From contig QOPD01000003.1 in assembly GCA_003331605.1 (NCBI GenBank), forward strand, positions 31,128 through 95,127: a DNA stretch of 64,000 bases, in the 5' to 3' direction. This stretch comes from SAR86 cluster bacterium (GTDB lineage Bacteria > Pseudomonadota > Gammaproteobacteria > Magnimaribacterales > TMED112). Shown here piece by piece: positions 1 through 64,000 of this stretch (positions within the stretch are counted from its first letter, which is position 1; each line of letters begins with the position of its first letter). The notes beneath the pieces are model-generated. The model had not been told where the DNA came from, made no database searches, and saw only the letters and a program-made list of their open reading frames with translations. The translations under genes and the position numbers were made by a program.

Positions 1-20
1 AAGGTGCAAAAGATCAAAAG

Positions 21-1544
21 ATGGATCTGTTAAATAAAAAATTCTTTTTACCCGTTCTGTTTTTTCTTTACATAACCATTCTCTTTTTAACTTTAACTGA
101 CTATGACGAGGGTGCATTTGCTGCAACCTCGCTTCAGATGCTTAGAGAAAGCCAATTTTTTATTCCCTATCTTGGAGATGGTTTAAGGCTTGAAAAGCCA
201 ATTCTCACTTACTGGATACAGGTAAGTTCGATTTCACTTTTTGGAGCATCTGAATTTGCTTTGAGGTTGCCATCGTTGATTGCAGCTTTTTTATGGGCTT
301 ATATCTTTGGAAAATTTATTAAGAACAAAATTCCTGGTAAAAGCCAAAGCAACTACATCTTCATATTGCTTACTCTTCCTGGGATTCTAGCAATGTCTGT
401 GGTGGCAACGGCTGATGCATTTTTAAACCTTTTTATATGTTTAGTGATGATAAATATCTATAACTACTCTGATGCTAAAAAAGAAAAATTCTTATTGAGG
501 GCTGCATTTTATTTAGGTCTGGGCTTTCTAACAAAAGGTTTCGCAATTCTAGCAATTATTGGGCCAGCATCCTTGCTATATTTTCTAATAAGTAAAAAAT
601 TAGATAGATTTTTTTCTGCTATCTTTAATGTGAAGGCTTGGATTATCTTTGGGTTAATCGTCGTACCTTGGTTTCTTGTACTATTTTTGAGAGAAGGTGC
701 TAGCAGTGTAGAGTATCTTTTATTGGGCCAATCGTTTGGCAGGTTTTCAGACACCATGGAGAGCCATTCAGGAAGTGTTTTTTACTACCTACTGCTCTTA
801 CCATTTTTAGTTTTTCCATATTTTCTAAATTTCTTAAATGGGCTAAGAAGAAGCTTTGCTGAAAAAAAACCCATCGATCTATTTTGCCTAATATGGTTCT
901 TATGGGTACTAGTATTTTTTTCGTTTTCCTCAACAAAACTTCCACACTACCTTGTTTATGGTTTAACACCTGTTGTGTATTTTATTGAAAAAAACACAGC
1001 TTTATTAAGCAACCGAACCTATAGCTTAAATAACTTTCTAGCCCATACCTTGATGTTGTTATTTTATTTAAGCCTACCTTTTTTATTTGAATATGTTTAT
1101 AACCTTGATCCCTCGATGGAAGCATCACCTTTGTTTATCAAAGAATTCTCAGGCAACTATCTTTTTATTGGTTCATGTATTCTTGGGGTGCTATTAATTT
1201 TCATTCTTCTTAGAGCTAAATATAAATATGTTAAGGGGCTACAATTTATGGCCTTATTTCAAGCATTCCTCCTAACCATTTTTGTCATTCCTTCAGCTGT
1301 AACAGTAATGCAAGCAGATCTTAAATCTTTAGGTATATATGCAAAAACAAATAACATCAGCTTTGCCGTAAATAAAATAAATAAACCAACCCTATCTTTT
1401 TATTCAAGCACAAATTATCTAAGAGATATTGAGGATAGTGAATATTTTATAACCCGAATCGACAAAGTTGATATTCAGAGATATGAGGTTATCCAGAAAA
1501 GAGGAAACTATATTTTGTTAAGGCAGAAGTATGATGAAAACTAG
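21..1544 (+). CDS. ArnT/PMT-family membrane glycosyltransferase (GT83-like)
   Basis: Long ORF with N-terminal DYDEGAFAATSLQMLRESQFFIPYLGDGLRLEKPILTYWIQ (ArnT/PMT-like DE motif) and many TM segments. Confidence 0.85.
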   Translation: MDLLNKKFFLPVLFFLYITILFLTLTDYDEGAFAATSLQMLRESQFFIPYLGDGLRLEKPILTYWIQVSSISLFGASEFALRLPSLIAAFLWAYIFGKFIKNKIPGKSQSNYIFILLTLPGILAMSVVATADAFLNLFICLVMINIYNYSDAKKEKFLLRAAFYLGLGFLTKGFAILAIIGPASLLYFLISKKLDRFFSAIFNVKAWIIFGLIVVPWFLVLFLREGASSVEYLLLGQSFGRFSDTMESHSGSVFYYLLLLPFLVFPYFLNFLNGLRRSFAEKKPIDLFCLIWFLWVLVFFSFSSTKLPHYLVYGLTPVVYFIEKNTALLSNRTYSLNNFLAHTLMLLFYLSLPFLFEYVYNLDPSMEASPLFIKEFSGNYLFIGSCILGVLLIFILLRAKYKYVKGLQFMALFQAFLLTIFVIPSAVTVMQADLKSLGIYAKTNNISFAVNKINKPTLSFYSSTNYLRDIEDSEYFITRIDKVDIQRYEVIQKRGNYILLRQKYDEN

Positions 1545-2226
1545 AACAAGATATTTTTTGCTGGCCTTAACAATTATACTTATTTCGTTAAAACTATTTC
1601 CTGCTCTTGATTTATATGCTCTGAAATCTTTGAATAAATTGTTTTTTGATGAACGAACCTTTGCAGTAATAACTGATATGGGAAATGCATTTTTTATTAC
1701 GGCATTTATAATTCCTGCACTTATTTGTTATTCAAATTTTAATAGCAAAATTAATTCTGTTTCAGCAAGTATTTTGGTAATCCCCAGCTTGGCATTTGGC
1801 CTATTCATTCAGCTAGTAAAAAGCTTAGTTAACGCCCCAAGACCTGCAGGAGTTAGCGATATTAATATAAATTTTCTTGAGCCTGTTTTTCAATCAAATT
1901 CATTTCCGAGTGGACACACAGCATCAATTTTTATCGTTTGTTTAATTTGGTTAAAAGTTGCACTTACAAATACTAGAGGATATCAGATGCATTATTTTGT
2001 TATTGTGCTTTGTGCTTTAGTTATTTCATTGACCAGGGTCATTGTCGGCGCACATTGGCTATCAGATGTACTGGCAAGCATTTTATTTGCTTGGTTATTT
2101 ACGGAATTATTTTTAAAGCATTTTCTGAAAATCAGCAGATCAAAGATCGCAGTCTATAGCTCATGGGGAATTATATTGTGTGCTTGGTATGGAGTATTTT
2201 TTATGGAGGTATTTGATTATATCTGA
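1531..2226 (+). CDS. PAP2-family membrane phosphatase
   Basis: KSLVNAPRP, PSGHTAS and TRVIVGAHWLSD motifs (KX6RP-PSGH-SRX5HX3D); overlaps upstream ORF. Confidence 0.85.
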   Translation: MMKTRTRYFLLALTIILISLKLFPALDLYALKSLNKLFFDERTFAVITDMGNAFFITAFIIPALICYSNFNSKINSVSASILVIPSLAFGLFIQLVKSLVNAPRPAGVSDININFLEPVFQSNSFPSGHTASIFIVCLIWLKVALTNTRGYQMHYFVIVLCALVISLTRVIVGAHWLSDVLASILFAWLFTELFLKHFLKISRSKIAVYSSWGIILCAWYGVFFMEVFDYI

Positions 2227-2747
2227 TGAGCTTTGACCTAGTTTTCTCAATCTGGCTTGCCGAAATCAGGGTATTAGAAACATTTTTTTCTTTTATTTCT
2301 GGACGAGTTTTTTCATTTTCTTTGTTTGGCATTTTTGCGCTTTTTATGCTGTATCAGAAGAGATACAAAGACCTTGTTTTTGTTTTTTTAGCACTTATTT
2401 TTGGCGACTTGATAGGGGCACAGCTTAAAGATTTAATTCAGGAGCCAAGACCCTGTTTTGGAAATTTTGAAGTATTTTCTAATCTTAATATTGTTGAGCA
2501 ACCCTGTGGTTCAAGATTAACTGGAATGCCCTCCAATCATGCACTTAATTTCTTCCTTTTTGCCACAGTGCTTTATCTATTGACGCGACAAAAAGTACTA
2601 AGCGTAGCGTTATTCTTGATTGCATCTGCAGTGGCGCTATCAAGAGTTTTTTTAATCAAACATTTATTAAGTCAAGTGATCATTGGGGCTGCTTTAGGTA
2701 TAATGCTCGGCATAACTTTCTATAATATTTATAAAAGAATAAGATGA
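2226..2747 (+). CDS. PAP2-like membrane phosphatase, divergent third motif
   Basis: KDLIQEPRPC, MPSNHALNF, SRVFLIKHLLSQ; stop/start overlap with neighbours. Confidence 0.75.
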   Translation: MSFDLVFSIWLAEIRVLETFFSFISGRVFSFSLFGIFALFMLYQKRYKDLVFVFLALIFGDLIGAQLKDLIQEPRPCFGNFEVFSNLNIVEQPCGSRLTGMPSNHALNFFLFATVLYLLTRQKVLSVALFLIASAVALSRVFLIKHLLSQVIIGAALGIMLGITFYNIYKRIR

Positions 2748-3712
2748 CAAAAAATTTAGACATCTCAATTATTTCACCAATTTATAATGAAGTAGAAAAT
2801 ATCGATCCCTTTATTAAGTCGGTTGAAGAAACAATGTCCGCCCAGAATTGGTCTTGGGAGCTAATACTTATTGATGATGGGAGCAATGATGGCTCTCTTG
2901 AAAAACTTAAATCCATCAGCAAAGAAAAAACAAACATAAGGGTATTGGCTCTTTCCAAAAACTTTGGTCAAACGCCTGCCATTCAAGCTGGCTTTGATAA
3001 TGCTAATGGTAAGCACTATGTAACACTTGATAGTGATTTGCAAAATGATCCCAAGGATATTCCCTTGATCATTAATAAACTTATTCATGAAGATTTAGAT
3101 CTAGTTGTGGGATGGAGGAAAAAAAGAAAAGATAATTTCTTTATGCGGAATCTGCCATCAATGATTGCAAACAACTTAATAGGAATGATCACCAAAGTTA
3201 AATTAAATGATTATGGATGTAGCTTAAAAGCGTATAACTCGGAAATACTCAAAGAAGTTAAGCTTTATGGAGAAATGCACAGATTTATTCCAGCTTGGAT
3301 GGCCACAAAAATACCACCTCATAAAATAGATGAAGTTGAAGTAAGTCATCATCCCAGAATTGCAGGAGAGTCAAAATATGGCATCTCCAGAACTTTCCGA
3401 GTGTTCTTAGACCTTATCTCAGTGTACTTTTTTATGAGGTTTTTCAGCAGACCAGGCCATTTCTTTGGTTTAATTGGTTTAGTCATGAGTTTTTTTGGAC
3501 TACTTATTTTAGGCTATTTGGTCTCACTAAAATTATTTTATGGGTTGGATATTGGCGATAGACCACTTTTAATAGCCGGTACAATTTTATTGGTTGTTGG
3601 CGTGCAATTTATTAGTCTTGGTGTCATAGGAGAGATCTTAAGTCGAACCTACTTTGCATCTAGCAAAGAAAAGTCATATTTCATTAGATGGGATTCAAAT
3701 AATAATAAATGA
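2744..3712 (+). CDS. GT2 polyprenyl-phosphate glycosyltransferase (ArnC/GtrB/DPM1-like)
   Basis: SIISPIYNEVENI, DDGSNDGS, TLDSDLQNDP; two C-terminal TM segments. Confidence 0.9.
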   Translation: MTKNLDISIISPIYNEVENIDPFIKSVEETMSAQNWSWELILIDDGSNDGSLEKLKSISKEKTNIRVLALSKNFGQTPAIQAGFDNANGKHYVTLDSDLQNDPKDIPLIINKLIHEDLDLVVGWRKKRKDNFFMRNLPSMIANNLIGMITKVKLNDYGCSLKAYNSEILKEVKLYGEMHRFIPAWMATKIPPHKIDEVEVSHHPRIAGESKYGISRTFRVFLDLISVYFFMRFFSRPGHFFGLIGLVMSFFGLLILGYLVSLKLFYGLDIGDRPLLIAGTILLVVGVQFISLGVIGEILSRTYFASSKEKSYFIRWDSNNNK

Positions 3713-4707
3713 AAATTGCAGTCATAGGGTCTGGCAAGTTTGGCAGAGTTCTCGCTCAAATTTTGGGCGAAAATGGTCATGAAGTGATCATTTACTCAAG
3801 AAGGCAGACTGAAGTAAATTCGATTAATAAAGATAAGAAGAGTAGCTCAGGCTTTAAGTTTAATAATGCAAGCAACATTTGGGCAACCAATGAAGTAGCA
3901 GATTTAAGTTCCGCAGTTTATATTTTAATTTCCGTATCTAGTAAAGATTTCAGGGAAGTGATGGGTTCTGTAGTGCCTGGAATGTCTTCTCAAGTATTTG
4001 TAAGTTGTGTCAAGGGTTTTGAAGAGAGTACAGGCAAACTGATGACCGAAATTCTTAATTCTGATTTTGGTATTTCTGAAGATAGATTAGTGGTCTTAAG
4101 TGGTCCAAATCTATCAAAAGAGTTAAGTAATTTTGAGTTAACCGGTACGGTTTTGGCAGGGAAAAATAATGATATTTTACAGGAGCTTGCTGAGGTCCTG
4201 AAAAATAACTATTTCATACCTTATTTAAATAACGACATGAATGGAGTTGAAATGGGTGGTGCATTAAAAAATATCTATGCGATAGTATCTGGCTATTTTC
4301 ATCAAAAAGGCGTTGGTGAGAATACAATAGGACTGCTCTTAACAAAATGTCTTGAAGAAATGAGATTATTTAGCCAAGCAAAAGGAGCAAACTCTTCAAC
4401 ATTCTTGGGCCTGTCAGGAGTCGGAGATTTCTTTTCAACTGCTTTATCAAAAGACTCGAGAAATTATAGGTTTGGCGCTTCGCTAGCTAAAGATCTCTCT
4501 GTTGAAGAAGCATTAAAAGAAGTTAACGATACAGTTGAAGGTTATCAAACCTCTTTAATTGTTTTTGAAGAAGCTCAAAAGGTAAATCTTAATTTAGAAA
4601 TTCTTAATTTCCTCATTTCAGTTTATGAATCTGCAAAAAGTCTTGAGGAGGCTAAAGAAATATTTAGAGGTAAGTTAATCGAAGAAGACATCAAGCTTAA
4701 AGGCTAG
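3709..4707 (+). CDS. gpsA: NAD(P)H-dependent glycerol-3-phosphate dehydrogenase
   Basis: N-terminal IAVIGSGKFGRVLAQILGENGHEV, LSGPNLSKEL, GGALKNIYAIVSG. Confidence 0.93.
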   Translation: MKIAVIGSGKFGRVLAQILGENGHEVIIYSRRQTEVNSINKDKKSSSGFKFNNASNIWATNEVADLSSAVYILISVSSKDFREVMGSVVPGMSSQVFVSCVKGFEESTGKLMTEILNSDFGISEDRLVVLSGPNLSKELSNFELTGTVLAGKNNDILQELAEVLKNNYFIPYLNNDMNGVEMGGALKNIYAIVSGYFHQKGVGENTIGLLLTKCLEEMRLFSQAKGANSSTFLGLSGVGDFFSTALSKDSRNYRFGASLAKDLSVEEALKEVNDTVEGYQTSLIVFEEAQKVNLNLEILNFLISVYESAKSLEEAKEIFRGKLIEEDIKLKG

Positions 4708-6434
4708 ACAGAATAGTCTTCATCCCCCAAGTCAGAAGAAAGCTCGTAGTCAAAACCAGTAGAAGTTTTGATATTCGTTCTAGAGATATCCAAATCCGTT
4801 AAATCCAGGACATCTTTATCAAACTCATAGATAGGTTCGACTTCATTATTGATAGCTGCTAATTTATTTTGAGCTCTGGATTCTAAAGTTTTTTCTTGTA
4901 GTCCTTGCCATTTGCTGAGTTCAGAACTGCTATATCTTTTGTTAATAAGCTCTAATGTGAGGTCTTGTGAAATAAGAGCAGACGTAGCATTGTTGCCGCC
5001 AAACCCTTTTGAATTCAGGAACACAATATCTTTTTTATCTTGAAATTCTCTATCCTCCATGAAATAGTCTAGATTTTCTGTGAATACATCATCGGCAAGT
5101 TTTGGAATTGTGCATATCCCCGAAAGTTTTTGGCTATCTAATGCACCTAAAGCCGACCATACCTGGTCCATGCCTGCTGTTCCCATAGTATGTCCTAACT
5201 TGGATTTTACTGAGGTAACAGGCATATCTCTTACCTGAAATTCTTTGGCAAAAGTCGACATTATATGTGATTCAGTAATTCTATTTAGTGGGGTGCCTGT
5301 ACCATGTGAAATAAAACAAGATTGATTTTGAAGCACTTTTTCGCCAAAAACTTTCTCAACATCTTTAAAAGTTTTGCCAACTGAAAAGTAATTGCCTGCA
5401 CCAGGTCCTGAAATTGATTTTTTATTACCGTCAGCATTGATATTTACATTTAAGAAAGCTCCTCTAATGTTGGCACCTGTTTCTAGTGCTAATCTATCGC
5501 TCATTAATATTGCAAAGCCTGCTGATTCTCCACAAACCATTCCCATATTATCTCCAAATGGCCGACAGAAGTTTTTATAGTTAAGATCTTCACCTTCACC
5601 TAACAGCGCTTGTAGGTTTTTCATCCTTTCATCAGTTGCCATAGCTCCCATTGCACTAAACCCTATGTATGCCGGTGGCCCTAAGATTGCCTCTGCAGCG
5701 CCAACAATAACTAGCTCACTTTTTCCGCTTTTTATAAGCTCTACTCCAGCATTGAGATTATACAAAGAGGTAGCGCATGCCCCTATAAAGTGACCAGTTA
5801 TTCCAAGACTACCTGTAACGTAAGCATTTATAAAATCTGCTGTCATTTCAGGTAGAGTAAAAGAGATATGCTTAGAGGTTGCTCTTTGTCCTAAAGGGTG
5901 AGATGCAAAGAGACCATCCCCTGAGTGCCTGTCCATATTCATAACAGCACAGCCAGCAAAGCAACCAACCTTATCTCTGCCATAGTTATCAATGTTTTTC
6001 TTTAGGTCTAGACCTGTATCAGAAATTGCATCAGCGATTCCTAGAATAGACATTCCTAATGCCTTGGGATGTTGTCTGGAAGCATAGTGCTTAACAGGGT
6101 CGAGTTGAAAAGGTAGCTGGGCACATGCATTTGCTGGCATCTCATAGTCATATGTCCAAAAGGTTTCCCTAAAAAACTTGTAATCAAGTTGTCTCATTAG
6201 GGTATTGTTTAAAACCTCTTCCTCCTTGCTCTTAACAAACTGATCAATTTGAGAGCTATCTAATGTTTCATCAATGAGACCACACAGATACAGTACAGAT
6301 TTAAGGTAATTTGTTTTCTCTTCATCTGACTGAAAGTCATAAGTCATCCTTGAATAACTTAGGTTATGTGATGCTCTGCCAGCAGGGGTAATGCCCCCAA
6401 AGCCAACCAGACATGGAATGGGTTTATTGCTCAC
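4704..6434 (-). CDS. fabY: Beta-ketoacyl-ACP synthase, long form (FabY-like KAS I)
   Basis: Catalytic GACATSLYNLNAG (Cys), SHGTGTPLNRITE (His), KSKLGHTMGTAG (His); N- and C-terminal extensions relative to FabF/FabB. Confidence 0.65.
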   Translation of the reverse strand: MSNKPIPCLVGFGGITPAGRASHNLSYSRMTYDFQSDEEKTNYLKSVLYLCGLIDETLDSSQIDQFVKSKEEEVLNNTLMRQLDYKFFRETFWTYDYEMPANACAQLPFQLDPVKHYASRQHPKALGMSILGIADAISDTGLDLKKNIDNYGRDKVGCFAGCAVMNMDRHSGDGLFASHPLGQRATSKHISFTLPEMTADFINAYVTGSLGITGHFIGACATSLYNLNAGVELIKSGKSELVIVGAAEAILGPPAYIGFSAMGAMATDERMKNLQALLGEGEDLNYKNFCRPFGDNMGMVCGESAGFAILMSDRLALETGANIRGAFLNVNINADGNKKSISGPGAGNYFSVGKTFKDVEKVFGEKVLQNQSCFISHGTGTPLNRITESHIMSTFAKEFQVRDMPVTSVKSKLGHTMGTAGMDQVWSALGALDSQKLSGICTIPKLADDVFTENLDYFMEDREFQDKKDIVFLNSKGFGGNNATSALISQDLTLELINKRYSSSELSKWQGLQEKTLESRAQNKLAAINNEVEPIYEFDKDVLDLTDLDISRTNIKTSTGFDYELSSDLGDEDYSV

Positions 6435-7278
6435 TACAGTTTTTCTCCATTGCGTTTACTGTGTTTAGTATCAAAGTATTTATTGTCATTGGGCCAACCC
6501 CTCCAGGGACTGGTGTATAAGCTGAAACTATATCTTCTATCCCTTTCATGTCAACATCTCCACATTTCTCAGAAGGGTGATACCCTGCATCTACCAACAC
6601 AGAACCTTTCTTGAGCATTTTACAATTGATAAATTTAGGAATACCTACTGCAGCGACCACAATTTCGGCATCGCAAATTAACTTTTCTAAATTTTTTGTT
6701 TTTGAATGTGCAGTAATAACAGTAGCATCGGCGTTGAGCAATAAGGCAGACATTGGTTTTCCTAAAATCTGACTTCTACCAATTACAAGAGCAAGCTTCC
6801 CACTACAATCGATTTGGAAATTTTCTAATAAGCGCATTATTCCATAAGGTGTACAGGATTTAAAAGCTTCAAGACCCATTGCCATATTTCCATAGCCATT
6901 GGTGGAAACTCCATCTACATCTTTATGCAAGGCTATCGCATTAAAGCATTTTTGTTCATCGATATGTTTGGGGGCAGGATGTTGCAAAAGTATGCCATCG
7001 ACCGAACTGTCTTGATTTATGGCTTCAATAAGCTCTAACAGTTCTTCCGTTGTTGCCTGTTCTGGAACATGATGTGTCATTGTTTTAACCCCTAGAGATT
7101 TGCATGCTTTCTCTTTCATGGACACATAGGTTTTTGATGCCGGATCTTCTCCAACAATTATTGCTGCAAGGGCAGGGGGTCTCTTGAATTTATCAGTCAG
7201 AATATTTGCTCGTTTAGCAATTTCAAGATTGCTTTTTTCAGCAAGAGATTTTCCATCAAGAATAATAGGGTTTACCAT
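6424..7278 (-). CDS. folD: Methylenetetrahydrofolate dehydrogenase/cyclohydrolase
   Basis: VGEDPASKTYVSMKEKACKSLG, VDGILLQHPAP, KDVDGVS, VIGRSQILGKPM, PVPGGVGPMT. Confidence 0.96.
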   Translation of the reverse strand: MVNPIILDGKSLAEKSNLEIAKRANILTDKFKRPPALAAIIVGEDPASKTYVSMKEKACKSLGVKTMTHHVPEQATTEELLELIEAINQDSSVDGILLQHPAPKHIDEQKCFNAIALHKDVDGVSTNGYGNMAMGLEAFKSCTPYGIMRLLENFQIDCSGKLALVIGRSQILGKPMSALLLNADATVITAHSKTKNLEKLICDAEIVVAAVGIPKFINCKMLKKGSVLVDAGYHPSEKCGDVDMKGIEDIVSAYTPVPGGVGPMTINTLILNTVNAMEKNCSEQ

Positions 7279-7290
7279 TAAAATTTTTGC

Positions 7291-7319
7291 TTGAAGTTAA
7301 AGCACATAGTTTATATGAT
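7291..7319 (+). promoter_or_regulatory. Candidate sigma70 promoter for tRNA-Pro/Arg
   Basis: TTGAAG (7291-7296), 17-bp spacer, TATGAT (7314-7319); predicted start only ~2 nt before tRNA-Pro. Confidence 0.5.
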
Positions 7320-7327
7320 TTCCCTTT

Positions 7328-7404
7328 CGGGGCATAGCGCAGTCTGGTAGCGCACCTGGTTTGGGACCAGGTGGTCGCAGGTTCAAATCCTGCTGCCCCG
7401 ACCA
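7328..7404 (+). tRNA. tRNA-Pro(TGG), CCA encoded
   Basis: cggggca...tgccccg acceptor stem, anticodon loop tttggga, ggttcaaatcc T arm, terminal acca. Confidence 0.95.
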
Positions 7405-7481
7405 GCGCCAGTAGCTCAGCTGGATAGAGCAGTAGCCTTCTAAGCTATTGGTCGGGGGTTCGAATCCTCCCTGGCGCGCCA
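7405..7481 (+). tRNA. tRNA-Arg(TCT), CCA encoded
   Basis: gcgccag...ctggcgc acceptor, anticodon TCT in cttctaa loop, ggttcgaatcc T arm, terminal gcca. Confidence 0.95.
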
Positions 7482-7487
7482 ATTTCT

Positions 7488-8888
7488 TTAGATTCCTATG
7501 CTCTTATACGAGTTAACCAACTTTTGAATGGAATAGATGTAAGCGGTTGTTCTTAGTGAGGGGTAATTATTTGTATTCCATATTTCACTCATATTTTCAT
7601 AAGCTTCAGTCATCATGTCTTCAAGCCCAGATCGGACTAGGTCTATTTCAGAACTACCAGCATTAAATATCGATTTTTCTCGCTGAGAGACCCTCGATCC
7701 AGTGGTATTTTCAATAATATTAATCAAAGAAGCATTCTCATATTGTTTTCTCCTTTTTTCCATTCTGCCAAATCTCATATGTGATAGGTTTCTTACCCAT
7801 TCAAAGTAACTGACTGCAACACCACCAGCATTCGCGTAAAGATCTGGGATGATTAAAACCCCTTTTTTATTTAAGTAGTAATCTGCTCTTGATGTTAAAG
7901 GGCCATTGGCACCTTCGCAGATAATTTTTGCATTAAGCAAGTTATGGTTTTCTTCAGTAACAGTTCCTTCTTGTGCTGCAGGTATAAAAATATCACATTC
8001 GGCAGCAAAAACCTCTTCTTTAGATTTTAGTTGTTTAGGGTTGGGGAAATCTTCTTTTTGTCTTGATTCAGCCATCCATGATTTGATCAAATCTAGATCG
8101 AGGCCTTTAGGATCATAAAAAGCTATGTCCTTTTCAATAATTCCAATAATACTACACCCATACTCTTTTAGACATCCTGCTGCGTGGAAACCCACCTTAC
8201 CGAGACCCTCAACAATTATTTTCTGTGAGCTGAGTTTTCCCTTAATAGCAGATTTCTTAACATCCTTACTATTAAAGAAAGCATTTAGAGCATAAAAAAT
8301 TCCTCTACCAGTTGCTTCGGTTCTACCATTGACACCTCCCATTCCAATAGGTTTACCAGTAACGCAAGCAAATGCGTTTATTTCATGAGGGTTTAGCCTT
8401 CTATATTCATCAGCTATCCATGCCATCTCTCGTTCACTTGTACCCATATCAGGAGCGGGAACATTTAAGCTAGGTGAGATTAATCCTCTTTTTGATAACT
8501 CTTCAGTAAAACGTCTTGTGATTTTTTCTAAATCTTCCTCATCGTATTTTTTTGGATTTATTTTTAAGCCTCCCTTTGAGCCTCCAAAAGGAACATCAAC
8601 TACAGCATTTTTATATGTCATTAAGGCTGCCATAGCTTCAATTTCCGATGCAGTTACGTTTGGAGCATATCTTATACCACCCTTTACAGGTTCTAAGTGT
8701 TCTGAATGAACAGCCCTGTAGCCAGTAAATACCTCGATTCCTTTTTTTAGTTTTACCCCAAACCTTACTGTATATGTATTGTTGCAAGATCGTATTTGCT
8801 CTGCTAAACCTGGCTCAATGCCAAGTAGATCTACGGCATTATCGAACATCTTAGTAATGCTCTTTAAAAATAGATTATTTACCCCCAT
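7488..8888 (-). CDS. Glutamate dehydrogenase (Glu/Leu/Phe/Val DH family)
   Basis: VKGGIRYAPNVTASEIEAMAALMTYKNAVVDVPFGGSKGG, PAPDMGTSEREMAWI, GLGKVGFHAA, CEGANGP. Confidence 0.92.
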   Translation of the reverse strand: MGVNNLFLKSITKMFDNAVDLLGIEPGLAEQIRSCNNTYTVRFGVKLKKGIEVFTGYRAVHSEHLEPVKGGIRYAPNVTASEIEAMAALMTYKNAVVDVPFGGSKGGLKINPKKYDEEDLEKITRRFTEELSKRGLISPSLNVPAPDMGTSEREMAWIADEYRRLNPHEINAFACVTGKPIGMGGVNGRTEATGRGIFYALNAFFNSKDVKKSAIKGKLSSQKIIVEGLGKVGFHAAGCLKEYGCSIIGIIEKDIAFYDPKGLDLDLIKSWMAESRQKEDFPNPKQLKSKEEVFAAECDIFIPAAQEGTVTEENHNLLNAKIICEGANGPLTSRADYYLNKKGVLIIPDLYANAGGVAVSYFEWVRNLSHMRFGRMEKRRKQYENASLINIIENTTGSRVSQREKSIFNAGSSEIDLVRSGLEDMMTEAYENMSEIWNTNNYPSLRTTAYIYSIQKLVNSYKSIGI

Positions 8889-8948
8889 GTTATTACCCCT
8901 TGTTGGTGATAATGATATAATTTTTTTTTCTAAAACACACGAAAAAAT

Positions 8949-9026
8949 GGTGGGCGTAGCTCAGTTGGTTAGAGCGCCGGTTTGTGGCACCGGAGGTCGA
9001 GGGTTCAACCCCCTTCGTCCACCCCA
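8949..9026 (+). tRNA. tRNA-His(GTG), CCA encoded
   Basis: ggtgggcg...cgtccacc acceptor with G-1, anticodon GTG in tttgtggc, ggttcaacc T arm, terminal ccca. Confidence 0.95.
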
Positions 9027-9136
9027 ATTTACATCATGTTTTCAGAAAAGAAACCCAAGTTTCATCAAATAATTAAGAAGTTTTGAGATTTTAGCTGATA
9101 TATTGATTTATATATAATCTGCACTATATTAGAAGT

Positions 9137-9727
9137 ATGTTTGAAAATAATTTAGTACCAATGGTTGTTGAGCAATCATCTCGCGGTGAAAGGGCATTTG
9201 ATATATTTTCCAGACTTCTTAAGGACAGGATAATTTTTATTGTTGGCGGAATTGATGACTACGTCGCTAATCTGGTTGTGGCTCAATTGCTTTTCCTTGA
9301 GTCTGAGGATCCAAAGAAAGACATTTATTTATACATTAATTCCCCTGGAGGGGTCATCACATCTGGTCTTTCTATTTTAGATACAATGAATTATCTAAAA
9401 TGTGATGTTTCAACAGTTTGTTTCGGCCAGGCGGCGAGCATGGGCGCTGTACTTTTAGCGGCCGGTAAGAAAGAAAAAAGGTTTGTGTTGCCAAATAGTA
9501 GAGTAATGATACACCAACCACTCGGGGGGGCACGGGGACAAGAAACGGATATTCAAATCCAAGCAAAAGAAATAAAGACTCTTAGAGAAAGATTAAATGG
9601 TATCTTGGCTAACTGCTCTGGTCAGTCGATTAAGAAAATTGAAAAAGATACTGAACGTGACTTTTTCATGGATGCTCAAGCTGCAATTAAATACGGTCTG
9701 GCGGATAAGGTATTAGAAAAAAGGTAA
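9137..9727 (+). CDS. clpP: ATP-dependent Clp protease proteolytic subunit
   Basis: [15 protein letters not shown] (Ser), [14 protein letters not shown] (His), DTERDFFM (Asp). Confidence 0.96.
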
Positions 9728-9729
9728 AG

Positions 9730-10962
9730 ATGGAGATTGAAAAATCTAAATTAAATTGTTCTTTTTGTGGAAAGGATCAAGCAAAAGTAAAAAAGCTGAT
9801 TGCTGGACCTAATATCTATATTTGCAATGAATGTGTAGATCTATGCAATGACATACTCTTAGAAGAGGATTTACAAGAATCAAAGTATGAAACAAAGGAT
9901 GTTAAGCCAAAAGAAATTTTTAAATATCTCGACCAGATTATAGTAGGCCAGAACGAGGCAAAAAGGCGTTTATCTGTTGCTGTTTATAATCACTATAAAA
10001 GAATTAATACCAAAGATGATCCGGAAGTAGAAGTACAGAAGAGCAATGTTTTATTACTGGGCCCAACAGGCTGTGGAAAAACATTACTGGCTCAAACTTT
10101 GGCAAAATTTCTTGATGTCCCTTTTGCTATCGCTGATGCAACCTCTTTAACCGAGGCCGGATACGTCGGCGAAGATGTAGAAAATATAATCCAAAAGCTT
10201 TTGATCAATGCAGATTACGACATCACTAGAGCACAAAAAGGAATCATTTATATCGATGAAATCGATAAGATTTCCAAAAAAGGAGAGAACGTTTCAATAA
10301 CGAGAGATGTCTCGGGTGAAGGAGTCCAACAAGCACTACTAAAAATTATTGAAGGAACTACTGCTTCTATACCTCCACAGGGAGGAAGAAAACATCCCCA
10401 ACAAGAATTCTTACAAGTGGATACAAAAGATATTCTATTTATTTGTGGTGGAGCTTTTAATGGCCTAGAGTCTCAAATTCAATCAAGACTTTCAAACAAC
10501 GCAATTGGTTTCAACTCTGAGATCATTGATAAGGACAACATAGATAAAGGGAAAATGTTTAAAGAGGCTAAATCACAAGATTTAATTAAATATGGAATTA
10601 TTCCTGAATTCATTGGCAGGTTTCCTGTGGTTGCAGCTCTTGAAGAATTATCTGAAGAAGATCTGGTAAAAGTAATGTCAGAGACAAAAAATTCTATCAG
10701 TGACCAATTTAAATACTTGTTTGAATTGGATGGCATTAAACTTGAATTTACCGCGGATGCTTTTAAAGCAATTGCAGAAGAAGCTAAGAAAAGCGCCTCA
10801 GGAGCTAGAGCACTCAGAGCAATTTTTGAAGATATTCTTCAGGATTCGATGTTTGAGTTACCATCATCAAGCTCCCCAGTTGAGAAGATTGTCATTGACA
10901 AAAATGTCGTTCTGAATAGGGAAAACCCTCTCAAATTAATGGCAAAAAAAATTGCAAATTAA
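9730..10962 (+). CDS. clpX: Clp protease ATP-binding subunit
   Basis: N-terminal zinc-binding [16 protein letters not shown], Walker [18 protein letters not shown]. Confidence 0.96.
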
Positions 10963-13275
10963 ATGTCAGAAGAAATTAAGGTCACTGTAAAGATGCCTAT
11001 GATCCCCTTGAGGGATGTAGTGATTTTCCCTAATACAGTTTCTACATTATTTGTTGGTAGGGAAAAATCTATTTTCTCATTAGAGGATGCTCTGAGAACA
11101 AATAAGAAAATATTTTTAGTTGCTCAAAACTCGCCCTCAAATGAAGAGCCAACCATTGCAGATCTACCAAAAGTTGGCACCATTTCAACTTTACTTCAAA
11201 TGATTAAGCTACCGGACGGTACTGTGAAGATTTTAGTAGAAGGCTTACAAAGAGCAACTTTAAATGATGTTTCAATTGATAAAGGTTATTTTGCAGAGAT
11301 TATTAAAATTGATGAAACAACTGAGGATTCAAAGTATGAAAGAGATTTGCTCGGTACAATAAAGAATCAATTCACTGAATTTGTTTCGGTTTCAAAAAAA
11401 GTATCTGTTGAGGTAATTAATCAGGTTCAATCAATGGCCAACCTTGCCAAGGTAATAGATGTCATATCTTCAAATATTCATTTATCAATAAAAGATAAGC
11501 AAGAAATTCTTGAACAAGAAAAGGTTATAACGAGAGGTGAATTCTTATCGAGCTTGATTGAATCTCAGATTGATTTGATGGAAGTTGAACAAAGAATAAG
11601 AGGTCGCGTCAGAAAACAGATGGAGAAGTCGCAAAAAGAGTATTTCTTAAATGAGCAAATTAAAGCTGCGCAAAAAGAACTCGGAGAAATAGGAGACGAA
11701 AAAAATGAGCTTGAAGAGCTTCAGTCTAAGATTGAAGAGACCAAAATTTCAAAAGAAGCTTTGGAAAAAATAAACACAGAGTTTTCCAAGCTTAAACAAA
11801 TGTCTCCAATGTCAGCAGAGGCAACTGTAGTAAGAACTTTTATTGAAACACTGCTTGAAGTGCCTTGGCACAAAACTACAAAAATCAATGTAGATCTTAA
11901 AAAAGCTAAAGACATTCTTGATGAAGATCACTATGGGCTGAAAGAGGTTAAAGAGAGAATCCTTGAATATCTGGCTGTTCAAAAAAGAGTAAAAAAAATG
12001 AAAGCACCAGTGCTTTGTTTTGTTGGTCCTCCTGGTGTTGGAAAAACATCCCTTGGCGAATCAATAGCTAGGTCGGTTAACAGAAATTTTGTTAGATTGT
12101 CTCTTGGTGGGGTGCGTGATGAAGCAGAGATAAGAGGGCACAGAAAAACTTATATTGGTTCTATGCCCGGTAAGATAATTCAAAAATTGACAAAAACAAA
12201 AGTAAAAAATCCATTATTCCTTCTGGATGAAATTGATAAAGTGGGAATGGATCATCGTGGTGACCCAAGTTCAGCTTTGTTGGAGGTATTAGATCCTGAA
12301 CAAAATAATACCTTTAATGATCATTATTTAGAGGTAGATTATGACCTTTCGGAGGTAATGTTTATTTGCACAGCTAATTCATTAAATATACCTCCACCTT
12401 TATTAGACAGAATGGAAATTATTAGATTGCCTGGCTATATCGAAGATGAAAAATTAAATATTGCAAAAAACTATCTGGTTCCACGCAATCTAGAAAAAAA
12501 TGGTTTGAATGAAAAAGAAGTATCCTTCAGTGTTAATTCAATTTTGAAAGTTATTAGAAACTATACTCGCGAAGCTGGAGTCCGTGATTTAGACAGACAA
12601 ATTAATAAAATTTGTCGAAAAAAAGTTAAAGAAATTTCACTGGATCAGCCTTCATCAGTCAAGATTGACAACAGAGCTATTCGAAATATTTTGGGGCCGG
12701 AGCCGTACAAATTTGGTCTATTCGATGCAGAGGATTCAAAAGGGCAGGTAAATGGCCTAGCTTGGACATCTGTTGGAGGTGAATTATTAAAAATCGAAGC
12801 AGCAGTCATTGCGGGAAAAGGAAGAATAATCAAAACAGGCTCACTGGGCGATGTGATGCAGGAATCAATTCAAGCAGCGTTGACGGTTACTAAAAATATT
12901 GCGCTTTCAAAAAAAATAGAAAAGGATTTTTTTGAAAAGCATGATATCCATATTCACGTGCCAGAGGGAGCTACTCCGAAGGACGGCCCAAGTGCAGGCA
13001 TCACAATGTGTGTTGCGATAGCGTCTGTTGTGCTTGATAAATCAATTAAATCCAATTTGGCAATGACTGGAGAAATTACTCTAGCTGGTAAAGTTTTAAA
13101 GATTGGTGGCCTCAAAGAGAAACTCATTGCTGCAAAAAGAAGTGGCATTACCAATGTAATTATTCCAAAAGAGAATGTTGGTGATCTTGAGGAAATTGAA
13201 TCAAATGTGCTTAAAAACCTAAATATTAAGCCAGTAGAAAATATCTCCGAAGTCTTGAAAGAGGCCCTAATTTAA
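10963..13275 (+). CDS. lon: ATP-dependent protease La
   Basis: MPMIPLRDVVIFP, GPPGVGKTSLG, catalytic PKDGPSAGIT with Ser-Lys dyad; starts directly after clpX stop. Confidence 0.97.
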   Translation: MSEEIKVTVKMPMIPLRDVVIFPNTVSTLFVGREKSIFSLEDALRTNKKIFLVAQNSPSNEEPTIADLPKVGTISTLLQMIKLPDGTVKILVEGLQRATLNDVSIDKGYFAEIIKIDETTEDSKYERDLLGTIKNQFTEFVSVSKKVSVEVINQVQSMANLAKVIDVISSNIHLSIKDKQEILEQEKVITRGEFLSSLIESQIDLMEVEQRIRGRVRKQMEKSQKEYFLNEQIKAAQKELGEIGDEKNELEELQSKIEETKISKEALEKINTEFSKLKQMSPMSAEATVVRTFIETLLEVPWHKTTKINVDLKKAKDILDEDHYGLKEVKERILEYLAVQKRVKKMKAPVLCFVGPPGVGKTSLGESIARSVNRNFVRLSLGGVRDEAEIRGHRKTYIGSMPGKIIQKLTKTKVKNPLFLLDEIDKVGMDHRGDPSSALLEVLDPEQNNTFNDHYLEVDYDLSEVMFICTANSLNIPPPLLDRMEIIRLPGYIEDEKLNIAKNYLVPRNLEKNGLNEKEVSFSVNSILKVIRNYTREAGVRDLDRQINKICRKKVKEISLDQPSSVKIDNRAIRNILGPEPYKFGLFDAEDSKGQVNGLAWTSVGGELLKIEAAVIAGKGRIIKTGSLGDVMQESIQAALTVTKNIALSKKIEKDFFEKHDIHIHVPEGATPKDGPSAGITMCVAIASVVLDKSIKSNLAMTGEITLAGKVLKIGGLKEKLIAAKRSGITNVIIPKENVGDLEEIESNVLKNLNIKPVENISEVLKEALI

Positions 13276-13411
13276 TGCATTCAGACCATCTAAAGTCAAG
13301 AAATACTTAGAGAATAAAGTTTATTTATTTGTCGCATTTTGCTTGATTTATTAATTTTAAAGCACTAATGTAATCAAAAGCCTTTCTATAAAGGCATTAT
13401 GAGGAGATTTT

Positions 13412-13687
13412 ATGAATAAGGCTGATTTAATTGATGTTGTTGCCAGTGAAACTGGTAGCACAAAAGTTGACGCTGCTAAAGCATTAGATGCTGTCGTGAA
13501 TGCTGTGACAGGTGCACTTGCAAAAGGTGACTCTGTATCACTGGTAGGCTTTGGAACCTTTTCTGTAAGACAGAGAGCTGCAAGAGAGGGAATTAACCCA
13601 CAGAACCCTTCCCAGAAGATTCAAATACCTGCAGCAACTGTTCCTGTATTTAAAGCAGGAAAAGCATTAAAAGCTTCAGTAAACTAA
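13412..13687 (+). CDS. hupB: DNA-binding protein HU-beta
   Basis: MNKADLIDVVA..., GFGTFSVRQRAAREGINPQNPSQKIQIPA; upstream SD gaggag. Confidence 0.96.
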   Translation: MNKADLIDVVASETGSTKVDAAKALDAVVNAVTGALAKGDSVSLVGFGTFSVRQRAAREGINPQNPSQKIQIPAATVPVFKAGKALKASVN

Positions 13688-13699
13688 TAATTAACTGAT

Positions 13700-15550
13700 T
13701 TGATCAGTTTCTTACGGGATAGGCTACAAGGAATTGTAGCCTTTTCTTTTCTAGGCATAGTTGCCCTAACATTTATGTTTTTGGGGCTGCCTACTTTTAC
13801 CCAAAATTTCAATACCAATGATTACGCCAAAGTCGGCGAATATGGTATCTCTCAATCAGAATATTTTCGTACTAGAAACATAGTTGAAGAAAACATAAGA
13901 GAGCAATTTGGCCAACAGATTGACCTTGCTCCATTGAATGATTTTATTGATCAGCAAGCAAGAAGCTCTCTCATTGAAAAATATACATTAGTTAAGTTCT
14001 TTGATGAGCTTGGTTTAGAGATACCCAGCAGTTATCTTGAAAATGAACTGGCAAAAAATGAAGTTTTTCAAGTAGATGGCCAGTTCAATCAAGATGCGTT
14101 TAAAAATTATTTAATTAACTTCAATTTATCTAAAGATGATTTGGTTAATGACTTTGCATCAGATCTAAAATTAAATTTGACTGTTGCTCTTTTGAATTCA
14201 ACCGCCAATATTTTTAACAGCTCATTAGATCAATACCTTGAACTGCTAACCGAGAGACGTTCCATTCAATTTTTTGAATTAAGCAAAGATAACGTCATTA
14301 AAGAATTTGATGTCTCACAAGACGAGCTTAATACTTTTTACCAAAGTAATTTAGATTTTTATCAAGTTCCTGAGAAAAGAACTTTTGCCACAATTAAATT
14401 TTCAAAAGAAAATTTAGCCATAGAAGTCAGTGATGAAGAATTAGATCAAGCGTATGAATCATACTTGCAAACAATTCCGGCTGGTGAAAAAAGAGTTTCT
14501 CATCTGATGGTTATCTCAGATAACTATGAAACAAACCAAGAATTTACAGAAAAAGTTAACTCAATAGAAACGGTATTAACTGCTAATAATTTTGAAGACT
14601 ATGTTGTTACCGATTCAGAAGATGAAGGCACGCTAGATATTGGTGGTGATCTTGGTTTTACAGATGGCCAAATATTTCCAGCTGAGTTTGAGCAAGTTAT
14701 TGCTAGCTTAGATGTAAATGCAGTTTCAAAAGCAGTTTTTTATGAAGGCAATGCTCACTTTTTAAAAGTAACCGAAATAGACGAACCCATTGTGCTTAGC
14801 TTTGATGAAAAAGCACAAGATCTTAGAGATGAATTGGAGGATATCAAGTTTGAAGATTTATCTTTAAGCATTTTAAGCAATTTATCGGGATCATCTCTTG
14901 AGCTAACAGAAGCTGAAAATGTATATGGGATCTCATCTGAATTATTAACAGACATTTCTTTTGGAGATAATGGTCTATCGGCTGGAGATCAATCCACAGT
15001 ATTTACTGCAGCATTAAAGCAATGGACAGATCCAATTGAAGAGAGACAAGATAGTTTTAAAATTGCTTATGTCGTCTCTTTAATGCCTGCCAAAACAATT
15101 CCACTTGAAAGTGTGCTTGAAGAGGTAAGAGGTGTGGTAGTAGATCAAAAAAGAAACGAATATTTAGAAGATGTCTTTGCTGACGATGGCTTAAGTTTCG
15201 ATGAAGCTGGACTTAAAGAGCTATATGCCATTGATAATTTTAAGATAGAGGAGTTTAAAAATATTAATAGAACCACCTCTTTACTTGCAAACGACCTGGT
15301 CAATTTAGTTTTTAATGAGCCTATGGTTGGCACGGTTGAAAAGCAACTTCTTGGCGATAAGCTTTTTGTCTTCAGTGTGCTAGCCAGAAACCAAGGAGAT
15401 AAAAGCTCTGTTCCCGTAGAAGATCTTGAAGCTATTAAAAATGAATCGCGCTCTAGTCAATTACAGTCTGTATTTAATACACTAAGACTGGAGTATGGTT
15501 ATGATGATAAATATTCTGTAAATACCATCATTGCTAATCAAACTTCATAG
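13700..15550 (+). CDS. ppiD: Membrane-anchored periplasmic folding chaperone, PpiD/SurA_N family
   Basis: N-terminal TM anchor, PpiC-like segment (GEKRVSHLMV...GGDLGF), synteny hupB-ppiD; TTG start inferred. Confidence 0.85.
   Translation: MISFLRDRLQGIVAFSFLGIVALTFMFLGLPTFTQNFNTNDYAKVGEYGISQSEYFRTRNIVEENIREQFGQQIDLAPLNDFIDQQARSSLIEKYTLVKFFDELGLEIPSSYLENELAKNEVFQVDGQFNQDAFKNYLINFNLSKDDLVNDFASDLKLNLTVALLNSTANIFNSSLDQYLELLTERRSIQFFELSKDNVIKEFDVSQDELNTFYQSNLDFYQVPEKRTFATIKFSKENLAIEVSDEELDQAYESYLQTIPAGEKRVSHLMVISDNYETNQEFTEKVNSIETVLTANNFEDYVVTDSEDEGTLDIGGDLGFTDGQIFPAEFEQVIASLDVNAVSKAVFYEGNAHFLKVTEIDEPIVLSFDEKAQDLRDELEDIKFEDLSLSILSNLSGSSLELTEAENVYGISSELLTDISFGDNGLSAGDQSTVFTAALKQWTDPIEERQDSFKIAYVVSLMPAKTIPLESVLEEVRGVVVDQKRNEYLEDVFADDGLSFDEAGLKELYAIDNFKIEEFKNINRTTSLLANDLVNLVFNEPMVGTVEKQLLGDKLFVFSVLARNQGDKSSVPVEDLEAIKNESRSSQLQSVFNTLRLEYGYDDKYSVNTIIANQTS
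13722..13750 (+). terminator. Terminator-like hairpin inside the ppiD 5' coding region (after hupB)
   Basis: GGCTACAA-GGAA-TTGTAGCC perfect 8-bp stem, GGAA loop, then TTTTCTTTT. Confidence 0.55.
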
Positions 15551-16307
15551 CCTGGATATTGTATCCACCATCGACATAAATAGTTTGACCAGTTATACCG
15601 CTCGACATATCACTTAACAAGAAAGTTGCTGTATCGCCAACCTCTTTGGCTGTAATGTTGCGTCTCAATGGTGTTTCAGAGCCATGTTTGTTAAGCATGG
15701 ATTTGAAGCCTTTTATTCCTGATGCTGCCAGGGTTTTTATGGGACCTGCAGATATCGAATTTACTCTTATACCTTTTGAGCCTAATGTTGCTGAGAAATA
15801 TCTAACGCTTGCCTCTAGACTTGCTTTTGCCATGCCCATAACATTGTAATTAGGTGTAGCTTCTTGAGACCCAACATAGGTCAACGTTAGTGCGGAAGCA
15901 TTTTCAGAAAAAAATGGCACAGCTTCTTTAATAAGCCCAGCAAAACTGTACGAGCTTATATCGTGCGTAATAGCAAAACCTTCTCTAGTGATACAGTCTT
16001 CAATATTTCCAGCAATCTGATCAGAGGGAGCGAAACCTACTGAGTGAACAATACCATCAATTTCACCCCATTCTTCCGCAAAAAAATTAACCAAACCTTT
16101 AATTTCTTTATCCGAACTTAGGTCACATTTAAAGGTGAGGCCTCCTCCATTATTGGAAGAAAATTCATTGATAAATTTTTCGAATCTTTCATTCTGATAG
16201 CTGTAACCTACTATCGCACCATGTTCATGCAAAGAAGCTGCAATTGCTGCTGCAATAGAATATTTATTTGCTAAACCTACTATGAGAATTTTTTTGCCGT
16301 TTACCAT
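15534..16307 (-). CDS. fabI: Enoyl-ACP reductase
   Basis: KKILIVGLANKYSIAAAIA, HSVGFAP, YNVMGMAKASLEASVRY, GPIKTLAASGI, YVDGG. Confidence 0.95.
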   Translation of the reverse strand: MVNGKKILIVGLANKYSIAAAIAASLHEHGAIVGYSYQNERFEKFINEFSSNNGGGLTFKCDLSSDKEIKGLVNFFAEEWGEIDGIVHSVGFAPSDQIAGNIEDCITREGFAITHDISSYSFAGLIKEAVPFFSENASALTLTYVGSQEATPNYNVMGMAKASLEASVRYFSATLGSKGIRVNSISAGPIKTLAASGIKGFKSMLNKHGSETPLRRNITAKEVGDTATFLLSDMSSGITGQTIYVDGGYNIQAMKFD

Positions 16308-16412
16308 ACTCGCATTATAGAGGATTATTTTTTTTACAGAAAATTTTTTAAGTTTATGTAAAAATATAAAAAAATAAAAATTTGACCAAAATGTCTATAA
16401 ATCGTTAATTTA

Positions 16413-16450
16413 TGACATAAATGTGACATTTTTGTGACAAAAAATTGTCA
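16413..16450. promoter_or_regulatory. Phased TGACA repeat array (candidate operator)
   Basis: TGACA at 16413, 16424, 16435 and inverted TGTCA at 16446, exact 11-bp register. Confidence 0.5.
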
Positions 16451-16506
16451 ATTTCTGCCAAAAAAGCGATGATATAAGCATAGCTAACTTTTAAGAGGTA
16501 AATTAT

Positions 16507-19170
16507 ATGAATATATTAAGATTTTTACTGAGCCTTGTTCTTCTGGTTTCCATCAATAGCTATTTAGCAGCACAAGAGGCTGAAGAAGAATCAGTTGAAG
16601 AAGTGGTTGTTACGGGATCTCGTATTGCAACCAGTGAGTTCGAAGGCGCTCAACCTGTTTTGGTGATTGATCAAGAAGATATCCAAAAAACAGGTGAAAT
16701 GTCAATCTCAGATGTTCTGAGAGAGACACCAATAAATACATACGGTTCTTTTTATGAAAGATCCGGTAGCTCTGCTGGTTCTCAGTCTACATTGGCTTTA
16801 AGAGGTTTAGGTAGTTCAAGAACATTAGTTCTTATTGATGGCAAAAGGTTGCCAGGTTCTCCAAAATTAGGTGGTGATTCTGCTAACTTAAATCTTATAC
16901 CTACAGCAGCTATCGAAAGAGTGGAAATTTTAGCTGATGGCGCATCAGCTGTTTATGGTTCTGATGCTATTGGTGGTGTTGTGAATGTTATCACTAAAAA
17001 AGGATTTGATGGTATGAGTTTCTCAGGAACATTATCTTCACCAGAGCAACCTGGTGGTGGTGAAGAAACCTTCTCATTCGTTGGTGGTATGACCAATGAT
17101 AATTCTCAAGTTACATTTACTTATGAGCACCAAGAAAGAGGAATTATCTTTCTAGGTGATAGGCCATATGATGCAGGACGAGCACCTACAGATGGTGATT
17201 ACTCATCATCATTTAACGTTTCCACATATGCTTACAACTACAGATTGCTAGATGACTGGACAGCTCCAGACGGACGTGTATTTAAAGAGGGCACGTACTT
17301 TCCTGATGCATCTTGTGCAGGCGACTCAAGATTTGTTGAAAATGGCGCCACCTATACATGGGGTAACAGCCCAACAGATGGAGTGAAAAATACTGTATGT
17401 CTCTATGATTATACAAAGATTATGGCGCAAAATGCTGGTAAGAAATTTGATGCTTTTACAGTTAATACAAGCACAAATCTAGGGTGGTCTAACTTTTACT
17501 CAAGAATAGTAACATCTAGAAACGAAGCATATGGTAGATATGCTCCTCCAGCAGCTTTTGTAAGCACATTCCCTGCAGGTATTGGAGAAGTAAGAATTCC
17601 AGCTTCCGATGGTTTTGCTGAAACTACAGCCGTGCTTGGAGTGGATGCTCAGCTAAGAAAAAGATTTATCGAAATTGGCCCTCGAGAAAGTTTCTGGACA
17701 GACTGGACAGCAGATGCTGTCGCTGGTTTTAACGGTACATTCAATGGCCTAGACTGGGACGTATCTTTGCAGTACAACAAAACAGATTACGATGATTATG
17801 ATTGTTGCTATCTGCAAACTCCTGAGTTTGTTGCCGTCAGTGCTGGCATCCAAGCAGATGGTATATATAACGGATGGACAAGTCCATTTGATCCAGAAGC
17901 TGTAGCTTACTACACAGCTTCCCCAACTGAGACTGCGACCAGTGACTTCAGAAACCTTTCAATGAGTGTAACTGGAGAACTATTCCCAGGCACACAATTT
18001 GCTGCTGGCTATGAAAGTGCCAATTTCACCTACCAAAACCTTTATGATAAGCAGAGTGAAGCAGGTAACGTTGGTGGTTCATCTGGTAACTCTGACTCTG
18101 GAGCCAGAGACTATACAGCTATATATTTTGAAACTTCTACAAGCCTTCTAGATGGTAGAGGTGAAGTTCAATTGGCTGGAAGACAGGATGATTACTCTGA
18201 TTTTGGTTCAAACTTCTCATATACAGTGAAAGGTTTATTTTCTGTCATGGAAAATCTTACTGTAAGAGCTTCACTAGGAACAGGTTTTAAAGCACCTGGC
18301 CTGGGTTCTATGTTTGGAGCTACATCCTACAGCGCTGAATATCATGTTGATTATTTATACTGTGAAGCTAATGGCATTGCTAGAGCAGATTGCCAAGAAA
18401 ATCAGGTAAATACTTATATCGCTTCAAACCCAAATCTTGGTCCTGAAGAGTCAGAATCAATGAATTTTGGTGTCATTTATGATTTTGAATTATTTGGAAA
18501 TCATTCGGTTGCTCTTGATATTTTTGAGACAACTGTGAGCGGCATTATTACTTCAATAGAGGTTCAAGATATTATAGATGCAACAGTACTAGGAAAAGCA
18601 GATCAATTAAGTAGCCAAGGCGCTTACTGCACAAGAACTGGAAGTGCTACTGGTCCATTGGAAGAATGTTTTATCAACCCAATCAATGGTAATGATATTT
18701 CTGTTGGAGGTTTTGATGTCAAATGGCAAGGAACATTTAACACTCCAGTCGGAGATGTTGATACTGGTCTTGTTTATACACAAATGACAAAAAATGAAGC
18801 AGAAGCTTTCTTTAATGGTCCTGTTGTGGATTACGTTGGACTTCCAAGTTCACCAGAATTCAGATATAAGTTTGATGTTGGCTACAATCTACCAATGCTT
18901 CAAAATCTTAGATTAGGTGTTGAGTATGAATACATTGATAGCTATGCAAATAATACGGATGCTGATTACAACCCAGTAGGTGAAGTTGATTCATGGACAC
19001 AAGTTAACTTAAGAGCAAATTATCAAATGCTTGATAACGTTGGCTTAAGGTTAGTGGTAAGAAACTTAGATAATGCTGATCCAGTATTTTTCACTAATGG
19101 CACATATGATCGATTCTTGCACAATAATTACGGAAGAGTCGTAATCTTTGGGTTCAACGTATCCTACTAA
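16507..19170 (+). CDS. TonB-dependent receptor
   Basis: Signal peptide, VEEVVVTGSRI, plug DVLRETPIN...ALRGLGSSRTLVLIDGKRLPG, VERVEILADGASAVYGSDAIGGVVNVITKK, C-terminal aromatic FNVSY. Confidence 0.95.
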   Translation: MNILRFLLSLVLLVSINSYLAAQEAEEESVEEVVVTGSRIATSEFEGAQPVLVIDQEDIQKTGEMSISDVLRETPINTYGSFYERSGSSAGSQSTLALRGLGSSRTLVLIDGKRLPGSPKLGGDSANLNLIPTAAIERVEILADGASAVYGSDAIGGVVNVITKKGFDGMSFSGTLSSPEQPGGGEETFSFVGGMTNDNSQVTFTYEHQERGIIFLGDRPYDAGRAPTDGDYSSSFNVSTYAYNYRLLDDWTAPDGRVFKEGTYFPDASCAGDSRFVENGATYTWGNSPTDGVKNTVCLYDYTKIMAQNAGKKFDAFTVNTSTNLGWSNFYSRIVTSRNEAYGRYAPPAAFVSTFPAGIGEVRIPASDGFAETTAVLGVDAQLRKRFIEIGPRESFWTDWTADAVAGFNGTFNGLDWDVSLQYNKTDYDDYDCCYLQTPEFVAVSAGIQADGIYNGWTSPFDPEAVAYYTASPTETATSDFRNLSMSVTGELFPGTQFAAGYESANFTYQNLYDKQSEAGNVGGSSGNSDSGARDYTAIYFETSTSLLDGRGEVQLAGRQDDYSDFGSNFSYTVKGLFSVMENLTVRASLGTGFKAPGLGSMFGATSYSAEYHVDYLYCEANGIARADCQENQVNTYIASNPNLGPEESESMNFGVIYDFELFGNHSVALDIFETTVSGIITSIEVQDIIDATVLGKADQLSSQGAYCTRTGSATGPLEECFINPINGNDISVGGFDVKWQGTFNTPVGDVDTGLVYTQMTKNEAEAFFNGPVVDYVGLPSSPEFRYKFDVGYNLPMLQNLRLGVEYEYIDSYANNTDADYNPVGEVDSWTQVNLRANYQMLDNVGLRLVVRNLDNADPVFFTNGTYDRFLHNNYGRVVIFGFNVSY

Positions 19171-19187
19171 GATTGTTGTTATTATTT

Positions 19188-19213
19188 AAGGGAGGCTTTT
19201 GCCTCCCTTTTTT
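19188..19213. terminator. Rho-independent terminator between convergent TonB receptor and gloB
   Basis: GGGAGGC-tttt-GCCTCCC followed by TTTTTT. Confidence 0.85.
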
Positions 19214-19214
19214 A

Positions 19215-19946
19215 CTAAAAATTATCTTTTCTAATACGCAGTTCTTTAAAACTTTCTTCAGGTGAAAGATGTTTCAGGTCACTAGGAGTTTTTTGCATAA
19301 GAAATAAGTTAATTTTCTTTTCAATCTCAATAGAAGAGGGCAAAGATATTTCTCCTTTATTTAGCTTTACTTCAACATTTTTTTTGTAGTTGCTTATTTC
19401 CTCATCAGAAATTTGCTGCTCTGCGAAAGCTAAGTTTGCAAGGGTATACTCATGTGTGCAGTAGACTTCAGTATCGTTTGGTAATCGAACAAGCTTTTGC
19501 AAAGAATTAAAAAGTTGCTGATACGTGCCTTCAAACAATCTGCCACAACCTCCTGAAAAAAGAGTATCACCACAAAAAAGCACGTTTTTTTCATGACAAT
19601 GGAAACTTATATGGTCGAGTGTATGACCTGGTGTTTCAATAACATTAAACTCATAGCCCAAAGTAGAAAATTGATCATTCTCTATTAATGCCACATCAAT
19701 TCCTTCAATAGCCAAGTTATCTGGACCATACACATTACCTTGCATGACTTTTTTTAGTTCTTTTACACCACCAGTGTGATCATAGTGGTGGTGTGTTATT
19801 AAAATATCCTCTAGTTCAAGATTCCTGTTTTGTAATACGTTTAATACAGCATTCGCGTCGCCAGGGTCGATAACAGAAATTTTGCCTTCTTTTTCAATAG
19901 ACCAAATATAATTATCTATGAATGCAGGGATGTGAAAAATTTTCAT
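19215..19946 (-). CDS. gloB: Hydroxyacylglutathione hydrolase (glyoxalase II)
   Basis: THHHYDHTGG, GDTLFSGGCGRLFEGT, CTHEYTLAN; start MKIFHIPAF chosen inside ORF 19215..20006. Confidence 0.92.
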   Translation of the reverse strand: MKIFHIPAFIDNYIWSIEKEGKISVIDPGDANAVLNVLQNRNLELEDILITHHHYDHTGGVKELKKVMQGNVYGPDNLAIEGIDVALIENDQFSTLGYEFNVIETPGHTLDHISFHCHEKNVLFCGDTLFSGGCGRLFEGTYQQLFNSLQKLVRLPNDTEVYCTHEYTLANLAFAEQQISDEEISNYKKNVEVKLNKGEISLPSSIEIEKKINLFLMQKTPSDLKHLSPEESFKELRIRKDNF

Positions 19947-19965
19947 TACTTTATAATTTACTTCA

Positions 19966-20400
19966 ATGAATATAAAAGTATATACAGATGGTGCCTGTAG
20001 ACGCAATCCTGGTCCAGGAGGTTGGGGCGTTTATATCATTAATGGCAATCAAACAGAGGAACTTTACGCTGGTGACCCTTCTACAACCAACAATAAAATG
20101 GAAATGCAGGCTGCAATCAGCGCCCTAATGCATTTAAAGAACACCAACTCATCTATAGAGCTTTACACAGATTCAAACTATTTAAGACAGGGCATAACAG
20201 AATGGATCTATAATTGGAAAAAAAATAACTGGCGCACTTCATCCAAGAAGCCGGTGGCTAATAGGGAATTATGGATTGAACTGGATAAGCTTAACAGTCA
20301 GATGAACGTAAATTGGAATTGGGTTAAAGGACATGCAGGTGATCCAGGCAATGAAAAAGCGGATGAATTAGCAAACAAAGGAGCAGATAGTGTCAGCTAG
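19966..20400 (+). CDS. rnhA: Ribonuclease HI
   Basis: VYTDGACRRNPGPGGWGVYI, NNKMEMQAAISAL, YTDSNYLRQGITEWI, KGHAGDPGNEKADELA. Confidence 0.96.
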   Translation: MNIKVYTDGACRRNPGPGGWGVYIINGNQTEELYAGDPSTTNNKMEMQAAISALMHLKNTNSSIELYTDSNYLRQGITEWIYNWKKNNWRTSSKKPVANRELWIELDKLNSQMNVNWNWVKGHAGDPGNEKADELANKGADSVS

Positions 20401-21088
20401 GATAGTAACTTTTGATACAGAAACAACAGGACTCGACTACAAGTCTGGTGATAGAGTTATTGAGATTGGATTGGTTGAAATTATTGGCAGAGAAAAAAGT
20501 AAGAAAACTTTTCAGACATACTTAAACCCTGAAGGAAAAGAAATTAGCGAAGGAGCTAAAGCCATTACAAATATTTCCGATAGTGACTTAGTAAATGCAC
20601 CAAAGTTTGCAGAAGTGGTAGATGATTTTATTGATTTCATCAAAGGTGCTGAGGTAGTTATTCATAATGCAGAATTCGATGTTGGCTTCATTAACAATGA
20701 GTTAAAAATCATTGGCCACTCTATCAAAGACATTAGAGATATTTGTACAGTTTTTGATACATTAATTCATGCTAGGAAGGTTTATCCAGGTCAAAAGAAT
20801 TCTCTTGACGCGCTATCAAATAGATTGGATGTAATTGGTTACGATAGACAATTTCATGGCGCATTGCTCGATGCGCAGATATTGGCAGATGTTTACTTAA
20901 ATCTAACTGGTGGACAAGTGAAGCTTGAGTTAAGCTCTGAACATAAAGAAGTTGAGAATAATATATCTACAGATACAGACATAAAATTTAATGTCAAAAA
21001 ATTTACAGCGAAAGGTGAGGATCTATCTAGTCATCAAAAAATATTATTGGCAATGTCAGAAAAGAGTGGGGAGAAAATAAATTGGTAA
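20390..21088 (+). CDS. dnaQ: DNA polymerase III epsilon subunit
   Basis: FDTETTGLDYKSGDRVIEIG, HNAEFDVGFINNEL, HGALLDAQILADVYL; follows rnhA. Confidence 0.93.
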   Translation: MSARIVTFDTETTGLDYKSGDRVIEIGLVEIIGREKSKKTFQTYLNPEGKEISEGAKAITNISDSDLVNAPKFAEVVDDFIDFIKGAEVVIHNAEFDVGFINNELKIIGHSIKDIRDICTVFDTLIHARKVYPGQKNSLDALSNRLDVIGYDRQFHGALLDAQILADVYLNLTGGQVKLELSSEHKEVENNISTDTDIKFNVKKFTAKGEDLSSHQKILLAMSEKSGEKINW

Positions 21089-22473
21089 AAACAAGGTTTG
21101 CTCCTAGCCCAACAGGTTATTTGCATATAGGAGGTGTCAGAACAGCTCTCTTTAATTATATTTATGCTAGAAAGTACAAAGGGCAATTTCTTGTCAGAAT
21201 TGAAGATACCGATGCCGAACGCTCGAAAGAGGAATTCGTTACTGCAATACTTGATGGATTGGATTGGCTAAATCTGTCTCCAGATGTAGAACCAATCAAA
21301 CAAAGCACAAGGTATGGCATCTATAAAAAGAATGCCCTTGAACTCCTTAACAATGGTTCAGCTTACAGATGTAATTGTTCACAGGAAAGGCTAGCAAATT
21401 TAAGAGCGGAGCAAGAAAAAAATGGATTAAAGCCAAGCTACGACGGGTTCTGTCGAGATAAGAGTATTGAAGATATTAATTCAGCTATAAGAATTAAATC
21501 TCCCAAAGAAGGGGAAACTATAGTAAATGATGAGGTTTATGGAACAATTCATTTTCCGAACAAAGAGCTTGATGATCTGATTATTCTGAGAAGTGATGGC
21601 TCACCAACCTATCATTTTTGTAATGTCATTGATGATAATGAGCAAGGGGTAACCCATGTGATCCGTGGAGAGGATCATCTACCAAACACACCTAGACAAA
21701 TTCAAATAGTAAATGCACTTGGTTACAAGGGTTTTAGTTATGCCCATTTGCCACTAGTTTTAGGGGAAGATAGAAAGAGACTATCAAAAAGACATGCAGC
21801 AACTGATTTAATGACATACAAACAACAAGGTTATTTGCCAGATGCTCTAAAGAATATGCTGATACGATTGGGCTGGTCCAAAGTTGAGCAAGAAGTTTTT
21901 GCTATATCTGAAATATTAGACAGCTTTAACCTTACAGACATACAAAGGGCCGGAGCAGTATTTGATATTGGTAGGTTAAATTTTATCAATCAAGAACATC
22001 TAGCTTTAAAGAACGACGTTGAATTGTTGCATTTAATTAAACCTTTTGCAGATAAAATTGATTTGGATCTTGATTCCCATCACGACCCTAAAAGGCTCAT
22101 AAGGCTATGCGTGGGAAGTGGTAATAATCTAGAAGAGATTGCACATTTTCTAATACCATTTGTTAGAAACTATGATGAGTATTCAGATGATTGTTATGAA
22201 AAATTTTTAATTGGATCAGAAAAAGTTTTAGATTTTTTTAATACTCAAATTAGCACATTAGATGAATGGAGCGAGACAGCAATCAATGAGGTTATTGATA
22301 GAGCTAAAACAGAGTTAGATTTACCAATGCCAAAAATAGGTATGCCCATGCGTGCTGCATTGCTTGGTAGAACCAAATCCCCACCGCTTGATGCAACCAT
22401 CTACTTATTAAAAAAAGAACAGGTGTTAGAGAGAATTGCTCAGACTCTTAAAAAAATTACTGCTGAATGCTAA
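21082..22473 (+). CDS. gltX: Glutamyl-tRNA synthetase
   Basis: TRFAPSPTGYLHIGGVRTALFN (HIGH), RIEDTDAERS, KRLSKRH (KMSKS-like). Confidence 0.96.
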   Translation: MVKTRFAPSPTGYLHIGGVRTALFNYIYARKYKGQFLVRIEDTDAERSKEEFVTAILDGLDWLNLSPDVEPIKQSTRYGIYKKNALELLNNGSAYRCNCSQERLANLRAEQEKNGLKPSYDGFCRDKSIEDINSAIRIKSPKEGETIVNDEVYGTIHFPNKELDDLIILRSDGSPTYHFCNVIDDNEQGVTHVIRGEDHLPNTPRQIQIVNALGYKGFSYAHLPLVLGEDRKRLSKRHAATDLMTYKQQGYLPDALKNMLIRLGWSKVEQEVFAISEILDSFNLTDIQRAGAVFDIGRLNFINQEHLALKNDVELLHLIKPFADKIDLDLDSHHDPKRLIRLCVGSGNNLEEIAHFLIPFVRNYDEYSDDCYEKFLIGSEKVLDFFNTQISTLDEWSETAINEVIDRAKTELDLPMPKIGMPMRAALLGRTKSPPLDATIYLLKKEQVLERIAQTLKKITAEC

Positions 22474-24160
22474 CTTTTGCATTTGGTCTTCTAAGATCAG
22501 CGTAGCCATAGTTTTTTCCATCGATAACGTGAATGCTTTGTGTGCTACCAATGGTGTCAGAGATTTCTATCGTATGGCCATATAAAGTTAAGATTCTTTT
22601 CGTGTCCTCGTTGATTGTTTTTTCAATCAGCAGATTATTATTTTGTGAGTCTTGGTGAATTCTTGGTGTCATGGTTGCCTCACCTATATCCAAATTAAAA
22701 TCCAAAACATTTAAAACAACCTGTAGGTTTATATTTGGGATTTGCGACCCACCTGGAGATCCAGTTATTAATTTAATTTCATTGTTTTTATCAAAGATAA
22801 TTAATGGTGCCATAGTGCTCATAGGTCTTTTGAAAGGCTCTAATTTATTGGCTGGGGAGCTGCTTCTTCGTAAAGAATCATTTCTACCATATTCATGAGC
22901 AAAGTTGTTCATTTGATTGTTGCCCAATATACCTGTACCTTCAATAGTTACTCCTGATCCAAAAGAGTAGCCAAGCGTATAAGTGACTGATACTGCATTT
23001 CCTTCTTCATCAATAATTGAATAATGAGTGGTATCCTTAGATTCAACATATTTCTTATCTAGGTCGTGCGTTCTGGAGGTTAATTTATCTACGTTGGTTG
23101 CACGTTTAAGTTTAATATTTTTACTTTTGAGCTTGGCATATTCTTTCGAGAGTAACTTTTCCATAGGTATTTCATTAAATCTTGGGTCACCAATATATTT
23201 TGATCTACTCTGCTGGCCATATTTCATAGCTTCAGCAAGTAGATGAGTATATTTAGCTGAGTTTGGTTGAAAATTTGTTAAGTCAAAATTTTCAAGTACA
23301 TTCAAGGAAGTTAATATTGCAACACCACCACCACTTGGAGCTCCCATGGTGAATATCTTGTTGTCGCGATATTCTATGGATATAGGCTCAGTAAATTCAA
23401 CTTTATATTGCTCAAGATCAGGTTTTCTTATCAAACCTCCATTAGCAATCATTGCTTGCTCTATCTTTTCTGCAGTTTCACCTTTGTAAAACCCATCTCT
23501 ACCATTCTTTTGAATTAGTTCTAAGGTTCTTATTAAATCTTCATTAAATATTTTTCCTCCTATGACGGCTTTATCATTTAAATATATGTTTTTTGATTCA
23601 TCATCTAGCGTAAGAAACTCAGTATCTTGCATCGCCCAATATAGGTCTTGAGTGATAGGCACACCTGCATTAAGCAAGTCTATCGTAGGCTGAATAAGTT
23701 GAACTAATGGCATGGAGCCATAGGTTTCATGAGCTTTAATTAATCCTGCAACCGTACCTGGGACAGCAATTGCCTTATAACTCCTTCTTGTTTGATTGTA
23801 ATCGTGAGTATTTAACGACTTATCTAAGTATACTTCAGGGCTAGCCAATTCTGGCGCCATAGATCTGAAATCTAGAGCGACTGTGACGTCATTTTTGGCA
23901 TCGTAGATCAACATAAAGCCACCACCACCAATATTACCTGCTCTAGGGAGGGTTGCTGTCAATGAAAAACCAACGGCCACTGCAGCATCAATTGCGTTGC
24001 CTCCTTGTGAAAGTATGTCAGCGCCAATATCAGACGATAGGTAGTTTTGTGAAACTACCATTCCTTTGTCAGATTGAGTTGGGTGGTAGGGGTGTGGATA
24101 ATCTAAATAGCTAGCTGTAAAAACATTAAAAGAAAGAAACAGAACAAGTGCTAACCTCAT
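22457..24160 (-). CDS. ggt: Gamma-glutamyltransferase
   Basis: GGNAIDAAVAVGFSLT, GNIGGGGFM, DTTHYSIIDEEGNAVSVTYTLG, SSPANKLEPFKRPMSTMAP. Confidence 0.93.
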   Translation of the reverse strand: MRLALVLFLSFNVFTASYLDYPHPYHPTQSDKGMVVSQNYLSSDIGADILSQGGNAIDAAVAVGFSLTATLPRAGNIGGGGFMLIYDAKNDVTVALDFRSMAPELASPEVYLDKSLNTHDYNQTRRSYKAIAVPGTVAGLIKAHETYGSMPLVQLIQPTIDLLNAGVPITQDLYWAMQDTEFLTLDDESKNIYLNDKAVIGGKIFNEDLIRTLELIQKNGRDGFYKGETAEKIEQAMIANGGLIRKPDLEQYKVEFTEPISIEYRDNKIFTMGAPSGGGVAILTSLNVLENFDLTNFQPNSAKYTHLLAEAMKYGQQSRSKYIGDPRFNEIPMEKLLSKEYAKLKSKNIKLKRATNVDKLTSRTHDLDKKYVESKDTTHYSIIDEEGNAVSVTYTLGYSFGSGVTIEGTGILGNNQMNNFAHEYGRNDSLRRSSSPANKLEPFKRPMSTMAPLIIFDKNNEIKLITGSPGGSQIPNINLQVVLNVLDFNLDIGEATMTPRIHQDSQNNNLLIEKTINEDTKRILTLYGHTIEISDTIGSTQSIHVIDGKNYGYADLRRPNAKVSIQQ

Positions 24161-25620
24161 CAGTTAATTATGGCTGGTAAGGCATAGGTTGCAAACAATG
24201 TTACTACAACGATGCCAGCAATATTGATATAAAAACCAGCTTTAATCATATCAGCAATTTTAAATTTTTCAGATCCATAGACTATAGCATTTGGTGGTGT
24301 AGCCACTGGCAGCATAAACGCACAGCTGGCTGCTAATGCTACTGGTATCGCTAGCTGAGCTTTATCAAAACCTAAACCTAAAGCAATGGCGAACATGATT
24401 GGCACAAAAGTTGCTGTTGTGGCTTGGTTGGAGGTGACCTCGGTAAGAAATACGATCAACGTAACAATAATGAATATTAAAAATAAGGGATTGACATCAC
24501 TGAATACTGAAAAAACTGAGCCAATCCAATCTCCCAGACCAGTTGCTTTAATTTGTGCTGCTATTGATAAGCCACCACCAAAGAGAATGAGAATTCCCCA
24601 GGGTAAATTTTTGGTGGCGCTCCATTCAAGCAGACCTGCGCCTTTTGCTGATGGAGTAATGAATAGTGCTAATGCTGCAATGATCGCAATACCATAATCG
24701 GTTAGACCTTCCAGTCCAGGTACCATTATTAATATTTTCCTAAAAATCCATGCGAAAGCTGTGCAGCAGAAAATAATAAATACTCGACGTTCGTCTTCTG
24801 ACACTTTACCAAGTTTGGCATACATATTTTGGAGTTCTTTCTTGGTTTCATTGGTGCCTGATATATTGGTTGGGAAGGCAACATTGGTTAATAACCACCA
24901 GCCTATGAAAAGCATAATGAAAGATATCGGTGTAGCGAGCAGCATCCAATCTAAAAATCCGACTTCAATCCCTTCATCTAGTAGCAAACCAACAACCAGC
25001 ACATTAGGCCCTGTGCCAACTATGGTTGCCATACCACCAATGGTTGCTGCGTAAGCTATCCCAAGCAGTAAGGCCGTTTGAAAATTATTGAACTGGAGTA
25101 TCGACTCTTGATTGGTTGTTGTTTGAACCACAGTGGCCACAGCCAAAGCAATTGGCAAAAGCATAAGTGTGGTTGATGTATTGAAAATCCACATGCTCAG
25201 CAAGCCGCTGACCAACATAAAGCCACCTATTAAGTATTTTGAATCTGTACCCACTAACAGCAGCATCTTTAGAGCCATCCGTTTGTGTAGATTTACCTTC
25301 TCTATCGCTAAAGCAAGGATAAACCCACCTAGAAATAGAAATATATTGGCGTGTGCGTAAGGATTCGCTGCCAATTGAAAGGCATCTTTTGATGGAATAT
25401 CACCAAATACACCCAATAATGGAAAAAGCGCTAAGGGGAGGAGGGCAGTTGCCGGTAAAGGAATTGCTTCGGTTGCCCACCATGTTGCCATTAAGACAAC
25501 TACAGCTGCTACGTAGATTGCCTCTTTACTAAGAGAGTCAGTAGCAGGAAGGAATAGAAAAAATAGGAATAAAAAAAAACCAGCCCAAAAACCTATTGTC
25601 TTTGGACTGGTTTGTATCAT
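24160..25620 (-). CDS. SLC13/DASS-family sodium-coupled dicarboxylate/sulfate symporter
   Basis: WWATEAIPLPATALLPL, FLGGFILALAIEK, FLTEVTSNQATTATFVPI, ATPPNAIVYGS. Confidence 0.9.
   Translation of the reverse strand: MIQTSPKTIGFWAGFFLFLFFLFLPATDSLSKEAIYVAAVVVLMATWWATEAIPLPATALLPLALFPLLGVFGDIPSKDAFQLAANPYAHANIFLFLGGFILALAIEKVNLHKRMALKMLLLVGTDSKYLIGGFMLVSGLLSMWIFNTSTTLMLLPIALAVATVVQTTTNQESILQFNNFQTALLLGIAYAATIGGMATIVGTGPNVLVVGLLLDEGIEVGFLDWMLLATPISFIMLFIGWWLLTNVAFPTNISGTNETKKELQNMYAKLGKVSEDERRVFIIFCCTAFAWIFRKILIMVPGLEGLTDYGIAIIAALALFITPSAKGAGLLEWSATKNLPWGILILFGGGLSIAAQIKATGLGDWIGSVFSVFSDVNPLFLIFIIVTLIVFLTEVTSNQATTATFVPIMFAIALGLGFDKAQLAIPVALAASCAFMLPVATPPNAIVYGSEKFKIADMIKAGFYINIAGIVVVTLFATYALPAIIN
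25571..25612 (-). terminator. Terminator-like hairpin within first codons of the SLC13 gene (downstream of TonB receptor)
   Basis: Minus strand AACCAGTCC...GGGCTGGTT 9-bp stem (one GU), 17-nt loop, T9 tract. Confidence 0.45.
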
Positions 25621-25631
25621 TCTAAGCTAGA

Positions 25632-28583
25632 TTAATATCTAACTCTGAAATCAAAGTAGAAGTCTCTTCTTGTACCTATGTCAAGGTCTCCCATGAAACC
25701 ATATCTATAGTCGGCAAGCGGAGGTCTTCTGTCATGAAGGTTATTGACACCAAATCTCATTCTGACGTCGTTAGCATTGAGCTCAAAGTTGTAGTCTAAA
25801 TAAGCATTTAGTCTCTTATAAGCTGCAACAGGTCTTAACCCTACATCTGGCTCAAGCACTATACCTCTACCTGTCTCAACAAAACCTAGTGCCCAATTAC
25901 CTTTTTTGAACCTCAAAGTAGTTTTAGTTTTCTTCTTAGGATTCATCTCAATCTGAAGAAGATTACCAAGACCACCAAGTGGATAATCAGCTTCATCAAT
26001 AAGACCTGAATCATAAGCTGCGGTTATCTCGTCAGCCAATCCAGCTGCATCTTGGGATTTCTTTCTTGTGTATGAAATTAAGTGCTTAAGTTCCAATGAA
26101 CCCCAGTCGAAATCTGCATCATATATAAATGCGCCATCCCAACCAGCAACTCTTCTAGGCCCAAGGTTAACATAATTATTGTAAACGCTTGTTGCCTGAC
26201 CGAATGGACATGCAAAACCTAAAGCTTCCATTACTGCGACTTCTTCTTCGTTAGGATCGTCTCTTGTTACAGCACTAAAGCCATCGCAATCACCTTGCAA
26301 TCTTCTAACTAAGTCGATGAGCATTGAGTTCTCTTCACCTAAAAGACCAACCGTTCTGTCTGAAACAATTTCCCAAATATCATACGTCACGGTAAAATCG
26401 TTAAATTGCAAGACGACACCTGCTGTCTCATTAGAAGCCAACTCAGCTTTAAGGTCTCTACTTCCTACAGTGTTTCTAATGACACCATATCTACCATCAC
26501 TATCCCAAAGAGTTGAGGATCCTAATCCCGCAGCTGTAGCTGCTCTATCAATATATACCGCAGCCCAGTCGTATCTAGTGTTAACTCTAGAGACTGTTAG
26601 CTCATTGATTGTGTATAAGTTAGGAGCTCTAAAAGTCTCTTGTGATGATGCTCTGAAAAGAATATTATCAGAGACAGTCCAACCTAGTGCATATCTTGAA
26701 ACGCCTTCACCTTCAAAGTCGTTGTAAGCTTCGTTTCTATATGCAATTTGCAGATCCAATGCTTGTACTGCTGGCACATTCATTTCTGGTGATACCAGAG
26801 GAACACCTAACTCAACAAAATAGGAGTTAACTGTTCTTTTACCATCATTGTCTGGAGTTGGTGAGGAACCAACAACGTTTGATATGAATGGATATGTGTA
26901 ATCTGCTCTTGAACTCAAAGCACCACTGGATGATCTTCTGGTGTAAGTATTAGTTCCATCAAGGTTGGGATCTCTATCATCGAAGAAACTATCGCTACGC
27001 CATTCAACACCTAAAAGCGCACTCACATTACCCGCAGGAACACTAAATAGATCTGGTCTTGAAACCTTAAAGTCAAATGTGTTTAATGTTCTCCCATTGT
27101 TTCTAAATACATTGATTCTTGCGGTATCCATAATTGCTTCTGAAGCTCCTGGTGTAAAGTCATCGTAAGCAGTTGGATCACCATCACTGTCGGGTCTGCC
27201 AAGAACTCCACCACCGTTGAAAGGGTTATAGAGTCCAGATTGTAGCAATGCATCGAACGCGGATGCACTTACCCTGTTATAAATTGTATTATCAGAAAGT
27301 TCTTCATTATAGACATAGGCTGTATCGTAATCCCAGCCAGATGAAAGCTCTCCTCTGAAACCTAGCACAACTCTTAAATTCGATTTTTCACTATGAACAA
27401 CTCTAGGTCCAAAGTCATTCAATCTATAGTTATCAAGCTGCAATGTTTTCCCAGTGAAGTTATTAGGATGGCTTGCTGGCACAACAAATTTTTGTGCTGT
27501 CAATGGACTTGCTTGCTCTCTATCAGAGGTGTAGTCTGAATCGTAATAACCGAATTCCATAAACATTTCGTGACCGTTGTCTAATTCGGAGTTAACAAAA
27601 GTAAATACATTTCTTCTCTCCAATGCACCCAAATAATCCTTATCTGCGTACCAGTTGAATAGTATATTGCCTGCAGAATCGCTGGCTGCACAAACACCAT
27701 CACTAAGCTGTAATATACATCTTGGATCGGTCCCAGGGTAGATGATAAATTCGCCGGAGCTGTCTGTATAATCTGCTCTTCCTGACATATCAAATTGTGC
27801 CCATGGTGAATTACCTGAGCAGTCTGTTCTGCCACCTAAAGAAGCATCGAAAACATTCCGATCACAAAAACCCATTACCTCGTCTTCAGAAGCTCTAATT
27901 CTATCTCTATCGTAAAAAGATGCATATGTAGATACATTTGTTTTGCCAAAATCTTGGCCCCACTTCAAGGTAACTGTGTGATCATCTCTGTTGTAGTGTT
28001 CAAAGTTTTTGTATCTGACTCTCATTTCGAAGCCTTCGAAATTTGTGTCTAGGACGTTATTAACTACTGAAGCCACAGCTTCCGAACCATATATAGCGGC
28101 AGCACCATCACGAAGAATTTCAACTCTATCTAGAAGGCCTAGCGGCAAGATTTGAGTGTTAACACTTTCTACTGGCACAAAACTTCCACCAATTTCTTCA
28201 GTCTGGTAACTTGCACCTGATACTAATCTTCTGCCATTAAGAAGTACGAGAGTATTACCGGTACCTAAAGATCTGATATCGAATGATCCAACATCACCTC
28301 TTGCACCGTTAATTCCTCCTGTGTCACCGGTTTCACCAAATTGGTTAATTCCTTGTTCAGGTAAGCTTGCTAGCAGGTCATCACCAGAATCGACACCAAG
28401 GTCTTCGATGTCTTCAGCTGAGATTACAGTTACAGGAAGTGCTTCATTGATTTTGGCACCCTTGATCTGTGTACCAACTATTACAACTTCCTCTACGTCG
28501 TTTTCACCACCTGATTCTTGAGCGTTAAATGCTAAAGAAAAAGACAGCAATATTAAAATTAAATACTTAATTTTTGAAATCAT
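25632..28583 (-). CDS. TonB-dependent receptor
   Basis: Start MISKIKYLILILL with SD gaggggg; VEEVVIVGTQIKG, NTLVLLNGRRLVSG, VEILRDGAAAIYGSEAVASVVN, C-terminal DFRVRY. Confidence 0.94.
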   Translation of the reverse strand: MISKIKYLILILLSFSLAFNAQESGGENDVEEVVIVGTQIKGAKINEALPVTVISAEDIEDLGVDSGDDLLASLPEQGINQFGETGDTGGINGARGDVGSFDIRSLGTGNTLVLLNGRRLVSGASYQTEEIGGSFVPVESVNTQILPLGLLDRVEILRDGAAAIYGSEAVASVVNNVLDTNFEGFEMRVRYKNFEHYNRDDHTVTLKWGQDFGKTNVSTYASFYDRDRIRASEDEVMGFCDRNVFDASLGGRTDCSGNSPWAQFDMSGRADYTDSSGEFIIYPGTDPRCILQLSDGVCAASDSAGNILFNWYADKDYLGALERRNVFTFVNSELDNGHEMFMEFGYYDSDYTSDREQASPLTAQKFVVPASHPNNFTGKTLQLDNYRLNDFGPRVVHSEKSNLRVVLGFRGELSSGWDYDTAYVYNEELSDNTIYNRVSASAFDALLQSGLYNPFNGGGVLGRPDSDGDPTAYDDFTPGASEAIMDTARINVFRNNGRTLNTFDFKVSRPDLFSVPAGNVSALLGVEWRSDSFFDDRDPNLDGTNTYTRRSSSGALSSRADYTYPFISNVVGSSPTPDNDGKRTVNSYFVELGVPLVSPEMNVPAVQALDLQIAYRNEAYNDFEGEGVSRYALGWTVSDNILFRASSQETFRAPNLYTINELTVSRVNTRYDWAAVYIDRAATAAGLGSSTLWDSDGRYGVIRNTVGSRDLKAELASNETAGVVLQFNDFTVTYDIWEIVSDRTVGLLGEENSMLIDLVRRLQGDCDGFSAVTRDDPNEEEVAVMEALGFACPFGQATSVYNNYVNLGPRRVAGWDGAFIYDADFDWGSLELKHLISYTRKKSQDAAGLADEITAAYDSGLIDEADYPLGGLGNLLQIEMNPKKKTKTTLRFKKGNWALGFVETGRGIVLEPDVGLRPVAAYKRLNAYLDYNFELNANDVRMRFGVNNLHDRRPPLADYRYGFMGDLDIGTRRDFYFDFRVRY

Positions 28584-28654
28584 ATTGAGATCCCCCTCAT
28601 TACTTAAACTATTCAACAATAAAAATGGCTATTTATCAAGTTTTTAAACGATTT

Positions 28655-28683
28655 TTGGGGTTTTCAGAAACTTAATTTAGAAT
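28655..28683 (+). promoter_or_regulatory. Candidate promoter for tRNA-Ala
   Basis: TTGGGG, 17-bp spacer, TAGAAT. Confidence 0.4.
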
Positions 28684-28694
28684 AGTTTTTCTTT

Positions 28695-28770
28695 GGGGCC
28701 ATAGCTCAGCTGGGAGAGCGCAACACTGGCAGTGTTGAGGTCAGGGGTTCGATCCCCCTTGGCTCCACCA
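28695..28770 (+). tRNA. tRNA-Ala(GGC), CCA encoded
   Basis: ggggcca...tggctcc acceptor, anticodon GGC in ctggcag loop, ggttcgatcc T arm. Confidence 0.95.
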
Positions 28771-28790
28771 TTTATTTGGTGTATTTAACG

Positions 28791-30164
28791 CTATTCCACA
28801 AATTTTGAAAGCCCTAAGCGGCGCTCTAGGTAGTCAATAATTTTTTCAGCCAAATCAAGCTTAGTGATATTTTCAATGCCTTCTAAACCTGGGGAGCTGT
28901 TGATTTCAAGGACCTTAGGACCTTCTGATGATCGTAAAATGTCGACACCGGCTATATTCAAACCCATAGCTTTAGCTGCCTTTCTAGCAATTGATCTTTC
29001 TTCTTTGGTAATTCTTACTTTTCTAGCTATCCCTCCAGCATGCAGGTTTGACCTGAAATCGTCTTCTGTGGCTGACCTCATCATGCTAGCAACGACTTTG
29101 CCCCCAACTACTAACAGTCTTAGATCTGAGCCTCCAGCGTCTTTAACAAAATCCTGGACAATAAATGGTGCATTTAATCTTTGAAATGCGCTGATAACAC
29201 TAGTTGCAGCTTTTTTTGTTTCTGCCAGAATGACACCTTTCCCTTGAGAGCTTTCTAGCAACTTTACTACCAATGGAGCACCAGTAGTTAGATCAACTAT
29301 GTGTTTGGTATCACGGGGAGAGTTGGCGAAAGCTGTATCTGGCATTGGGATTTGATGCAGAGCCAACATTTGATGAGCTGCTAATTTATCTCTTGATAGA
29401 CCAATTGATGAGGATGAATTAAGACAAAATGTACCTATTGCTTCAAATTGACGCACAACAGCCATACCATAACGAGTTATGGATGAACCTATTCGCGGAA
29501 TAATGACGTCGTAATGAGGTAATGGTTTACCATCGTAGTGGACCTCTGGCTTGTCTGACTCAATATTTAAATAACACCGTTTGGTGTTTAATATTTCACA
29601 AAAATGATCGTATTTTTCAGCAGCTTCAATTAATCTTTGGTTGGAATAGTTATTTGGCTCAAGACTCAATATGCCAATACGTAAGCTTCGTCTGTAATCG
29701 TAATTTTTAGCTTTTTTATAACTATCAAAGCTAAGTTCGCCTTGTAAAAAACTTTTGTCTGCTGATATTTGGTATCCATCCAAAGCATTTCTACCAATGA
29801 TCATCTTGTATTTCATATTCTCTCGATTGGTTAAAGTTATTGGGACAGTTTTTTTAACTCCCCCAATGACAATGTCTGTTTCGATGACGTATCTAAGTTC
29901 AGTTATGCCATTCGATGAAGTGACATTTCGTTGATCAATAATTTTTGCCGAACAAAAAATTGAAAATCTTTCATCCGAAGTAATGGGATTGATGCCAAAA
30001 CGCACCATCTGATTATTTGAGCCGAAAACCTGAATATTGAACGCATGAAGTGCAGATGTTTCAGCACCCGTATCTGTTTTAGCAATTAAGGCGGGTAAAT
30101 TGAGTTTTGGTAAACTTATCCACTCTTCCCAACCAACAAAGTTATTTTTTTTCATCCAATTCAA
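28791..30164 (-). CDS. rimK: Fusion: N-terminal RimB/retropepsin-like (ATP-dependent zinc protease, COG4067-type) domain plus RimK ATP-grasp ligase
   Basis: N-term LPALIAKTDTGAETSALHA plus IGRNALDG; C-term RimK GIGL-like RIGILSLEPNNYSNQRLIEAA, KLLESSQGKGV, GGSDLRLLVVGGKVVASM, VLEINSSPGLEGIE. Confidence 0.88.
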   Translation of the reverse strand: MNWMKKNNFVGWEEWISLPKLNLPALIAKTDTGAETSALHAFNIQVFGSNNQMVRFGINPITSDERFSIFCSAKIIDQRNVTSSNGITELRYVIETDIVIGGVKKTVPITLTNRENMKYKMIIGRNALDGYQISADKSFLQGELSFDSYKKAKNYDYRRSLRIGILSLEPNNYSNQRLIEAAEKYDHFCEILNTKRCYLNIESDKPEVHYDGKPLPHYDVIIPRIGSSITRYGMAVVRQFEAIGTFCLNSSSSIGLSRDKLAAHQMLALHQIPMPDTAFANSPRDTKHIVDLTTGAPLVVKLLESSQGKGVILAETKKAATSVISAFQRLNAPFIVQDFVKDAGGSDLRLLVVGGKVVASMMRSATEDDFRSNLHAGGIARKVRITKEERSIARKAAKAMGLNIAGVDILRSSEGPKVLEINSSPGLEGIENITKLDLAEKIIDYLERRLGLSKFVE

Positions 30165-30211
30165 TTTAATTAGAAGATGGGTATTATATACATAATTAGA
30201 AAAAAAACATT

Positions 30212-30694
30212 ATGTCCGAAATCTCGCCAATAGGCTGGCTACACACGATAAGTGGTACGCTTGCGTTAGTGCTTGCTGCAAGGATAATTTACAAAGATAA
30301 ATTTATATCAGCCACTAATATTTTGGGCCAAAGTTATCTATTTTTAACTGCTATATCTGCTGGTACTTCACTTTTTATTTTTAACAATGGTGGCTTTAAT
30401 CTGGCACACCTTTTAGGTGTAATTACTCTACTAGCAATTGGAGGAGGGGTGTTTGTTGAAGCATTTAAGCAATTTCCATTTGCTAAGTACTTACAGGCAA
30501 TAAGCTATTCTGGAACTATTTTATGTAGTTCCATCCCAGCAATATCAGAAGTTTTTACTAGATTACCAGCCAGCAATCCGCTCGCTACCAGCATATTTGA
30601 TCCAATTTTGATTGTAAGTTTTGTGGTGTTATTTATTTTGTATCTAGTTCTAGTGTTTAACCAAATACACTGGCTTAAAAACCAAAAATTTTAG
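30212..30694 (+). CDS. Small multi-pass membrane protein (DUF2306-like)
   Basis: 160-aa ORF, GWLHTISGTLALVLAARIIYKDK, about five hydrophobic segments. Confidence 0.6.
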   Translation: MSEISPIGWLHTISGTLALVLAARIIYKDKFISATNILGQSYLFLTAISAGTSLFIFNNGGFNLAHLLGVITLLAIGGGVFVEAFKQFPFAKYLQAISYSGTILCSSIPAISEVFTRLPASNPLATSIFDPILIVSFVVLFILYLVLVFNQIHWLKNQKF

Positions 30695-31271
30695 GATCTG
30701 TTACTGAATCAAACGATTGGGCAACATCACATGAATTAAAGGGAATATCTTTAAGACCAACCTCAAAGTGTAGGTGTCTTTTATTGCTACGTCCTGAATT
30801 ACCCATCAACGCAATTTTATTGCCTTTTGTTAATTGTTCACCTGTGGACACGCTAATGGTGTTGGGTCTTAGGTGAGCATATCGAGTGAAGAATTGTCCG
30901 TGATCGATCACAACATGGTTGCCCCAACCACTACCACACTCACGCAATAGATTATTTCTTGTAAATGGATGCTCCTCGGGACATCCCTTTCTGACGTAAA
31001 CAACTTTTCCTGCTAAGACAGAGTAAACGGGCACATCGTCAATCCGTCTATTTTCATTAATGAAATCAATGCCTTCATGTATTGCAGGAGAGTTATCAAT
31101 GCCTTCAAATTCAAGTCTATCAGTGTATTGAGTTACATTAAGAAAGAAGTCCTCTTTAATTAAGGCTGTACTTGTGGTTTGAATTGGAGCAACCTCTTGT
31201 TCCTTAGAAGAATAATCACACTCTTCTGGGATAGTTAAAAAAGAGATTGTAAAAAGAAGGTATCGAAACAT
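30675..31271 (-). CDS. M23-family (LytM) metallopeptidase, secreted
   Basis: HEGIDFINENRRIDDVPVYSVLAGKVVYV, GNHVVIDHG, TRYAHLRPN, GNSGRSNKRHLHFEVG. Confidence 0.88.
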   Translation of the reverse strand: MFRYLLFTISFLTIPEECDYSSKEQEVAPIQTTSTALIKEDFFLNVTQYTDRLEFEGIDNSPAIHEGIDFINENRRIDDVPVYSVLAGKVVYVRKGCPEEHPFTRNNLLRECGSGWGNHVVIDHGQFFTRYAHLRPNTISVSTGEQLTKGNKIALMGNSGRSNKRHLHFEVGLKDIPFNSCDVAQSFDSVTDPKIFGF

Positions 31272-31298
31272 AAAAAAAGGCGGGTTTCCCCGCCTTAT
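31272..31298 (-). terminator. Rho-independent terminator of TonB receptor, T7 tract directly abutting M23 start codon
   Basis: Minus strand GGCGGG-gaaa-CCCGCC then TTTTTTT immediately before ATG. Confidence 0.85.
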
Positions 31299-31303
31299 TT
31301 TAA

Positions 31304-33676
31304 TTAAAAGCTAACTGAATATCTAAGACTTACCGTTCTTGGAGGAATCCATTGAACATAGTCTCTTGGTCTCCATGATGGAGAATCAATAGCATATCTA
31401 AATGCTTCTGTTCTTTCATCGAAGACATTATCAATTGATAGTTGTAAGCCAGCATCTCCCAAGTTAACTCCAGCATTGAAGTTAATCTTAGAATATTCTG
31501 GAGACATCATATTCTCTGTTTGAGCAAAAGTTGCATAACTTTCACCGTAGTTTAACCAATCAACTCTTGCAAAGGCTGGATTGCCTAAGAAGTTTGTTTC
31601 GTAAGTTAAACCAACATTGAATTGACTTTCAACTGTTCCAGGAAGTCTGTCACCAGCTTTAGCATCAAAGCTTGGTAGGTCAACAGTTGTTTCAGCTGAC
31701 ATAAATGCTCCTGCGAAATCCAGATACAGGTTCTCAGCAAGATCAAGTGTGGCATCTAGTTCAAGACCTGATGTTTCAGCTGCACCACCATTGTATGTGA
31801 ATGACCATCCACATGCTGGAGCAATACCAATTTGGATATCCTGCCAATCAATCATGAAGTAGGTAGCATTAATAGAGAATCTAGATGTTCTATATTTCCC
31901 ACCAAATTCAGTATTTTGAGCATTGTCAGAAGTAAACCTTCTTTTAAAAGACGAGGCTTCTGGATCGTTCTCACAGAAATATGGTAAGTTAGCATTGTTG
32001 CCACCAGGCCTGTAGCCTGCAGAGCTAACAGCAAACAAGGTTAGATCATCATTTGGTGTATAGCTAACAGTGAATTTTGGTCTTGTGTCAGCTTCTGTAC
32101 CGGACAACTCGTTACAAGTTACACCATCGGCAAAATCGCCCTGACCATCGCCATCATTGTCACACCCGTTACTACCAAGATAGAACACACCAAATTCAGA
32201 ACCTTTATAACTGCCTTCAAGCATGTATCTTCTTAACCCAGCTGTAAAAGTAAAGTCTTCCCATGCATAAGAAACCTGACCAAATACTGACTCTTCTCTA
32301 GCTCTGTCAAAATATCTCCAGCTACCGTAGTACATATTTGGATAACCCAATGAGTCGTTACAAAACGGTGGACAGTAAGCTGAGCCATCGTAATCAGGAG
32401 CGCCCATTATAATTGATGTGATGTAATCAAATGCATCTGCGCTAGGGCCAAATTGTGTTTCAACTATTTGGTTAGGCTTTCCTTCATAATCCTCAAAAAA
32501 GTAACCAACGGTCCACTCAAAGACACCAGGGTTGGAGTTTACTCTAAATTCAAAACTAGAAGTTTCTGAATCTGAAGTCACGACTAATGGACCTGCATAA
32601 AGGTCATCCATATCAATTCTGCTCCATTCGGTATCTGAGTCTTCTCTGTCTTGATAATTAGCTAAAACTGCTACAACATTAAAGTCATCTGCTTGATAAT
32701 TTAATTGTGTTGCGAGGACTTTGGTTCTAACTCTATGTATTTCATCTGAAAAGTCTGCGAAGGCTAGAAGCGGATTGTAGTTGCTTAAGCCAGGAAGGTC
32801 TGTGTAATCACCAAGCTCAGCTGCAATACCAGCAACTCTTGCACAATTTTCATAACCATCCCAGTTGTACCACCAGCCAGCACCATCGGTATTACAGCCA
32901 GAAACAACTAAGTCTGCATTACCAGGCTTGTCACCATTTCCTTTTTCTTTCATACCAACATCGACTCGGTCGTTCACAATGTATCTGACCATACCGTCAA
33001 GTCTGTCAAAGTTAAATCCAAGGGTCAGAACTGTTCTTTCATCGTTTTGAGTACCAACACCTTTTTTTCCAGTCATGACGTTTTGATAAATTCCAGGATC
33101 TATTGCTGAGGAGTAAACTGCTCTTAGTGCAACATTATTGCTCAACGGAACATTCACCATGGCGTTGTAATTTTCTATTGCTTCAACAGCAAACTCTTTA
33201 TCACCAAGCTCAACTGATAGTTTGGATTCAAACTTTTCAGTGTTTGGTTTATTTGTGATGTATCGGATTGTTCCACCAATAGCATTTGAACCATACAGAG
33301 TTCCTTGTGGGCCTCTCAATACTTCAATTCTGGCAACATCAAAAATGTTCATTGTTGAACCTTTAATTTCATCAATATAAACAGAAGATGTCCCAGGTGA
33401 TCTCTGAGCTGAACTAGTGTTTAGTCCTCTAAAAGAAAAGTATCTTGAACCACCAGGAGTTGTGACCCCAGATAGTGATCTTAAAAAATCTTCAGGTGTA
33501 GTAATTCCTCTTACTTCGATATCCCCCTCTGTAATAACCGAAATATTCATTGGAATTTCTTGTACCGTTTCTTCTTTTTTATTAGCTGTAACAACTACTT
33601 CTTCGTAGTTGCTTTCTTCTTGTGCTTCAAAAAAGAATGCAAAAGTAACGAGATATGCAAAAATTAGCCTTTTCAT
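31304..33676 (-). CDS. TonB-dependent receptor
   Basis: YEEVVVTANKKEETVQEIPMNISVITEGDIEVRG, ARIEVLRGPQGTLYGSNAIGGTIRYITNKP, C-terminal LRYSVSF. Confidence 0.95.
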   Translation of the reverse strand: MKRLIFAYLVTFAFFFEAQEESNYEEVVVTANKKEETVQEIPMNISVITEGDIEVRGITTPEDFLRSLSGVTTPGGSRYFSFRGLNTSSAQRSPGTSSVYIDEIKGSTMNIFDVARIEVLRGPQGTLYGSNAIGGTIRYITNKPNTEKFESKLSVELGDKEFAVEAIENYNAMVNVPLSNNVALRAVYSSAIDPGIYQNVMTGKKGVGTQNDERTVLTLGFNFDRLDGMVRYIVNDRVDVGMKEKGNGDKPGNADLVVSGCNTDGAGWWYNWDGYENCARVAGIAAELGDYTDLPGLSNYNPLLAFADFSDEIHRVRTKVLATQLNYQADDFNVVAVLANYQDREDSDTEWSRIDMDDLYAGPLVVTSDSETSSFEFRVNSNPGVFEWTVGYFFEDYEGKPNQIVETQFGPSADAFDYITSIIMGAPDYDGSAYCPPFCNDSLGYPNMYYGSWRYFDRAREESVFGQVSYAWEDFTFTAGLRRYMLEGSYKGSEFGVFYLGSNGCDNDGDGQGDFADGVTCNELSGTEADTRPKFTVSYTPNDDLTLFAVSSAGYRPGGNNANLPYFCENDPEASSFKRRFTSDNAQNTEFGGKYRTSRFSINATYFMIDWQDIQIGIAPACGWSFTYNGGAAETSGLELDATLDLAENLYLDFAGAFMSAETTVDLPSFDAKAGDRLPGTVESQFNVGLTYETNFLGNPAFARVDWLNYGESYATFAQTENMMSPEYSKINFNAGVNLGDAGLQLSIDNVFDERTEAFRYAIDSPSWRPRDYVQWIPPRTVSLRYSVSF

Positions 33677-33723
33677 GCCTTTGAAAATACCATTTTTTTA
33701 ATACTTTTTCTACTTTTTAGTAG

Positions 33724-34458
33724 TTAATTATTTTGCTGGCTATAGGTTTCCCAAGCAATATTTTGAAGAAATAAAATATCTTCATCAGAAAGTTGATTAA
33801 GGTAATTGTATTTAAGGCCAACTGGGGTTGAGTTAGTCAAGTAAGCAAAAATTGTATATGCAGCCAGATAATGCCCTTTTAGTGCAGGATGTGAGCCATC
33901 AGGGTGATGCAATTTTATATCACTTCTTTTTGCGTAGGCTTTTTCAAATGCCAATGCAATTGGAAGCAATAAAGAACCTGTTTCCATGGCAGCCTGCCTA
34001 TGAGTTGCAATTACCTCTTCAAGATTATTTTCTCGGTAGCGACGCTCGTAAGGCAGATAGTCATGAAACATATAAAGAGCAGTTTTTATGTCGGCATTTT
34101 TTGCCTTAGAAGAAAATTCTTTGACTGTTTCAATGTATTTATTTTTGAATTCTGAATTCGAAAATTCAAAACTACCAGCTTGCATAATAATTAAGTCGTA
34201 TTTTTCTTTAACACCCAAGTTTTTGTGGTTTAATAAGTGATCAAAATTATGGTGATGCAATCTAGCAGCTGAAATGGTCGAAGATTTAAATGTAAAGGTC
34301 TTTTCAGGATATGCTTCTTCAAGCATCCTTCTAACATGATTGTGCAAGCTGTCGTTATAGTAAAAATAACTGTTGCCAATGAATAAAATATTTTGTGGAA
34401 CTGAATGGGCATGAAGACCAATCACAAATAGAAGAAGAATCCTCAAAAATGTTTTCAT
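33724..34458 (-). CDS. Secreted SGNH-hydrolase-like protein
   Basis: Signal peptide; ILFIGNSYFYYND (block I-like), LHHPDGSHPALKGHYLAAY (DxxH-like block V). Confidence 0.65.
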   Translation of the reverse strand: MKTFLRILLLFVIGLHAHSVPQNILFIGNSYFYYNDSLHNHVRRMLEEAYPEKTFTFKSSTISAARLHHHNFDHLLNHKNLGVKEKYDLIIMQAGSFEFSNSEFKNKYIETVKEFSSKAKNADIKTALYMFHDYLPYERRYRENNLEEVIATHRQAAMETGSLLLPIALAFEKAYAKRSDIKLHHPDGSHPALKGHYLAAYTIFAYLTNSTPVGLKYNYLNQLSDEDILFLQNIAWETYSQQNN

Positions 34459-34877
34459 TTAATATCCTTATGAAATGCGGTGAATACCACTGAAGAAACA
34501 ATTTCTTTAACCTCATTTGTGACAATAACATCCCACAGCGAAGTTGTTCTGCCCAAATGTTTTGAGGTTGCTTTAGCATAAACAAAACCTGAAGTAGCTG
34601 ATTTAAGGTGGTTGGCATTGAGGCTGAGACCGACAGGGATTTGTTTGGTTAGATCAAGTGTTAGTGCTGTTGCAAAACTAGCAACACTTTCTGCTAGCAC
34701 ACAAGATGCTCCGCCGTGCAGCAAACCAAAAGGTTGTTTTGTTTTTTCATTAACGGGCATTTTTGCACAAAGGTAGTTTGTGCCAATATCATAAAATTCG
34801 ATTTCAAGATGTTTATCCATATTGATGGAAGAACCTTCTAGATCCTCTATAGATATTTCTTTGAACCATATCGACAT
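34455..34877 (-). CDS. PaaI/YdiI-type hotdog thioesterase
   Basis: KQPFGLLHGGASCVLAESVASFAT, GLSLNANHLKSATSGFVYAKATSKHLGRTT. Confidence 0.88.
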   Translation of the reverse strand: MSIWFKEISIEDLEGSSINMDKHLEIEFYDIGTNYLCAKMPVNEKTKQPFGLLHGGASCVLAESVASFATALTLDLTKQIPVGLSLNANHLKSATSGFVYAKATSKHLGRTTSLWDVIVTNEVKEIVSSVVFTAFHKDIK

Positions 34878-35045
34878 AAGTAAACATTATATACGATGCA
34901 TATTTGTTTTTATTTTATACTTATACCCAATAATTAGCACATAAAAAAAGGCTTAAAATTATATTAATCAAAAAAAAATTTACAAAAATGCATTTTCTGC
35001 ATAAAAAAACTATCTTTTTTTAAAAAAGCACCTAAACTACGAATT

Positions 35046-36065
35046 ATGAAAGTTGGACTAAATGGTTTTGGCCGCATCGGCAGAAACATACTTAGAGCAT
35101 ATTTGGAAAGAGGTGACAGCAAATTTGAGATTGTTGCAATTAATGATCTTGCTGACACAACAACGAATGCTCATCTTCTTAAATACGATTCAGTGCATGG
35201 CACGCTAGACTACGATATTTCTTCAAGTGAGGACTCAATATCAGTAGGTAACCAAACCTTTAAGTGTTTTAGTGAAAGAAATCCAGAGGATTTGCCATGG
35301 AAAGAATTGGGAGTGGACGTTGTTTTTGAGTGTACAGGAATCTTCACTACCAGAGAAAAGGCTTCTCTTCATCTTAAAGCTGGAGCTTCAAAAGTAATTA
35401 TTTCAGCGCCTGGCAAAGACGTTGATAGAACTGTTGTATTTGGAGTAAATCATGAAGAACTTGCATCCAACGATGCAATTATTTCCAATGCGTCTTGCAC
35501 AACAAATTGTCTCGCTCCATTGGCCAAGGTTATTAACGACAACTTTGTAATAACCAACGGATTGGTAAATACTATTCACGCTTATACAAATGATCAAAGT
35601 TTGTTGGACGTTTATCATTCAGATTTGCTTAGAGCCAGAGCAGCTGGCCAATCAATGATTCCAACAAAAACAGGTGCTGCAACTGCAGTTGGAGAAGTTA
35701 TTCCAGAGTTAAACGGAAAGCTTAATGGCCTTGCTGTTAGGGTACCTGTTGCCAATGTATCCTTATTAGATTTTACATTTAATACAGAAAAAGATTTTAC
35801 AGTAGAGGAGCTTAATGCTGTACTTGAAGAAGCATCTTTGAATGAGCTAAGTGGTGTATTGGATGTGAATTCAGTTCCGCTAGTAAGCACCGATTTTAAA
35901 GGAAACACCAATTCAAGTGTCTACGATAAATTGCATACACAAAAAATAGATAAAAATACAAAGATTTTAGCTTGGTACGATAATGAGTGGGGCTTCTCCA
36001 ATCGTATGCTAGATCTAACAAGTTATGTTGTTGAAAATTTAGCAACACAAGATATCGCTGCCTAG
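35046..36065 (+). CDS. gapA: Glyceraldehyde-3-phosphate dehydrogenase
   Basis: VGLNGFGRIGRNILRAY, SNASCTTNCLAPLAKV, WYDNEWGFSNRMLDL. Confidence 0.95.
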   Translation: MKVGLNGFGRIGRNILRAYLERGDSKFEIVAINDLADTTTNAHLLKYDSVHGTLDYDISSSEDSISVGNQTFKCFSERNPEDLPWKELGVDVVFECTGIFTTREKASLHLKAGASKVIISAPGKDVDRTVVFGVNHEELASNDAIISNASCTTNCLAPLAKVINDNFVITNGLVNTIHAYTNDQSLLDVYHSDLLRARAAGQSMIPTKTGAATAVGEVIPELNGKLNGLAVRVPVANVSLLDFTFNTEKDFTVEELNAVLEEASLNELSGVLDVNSVPLVSTDFKGNTNSSVYDKLHTQKIDKNTKILAWYDNEWGFSNRMLDLTSYVVENLATQDIAA

Positions 36066-36163
36066 GTTATTTACCTCAGAATGTCTGGCCCAACTTCCAT
36101 TCTGTAAGACTTCTAGGTAGCGATTCCCCTTTTTTTATTAAGTTTGCACCCTATAGATAAACA

Positions 36164-37153
36164 ATGATTAAAGTCGCAGTTGCTGGTGCAACAGGAGTAG
36201 TGGGCACATTACTAGCTAATTACTTAACTAAGGAAAATTTAGAGCTTGACCTCTATGCATCTGAGGCAAGTGTTGGAAAGACAGTTAATATCAAAGGCAA
36301 AGAGTTTTCTCTTAAACCTTTAGTAGAGATTAATGACACCAAATATGACTATATTTTCTTAGCTATATCAGCGGAAAATACAAAAGCTCTTAAACGCAGC
36401 ATCACTTATCCCACAAAATTTTTAGATTTATCTTCAGCCTATAGACAAGACCCTGATACACCTCTTTTACTGTATGGTGTTAATCATCAGGATTATTCCA
36501 ACGAAAATTTTATCGCATTACCTAACTGTGTGGTTGCTCCTGTGGCCAAACCAATAAAAATTATCTCCAATGTTAATTTAGTTAAAAATATATTTATATC
36601 AACTTATCAATCCATAAGCGGTGCAGGCCGAGAAAAAACACATAAGCTTTTAGATGACACAACTAAAGATCTAGAGGCTCTAAAAGCACTGGAGAGTAAA
36701 TTTGATTTTTCCGATAACTGTATAAATCAAATCAACTCATTCAATGTTGTTCCTGCTATAGATGATATTTATGCTGACGGTAGTACAGGTGAGGAAACTA
36801 AGATAAAAGATGAATTAAGTAAGATATTGAAACTTTCAGACGTCACAACAATAGCAACATGCGTAAGAGTCCCTGTTATTCGAGGACATTGTGCCAGCAT
36901 TAATATTGTTAGCAACGAAGCTATAAATCTTACAAATATAAAGGAGCAATTTTTAAACGATCCTGAGTTAAATTTTGACGACGGCGTAATTCCATCTCCA
37001 AGACAAAATGGTAATTCTGAAGTGATTTCCATTGGTAGGCTCAGAGTTTTTCAAGATTCTCCAAATGTAATAAGTTTTTGGGTGGTGGGCGACAATCTTA
37101 ATATTGGTGCGGCCGGGAATGCTTATCGAATTTTTAAATACATCAATGACTGA
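36164..37153 (+). CDS. asd: Aspartate-semialdehyde dehydrogenase
   Basis: VAVAGATGVVGTLL, LPNCVVAPVAKP active-site Cys, YQSISGAGREK, RVPVIRGHCASINI. Confidence 0.93.
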   Translation: MIKVAVAGATGVVGTLLANYLTKENLELDLYASEASVGKTVNIKGKEFSLKPLVEINDTKYDYIFLAISAENTKALKRSITYPTKFLDLSSAYRQDPDTPLLLYGVNHQDYSNENFIALPNCVVAPVAKPIKIISNVNLVKNIFISTYQSISGAGREKTHKLLDDTTKDLEALKALESKFDFSDNCINQINSFNVVPAIDDIYADGSTGEETKIKDELSKILKLSDVTTIATCVRVPVIRGHCASINIVSNEAINLTNIKEQFLNDPELNFDDGVIPSPRQNGNSEVISIGRLRVFQDSPNVISFWVVGDNLNIGAAGNAYRIFKYIND

Positions 37154-38360
37154 TCTGATCGTACAAAAATTTGGTGGAACTTCGGTTGCTAATTTAGACC
37201 GAATTGAAAAAATTGCTGAAATTATAAAATCCTCTGCAGAAATTAATAATGTAGTTGTGGTAATTTCAGCTATGGCCGGCGAGACCGATAGGCTATTTAG
37301 CCTTGGTCAAAAATATTTTAACCAAGACAACATTCGTGAGATGGATGCGCTGCTTTCTACAGGTGAAGTTGTCAGCTCATCCTTGCTTGCAATGTGCCTA
37401 TCAAGCTTAGGGCTTAAAGCCAAATCATTTAATGCTTCTCAGCTTAAACTAATGACCAAAAAAGATAGTTCAAATAAATTTGCAACGATACTTTCAATTG
37501 ATACAGCTTTGATAAAAAATGAAATTGCGCATGGTGTTATCCCTATAATTACTGGTTTTCAGGGTGTCGATGAAAAAGGAGATTTTACAACCCTTGGTCG
37601 TGGTGGGTCGGATACCACAGCTGTGGCAGTAGCAGCTGAACTCAAGGCCAAAGAGTGCCAAATTTATACCGATGTCAAAGGGGTATTTTCTGCAGATCCA
37701 AATAAAGTGAATGATGCCAGAGTTTTGGAATATGTAACTTCTGAAGAAATGTTAGAGCTTTCAGGTCAAGGAGCAAAGGTACTAGCATTGCGTTCGGTTG
37801 AGCTGGGCCATAAATATAAAGTACCAATTAAAGTCTTATCGAGCTTTGAGCAAAGCCAAGGGACAAAAATTATTTATAATGAGCCCACAGATATGGAACA
37901 GTCAGTAGTTACAAGTATTACATCAGAACCTAACCAGGCCAAATTTACTATTTACGGGGGCAAGAGTGGTAATGATTTTTCCTCTTCCGTTCTAAATCTG
38001 ATGGCACAAAAAAATATTTTTGTTGATGTTATTGTGATGAATTACGAGCTAAATGGAGCAATTGACTTTTCATTCACAGTGCAACAAGGTAATTCAGTTG
38101 AGGTTGAATCTATTCTTAAAGAAAATAAAGGCCAACTTTTTGATGATTATATTTCTGAATCAGATTTATCAAAAATTTCGGTAGTTGGTGTCGGCATGCG
38201 TTCACAAACAGGGGTGGCTAGTCGCGTTTTTAGTTGTCTAGAGGGCAGTAAGACGTCACTTAAACTTGTAAGCACATCTGAAATTAAAATAACCTTGGTC
38301 CTTGAAAGCTCCTTAGAAAAAACGACTGTTGAATCCTTGCACAGAGAATTTTTTAAGTAA
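37146..38360 (+). CDS. lysC: Aspartate kinase
   Basis: IVQKFGGTSVANLDRI, TLGRGGSDTTAVAVAAEL, YTDVKGVFSADP; start MTDLIVQKFGG chosen inside ORF 37104..38360. Confidence 0.95.
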   Translation: MTDLIVQKFGGTSVANLDRIEKIAEIIKSSAEINNVVVVISAMAGETDRLFSLGQKYFNQDNIREMDALLSTGEVVSSSLLAMCLSSLGLKAKSFNASQLKLMTKKDSSNKFATILSIDTALIKNEIAHGVIPIITGFQGVDEKGDFTTLGRGGSDTTAVAVAAELKAKECQIYTDVKGVFSADPNKVNDARVLEYVTSEEMLELSGQGAKVLALRSVELGHKYKVPIKVLSSFEQSQGTKIIYNEPTDMEQSVVTSITSEPNQAKFTIYGGKSGNDFSSSVLNLMAQKNIFVDVIVMNYELNGAIDFSFTVQQGNSVEVESILKENKGQLFDDYISESDLSKISVVGVGMRSQTGVASRVFSCLEGSKTSLKLVSTSEIKITLVLESSLEKTTVESLHREFFK

Positions 38361-39705
38361 ATTTCTGCTTTCTTTGATGCATTAACCTCTTAAAGAAACT
38401 TAGGTTAGATTCATTATTGTTAAGTTGTTCATCAACTGCTAAATCTTGAAAACCACTATCGGCTGGCAGCCAGGGTTTTGTTTTGGAAAAACCCAAGTTT
38501 TTGTCAGCTCCAATCCAGGGCATAGGGGTCCTGCAACCATCTCTTCCTTTAAACTCTGGCCAAAACCTTTTTCCAAATGGATCACGAACATCAGCATAGT
38601 CCAATTCGCTTTCATTGAGGCCAAGCTCTTCTCCTTGGTAAATGCATACATTCCCCTTAAGCGAAAGTAGTTTAGCCATAAGTTCTTTTGGTGTTTTTAT
38701 AGATCGTGAAGCAATACGAGTTGAATCATGATTACTAAATGCCCAACAAGGCCATGAATGTGGATTGGTTTTAAAAAAATTATCGACTACATTATCGACG
38801 TAATCGTAATTAAATTCTTCAGATAAGAATTCAAAACTGTAGGCCATATGTAAACGATTTTCAGTGGTGTAGTCACCCATAACTTGGTTGAAGTTGTCTG
38901 CAACGATTTCTCCAACTGAAACAGCATTGTACTTATCAAGGAGGGCACGAATTTTTTGGAGGTAGGGCAGCATCTCAGGTCTTGAGTTATCGTAGATGTG
39001 GTATTGCGTGCCATAAGGATTGTCCTTATTAAATCCTAGAGGTCTAATTTTTTCTGATTCTTTTGGTGGATTGTCTCTTAAGTTAGCATCATGAAATAAA
39101 AAATTTATCACATCAAAACGAAAGCCATCAACACCCAAATTCAACCAATAATGTAATTCATCAAGCATTTGATTTTGAACTTCAGGATTATGGAAATTTA
39201 AATCTGCCTGTTGTTCTAAAAAGTTGTGTAGATAGTAGGCTTGTCTCTTTTCAGACCATTTCCATGCGGATCCACCGAATACCGATAACCAATTGTTGGG
39301 TTCTGAATCATTTAATCCATCAGCCCAAACATACCAGTCACTATAATCATTTTTCTTGGCGGAATTGCTACGTAGAAACCACTCGTGATGTGTAGAGGTA
39401 TGGCTTAGAACTAAATCAATCATAATCTTTAAGTTCTTTTTCTTAAAAACCTCTACAAGCTCAAGAAAATCTTTGTTGCTTCCAAATAGTGGGTCAACAG
39501 TTCGATAGTCTTGAACGTCATAGCCATAGTCGAATTGTGGCGACTTAAAGAAAGGTGAGATCCATACGTAGTCTACGCCAAGATCTTTAATATAATCAGC
39601 TTTATTAATAATGCCTCTTAGATCTCCAACCCCATTGCCAGATGTGTCGCAAAAACTTCTGGGGTAGATTTGATAAATAACCTTATTTTTCCAATTGTCA
39701 GCCAT
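38353..39705 (-). CDS. GH13 alpha-glucosidase/oligo-1,6-glucosidase-like, apparently lacking C-terminal domain C
   Basis: VIYQIYPRSFCDTSGNGVGDLRGI, DLVLSHTSTHHEWF, GFRFDVINF (Asp), SVGEIV (Glu), FSNHDSTR; ends at NLSFFKRLMHQRKQKFT. Confidence 0.87.
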   Translation of the reverse strand: MADNWKNKVIYQIYPRSFCDTSGNGVGDLRGIINKADYIKDLGVDYVWISPFFKSPQFDYGYDVQDYRTVDPLFGSNKDFLELVEVFKKKNLKIMIDLVLSHTSTHHEWFLRSNSAKKNDYSDWYVWADGLNDSEPNNWLSVFGGSAWKWSEKRQAYYLHNFLEQQADLNFHNPEVQNQMLDELHYWLNLGVDGFRFDVINFLFHDANLRDNPPKESEKIRPLGFNKDNPYGTQYHIYDNSRPEMLPYLQKIRALLDKYNAVSVGEIVADNFNQVMGDYTTENRLHMAYSFEFLSEEFNYDYVDNVVDNFFKTNPHSWPCWAFSNHDSTRIASRSIKTPKELMAKLLSLKGNVCIYQGEELGLNESELDYADVRDPFGKRFWPEFKGRDGCRTPMPWIGADKNLGFSKTKPWLPADSGFQDLAVDEQLNNNESNLSFFKRLMHQRKQKFT

Positions 39706-39801
39706 AATGCACAAATTTTTTTATTTCATTAAATTTTTTTGGTAATTAATTTGAAAAAATCATGTAAATATTGCCAAAATGTCACAAAAGGACTGATTTC
39801 A

Positions 39802-39829
39802 TTGCTTTTTGTAAATTTAATCATATCAT
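39802..39829 (+). promoter_or_regulatory. Candidate promoter of the 39836..39912 RNA
   Basis: TTGCTT (39802-39807), 16-bp spacer, TATCAT (39824-39829). Confidence 0.4.
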
Positions 39830-39835
39830 AAACAC

Positions 39836-39912
39836 GGCCTTAAAGATGTTGATTAGTGGCTTAGTTTTTTCGACATTCCTCCTGAGCTGCTAAGATTTTT
39901 AAGGCTTTTTTT
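39836..39912 (+). ncRNA. Candidate small RNA or leader/attenuator ending in intrinsic terminator
   Basis: GCCTTAAAGAT (39837-39847) pairs over 11 bp with ATTTTTAAGGC (39895-39905), inner CTTAG/CTAAG, then T7 (39906-39912). Confidence 0.45.
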
Positions 39913-39970
39913 CAAATTTTTAAATCCTTACCAAACTTTATTTTATATAATTTACTATTCGGAGAGGACA

Positions 39971-40900
39971 TTGACCAATAATAAATTATTACTTGATTTA
40001 GGAGGAACTAATTTAAGAATTGGCTATGGTGATCAAGAGAATCTTTCAATAGACAAAATCACTAAAATCAAGATATCAAATGACAGTGAAATCCTTGCAA
40101 TTATAAAGAAACAATTAGCTGAAAGGCCAGCCAATGAAATTATATTTTCCGCTGCAGGCCCAAAAAGTGGCAATTCAATTGTAATGACAAACAGATCATT
40201 GAATCTAGATGGTGCTGAACTTTCATCATCCTTGGATGTAGACAGCTGTTACATGCTTAATGATTGGGAATCTATAGGGTATTGTTTGCCTTTACTGCAT
40301 GATAGCGACCTTGTATCTATTAAATCTGGAGATAGAAATACCAACCAAACTAGTTTAGCAGTAGGTCCAGGTACTGGACTTGGATTCTCTATTTTAAGAT
40401 ACATTAATCAGGTTCCTTATGTGTTTGCAACTGAGCTGGGCAACGCTAAAAGTTTCAATAATTATTTGCGTGAAGTTTTTGAAATTGGTGATCAAAATAA
40501 TTTCCCTGTGCTTGAGAGTTTTTTATCAGGAAAGGGCATTACCAAGATATATCAAGCTAAATCTGGGCTAATCAAAACATCTGAGGAAATCGTAGATAGT
40601 TATGGCAGCGATGATCTTGCAACTGATATGTTAAATAATTTTGGTAAGTCTATGGGCAGAGTGTTAGCTGATTTAAGCTTAACTTCAATGGCGACAGGAG
40701 GCATATATTTTGCTGGAAGTCTAATGAGAGTTCTTTCGCAGCTTGATGTTATTACTGCGTTAAAAGATGAATTTGATGATCATGTATCAGAACATCATCA
40801 AAGTATACTAAAAAATATTTCTATAAATTTAATTACCAAACCACATACGCCCTTGTATGGGAACTTAAATTATTCAATCGTAAGGAGGCTACATGAATAG
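39971..40900 (+). CDS. glk: Glucokinase
   Basis: LLLDLGGTNLRIGYG, LNDWESIGYCLPLL, VGPGTGLGFS, TGGIYFAGSL; TTG start with SD ggagagg. Confidence 0.85.
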   Translation: MTNNKLLLDLGGTNLRIGYGDQENLSIDKITKIKISNDSEILAIIKKQLAERPANEIIFSAAGPKSGNSIVMTNRSLNLDGAELSSSLDVDSCYMLNDWESIGYCLPLLHDSDLVSIKSGDRNTNQTSLAVGPGTGLGFSILRYINQVPYVFATELGNAKSFNNYLREVFEIGDQNNFPVLESFLSGKGITKIYQAKSGLIKTSEEIVDSYGSDDLATDMLNNFGKSMGRVLADLSLTSMATGGIYFAGSLMRVLSQLDVITALKDEFDDHVSEHHQSILKNISINLITKPHTPLYGNLNYSIVRRLHE

Positions 40901-42503
40901 TTTGGATTACACTATCGTTGGAATCTATGCAGTTGCATTAATTGCTATCGCAACATTTATTTCTCTCAATAAGTCAGGAGAGAAGAAAACAGCTGAAGAT
41001 TACTTCTTAGCTGGTCGCTCCTTACCATGGTGGGCTATTGGAACATCTTTAATTGCCGCAAATATTGCTGCAGATCAGATTATTGGCATGAATGGAGATG
41101 CTTATGCTATGGGTATTGCCATTGCAACATATGAATGGACTGCTGCTATAGCTTTGATAGTTGTGGGTAAATTTTTGCTTCCCGTCTATTTAAAACAGAA
41201 GGTTTTTACAATGCCTCAACTTCTGTCCCAAAGATACGATCAAACTGTAAGCATAATGTTGGCCATCTTAATGTTGATAATGTATGTAATGGTCATTTTG
41301 CCAACCATACTTTGGTTGGGTGCGAAAGCGGTAAACAATCTTACAGGACTTGAGCTCATTCCAGCAATGATTCTACTCGGATTGTTATCACTGGCTTACT
41401 CTTTGTATGGCGGTCTGAAGGCAGTGGCTTTTACAGATATTATACAAGTGACACTATTAATATTTGCTGGTCTTTTTGTTTCCTATGTTGGGCTAAATGC
41501 GATATCAGATGGTGCTGGAGTGGTAGAAGGCTTCATGATTCTGCAAAGTGAATTTCCTGAAAAGTTTGATGCTTTATTGCCTTATGCATCGCAATCTGAA
41601 AACCCTGAAGCATATGGTAATTATGTTAGATTGCCAGGTATATGGGTTCTGATTGGTGGTATGTGGATAGCACACTTTTATTATTGGGGAACAAACCAAT
41701 ACATCACTCAAAGAGCTTTGGGCGGCAAAAGCTTAAACGAAGCTCAGAATGGCTTAATGTTTGCTGGTTTTTTAAAGCTTTTAATGCCTGTAGTTGTTGT
41801 TTTGCCAGGTTTAATCGCGGTATCGCTTGAAGGGAGTGCCATACCATCTCTTGAAGGAGATAGATCCAGAGCATATCCTTCAATGCTTTCATTGCTACCA
41901 AATGGAATCTTAGGGCTTACTTTTGCTGCATTGGTTGCAGCCATAGTTTCTTCTCTTGCCTCATTAACTAACAGTTTAAGTACAATCTTCACTATGGATA
42001 TTTATAGAAATTACAACGATGTTGGTGATGATCAACTGGTAGGAGTTGGTAGAAAAGTTGGTTTAGTTGGTCTCGCAATATCTATATTTGTTGCACCTAT
42101 TTTTCTTGGTAGTTTAGATTCTGCTTTCCAATACGTTCAAGAATATATGGGATTGTTTAGTCCCGTAATCTTATTTGTCTTTCTTTCAGCAATATTTTTC
42201 AAAAATTCCACTTCGAGATCAGTATTATGGGGTTCACTTGTTGCATTAGTGGCTGGAGTTGTCCTTAAGCTCTATGTGGCAAACACACAAGAATCATTAA
42301 TTGAACCGTTTATGCACCAAATGGCAATTTCATTTTTTCTTGCTTTTGTTGTCAGTGCAATATTGTCTCCATCAAGTGAAAATGCTAAAACATTTAAATT
42401 AGAAGCTAGTGATTTTCAAACATCCAAATTATTCAATGTTGGCTCAAGTTTAATACTAATAGTGATTGCTGGTATCTACATTTATTTTGATGGCTCGTTT
42501 TAA
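40893..42503 (+). CDS. Sodium:solute (SSS/SGLT-like) sugar symporter
   Basis: EDYFLAGRSLPWWAIGTSLIAANIAADQIIGMNG, GGLKAVAFTDIIQV, YWGTNQYITQRALGGKSL. Confidence 0.9.
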   Translation: MNSLDYTIVGIYAVALIAIATFISLNKSGEKKTAEDYFLAGRSLPWWAIGTSLIAANIAADQIIGMNGDAYAMGIAIATYEWTAAIALIVVGKFLLPVYLKQKVFTMPQLLSQRYDQTVSIMLAILMLIMYVMVILPTILWLGAKAVNNLTGLELIPAMILLGLLSLAYSLYGGLKAVAFTDIIQVTLLIFAGLFVSYVGLNAISDGAGVVEGFMILQSEFPEKFDALLPYASQSENPEAYGNYVRLPGIWVLIGGMWIAHFYYWGTNQYITQRALGGKSLNEAQNGLMFAGFLKLLMPVVVVLPGLIAVSLEGSAIPSLEGDRSRAYPSMLSLLPNGILGLTFAALVAAIVSSLASLTNSLSTIFTMDIYRNYNDVGDDQLVGVGRKVGLVGLAISIFVAPIFLGSLDSAFQYVQEYMGLFSPVILFVFLSAIFFKNSTSRSVLWGSLVALVAGVVLKLYVANTQESLIEPFMHQMAISFFLAFVVSAILSPSSENAKTFKLEASDFQTSKLFNVGSSLILIVIAGIYIYFDGSF

Positions 42504-42524
42504 ACCTAGCTAGGAAGTTATATT

Positions 42525-44948
42525 ATGAAAAAAATCTTTGCTTTACTGTTTTTGCTCCAAATCTCAATAGCCTCCGAGGTTAATTGGGACCGACCCAATT
42601 TTTGCCCTACAGGCGATATTGCCGAAGTCGAAAAAATTCTTCAATCAATGACAATTGAAGAAAAAGTTGGTCAGGTAATCATGGCAGACTTGGATTTTGT
42701 TGTGCCATCCGATTTAAAAAAATACCCATTGGGAGGTATATTGAATGGTGGCAATACTTCTCCTCGCGGAAAATTAAAATCCACTCCAGCTGAATGGAAA
42801 TCACTGGCCCAAGAATTTCACGATGTCTCAACAAATCGTGGTGGAGCCGAAATTCCTGTTTTATGGGGAACTGATGCGGTGCACGGCCACAGCAATGTCA
42901 TTGGAGCAACAATTTTTCCTCATAATATTGGTTTGGGAGCAACACAAAATACGGAATTATTGGAGTTGGTCGGTGCTGCTGTAGCTGAAGAGGTATTGGC
43001 TACAGGGCTATTTTGGACATTTGCTCCTACGGTTACTGTTCCACAAGATTATCGTTGGGGACGAACCTATGAAGGATATTCTGAAAGCCCAGAATTAGTA
43101 GCAAAATTAGGCAAAGCATTTGTTTATGGTTTGCAAGGGTCTGGCGATGAGTTCCTTGCTGAAAATCGAATTATTGGCACAGCAAAACATTTTCTCGGTG
43201 ATGGGGGTACTTTTTTAGGAGTTGATCAAGGAGACACAAAAACAGATGAAGATTCATTAAGGTATGTTCACGGCACCTCTTACTTCGCTGCACTTGATGC
43301 CTGTGTGCAAACAGTGATGGCTAGCTTCAATTCATGGAATGGTTCTAAGCTGCATGGCAATGATTACCTTCTGACCGAAGTGCTAAAAAATAAAATGGAG
43401 TTTGATGGTTTTGTTGTAGGTGACTGGAATGGTCATGGGCAAGTTCCAGGGTGTTCGAATGCCAATTGTGCCGCTTCGTTTAACGCAGGCGTTGATATGT
43501 TTATGGTTCCTGAGGATTGGAAGGATTTATATAGAAATACCCTTAGACAAGCAAAGAACGGCGAGATAACTCAGGAGAGGCTTGATGATGCTGTAAGACG
43601 TATTTTGCTAGTTAAAGAAAGAATGGGAATGTTCGATGGCCGACAACCTAAGGACACAAATTTCACAGAAGTTGGATTGCAAAAGAATCGTGATGTATCT
43701 CGCCAAGCAGTAAGAGAGTCTCTAGTTCTGTTAAAAAACAATAACAACATATTACCCATCTCAAGAAGCGCTAAGATTCTAGTGGTTGGTAGTGACGCTG
43801 ACTCTTTAAGAACACAAACTGGAGGTTGGACTCTTGACTGGCAAGGCGCAAATAATAACAATGATGATTTTCCAGGCAGCATTACTTTCTTGCAGGCTTT
43901 AAAAGAAATTACCCAAGGAAATGTTGATTATGTGGAAAATATCAGTTCTGTCAGCAAGTTTGACTACGACATTGCCATTGTTGCATATGGAGAGCAGCCT
44001 TATGCAGAAGGAGTAGGCGATAGAAAGAATTTATCTTTTAACAGAACAGCGCAAATAGGTGCCCTATCATTATTAAAAGAGAAGGGTGTGCCAACGGTAT
44101 CATTGTTTTTTTCCGGACGACCTCTATGGATGACAAGGGAAATCAACTTGTCAAACGCATTTGTAGCTGCTTGGTTGCCTGGAACAGAATCTAGAGGAAT
44201 GACAGACGTGTTGTTTATGAACGATATCGATGAAGTCAACTACGATATTAAAGGTAGGCTACCATTCAGTTGGCCTAAAACACCTTTTCAAGCAAATTTA
44301 AATTACTTTGATCCAGCCAGCGATCCCTTATTTGCTTTTGGTTATGGATTAAGTTACCAAGATAATGTTGAAGTGCCTTTATTTGATGAGAATGTTGATG
44401 AAGAACAGTTTTTTGGCAACGAAATTGATCTTTTGATTGGCTCGGTCACGGATAGATTTATTGGCTACATTCAAGAAAATAATCTGGCTCAAGTTCAGGT
44501 TGAAAACCAAACAAGCTCACAAAATTCATTGGTTACAACTGACTTAATAGATTCAGACAAACAAGACGATACATTAAGACTTGTTTTCAATGAATCTGAT
44601 GATTTAAATGCATTCATAATCATTTCCAAAGAGATATTAAACCTTAATTCATTTGAAAATGGATCATTGCGATTTACTGCCAAGGTTAACAACAAAGAAA
44701 AACCGTTATTTGTTGCAATCGGCTGTGGATTTGGATGCTTGGCTTCCATTGATATCTCAGATTACTTTAAAGAGAGCAAAAAATTTGTTGATTACAACAT
44801 ACCTTTAAAATGTCTACTCAGTGAAGGACTGGATCTATCTAAAGTTAATGTGCCAATGATTCTTCTTGGGCAAGGCCCATTAGAAGTAGACATTAAAAAC
44901 GTCAAAATTACAAAGAGCAAAGGCAGATCTAGCTATCGATGTAACTAG
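42525..44948 (+). CDS. Secreted GH3 beta-glucosidase/exo-beta-glucanase with C-terminal carbohydrate-binding-like domain
   Basis: Signal peptide; MTIEEKVGQVIMADLDFV, GTDAVHGHSNVIGATIFPHNIGLGAT, GTAKHFLGDGGTFLGVDQG, GFVVGDWNGHGQ nucleophile, ALLKNNNNILPIS-type repeat. Confidence 0.92.
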   Translation: MKKIFALLFLLQISIASEVNWDRPNFCPTGDIAEVEKILQSMTIEEKVGQVIMADLDFVVPSDLKKYPLGGILNGGNTSPRGKLKSTPAEWKSLAQEFHDVSTNRGGAEIPVLWGTDAVHGHSNVIGATIFPHNIGLGATQNTELLELVGAAVAEEVLATGLFWTFAPTVTVPQDYRWGRTYEGYSESPELVAKLGKAFVYGLQGSGDEFLAENRIIGTAKHFLGDGGTFLGVDQGDTKTDEDSLRYVHGTSYFAALDACVQTVMASFNSWNGSKLHGNDYLLTEVLKNKMEFDGFVVGDWNGHGQVPGCSNANCAASFNAGVDMFMVPEDWKDLYRNTLRQAKNGEITQERLDDAVRRILLVKERMGMFDGRQPKDTNFTEVGLQKNRDVSRQAVRESLVLLKNNNNILPISRSAKILVVGSDADSLRTQTGGWTLDWQGANNNNDDFPGSITFLQALKEITQGNVDYVENISSVSKFDYDIAIVAYGEQPYAEGVGDRKNLSFNRTAQIGALSLLKEKGVPTVSLFFSGRPLWMTREINLSNAFVAAWLPGTESRGMTDVLFMNDIDEVNYDIKGRLPFSWPKTPFQANLNYFDPASDPLFAFGYGLSYQDNVEVPLFDENVDEEQFFGNEIDLLIGSVTDRFIGYIQENNLAQVQVENQTSSQNSLVTTDLIDSDKQDDTLRLVFNESDDLNAFIIISKEILNLNSFENGSLRFTAKVNNKEKPLFVAIGCGFGCLASIDISDYFKESKKFVDYNIPLKCLLSEGLDLSKVNVPMILLGQGPLEVDIKNVKITKSKGRSSYRCN

Positions 44949-45418
44949 AGTTCGAGCTTGGTAGGAGAGATGAGGATACCATTCTCGTCTCCATAGGCCC
45001 AAAAGGTCGGCTTAATATCAACGCCATCAATACAAACATCAAGGTTAATATTGCCTGCATTGTTTTTGTTGCTTTTTTTAGGACAAGAACCTCGTGCATA
45101 TATGGGGAATGGGATGGTTTTTAAAATCTCAACATCCCTAACCATGCCATTAACAACAATCCCTGACCAGCAATTATCTAAAGCTTGTTGCGCTAAGTTA
45201 TCACCAAGCAAAGCAACAGCCTTTGATGCGTTTCCATCAATAAAAAGTATCTTGCCATTCCCTTTTTGAGAAATTAATTCTTTAGCGAAGGAGTTATCAT
45301 TTGGACAAACAACAGTAACCACTTCACCCTCAAAGACTGATTTGGCTCCATAAGAATTAAACCCTACAAGAAAAGGCAGCTCTGAAAATTTATCGGATAT
45401 ATCTGGTGTACTCATCAT
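44945..45418 (-). CDS. rraA: RraA-family protein
   Basis: LVGFNSYGAKSVFEGEVVTV, ALLGDNLAQQALDNCWSGIVVNGMVRDVEIL, RGSCPKKS. Confidence 0.85.
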   Translation of the reverse strand: MMSTPDISDKFSELPFLVGFNSYGAKSVFEGEVVTVVCPNDNSFAKELISQKGNGKILFIDGNASKAVALLGDNLAQQALDNCWSGIVVNGMVRDVEILKTIPFPIYARGSCPKKSNKNNAGNINLDVCIDGVDIKPTFWAYGDENGILISPTKLEL

Positions 45419-45446
45419 AAAAAAAAGGAGGGCGAACCCTCCTTTT
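45419..45446 (-). terminator. Rho-independent terminator of TonB receptor, T8 tract directly abutting rraA start codon
   Basis: Minus strand GGAGGG-ttcg-CCCTCC then T8 and ATGATG. Confidence 0.87.
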
Positions 45447-45466
45447 ATTTTACAGAAAAATTCTGT

Positions 45467-48238
45467 CTACCAATAGTATCCGAATCTAACCCCTTTTTGA
45501 GCTGGTGCGGAATATGATCCTACTTGATACCCAGCATTAATATTTAATGCCCATGGCACAATCTCACTTGAAGCATTGTATGAGTAGGCCTGTAAGAACC
45601 AGTTACCTTCTCTTGAATCAAGTGTTAGGAAAAGATCATACATTTCCCAAGCAGGCCTTCTATCTGTAAAGCTTTCAATTGGTTCAGCAAAATATCCTGG
45701 ACCGTCTACACCACCCTCGTCGTTGACATGTTTGTCAGCATTCCAAATAGAAGTGTATGATGAGTCTTCCCAATGATAGTTAAAGCCTGGTTTAAGCTCA
45801 TATCCATAACCAAGTTTCCAGATGTGCTCATATCTGACCGTTAGAGCAAGATCTGGTGCATATGGCATTTCATTGCCTTTGAGGTTCACAAAGTTAGCTG
45901 GATTTGTAGGATCAATGGATGCAGCGTAATCTCTTTGGAATAGCCAATCCTGACCATATCTCCACATTGTTGTGAAGTCTTCAGTAATTTCAGACTGATA
46001 GCTAGTTATAAATCCGCTTACTCTACCACCTTCGTATGGTAGCCATGTGTATTCAAACTCCACTCCAAACATCTCTTGTTCACCAAAGTTCTCTGTTGTC
46101 CAAATGGTCACTCCCTGCTCATCCTGGACTATTTGGCCAAAGGTAGGTGAGTTTGGATTGCCATCGTATTGTTCAACAGAAACTACATCCACAGGCAAGT
46201 TACCTGTAAACTGTTTGCCATCATATATTGTGAAGAAGACATTAAAGGAGTAGTTATATGTGTTGTCATCATTCTTACCTTTAATACCCCACTCGGCTGT
46301 TGTTACGTACTCAGGATCGTAAGCCAATGATACTCTTTCGCCAGGAGTCCCAATAACAGTATTGCTTGGTCTAACATATACATCACCCAAGCTTCCAGCT
46401 TTGTAGGCTGATGCTAAGTATCCATACATGAAGGCTAGATCGTTCATCTCCCAATCTAAACCAACTCTCCACGAGAAGTTTGTCCAGCTTTCTTCAACGT
46501 CATTTTCTGTTTGTACAGTTGCACAACCAATGGCAGGTGCTACACAATCGACACCGTCAACTTGTCTACCATAATCTACCCAAAAGTCATATGAGTACGA
46601 GTTTACATCTGAAAAAACACTAAATCTGTCGCCCCATCTATCGATGTATGGATGACAACCTACCCACTGTGAGCAATCTAGGTTTCTTCCACCTTCATCA
46701 TATCTCTCATCCGTGTTAAATCTACCACCAAATGTCAAGAACAGATCATCATTAAGCTGGTAAGTTCCTTGACCATAAAGAGCATAGTGGGTGAGAACCC
46801 TTTCTGGCTGCCAGAAATAGGTTGTTCCTTGCAGGTCTGCATGGTAGCTTGCTAAAGCATCAGTATCTTCATTCATGTAGAAACCACCAACCACATAGGC
46901 CAATTTATCTGTATTGCCCGTTACATAAGCATCAATAACATTAGAATTTACTTCAAGGTCGTTCCAATTAAATGCCTGCCCATAAGCATGGTTCCAACCA
47001 GCATCGATATCATACTGGTGATTTGCTTGTGTTAGATTTTGATTACCATAATTTACTGTAAGCTCCATGCTAGGATTTAATCGTCTCTCGTAGACAGCTC
47101 TAAAAGAATTAATGTCTAGGTTAGTTTGACCCGGAACATTTACGTATGCTTGATATCTATTTCCTGAGCCCAAGATATCTTCACAGGTATCTTTAGGAGG
47201 GCTTCCGTCACCTACCGTTCTACCTCTGCCAGCACCATTTTGCATTTGCTCACATGAGGCAACACTTTGCCATCCTGCACCATCATCGTTGAATTGTTCA
47301 TACTGTAAGTTTACTGATGAAACATCATCGATTTTGTAAAGTGCTGATACTCTAAATGCGCCATTATCTTCATTATTGTAGAAATCACTCGGATCAGCTT
47401 TAACTTCGTTGTATGGAAGGCTAAACTGCCAACCTGGATCAGCCCAACAACCTTCTTGCCAAACTTGGCAACCAAGATACCACGCATAATCATCAAGAAA
47501 GGTTCTTTCAGATTGGTCACTGATTGTTTCGAATTGATCTCTTACATTTTGTGGTAAAGCTCTCCAGTCAAGCTGTGAGCCACTGTAATAACCTTCAAGA
47601 TATGAGTCTTTGCTTCTTTCAGTGAATGCAACTCTTACTGCAAGCCTATCGCTGATAGGTAGGTTGTAATGTGCTTGAATGCCTTGTTCGTTGTATCGAC
47701 CAGCATTAAGAACAATAGAACCACCTTGAACGTCAAAATTAGGTTTTGCAGTTACAATGTTTAAACTACCAACTACAGAGTTTCTACCGTATAGGGTACC
47801 CTGAGGGCCTCTTGATAGCTCTACTCTTTCAAGGTCAAACATCAGCGCATTTGCTGCTTGTGGTCTTGAAACATAAACGCCATCAACGTGTGTACCAACA
47901 GCCGGATCACCAAGTTCAGTAACGTTTGAAGTTCTGATACCTCTCAATGTAATGGTTGGTGCATTGTGCTCACCACCTGCTCCTGTTCCATATTGGATAT
48001 AGAGACCTGGTATGGCATTATTCAGATCACGTATGTTGTCTAGCCCTAATTCAACAAGCTCATCACCTGATAAAACACTAACTGATTGAGATGTACTTAA
48101 AACATCACTCTCGGTTTTATTTGCTGTCGTTATAACGACTTCAATCCCTTCATCCTCATCTTCGGATTCTTGGGCATAAAACGGTAATACTAATGCTGAA
48201 AGCATTAATACTCGTAGTAATTTTTCAAAAAATTTCAT
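45467..48238 (-). CDS. TonB-dependent receptor (putative beta-glucan oligosaccharide receptor by context)
   Basis: VVITTANKTESDVLSTSQSVSVLSGDEL, VELSRGPQGTLYGRNSVVGSLNIVTAKP, C-terminal VRFGYYW; start MKFFEKLL with SD ggggag. Confidence 0.94.
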   Translation of the reverse strand: MKFFEKLLRVLMLSALVLPFYAQESEDEDEGIEVVITTANKTESDVLSTSQSVSVLSGDELVELGLDNIRDLNNAIPGLYIQYGTGAGGEHNAPTITLRGIRTSNVTELGDPAVGTHVDGVYVSRPQAANALMFDLERVELSRGPQGTLYGRNSVVGSLNIVTAKPNFDVQGGSIVLNAGRYNEQGIQAHYNLPISDRLAVRVAFTERSKDSYLEGYYSGSQLDWRALPQNVRDQFETISDQSERTFLDDYAWYLGCQVWQEGCWADPGWQFSLPYNEVKADPSDFYNNEDNGAFRVSALYKIDDVSSVNLQYEQFNDDGAGWQSVASCEQMQNGAGRGRTVGDGSPPKDTCEDILGSGNRYQAYVNVPGQTNLDINSFRAVYERRLNPSMELTVNYGNQNLTQANHQYDIDAGWNHAYGQAFNWNDLEVNSNVIDAYVTGNTDKLAYVVGGFYMNEDTDALASYHADLQGTTYFWQPERVLTHYALYGQGTYQLNDDLFLTFGGRFNTDERYDEGGRNLDCSQWVGCHPYIDRWGDRFSVFSDVNSYSYDFWVDYGRQVDGVDCVAPAIGCATVQTENDVEESWTNFSWRVGLDWEMNDLAFMYGYLASAYKAGSLGDVYVRPSNTVIGTPGERVSLAYDPEYVTTAEWGIKGKNDDNTYNYSFNVFFTIYDGKQFTGNLPVDVVSVEQYDGNPNSPTFGQIVQDEQGVTIWTTENFGEQEMFGVEFEYTWLPYEGGRVSGFITSYQSEITEDFTTMWRYGQDWLFQRDYAASIDPTNPANFVNLKGNEMPYAPDLALTVRYEHIWKLGYGYELKPGFNYHWEDSSYTSIWNADKHVNDEGGVDGPGYFAEPIESFTDRRPAWEMYDLFLTLDSREGNWFLQAYSYNASSEIVPWALNINAGYQVGSYSAPAQKGVRFGYYW

Positions 48239-48269
48239 ATTCTCCCCACTATTGATAATATGAGTTAGT

Positions 48270-48283
48270 AAAACTATAGTTTT
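48270..48283. promoter_or_regulatory. Perfect 14-bp palindrome AAAACTATAGTTTT (candidate operator)
   Basis: Self-complementary sequence in the divergent TonB-receptor/GH16 intergenic region. Confidence 0.4.
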
Positions 48284-48340
48284 GAGACACATAAATGTCA
48301 AATAATTGTAACTAAAAATTAACCGCTAAAAAAATACAAA

Positions 48341-49261
48341 ATGCCTTTTAGAAATAACCTTTTTAAAGTTTTTTTGATAATTGTTTTTTCTCTGTATGGG
48401 TGCTCTAATAATTCGCAAAACTCTGAAATACCTCAACCTGTAATTCCTGTCACACCATATACCTTTGATTTTTGCCCAAAAAACACCCCAAACGAATATG
48501 AGGACTACACTATGCTATGGTCAGATGAATTTTCGGGTGACCAATTGGATCAAAGTGTATGGAATTATATGTACGGGGATGGTTCGGCTTATGGTATTCC
48601 TGGATGGGGAAACAATGAAGAGCAAAAGTACGTAGATAGTGAGGAAAATGTTTATGTAGTTGATGGTTGTTTATTTATTGTCCCTACCTTTTCTGATGAT
48701 GGTTATATCAGTGCTAGATTAAATTCATCTAATAATCAACTCTTTCAATTTGGACGAATTGATGTGTCCTTCAGCGTGCCGGAAATTACGGGCGTATGGC
48801 CTGCATTGTGGTTCTTGCCAGAGTATTACCGCTACGGCGGTTGGCCTAGAAGTGGTGAAATAGATCTTATGGAGACAATTAACCTTAAGTCAGATGAATT
48901 ATTAACTACCATTCACTATGGTCACGATTATCACAGATACATAGGAACAACAACAAGATTAAACCAACTTACAAAATTGACAAATCCAGATGATCATAAC
49001 GTTTTGAGTCTTGTTTGGGACGAAGCGGGCTTTGAATGGCTACTCAATGAATCAAGAGTTTATCAGCTTAAATACTCAAATTTAGATGCGCTCAATCCAA
49101 ATCCTTTTCTTGAAGAATTTCATATGCTTATTAATGTTGCTGTAGGTGGGAATTTACCAGGCAATGCTAACTCTGATGAATACTGTCGAAGGCGTGAAAA
49201 TTGCCCAGACGTTAAGAAATTAGTTGTAGACTATGTAGCATACTATCAAAAAAATGATTAG
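48341..49261 (+). CDS. GH16 beta-glucanase (laminarinase-like) lipoprotein
   Basis: Lipobox LYGC; WSDEFSGDQLDQSVWNY, GVWPALWFLPE, GEIDLMETIN catalytic motif. Confidence 0.93.
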   Translation: MPFRNNLFKVFLIIVFSLYGCSNNSQNSEIPQPVIPVTPYTFDFCPKNTPNEYEDYTMLWSDEFSGDQLDQSVWNYMYGDGSAYGIPGWGNNEEQKYVDSEENVYVVDGCLFIVPTFSDDGYISARLNSSNNQLFQFGRIDVSFSVPEITGVWPALWFLPEYYRYGGWPRSGEIDLMETINLKSDELLTTIHYGHDYHRYIGTTTRLNQLTKLTNPDDHNVLSLVWDEAGFEWLLNESRVYQLKYSNLDALNPNPFLEEFHMLINVAVGGNLPGNANSDEYCRRRENCPDVKKLVVDYVAYYQKND

Positions 49262-50222
49262 ATATTCTCAAGTATTGTTTTTATTCTTGCTGCTTTTTCT
49301 AAATCCTAATCACCTTAATTCTGATGATGAATCGAAACCAGTTGCAATTGTAATTCATGGTGGTGCAGGGTGGTTTGCAAATATGCCTCAATCTAAGATT
49401 GACGGAATTTATGCAGGCTTAGAAGAGGCATTGGATGTGGGTTTTGCTCTCCTTGAAAATGGCAATAGTAGTTTAGATGCTGTTGAGCAAGCAATTATTA
49501 TTCTTGAAAATAATGAGCTCTTTAATGCAGGCAGAGGCTCTGTTTATACATCCGAACAAAAACAAGAAATGGATGCTTCAATCATGTTTGGTGATAATCA
49601 AGATGCAGGCGCAGTGGCAGGAGTAGCAACAGTAAAGAACCCTATCTCTCTAGCTCGATACGTTATGGAACAAACTAAGCATGTAATGTTTAGTGGAGAG
49701 GGTGCTGAGGAGCTTGCGAGAACATCGGGTCAAACCATAGTAGACCCAAGTTACTTTTATTCAGAGGAGAAACTAGAGCAACTAAGAAAACAAAAAAAAG
49801 ATGACAAATTGGGGACCGTTGGAGTTGTAGCAATTGATGCCAATGGGAACATTTCCGCTGGCACTTCAACAGGCGGAATGTCAAATAAGCTTCCTGGAAG
49901 AATAGGCGATGCACCAATCATTGGGGCTGGAACTTGGGCTGAAAATGGAGGGTGTGGCGTATCCGGCACTGGCCACGGCGAATATTTTATTAGGTTTAAT
50001 GTAGCTAAAGAGATATGTGACCGCGTTAAATACAAGGGTCTTTCTATCGTTGATGCAGCAAACCAAGTAATTAACGAACTAAAAAATATTGAGGCCGATG
50101 GGGGAGTAATTGTCCTTAACCAGGACGGCCAAGTTGCTATGAAGTTCAATACTCCTGCGATGGCAAGAGCTTACCGACATTCCAATGGAACTAAGGAAGT
50201 AAAGATTTACCGAGACCAGTAA
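49254..50222 (+). CDS. Isoaspartyl peptidase/type III asparaginase (Ntn hydrolase)
   Basis: VIHGGAGWF, NAGRGSVYT, DDKLGTVGVVAID (nucleophile Thr), STGGMSNKLPGRIGDAPIIGAGTWA; signal peptide. Confidence 0.92.
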   Translation: MIRYSQVLFLFLLLFLNPNHLNSDDESKPVAIVIHGGAGWFANMPQSKIDGIYAGLEEALDVGFALLENGNSSLDAVEQAIIILENNELFNAGRGSVYTSEQKQEMDASIMFGDNQDAGAVAGVATVKNPISLARYVMEQTKHVMFSGEGAEELARTSGQTIVDPSYFYSEEKLEQLRKQKKDDKLGTVGVVAIDANGNISAGTSTGGMSNKLPGRIGDAPIIGAGTWAENGGCGVSGTGHGEYFIRFNVAKEICDRVKYKGLSIVDAANQVINELKNIEADGGVIVLNQDGQVAMKFNTPAMARAYRHSNGTKEVKIYRDQ

Positions 50223-50225
50223 TAT

Positions 50226-50459
50226 TTGAAGACCTTTTTAGAAGACCACATTAGAAATTTAGACTTGCATGGTGTCAGGCATCATGAGGTCGAAGTTATG
50301 GTAGAAGATTATGTGTTCAAATATCAAGATGAGCTACCACTTATAGTAATTTGTGGCAATTCTGCCAAAATGATTGAAATCGTCTCTCAAGCATTAAGAG
50401 CCCTAAGTGTTGATTTTGAAGAGACAAGGTATGGCCGAATAAGGATCAACGCATTGTAA
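50226..50459 (+). CDS. Minimal Smr-like domain protein
   Basis: 77 aa; LDLHGVRHHEVEVMVEDYV and IVICGNSAKMIEIVSQAL; TTG start. Confidence 0.6.
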   Translation: MKTFLEDHIRNLDLHGVRHHEVEVMVEDYVFKYQDELPLIVICGNSAKMIEIVSQALRALSVDFEETRYGRIRINAL

Positions 50460-51562
50460 TGAAAAAACTATCAGTCATTCAGATATTACCTACCTTAAAT
50501 ACAGGTGGAGTCGAAAGAGGAGTGCTAGATTTTAATAAATTCCTTGTGGCAAATGGCCACAAGTCATTTGTTATTTCAGATGGCGGAAGACAGGTTAAAA
50601 ATTTAATTGCAGATGGAGGAGAACATATTCATTTGGGAGTTGCCAAAAAAAGCTTTCTAACATTATTGCAAGCAAAAAAGCTTGCTGATGTTATTAATGA
50701 AATTTCTCCTGATATTGTGCATATAAGATCTAGAGTACCTGCCTGGGTCCTGCAAATTTCAAAACTGTTCCTAAAAAAACCTAGACCCTTAATATTTTCA
50801 ACTTTTCATGGGTTATACAGCACACCATTTTACAGTAGGATTATGGCGAGTTTTGACCATGTTATTGCTATTTCAAAAACAGTGGAGAGATATGTGAATG
50901 ATAACTATAAAACCCACTTAAAAACACCACCAAGACTCATCTATAGAGGAGCTGATGACCATTATTTTTCCAAAAAATACCAACCAAAGGTTGAATATAC
51001 AAAGGATTTTTATAAAAAGTTTCCAAACTTAGAGAGCAAACAATTGCTGACTTTTCCTGGCCGCCTGTCTTCCTGGAAAGGTCAAGAATCCTTCATAAAA
51101 TTAATCTCTGATTTACCGTCTAGTTTCTGTGGATTAATAGTTGGCCCTTACAACGACGCGAAGCCAAAATATTTAAAACATTTGCGTTCTCTAATTCAAA
51201 ATTATGGAATAGGGAACCGCATTTATTTTTACGATGCAAAAGATGATATCAGAGACATCTATTTTCTATCTTCAATAGTTTTTAATCTTTCAGTAAAACC
51301 CGAACCTTTCGGTCGGACGACCTTAGAAGCTGCAATGATGGGGAAAAAAATATGTGGTTGGAGTAGAGGTGGTGCCGGTGAGGTGCTTGATTTGTGTTTC
51401 CCGGAAGGCAAGGTTGATTTTGGCGATTTTGATGCATTGGTTGCCAAAGTTAAAAACTTATCTGCTTCGTCAAATGTTCCAGAAAATATTTTTTTAACCG
51501 CAGAGTTAATGCACAGCAAAACTCTAGGTTTCTATTACGATGCTTTGGATAACAATACTTGA
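50459..51562 (+). CDS. GT4-family glycosyltransferase (LPS-type)
   Basis: VIQILPTLNTGGVERGVLDF, FPGRLSSWKGQESFI, PEPFGRTTLEAAMMGK. Confidence 0.88.
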   Translation: MKKLSVIQILPTLNTGGVERGVLDFNKFLVANGHKSFVISDGGRQVKNLIADGGEHIHLGVAKKSFLTLLQAKKLADVINEISPDIVHIRSRVPAWVLQISKLFLKKPRPLIFSTFHGLYSTPFYSRIMASFDHVIAISKTVERYVNDNYKTHLKTPPRLIYRGADDHYFSKKYQPKVEYTKDFYKKFPNLESKQLLTFPGRLSSWKGQESFIKLISDLPSSFCGLIVGPYNDAKPKYLKHLRSLIQNYGIGNRIYFYDAKDDIRDIYFLSSIVFNLSVKPEPFGRTTLEAAMMGKKICGWSRGGAGEVLDLCFPEGKVDFGDFDALVAKVKNLSASSNVPENIFLTAELMHSKTLGFYYDALDNNT

Positions 51563-52512
51563 TATACTCTCATAACTTCAGCACATTGTTGCTTTAAAGT
51601 AAATTTTGATTTTACCAATTCGTATAAATCCAGATTATTTTGATGAATTAAATCAAGATCTTTTAATTTATTTTCTAGCATGTATTGAAAAGACTCATTA
51701 TCTGGTTCACATAAACAATCGGATGAAAGTAAATCAGGCATAATTCCGACACTGGTCGAGAAGACTGGGATTTTACAGTACAAAGCCTCAAACAATATCT
51801 TAGGAGATCCTTCTCTGTCTGAGGGTATCAAAATAGCTTTCGCATTTTTTAATACTTTATTGAGATCTGGCTCAGAGCCCATCATTTTAATTTTTTTTGA
51901 CAAGTTATTGTGTTTGATAAAATTCTTTATCTCATTTCCCAGCATTCCTTGGCCATAAATTTCTAGTTGATAGGGAATATTCTTCCAAGCATTCACAAGC
52001 CTCATGGGATTTTTTACAGGTTCCAGACGTCCAATGAAAACATATCTATCTGAAACTCCTTTTTTAAAATTTTCAAGCCTGCTTTCGTCTACCCAATTCT
52101 CTAAAATACTTTTCTTAGCTAATTTAATATTCTCAATTGATTTCTTACTAGCACCAAAAACGTAGTCAGTATTTTCAAATGCCTCAATTTTCTTCTTAGT
52201 ACCATGAATTGTGGCAATGTGAATAAAATCATTTTGCTGATTTACGATTAAAGCAGTTGATTTATATCCATGAGTATGAACAACATCGGGGGCAAATTGA
52301 GTTATGACCCTTTTAATCTCATAGTTTAGAAAAGGCGACCATCGCCACTGATTCATATTGATGGCTTTATAATTTGCTCTAAATTGTTCTTCAAACTTAA
52401 CAGGCCCAACAACAAGTACAGTATTCTCTTTGGATTGCTCAAAGGCTAGTTCCTCAACGTGACGTTCAAGCCCCGCATAAGCTTTACTTGAAAAGATATG
52501 TAAAATTTTCAT
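51535..52512 (-). CDS. GT4-family glycosyltransferase
   Basis: HIFSSKAYAGLERHVEELA, YVFIGRLEPVKNPMRLVNAWKNIPYQLEIYGQG, IPSDREGSPKILFEALYCKIPV. Confidence 0.87.
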   Translation of the reverse strand: MKILHIFSSKAYAGLERHVEELAFEQSKENTVLVVGPVKFEEQFRANYKAINMNQWRWSPFLNYEIKRVITQFAPDVVHTHGYKSTALIVNQQNDFIHIATIHGTKKKIEAFENTDYVFGASKKSIENIKLAKKSILENWVDESRLENFKKGVSDRYVFIGRLEPVKNPMRLVNAWKNIPYQLEIYGQGMLGNEIKNFIKHNNLSKKIKMMGSEPDLNKVLKNAKAILIPSDREGSPKILFEALYCKIPVFSTSVGIMPDLLSSDCLCEPDNESFQYMLENKLKDLDLIHQNNLDLYELVKSKFTLKQQCAEVMRVYQVLLSKAS

Positions 52513-53429
52513 AGTTTTTGCAATAATGCATGCACCACACGTTTACTTTCTGACAATGGTTCTTGATTTATCGGATGTTGTAAATCCGCTGACTTTATAG
52601 AACGAGAAAATAGATGTCTTTTTGCATCAATGTAGCCCACCTTGGACTGTTTTTTTAAAGCTGCAATATTTTTCGTGACCTTGGTTTGTCTTTGTGTACC
52701 GTGTTGACCATCGGTATGAAGCTCATGATCAAAAACATACACCTTGGTATTTGTAGACAATGCTTCGTATAACACTGATACGCTTTCTGGAGTTACAAAA
52801 GTAATCTCACTTTGCTGCATCTGATTGGTGAGCCAATTATCATCTGTATCTTTCCAACTAAAAAATTCTGCATTACCGGGATGTTTTGGCATATCTAGAT
52901 CTGGAGATCTGGGTGAGGTCGTAATTTTCCAATGATAATCTTTATATAAGTCGTTAAGAATCCATTCTATTTGTTGTGCGACAACCTTTTTGCGAAATAG
53001 AAAGTGCCTACTTTTGCCACCAATAACAATAAGACCTGTCTTTGGCTTGGGCTCAATACTGGAATATTTTGATAAGACGCCTTGCGTGGTAATTACATTC
53101 TTGGGCTTCCCCAAATAATAAGCATCCATATCGGGAACTATGGCAATATCAAACCACTGAGTAGGTCTTAGAGATGGTTTCATTAATACAATGGTTTTAG
53201 CTGATGGATATTCGGCTTTGGCAGTTAGCATATGTTTATGGGTGGCATTTCCTGCTCCGATAATAAGGTCTGGTACAGAGTTATGTTTTTCCCAAGAGCT
53301 AAATTCATAAATTTTTGTTGATTTATGTAGAGCGAGCTCTGTAATTAGAGCATCAATTTGCTTCTCATGGCCTTTTTTTCCATCTTTAAACGCCCAAATA
53401 ACAATTTCCTGTGTTTGTTTTAGTGACAT
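52509..53429 (-). CDS. ELM1/COG3660-like nucleoside-diphosphate-sugar epimerase/glycosyltransferase-like protein
   Basis: VIWAFKDGKKGHEKQIDALITEL, LIIGAGNATHKHMLTAK, IVLMKPSLRPTQWFDIAIVPDMD, GGKSRHF, ITTSPRSPD, VTPESVSVLYEAL. Confidence 0.75.
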   Translation of the reverse strand: MSLKQTQEIVIWAFKDGKKGHEKQIDALITELALHKSTKIYEFSSWEKHNSVPDLIIGAGNATHKHMLTAKAEYPSAKTIVLMKPSLRPTQWFDIAIVPDMDAYYLGKPKNVITTQGVLSKYSSIEPKPKTGLIVIGGKSRHFLFRKKVVAQQIEWILNDLYKDYHWKITTSPRSPDLDMPKHPGNAEFFSWKDTDDNWLTNQMQQSEITFVTPESVSVLYEALSTNTKVYVFDHELHTDGQHGTQRQTKVTKNIAALKKQSKVGYIDAKRHLFSRSIKSADLQHPINQEPLSESKRVVHALLQKL

Positions 53430-53447
53430 AGATTAAAATAATGCTAC

Positions 53448-54221
53448 ATGAATCAGATTAATCAATACAAATCTATTTTCTTATCGGATATTCATTTGGG
53501 TTTTGCTGGCTGTCAAAATGAAAGACTTGCTGTTTTTTTGGATCAGGTTGATTTCAACGATTTGTATCTTGTAGGAGATATTGTTGACTTTTGGTCAATG
53601 CAGGACAATTTTTTTTGGCCCGAAACACACCAAAAAATCTTAGATAAGTTTGTTGATTATCAACAAAATGGGAAAAACGTCAGATTCATCACAGGCAATC
53701 ATGATGATCCATTAAGGGAGAGTGCAGATACAGAAAACCTCAAAGCCAAAGGATCGCCCTATCCAGAAATTATTAGAGCACTTTCATCCTTCAAGATATC
53801 GGAAAAAGAAGTTTTGCAAACCAAGAAACATGGAAAGATGCTTGTTATACATGGCGATCAGTATGACTTAGTTACATCCAATGCCAAATGGCTATCTAAG
53901 TTTGGTGGCATCCTCTATGACCTTTTGATTTATTTAAACAGACCATTGTCAAAATTTTTAAAAAGATCTGTTAAAAAAATTGTCAACAAAGCTGGAAGCT
54001 TTCATAAGCTTGTTAGAGCTGAATGCAAAACCAATGGTTACGACGCCTTGATGTGCGGCCATATTCATATCCCAGAGATACATAAATTTAAAGATTACTC
54101 ATACATCAATACTGGAGATTGGGTTGAGTCATGTACTGCTGTGGTTGAAGATTTTGATGGTGATATTTCATTGATTGAACTCCAAGAAGACAACAGCATT
54201 AAAATACTGGCTACATTATGA
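53448..54221 (+). CDS. plcP: Calcineurin-like phosphoesterase, PlcP-type phospholipase C (COG2908/LpxH-like)
   Basis: IFLSDIHLGFAGCQNERLAVFL, LVGDIVDFWSM, FITGNHDDPLR, LVIHGDQYDLV, MCGHIHIPEIHKFKDYSYINTGDWVESCTAVVE; coupled to GT4. Confidence 0.7.
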   Translation: MNQINQYKSIFLSDIHLGFAGCQNERLAVFLDQVDFNDLYLVGDIVDFWSMQDNFFWPETHQKILDKFVDYQQNGKNVRFITGNHDDPLRESADTENLKAKGSPYPEIIRALSSFKISEKEVLQTKKHGKMLVIHGDQYDLVTSNAKWLSKFGGILYDLLIYLNRPLSKFLKRSVKKIVNKAGSFHKLVRAECKTNGYDALMCGHIHIPEIHKFKDYSYINTGDWVESCTAVVEDFDGDISLIELQEDNSIKILATL

Positions 54222-55210
54222 AGAAGATACTTATTGTTACAGATGCTTGGTTGCCTCAAATAAATGGTGTGGTAACTACTATGACCAAAGTAGTTGAGCA
54301 CCTAAAAGCAAAAGGTTTTGATACTGAAGTATTGCATCCACGACATTTCCATACATTTCCTTTGCCGAACTATCCAGAGATTTCAGTGGCTTGGAATTTT
54401 TGGGACTTAAGAAAAAAGATTGAGAAAATTGATCCAAATTTTATACACATCAGCGTAGAGGGGCCGCTAGGGATTACAGCTCGACACTACTGCTTGGAAC
54501 AAAAAATTCCTTACACCTCAGCAATTCATACCAAATTCCCTGAGTACGTATATGAGAGGTTTGGGATCGGCTTGGATGTAACAAATGGTCTTTTAAAATG
54601 GTTTCATAATTCTGCAGCTAAAACTCTTGTTAATACACAAAGCCATATGGACGAATTGACTGAAAACGGCTTTACAGACTTGGTGCTTTGGTCTAGAGGC
54701 TTTGATAGTGAGATCTTTTATCCAGAGGGTTATGACCCTGACAATGGGTATTTGCTTTATGTTGGTAGAGTGGCAATTGAAAAAAACATTGAAGAATTTT
54801 TGAAAATGAAAACAAATAGAAAAAAGGTTGTTGTGGGTGGCGGCCCTATGCTTAAAACCTACAAAAGAAAATACAAAGATGTTGATTTCTTGGGGTACAA
54901 AAGCGGCCAAGATCTAGCCGATGTATACAGAAAAGCTTCATGCTTTGTTTTTCCCTCTAAGACTGACACTTTTGGTATTGTGCTTATAGAAGCATTGGCA
55001 TGTGGCACACCAATTGCAGGCTTTAATGTCACTGGTCCAAAAGACATTGTTCTTGAGGGTGAAAATGGGTCACTGACAGAGGACAACCTTAACGAAGCAG
55101 TGGAGCGAGCCATTCAAGTCAGCAGAGAGACAGCATTTGATTCATCAAAAAAATACACTTGGGATCAGGTAGCAGAACAATTTATAAGTTCACTGGTGTC
55201 AATTAAATGA
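54218..55210 (+). CDS. agt: GT4 glycosyltransferase, Agt/diacylglycerol-glycosyltransferase-like
   Basis: KILIVTDAWLPQINGVVTTMTKVVEHL, LYVGRVAIEKNIEEFL, FPSKTDTFGIVLIEALACGTPIAGFNVTGP; ATGA overlap with plcP. Confidence 0.68.
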   Translation: MKKILIVTDAWLPQINGVVTTMTKVVEHLKAKGFDTEVLHPRHFHTFPLPNYPEISVAWNFWDLRKKIEKIDPNFIHISVEGPLGITARHYCLEQKIPYTSAIHTKFPEYVYERFGIGLDVTNGLLKWFHNSAAKTLVNTQSHMDELTENGFTDLVLWSRGFDSEIFYPEGYDPDNGYLLYVGRVAIEKNIEEFLKMKTNRKKVVVGGGPMLKTYKRKYKDVDFLGYKSGQDLADVYRKASCFVFPSKTDTFGIVLIEALACGTPIAGFNVTGPKDIVLEGENGSLTEDNLNEAVERAIQVSRETAFDSSKKYTWDQVAEQFISSLVSIK

Positions 55211-55944
55211 TTTTTTTTCCCTTCGCAGACGAAAACCCCTCTGCTAGAACCCCAATTCTAACTTGGTTGCTTATTGGCCTAAATGTTTTGGTCTTTTTAT
55301 ACCAAATGTCTTTAGGTCCCGCTAATCAATTGTTGGTAAATGATTTGGGAGTACGACCCTCGGTTTTTTCTGAATTTTCTAATTTGCACACCTTATTTAC
55401 ATCGGCTTTTCTTCATGGCGGCTTTATGCACTTATTTTCTAATATGGTGGTGTTGTATATCTATGGAGATAATGTGGAATCTCATTTGGGACGCAAAAAC
55501 TTTTTAATTTTTTATTTCCTTGGTGGCATCTGTGCAGCTTACTTTCAATCACTGTTTTCTGGTGGTGTGGATGTTCCTATGATTGGAGCTAGTGGCTGTA
55601 TTGCAGCTATTATGGGAGCCTATTTTGTACTTTACCCCACGGCAAGAGTTAAGGTGTTTGTATGGTTCTTAATCTTTGTACAAATCATGCGTGTTCCTGC
55701 AAACATAGTGATAGGTTTTTGGATTCTTGGTCAATTAATTAGTGCTGCTGGTAATACCTATGATGGTGTGGCATATTTTGCCCACATCGGCGGCTTTATT
55801 TTTGGGTTTATTGCCATAAAGTATTTCTTTAAAGCCTATGTTGATAAACCAAGAGTATATGGTAAGTTTGAAGAGGTGGATGAAGGCGATTTACCAATTT
55901 TCCGCAAAAATAAATCTCAAGGATTAAACAAAAAAGATGATTGA
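55207..55944 (+). CDS. Rhomboid-family intramembrane serine protease
   Basis: FTSAFLHGGFMHLFSNMVVLYIYGDNVE, IGASGCIAAIMGAYF (GxSG), VAYFAHIGGFIFGF (His). Confidence 0.92.
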   Translation: MIFFPFADENPSARTPILTWLLIGLNVLVFLYQMSLGPANQLLVNDLGVRPSVFSEFSNLHTLFTSAFLHGGFMHLFSNMVVLYIYGDNVESHLGRKNFLIFYFLGGICAAYFQSLFSGGVDVPMIGASGCIAAIMGAYFVLYPTARVKVFVWFLIFVQIMRVPANIVIGFWILGQLISAAGNTYDGVAYFAHIGGFIFGFIAIKYFFKAYVDKPRVYGKFEEVDEGDLPIFRKNKSQGLNKKDD

Positions 55945-56230
55945 AGACATCAAAACAAAAATTAATGACACGATAACTACTAACTTTCTGGATGTCATAA
56001 ATGAAAGTCCAAATCACTCTAATTACAGTGGACAAATATCCCACGTAAAGATAATTATTGCATCAGATGATTTTGTAGAAAAAAAATTATTGCAGCGACA
56101 TCAGCTTGTCTATCAGGCAATGGGCAAATATGTAGAACAAATTCATGCTATATCAATAGTTGCCAAAACTATTGAAGAGTGGGAAAAGTCCAATGATTTT
56201 CAACCTTCACCACCATGTTCCAAAGGGTGA
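55937..56230 (+). CDS. BolA/IbaG-family protein
   Basis: SHVKIIIASDDFVEKKLLQRHQLVYQAMGKYVEQIHAISI. Confidence 0.87.
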   Translation: MIEDIKTKINDTITTNFLDVINESPNHSNYSGQISHVKIIIASDDFVEKKLLQRHQLVYQAMGKYVEQIHAISIVAKTIEEWEKSNDFQPSPPCSKG

Positions 56231-58524
56231 TTCTGAATTATTTTTACCAGATTAAAAAGTTCCCTAAGCTTTCATCTCTTATTTTAGTTGCAGTTATTTC
56301 CTTTGCTTCGTTAGGCTTATCAAATTTTAGATTTGATGCCTCTTCGGAGACGCTAGTGCTTGATAGTGATTCAGCATTTAATGCTTATGAGCAGGTCAGT
56401 GAAAGGTTTGGCTCAAGCGAGTTTTTAGTCGTAGCAGTTTCAAATGAAGGCAAAAGTTTTGACATAAATTTTTTATCTGGTTTTCAAGGTTTTACAAATA
56501 AACTTAATGCACTTAAAAGCGTTGAAAGCGTTGTATCCATTTTGGATGCGCCTTTGCTTGAGCAACCTAAAGTGCCGTTACTAAAAGTAGGTAATAACGA
56601 TAAATATTTACTTAAAGATCAGGTTGATTTGGATCTAGCATTAAAGGAGTTTAACAATAGCCCAATTTTCAATAATTTAATCCTCAATGAAAGAGGCGAT
56701 ATTTTTGCCATTCAAGTGAACCTCTTCAGTGACGTTGATTTTTCATTAGCTGTTCAAGATATACGTGAAGTGCTTACTGAATGGGATGGGGAGGCATATC
56801 TTGCTGGGCCTGCTATGATTGTTGAAGACACGATAGCCTTTATTCAAAATGACGTTCTAATATTTGGCAGCATTACATTTCTTTTATTCTCTATGCTGTT
56901 ACTGATACTTTTTAAGGACATATGGTCTGTGACAATTATCATGACTAACGCACTACTAGTGATGTTTTTCACCGTTGGTTTCCTTGGTTTATTTGATTGG
57001 CCTATAAGCATTGTCTCATCAAATTTTCTAGCACTTTTGTTGATTACATCCATTGCTGTTTCTGTTCATATATTGGTTAATTTACAAAATTCTGCCGATG
57101 CAAAATTAAGTTATGATGAAGCGCTCAGTGAAATATTAATCCCATGCTTCTACACAGCCATAACAACAGTTGCTGGATTTGGTGCTCTGATGTTTAGTGG
57201 CATAAAACCAGTTATAGATTTTGGCAAAATGATGATGTTTGGAGTTGCTGCTAACTTTTTCATTAGTTTTATTTTTATTCCTTTGTGCGTCAATTTGAGA
57301 AAAATTAACGTAAAAAACGTTATAAATTTTGGTTTGCTCTTTGCAGATCGTTCTGCAACTGCACATGGGTTCTTTAAACGATTTTCATTGCCATTAATTT
57401 TGGTTGCTATTCCAATATTTCTATATTTAAGTAGCAGCTTGAAAGTTGAAAATAAGTTCGTTGATTACTTTAAAAAAGATACTGAAATCTACAAAGGGAT
57501 GTCACTAATTGACACTGAATTGGGTGGAACGACACCAATTGATATAACTATCTTAATGCCAGAAAAGCCAGCTGAAAATTTAGATGAGTTCGATTTTTTT
57601 TACAGCGAAGATTCTGAGGTGCCTGATTACTGGTGGCAGCAAGATAATATGGCGATACTTAAATCGATACAGGCAAAAATCGAGGAAGTTAATGGTGTGG
57701 GCAAAGTATTAAGCATTGCCAATGGTATTTCTCTTGCTGAGCGATTAAATAATGATTTAGCTCTCGGTGATCTTGAGTTAATTTTTATCAAAAATACCTT
57801 GTTGCAAAGTGAAACAGCAAGCGACTTAATCAAAGACTACATTTCTGCAGACGATAGAGAAGTGAGGATGAGTCTACGAACCATCGACTCTCAGGACAAT
57901 CTAAATCGACAAGAATTAATCACCAGTCTTCATAATATCCTAAATGAAGAACTTATTGGCACTAATTTTTCTTATGAAATTACAGGGTTAGGAGTTTTGT
58001 ATAACAATCTTTTACAAAGTTTATTCACTTCACAGATTAAATCCTTAGGATTTGTGTTTGTTTCTTTGTTTGTAATGCTGTTGTTTCTCTTTAGATCAAT
58101 AGCCAGATCAATTTACATCTTGTTTGTTCCTGGACTGGCTGTTGGTTCAGTTTTAAGTTTAATGGCATTGCTTGAAATACCTCTAGACATCATGACCATA
58201 ACCATAGCTTCAATATCGGTTGGGATGTCTGTTGATTATGCCATTCATTTTGCCTGGAGATATATAAAACAAAGCGATATCAAATCTGTCCATAAAGCTC
58301 AAAGTTCATTAGTAATAAGTGCACATGAGAAAGAGACATTTCAATCGGCAGGTCACGCGATTTTAATTGTCGGCATAACCATTGTTATTGGGTTTTTGAT
58401 TTTGATTTTTTCAAACTTTAATCCAACAATTCTCTTTGGCAGCCTATCAGCTTTAGCTATATTAATTTCAATGCTTCTGGCTTTGCTGGTATTACCAAGA
58501 TTGCTTGATTCAACACTTAAATAG
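56215..58524 (+). CDS. RND/MMPL-superfamily exporter (HAE3-like)
   Basis: Two sets of about six TMs; FLNFLAL/SSNFLALLLITSIAVSVHI, ISVGMSVDYAIHFAWRY, AGHAILIVGITIVIGF. Confidence 0.88.
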   Translation: MFQRVILNYFYQIKKFPKLSSLILVAVISFASLGLSNFRFDASSETLVLDSDSAFNAYEQVSERFGSSEFLVVAVSNEGKSFDINFLSGFQGFTNKLNALKSVESVVSILDAPLLEQPKVPLLKVGNNDKYLLKDQVDLDLALKEFNNSPIFNNLILNERGDIFAIQVNLFSDVDFSLAVQDIREVLTEWDGEAYLAGPAMIVEDTIAFIQNDVLIFGSITFLLFSMLLLILFKDIWSVTIIMTNALLVMFFTVGFLGLFDWPISIVSSNFLALLLITSIAVSVHILVNLQNSADAKLSYDEALSEILIPCFYTAITTVAGFGALMFSGIKPVIDFGKMMMFGVAANFFISFIFIPLCVNLRKINVKNVINFGLLFADRSATAHGFFKRFSLPLILVAIPIFLYLSSSLKVENKFVDYFKKDTEIYKGMSLIDTELGGTTPIDITILMPEKPAENLDEFDFFYSEDSEVPDYWWQQDNMAILKSIQAKIEEVNGVGKVLSIANGISLAERLNNDLALGDLELIFIKNTLLQSETASDLIKDYISADDREVRMSLRTIDSQDNLNRQELITSLHNILNEELIGTNFSYEITGLGVLYNNLLQSLFTSQIKSLGFVFVSLFVMLLFLFRSIARSIYILFVPGLAVGSVLSLMALLEIPLDIMTITIASISVGMSVDYAIHFAWRYIKQSDIKSVHKAQSSLVISAHEKETFQSAGHAILIVGITIVIGFLILIFSNFNPTILFGSLSALAILISMLLALLVLPRLLDSTLK

Positions 58525-59289
58525 GCTCTTAAAATTTGTTGTTGTAATATCTGCCAAGGATTCCAAGCTTTGATTTCTAACGGCTGAAATTTCTTTCAAA
58601 ACTTCTACTAAAAATTTTGGTTCATTTCTACGATTTTTCGGTTTGTGAGTCATATTTTTTGGCAGTAAATAAGGTGCATCTGTTTCGATAAGCAGACGAT
58701 CATCTGGAATAAATTTAACCAATTTTTTTACATCCTGGCCTCTGACAGGATCGTTAACCCATCCAGTAATCCCAATATATAAGCCTAAGTCTAAAAATGC
58801 TTTTAGTTCATCTTTCGTACCGGTAAAGCAGTGCACGATGCTTTGAGGTAATTTATTCAGGTAAGGCTTCACAATGGGCTCAAAATCTCTAAATGCTTCT
58901 CGGTGATGAAGGAAAACTGGCAGATTCATTTCTACTGCTATATCAAGATGTTCTTGAAAACATTTTTGCTGTACATCTGGGCTTTGGAAATTTCTAAAAT
59001 AATCCAACCCAATCTCACCTATAGCTCTTATCTTGCTACTTGTTTGGCTAATTAAATTTGCTTTTGTCTGCGGTCTAAGCTCCGATGCATGATGTGGATG
59101 AATTCCTATCCCTACGTAAAGGTTTTCTCTTTTCAGGCTCTCAGAGAGTAAGGTCTCAATTTCACTTTCTTGTGAGGTTGGTGAGAAAAAATACTCAACA
59201 CCAACGCTATTTGCATCCCGATAAACACTATCAAGATCTTTGCTGAAGCTTTCGTGTGTTGCATTAAAGCAACAATCTGCCAATATCAT
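58510..59289 (-). CDS. tatD: TatD-family DNase
   Basis: YVGIGIHPHHAS, AIGEIGLDYFR, VFLHHREA, IVHCFTGTKDEL, LLIETDAPYLLP. Confidence 0.9.
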   Translation of the reverse strand: MILADCCFNATHESFSKDLDSVYRDANSVGVEYFFSPTSQESEIETLLSESLKRENLYVGIGIHPHHASELRPQTKANLISQTSSKIRAIGEIGLDYFRNFQSPDVQQKCFQEHLDIAVEMNLPVFLHHREAFRDFEPIVKPYLNKLPQSIVHCFTGTKDELKAFLDLGLYIGITGWVNDPVRGQDVKKLVKFIPDDRLLIETDAPYLLPKNMTHKPKNRRNEPKFLVEVLKEISAVRNQSLESLADITTTNFKSLFKC

Positions 59290-59325
59290 TTGAATTTAAT
59301 TTTGATAAACTCTAACCTAGTCAAA

Positions 59326-60165
59326 ATGAAATTCCAAGGCACAAAACAATACGTTGCAACAGAAGACCTAAAGATTGCTGTTAACGCTGCACTAACACTA
59401 GAAAAACCACTTTTAGTAAAAGGGGAGCCAGGCACAGGAAAAACAATGTTGGCCATTGAGGTTGCACAAGCACTTGGCATGCGCTTGGTTGAGTGGCATG
59501 TGAAATCAACAACAAAAGCATCGCAAGGCTTATATGAATATGATGCAGTTTCACGCCTGAGAGATTCTCAGCTGGGGAATGAAAAGGTGTCTGATATCGC
59601 CAACTACATAAAAAAAGGTAAGTTATGGGATGCATTTACCGCTGACCAACGAGTTGTTCTTTTGGTTGATGAAATTGATAAAGCAGACATTGAGTTTCCC
59701 AACGATTTACTTCAAGAACTCGATAGAATGGAGTTCTATTGTTATGAGCTTGACCAAACAATCAAAGCAAAGCATCGCCCCCTTGTTATTATTACATCCA
59801 ATAATGAAAAGGATTTGCCCGATGCATTTTTGAGAAGATGCTTTTTTCATTTCATCACGTTCCCTGATCGAGATGTCCTTGAAAAGATTATTAATATCCA
59901 TATCCCAAAGATTAAAAAGAAATTAATTAAAGATTCACTGGATACCTTCTTTGAAGTTCGTAAAGTGCCTGGACTTAAGAAAAAACCAAGCACATCCGAA
60001 CTAGTTGATTGGCTGAAACTATTGGTTTCTGATGATTTAGCACAAGAAATATTGACATCAAAGCAATCTAACCTAGTTCCACCTTTGTATGGGGCATTGC
60101 TCAAGAATGAGCAAGACGTTGAGCTTTTGCAAAGGCTTGCTTTTATGGCCAAGCGAGATAGTTAA
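59326..60165 (+). CDS. MoxR-family AAA+ ATPase
   Basis: KPLLVKGEPGTGKTMLAIEVAQALG, VVLLVDEIDKADIEFPNDLLQELD, PLVIITSNNEKDLPDAFLRRCFFHFI; start MKFQGTKQY chosen inside ORF 59254..60165. Confidence 0.92.
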   Translation: MKFQGTKQYVATEDLKIAVNAALTLEKPLLVKGEPGTGKTMLAIEVAQALGMRLVEWHVKSTTKASQGLYEYDAVSRLRDSQLGNEKVSDIANYIKKGKLWDAFTADQRVVLLVDEIDKADIEFPNDLLQELDRMEFYCYELDQTIKAKHRPLVIITSNNEKDLPDAFLRRCFFHFITFPDRDVLEKIINIHIPKIKKKLIKDSLDTFFEVRKVPGLKKKPSTSELVDWLKLLVSDDLAQEILTSKQSNLVPPLYGALLKNEQDVELLQRLAFMAKRDS

Positions 60166-61346
60166 TGCTTGTTAATTTATTCAATACCGTAAAAAGTTAC
60201 GGTGTACCAGTAACATTGAGGGAGTTCCTTGATCTTCTGAATGGTCTTGATCAAAAATTGGTTTTTGCTGATTGGAACAAGTTCTATTTCCTCGCACGCA
60301 CGCTTTTAGTAAAGGATGAAAAATATTTTGATAAATTTGATCGAGCATTTGATATCTATTTTAGAGGTATCAAAAGCATGGACGATATTTTAAAGATGTT
60401 AATACCTGATGACTGGGTGCGACAAAAGTTTGAGAAGGAGCTCTCTAAGGAAGATCTTGAAAAAATAAATTCCTTGGGTGGCTTAGATAAGTTACTGGAA
60501 GAATTTAAGAAAAGACTAGAAGAACAGGAAAAAGCACATCATGGTGGCAATAAATGGATTGGCACTGCAGGCACCTCTCCGTTTGGTAATGCAGGCCAAC
60601 ATCCAAATGGAATGCGTGTGGGCGGCAAATCCAATAAAGGCATGGCCGCAAAGGTATGGGAAGAAAGACAGTTTCAAAACCTGGACGATTCACTGCAACT
60701 AGGCACAAGAAACATAAAGATTGCTTTGAGAAAATTAAGAAAGATGACACGCACAAGCGATAGGTGGGAATTTAATTTGGATGGCACCATTAAATCTACT
60801 GCTAAAAATGCTGGTTATCTTGAAATTGAATATCTGCGTGAAAAGCTCAATGACATTAATCTAATTGTTTTCTTTGATGTTGGAGGATCAATGGATCCTT
60901 TCGTTAAGGTTTGCGAGGAACTTTTTTCTGCAGCAAAATCTGAATTTAAAAATCTCGAATATTATTATTTTCACAATTGCATTTATGAATCGGTTTGGAA
61001 AGATAATTTCAGAAGAAATGAAAATAGAATTCCAACTCAGAGCATTCTCAATAAATTTAGCAAAAATCATAAAATTTTAATTGTGGGCGATGCCAGCATG
61101 GCACCTTATGAGCTAACAAATTCAGGTGGTAGCATTGAACATTGGAACGATGAGTCTGGCGAAAAATGGCTCAAGAAAATCCAATCCCATTTTTACAAGA
61201 CAGCATGGCTCAATCCGGTCCATCAAGATCATTGGGACTATACATCAACGATTAGAATGATTTCGGGCTTGATGGATCAAAAAATGTTCCCATTAACTAT
61301 TGGGGGTATTTCCGAAGCAGTCGGTTTCCTCTCAAAAAGAAATTAA
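60165..61346 (+). CDS. VWA-domain protein, CoxE-like partner of MoxR
   Basis: LIVFFDVGGSMDPFVKVCEELFSAA, ILIVGDASMAPYEL, HFYKTAWLNPVHQDHWDYT; starts directly after moxR. Confidence 0.88.
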   Translation: MLVNLFNTVKSYGVPVTLREFLDLLNGLDQKLVFADWNKFYFLARTLLVKDEKYFDKFDRAFDIYFRGIKSMDDILKMLIPDDWVRQKFEKELSKEDLEKINSLGGLDKLLEEFKKRLEEQEKAHHGGNKWIGTAGTSPFGNAGQHPNGMRVGGKSNKGMAAKVWEERQFQNLDDSLQLGTRNIKIALRKLRKMTRTSDRWEFNLDGTIKSTAKNAGYLEIEYLREKLNDINLIVFFDVGGSMDPFVKVCEELFSAAKSEFKNLEYYYFHNCIYESVWKDNFRRNENRIPTQSILNKFSKNHKILIVGDASMAPYELTNSGGSIEHWNDESGEKWLKKIQSHFYKTAWLNPVHQDHWDYTSTIRMISGLMDQKMFPLTIGGISEAVGFLSKRN

Positions 61347-62261
61347 ATGTACGCGCTTGAAATAAAAGATTTAAAAAAAACATACAGCAATAAGGTTGAG
61401 GCGCTAAAGGGCATTGATCTTAATGTATCTAAGGGAGACTTTTTTGCATTATTGGGTCCCAATGGTGCTGGCAAATCAACTGTCATAGGCATTATTTCTT
61501 CATTGGTTAATAAATCTTCTGGACATGTAAAAGTTTGTGGTATTGATATCGATGAAAACTTCAGTTTGGCAAAATCAAAGCTAGGTGTAGTTAATCAAGA
61601 ATTTAATTTTTCCCAATTTGAAAAAGTTATCGACATCATAGTCACCCAAGCTGGTTATTATGGCGTTGATTACAAGACTGCTGTAGAGCGAGCAGAGAAA
61701 TATCTCAAGAAGTTAGGCTTGTGGGACAAAAGAAACGATCAAGCTCGCATGCTCTCTGGTGGTCAAAAGCGCAGAATAATGATTATCAAAGCCATGATCC
61801 ATGAACCTGAATTATTGATTCTTGATGAGCCAACAGCCGGGGTTGATATTGAGTTGCGAAGAAGCTTATGGGACTTTTTATTGGAGATTAACCAACAAGG
61901 AACCACAATTATTTTAACAACACACTACCTTGAAGAGGCCGAAAACCTCTGCAGAAATATTGCTATCATTGATGGCGGAGATATCATCGAAAACACTTCA
62001 ATGAATAGTCTACTGAAACAAATCGATGACCAAGTATTTATTGTTGAGACTGAAAAAGTAGTGCCCAAGGACTTTAGCCTCCCCGGATATCCAGTGCAAG
62101 ATATATCCGAAAATAAATTTTCGGTCATACTTAAAAAGAATAAGAATCTTAATGATCTTTTCAAAGCACAGGAGCTTGAGGATTTAAACGTTAAAAATAT
62201 CAGAAATCAAACGAATAGATTGGAGGAGTTGTTTGTAAAACTAACTAGCAAAAATGAATAA
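61347..62261 (+). CDS. yadG: ABC transporter ATP-binding protein (YadG-like)
   Basis: LLGPNGAGKSTVIGI, MLSGGQKRRIMIIKAM, LLILDEPTAGVD. Confidence 0.9.
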   Translation: MYALEIKDLKKTYSNKVEALKGIDLNVSKGDFFALLGPNGAGKSTVIGIISSLVNKSSGHVKVCGIDIDENFSLAKSKLGVVNQEFNFSQFEKVIDIIVTQAGYYGVDYKTAVERAEKYLKKLGLWDKRNDQARMLSGGQKRRIMIIKAMIHEPELLILDEPTAGVDIELRRSLWDFLLEINQQGTTIILTTHYLEEAENLCRNIAIIDGGDIIENTSMNSLLKQIDDQVFIVETEKVVPKDFSLPGYPVQDISENKFSVILKKNKNLNDLFKAQELEDLNVKNIRNQTNRLEELFVKLTSKNE

Positions 62262-63027
62262 TCTACAAGCATTAAAAACACTTTCCTATGCCAACGTGCG
62301 CAGAATCCTCAGGATATGGATCCAAACAATTGTGCCACCTGCAATTACAACTGCACTCTATTTTCTAATATTTGGGGCTCTAATAGGCAGACGAATAGGG
62401 GAGATGCCAGGCTATGAGGGATTATCTTACATCGAATTCATGGTACCCGGTCTAATTATGTTGTCGGTGATCACAAACTCTTATGCCAACGTCGCATCGG
62501 CATTTTTTGGTACTAAATTTCAAAAATCAATCGAAGAAATTTTGGTTTCACCAATGCCATCTTGGGCCATAATGTGTGGTTTCTTAGTTGGAGGTATAGC
62601 AAGAGGGTTTTTAGTAGGTCTTGTGGTTGTAGTCACAAGTTTATTTTTCGTACAGATAACAATTGATAATTTTACACTGACTTTGCTATCAATCCTTCTA
62701 ACCTCAATATTGTTTTCCTTGCTCGGTTTGCTGAATGGAATTTATGCTAAATCTTTCGACGACGTAAGCATTGTGCCAACCTTTGTGCTTACACCCCTGA
62801 TTTACCTTGGGGGTATTTTTTATTCAATAAATATTCTGCCCGAAGAATGGCAGCTTATTTCACAAATTAATCCAATTTTGTACATCGTGAATTTTTTTAG
62901 ATATGCCATGTTGGGTAGTTCAGAAATTGATCCATTGATTGGTATTTGTCTCATTAGTGCTTTTACAATCGTATCTTTTCTCCTGGCTTACCACCTAATT
63001 AGAAAAGGTGTTGGCATCAGAGACTAG
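62254..63027 (+). CDS. yadH: ABC-2 type permease (YadH-like)
   Basis: IWIQTIVPPAITTALYFLIFGALIGRRIGEMPG, FMVPGLIMLSVITNSYANVASAFFGTKFQ, DDVSIVPTFVLTPLIYLGGIFYSI. Confidence 0.9.
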   Translation: MNNLQALKTLSYANVRRILRIWIQTIVPPAITTALYFLIFGALIGRRIGEMPGYEGLSYIEFMVPGLIMLSVITNSYANVASAFFGTKFQKSIEEILVSPMPSWAIMCGFLVGGIARGFLVGLVVVVTSLFFVQITIDNFTLTLLSILLTSILFSLLGLLNGIYAKSFDDVSIVPTFVLTPLIYLGGIFYSINILPEEWQLISQINPILYIVNFFRYAMLGSSEIDPLIGICLISAFTIVSFLLAYHLIRKGVGIRD

Positions 63028-63028
63028 T

Positions 63029-63754
63029 ATGGATAACCCACTTGGAAAGAAAGTAGGATTACCAACTAGTTATGATCCTAGCGTGTTATTTCCTATCTAC
63101 AGATCGGAACAAAGAAGTCAGTTAGGCGACTTTAGATGTTCTGGTTACGATGCTTGGAACATACATGAATTGCTTTGGGTGGACCTAAATAATAATGTTC
63201 ATCACGATGAGATTTGCATCAAAATTGACGCGAACTCCGTCGCCATTCCTGAATCAAAATCTATGAAGCTTTTTTTAGGTTCATTGGTTTATGAAAAATT
63301 TTCTGACAAGACAGAGGTGCATCAAGAAATAACGAAACAAATAAATGAGCTTACCGAAAGCGATATTACTCTTGATGACATTCTATTGAATTTACCGGAT
63401 AGCAGAAGTGTTTCAGTAATTAATTCCAAGGAAGATTTGTTAGAAGCAAATGAATCTAAAGCTTCTGAGGGAGAAATAATCTTTAATGGTTTTCGGTCTT
63501 TGTGCCCTGTTACCGATCAACCCGACATAGCCAATATCCATATTACTGGGAGATTATCCGATGATGCAGTACATAACATTCAAAGGTACCTTGGTTCTTT
63601 TTTTAGTGCTAATTCTTTTCATGAAGCTTGTATCGAGAAAATATTTCTTAATTTGATGAAGAACAAATACTCGGTGGAAAGCGTCGCAGGGCACTTCGAA
63701 CGTCGAGGCGGTATTGCTATTATTCCAGTAAGGTTTCAATCTTCTAATAATTAG
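63029..63754 (+). CDS. queF: NADPH-dependent 7-cyano-7-deazaguanine reductase
   Basis: PESKSMKLFLGSLVYEKF, FRSLCPVTDQPDIANIHITG; start MDNPLGKKVGLPTSYDPSVLFPI chosen. Confidence 0.92.
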   Translation: MDNPLGKKVGLPTSYDPSVLFPIYRSEQRSQLGDFRCSGYDAWNIHELLWVDLNNNVHHDEICIKIDANSVAIPESKSMKLFLGSLVYEKFSDKTEVHQEITKQINELTESDITLDDILLNLPDSRSVSVINSKEDLLEANESKASEGEIIFNGFRSLCPVTDQPDIANIHITGRLSDDAVHNIQRYLGSFFSANSFHEACIEKIFLNLMKNKYSVESVAGHFERRGGIAIIPVRFQSSNN

Positions 63755-63770
63755 ATATAATGCGTCTTTC

Positions 63771-63861
63771 GGAGAGATGACTGAGTGGTTGAAGGTGCTC
63801 GCCTGGAAAGTGAGTGAGCGTTAATAGCGTTCCGAGGGTTCGAATCCCTCTCTCTCCGCCA
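63771..63861 (+). tRNA. tRNA-Ser(GGA), CCA encoded
   Basis: ggagagatgactgagtgg...ctctctccgcca, anticodon GGA in ctggaaa loop, long variable arm. Confidence 0.95.
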
Positions 63862-63924
63862 AACAATGTTTAAAAAAAACCCTATTTTATCAGCGTTTCA
63901 ATTGTATTTTTTCTTCCATTTTTC

Positions 63925-63953
63925 TTGACAAAATGGGCAAATAGAGCGATAAA
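63925..63953 (+). promoter_or_regulatory. Candidate sigma70 promoter for the gene at the right edge
   Basis: TTGACA, 17-bp spacer, GATAAA. Confidence 0.55.
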
Positions 63954-63985
63954 GAATTTTAAATTTAAATAATTTGGGGATTATT

Positions 63986-64000
63986 ATGACTAAAAGACTA
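63986..64000 (+). CDS. Start of a truncated gene (MTKRL...), identity unknown
   Basis: ATG after ggggatt (SD) and candidate promoter; cut off by window edge. Confidence 0.4.

Follow-up and report, generated by a model that had tools for sequence, protein, structure and literature searches.

A candidate self-terminated short RNA between divergent GH13 and glucokinase genes in a SAR86 cluster bacterium

Introduction

The closest described systems to the hairpin analysed here come from rhizobia and from a streamlined marine bacterium. NfeR1, a 123 nt RNA conserved in rhizobia, folds into three hairpins that each expose an unpaired CCUCCUCCC (PMC10746234). The hairpin at positions 39,837 to 39,905 of our window (the whole 64,000-nucleotide stretch of contig QOPD01000003.1 that was analysed) shares with this alpha-r14/NfeR1 family a C/U-rich, anti-Shine-Dalgarno-like motif near the apical loop and an existence without Hfq (PMC10746234). 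Unlike NfeR1, however, it is a single hairpin with a partly paired CCUCCU, no homologues and no supported targets, and it thus falls outside the family, whose membership is defined by the three hairpins with their unpaired motifs. The second system, a hairpin motif of Candidatus Pelagibacter ubique, has approximately 1250 representatives that display covariation (PMC2704228). Here the likeness lies in a single bulged hairpin, followed by a poly-U run in about half of the cases, in a streamlined marine bacterium (PMC2704228), whereas our hairpin is known from one sequence as opposed to some 1250 covarying ones.

Results

Genomic setting of the hairpin

The source genome (SAR86 cluster; 0.94 Mb in 11 contigs) is densely packed, with predicted ORFs covering approximately 97% of it and short spacers in between, as judged by ORF and tRNA prediction over the whole genome. 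Convergent gene pairs overlap or lie less than 15 bases apart in 98 of 126 cases, leaving no room for a terminator between them. The hairpin resides in the spacer between two divergent genes, and the relevant surroundings are the following:

36,051 to 36,129, with U7 at 36,130 to 36,136 (+ strand): conserved structured RNA of approximately 79 nt, between GAPDH and asd
36,164 to 38,360 (+ strand): asd-lysC, convergent with GH13, overlapping the GH13 end by 8 bases on the lysC side
38,353 to 39,714 (– strand): GH13 alpha-amylase-family gene, divergent from glk (annotation, synteny)
39,943 to 39,967 (+ strand): glk promoter –10 region (TATATAAT) and GGAGAGG, 3′ of the hairpin; TATATAAT...ACTATyCGG is common to genus relatives that lack the hairpin
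39,971 to 40,900 (+ strand): glk, encoding glucokinase (PF02685) and heading the glk-SSF symporter-GH3 operon (annotation, synteny)

In this operon SSF denotes a sodium:solute symporter and GH3 a glycosidase. The GH13-glk-symporter gene order is maintained across the genus. In two relatives (G012 and G010) no glk match was found and the symporter is directly divergent from GH13, so that their locus seems to have no glk.

The lysC gene was found in only one of the 21 genus genomes, namely the source genome, which is also the only one to carry asd-lysC between the conserved structured RNA and GH13. This distribution of lysC suggests either its gain by the source lineage or its loss from the other members. 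In most relatives, a thioesterase gene on the opposite strand occupies the asd-lysC position beside GH13.

The hairpin folds on one strand and ends in a U tract

Folding with RNAfold resolved the following elements, the stem arms being taken from the list of predicted pairs:

39,837 to 39,847 (+ strand): 5′ arm of the outer stem (GCCUUAAAGAU)
39,854 to 39,864 (+ strand): 5′ arm of the inner stem (UAGUGGCUUAG), with three G-U and zero A-C
39,865 to 39,881 (+ strand): apical loop of 17 nt, holding U6 and the exposed CCUC of CCUCCU
39,882 to 39,892 (+ strand): 3′ arm of the inner stem (CUGAGCUGCUA)
39,895 to 39,905 (+ strand): 3′ arm of the outer stem (AUUUUUAAGGC)
39,906 to 39,912 (+ strand): U7 tract, intrinsic-terminator-like (sequence; genome-wide terminator scan)

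The outer stem (GCCUUAAAGAU with AUUUUUAAGGC) comprises 11 bp with one G-U pair and closes just before the U7 tract, exactly as the original prediction had claimed from sequence. The CUUAG/CUAAG inner stem of that prediction was not recovered, since the real inner stem is longer and offset (39,854–39,864 with 39,882–39,892; 11 bp, three G-U pairs). The CCUCCU motif (39,878–39,883), which had been described as exposed, is so for its first four bases, but the last two are paired in the stem.

The minimum free energy of the 39,836–39,912 segment amounted to –25.1 kcal/mol (z –4.3), and none of 200 shuffled sequences was as stable. Likewise, when hairpins before U-runs were sought on both strands of 400 dinucleotide shuffles of the 265-nt spacer, none reached –25 (the best being –22.2). 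The complementary strand of the hairpin folded to –11.7 (z –1.05), a difference between the strands that arises because the hairpin contains four G-U pairs internally but not a single A-C mismatch. As the departures of the stems from a palindrome are G-U and never A-C, this suggests that the element is read as RNA on the + strand. A stable hairpin with a U tract immediately after it is the build of an intrinsic terminator and, going by the modelled fold, the hairpin with its U7 tract is real and should be able to stop transcription. It occurs as a single copy in the source genome.

An outlier among the terminators of the genome

Intergenic sequence throughout the genome, as delimited by ORF and tRNA prediction, was scanned for hairpins before U-runs. 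Only two orphan hairpins with a U-tract before a gene were stronger than –20 kcal/mol, and the second of these (contig C4, position 194,647) corresponds to a glutamine riboswitch folded from the opposite strand. The riboswitch itself (RF01739, 71.5 bits; C4 approximately 194,673–194,725, or L160:14,673–14,725) lies on the – strand, upstream of a minus-strand gene. This leaves the 39,837–39,905 hairpin as the only strong orphan terminator hairpin of the 0.94-Mb genome that lacks an explanation.

With the intrinsic terminators of this genome it shares a GC-closed stem and a U tract directly after it. However, most gene-end terminators of this genome are compact, with GC-rich stems of 8–12 bp and loops of 3–6 nt, whereas the candidate stacks two stems beneath a loop of 17 nt and does not follow the end of any gene on its strand. 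Because it is an orphan before glk while gene-end terminators are mostly compact with small loops, the candidate is an outlier by both position and build. In architecture it is nearer to the conserved RNA at 36,051–36,136 than to the gene-end terminators.

Relatives lack the hairpin and keep the glk promoter

In 15 related loci the GH13/glk spacer measures 75–158 bases, as compared to 265 here, and the hairpin is absent from all 15. The right-hand part of the spacer, TATATAAT...ACTATyCGG, is common to several genus relatives, and this conservation implies that glk has its own promoter 3′ of the hairpin. The TATAAT (39,946–39,951) and GGAGAGG (39,961–39,967) that the original prediction had placed just before glk, separate from the putative RNA, are indeed present.

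When 203 SAR86-order genomes were searched with a single-sequence covariance model, the filters of which may lose weak matches, none yielded a homologue at E 0.01. Weaker matches that were inspected either fold differently or sit in coding sequence. The Rfam search that had been proposed as a check returned no family, with the Rfam 15 covariance models giving no match at gathering or at relaxed thresholds. At the nucleotide level, comparison with 101 relatives and with phages, plasmids and viral contigs yielded at most short AT-rich chance matches. In G007 the loop region did match a histidine-kinase gene on its antisense strand (E 3e-4 for one genome), as an antisense target might, but we took this as chance because the source genome has just a remote kinase without any such match. 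Judging from these comparisons, the hairpin is restricted to one species.

Promoter, loop targets and RNA chaperones

The promoter proposed for a small RNA is placed as follows:

39,802 to 39,829 (+ strand): proposed promoter TTGCTT-16-TATCAT (39,802–39,807 and 39,824–39,829), not above chance

Although this sequence is there, its consensus score of 8/12 is what chance would provide: such matches number approximately 16 per shuffled spacer, and 26% of shuffles place one of this grade 5–8 nt ahead of the hairpin. Moreover, the pair was not listed by a consensus promoter scanner.

Hfq (PF17209) was found in none of the 202 SAR86-order genomes searched, while control genomes were positive, and both ProQ and CsrA are absent from the source genome. 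An Hfq- or ProQ-dependent trans-acting sRNA, which relies on a chaperone encoded by its host, is therefore not what this genome could be expected to use. A clear Shine-Dalgarno motif precedes approximately 23% of the genes examined. When the loop was matched against 870 gene starts, the best energy was equalled or beaten by 53 of 60 shuffled queries, and glk ranked 58th among the 870 start regions. With this control failed and Hfq, ProQ and CsrA missing, the anti-Shine-Dalgarno targeting of the original prediction was not supported. By analogy, the anti-Shine-Dalgarno reading is a resemblance to NfeR1-type RNAs, with no supported mechanism.

Discussion

A short self-terminated RNA is tentatively favoured

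On the grounds of its architecture and its strand-specific pairing, we lean towards the hairpin being a candidate short, self-terminated, Hfq-independent RNA, to which we give a probability of roughly 0.4. The RNA would be read from the + strand, measure approximately 77 nt and consist along its entire length of one long hairpin that serves as its own intrinsic terminator. The element may have been inserted, or have grown, between the GH13 and glk promoters in the source lineage. We infer that transcription would start near 39,836 and end near 39,912, producing a stable RNA that does not depend on Hfq. Its likeliest job would be local, in that the flanking sugar genes may be tuned by the RNA itself or by its being made and terminated between the divergent promoters. 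Action in trans via the C/U-rich loop is conceivable, and target prediction gave no support for it. That a species-specific and recently born Hfq-independent sRNA regulates glk-symporter-GH3 by loop pairing to AGGAGG sites we deem very improbable. The claim that the element is an independent sRNA rather than a leader is consistent with the strand-specific, self-terminating hairpin and with the conserved glk promoter that intervenes before the gene, but the promoter of the sRNA itself stays at chance level.

Alternative readings

The main rival is that the hairpin acts as an intrinsic terminator and insulator, stopping asd-lysC transcription that has read through GH13 in antisense before it enters the glk operon. 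For Rickettsia prowazekii, published work describes how convergent genes give rise to antisense RNA by read-through (PMC3027695). In the window, lysC runs tail-to-tail into the GH13 end with an 8-base overlap and no room for a terminator, and the strand of the hairpin fits. Among the 21 genus genomes, lysC and the hairpin are both confined to the source genome, and it is the alignment of these two lineage-specific features that makes the insulator attractive. In most relatives, moreover, the opposite orientation of the thioesterase means that this gene would not be a source of such read-through. Nevertheless, insulation is not the rule in this genome: although tight convergent pairs prevail, a far-side terminator-like hairpin was seen in only 14, mostly weak and irregular. 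The long-looped build likewise differs from that of most gene-end terminators of the genome. Rho, furthermore, would as a rule be expected to terminate a read-through transcript that stays untranslated for 1.4 kb, which speaks against insulation here. Taken together, we regard the insulator as somewhat unlikely.

It is unlikely that the hairpin has no RNA function at all, and is instead a chance or decaying inverted repeat, or an element acting at the DNA level, within an expanded spacer. Its restriction to one species, its single copy and the AT-rich spacer around it would agree with such an origin. Against it, none of the 400 spacer shuffles produced a hairpin as strong, the strand asymmetry is pronounced with the U7 tract directly at the stem, and spacers in this streamlined genome are short.

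The original prediction also offered a sugar-responsive attenuator, that is, a conditional terminator within a longer glk-SSF-GH3 leader that sugar would relieve. The hairpin has the right strand for this and precedes a sugar operon, and UUCCUCCU is complementary to AGGAGGAA (approximately 39,999–40,008, within glk). However, the conserved glk promoter sits 3′ of the terminator, which argues against a simple leader, and the predicted start at 39,836 leaves no leader at all 5′ of the hairpin. No competing antiterminator emerged either, with the hairpin remaining intact in the fold of 39,836–40,020 (a leader modelled from the predicted start), nor did Rfam reveal a known aptamer that could make it a glk riboswitch or attenuator. 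As relatives with the same glk operon also manage without the hairpin, we consider attenuation improbable. Finally, a minus-strand reading as a GH13 leader was rejected because its fold (–11.7, z –1.05) is no better than chance.

A conserved structured RNA in the same window

The original prediction ranked the hairpin as the best candidate here for something undescribed. That rank goes instead to the element at 36,051–36,136, located 3.7 kb from the hairpin in the same window, which has the comparative support that the hairpin lacks. It comprises an 11-bp outer stem, a 6-bp inner stem and a 14-nt loop, with an invariant loop sequence UGGCCCAACUU and a near-invariant loop core GGCCCAACUU. Its covariance model recovered it in 17 of the 21 genus genomes and, beyond these, at only one weak place, within a coding sequence resembling elongation factor P in another family. 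In relatives it occupies the equivalent site, between the thioesterase and the GH13 end. Across 16 distinct sequences, compensatory changes affect 7 of 17 pairs, with 98.2% of cells paired. None of 500 shuffles matched the alignment in four of five measures, and the structure scored above every slid version of itself. G-U outnumbers A-C by 16:1 on the + strand, indicating that this RNA is read on that strand. Rfam gave no match for it.

In most relatives the conserved RNA stands alone with a TAAAAT/TAGAAT-like box upstream, and in three it ends in U8, a combination that fits an independent small RNA. In the window, as well as in G009 and G013, GAPDH lies directly before it, and in the window its stem overlaps the GAPDH stop codon, which points here to a 3′-UTR element or a 3′-derived RNA. 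No 10-nt perfect match to the complement of its loop was found elsewhere in the genome.

The two elements share an 11-bp outer stem, an inner stem, a long loop and, in some relatives of the conserved RNA, a poly-U run after the stem. They nevertheless have no similarity to each other, and the conserved RNA model finds a single place in the genome. Whereas the one is conserved and covarying, the 39,837–39,905 hairpin is one sequence. On this comparative evidence, the conserved RNA is the stronger undescribed small-RNA candidate, and its testability across many genomes makes it the lead of greater value.

Significance

The hairpin is an ordinary kind of element, found in one species. If it insulates against read-through, it would illustrate how a tightly packed genome can accommodate a convergent operon that its relatives lack. 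If it is transcribed as the short self-terminated RNA that we tentatively favour, it would exemplify the recent birth of a small RNA in a marine lineage that is streamlined and has no detectable Hfq.
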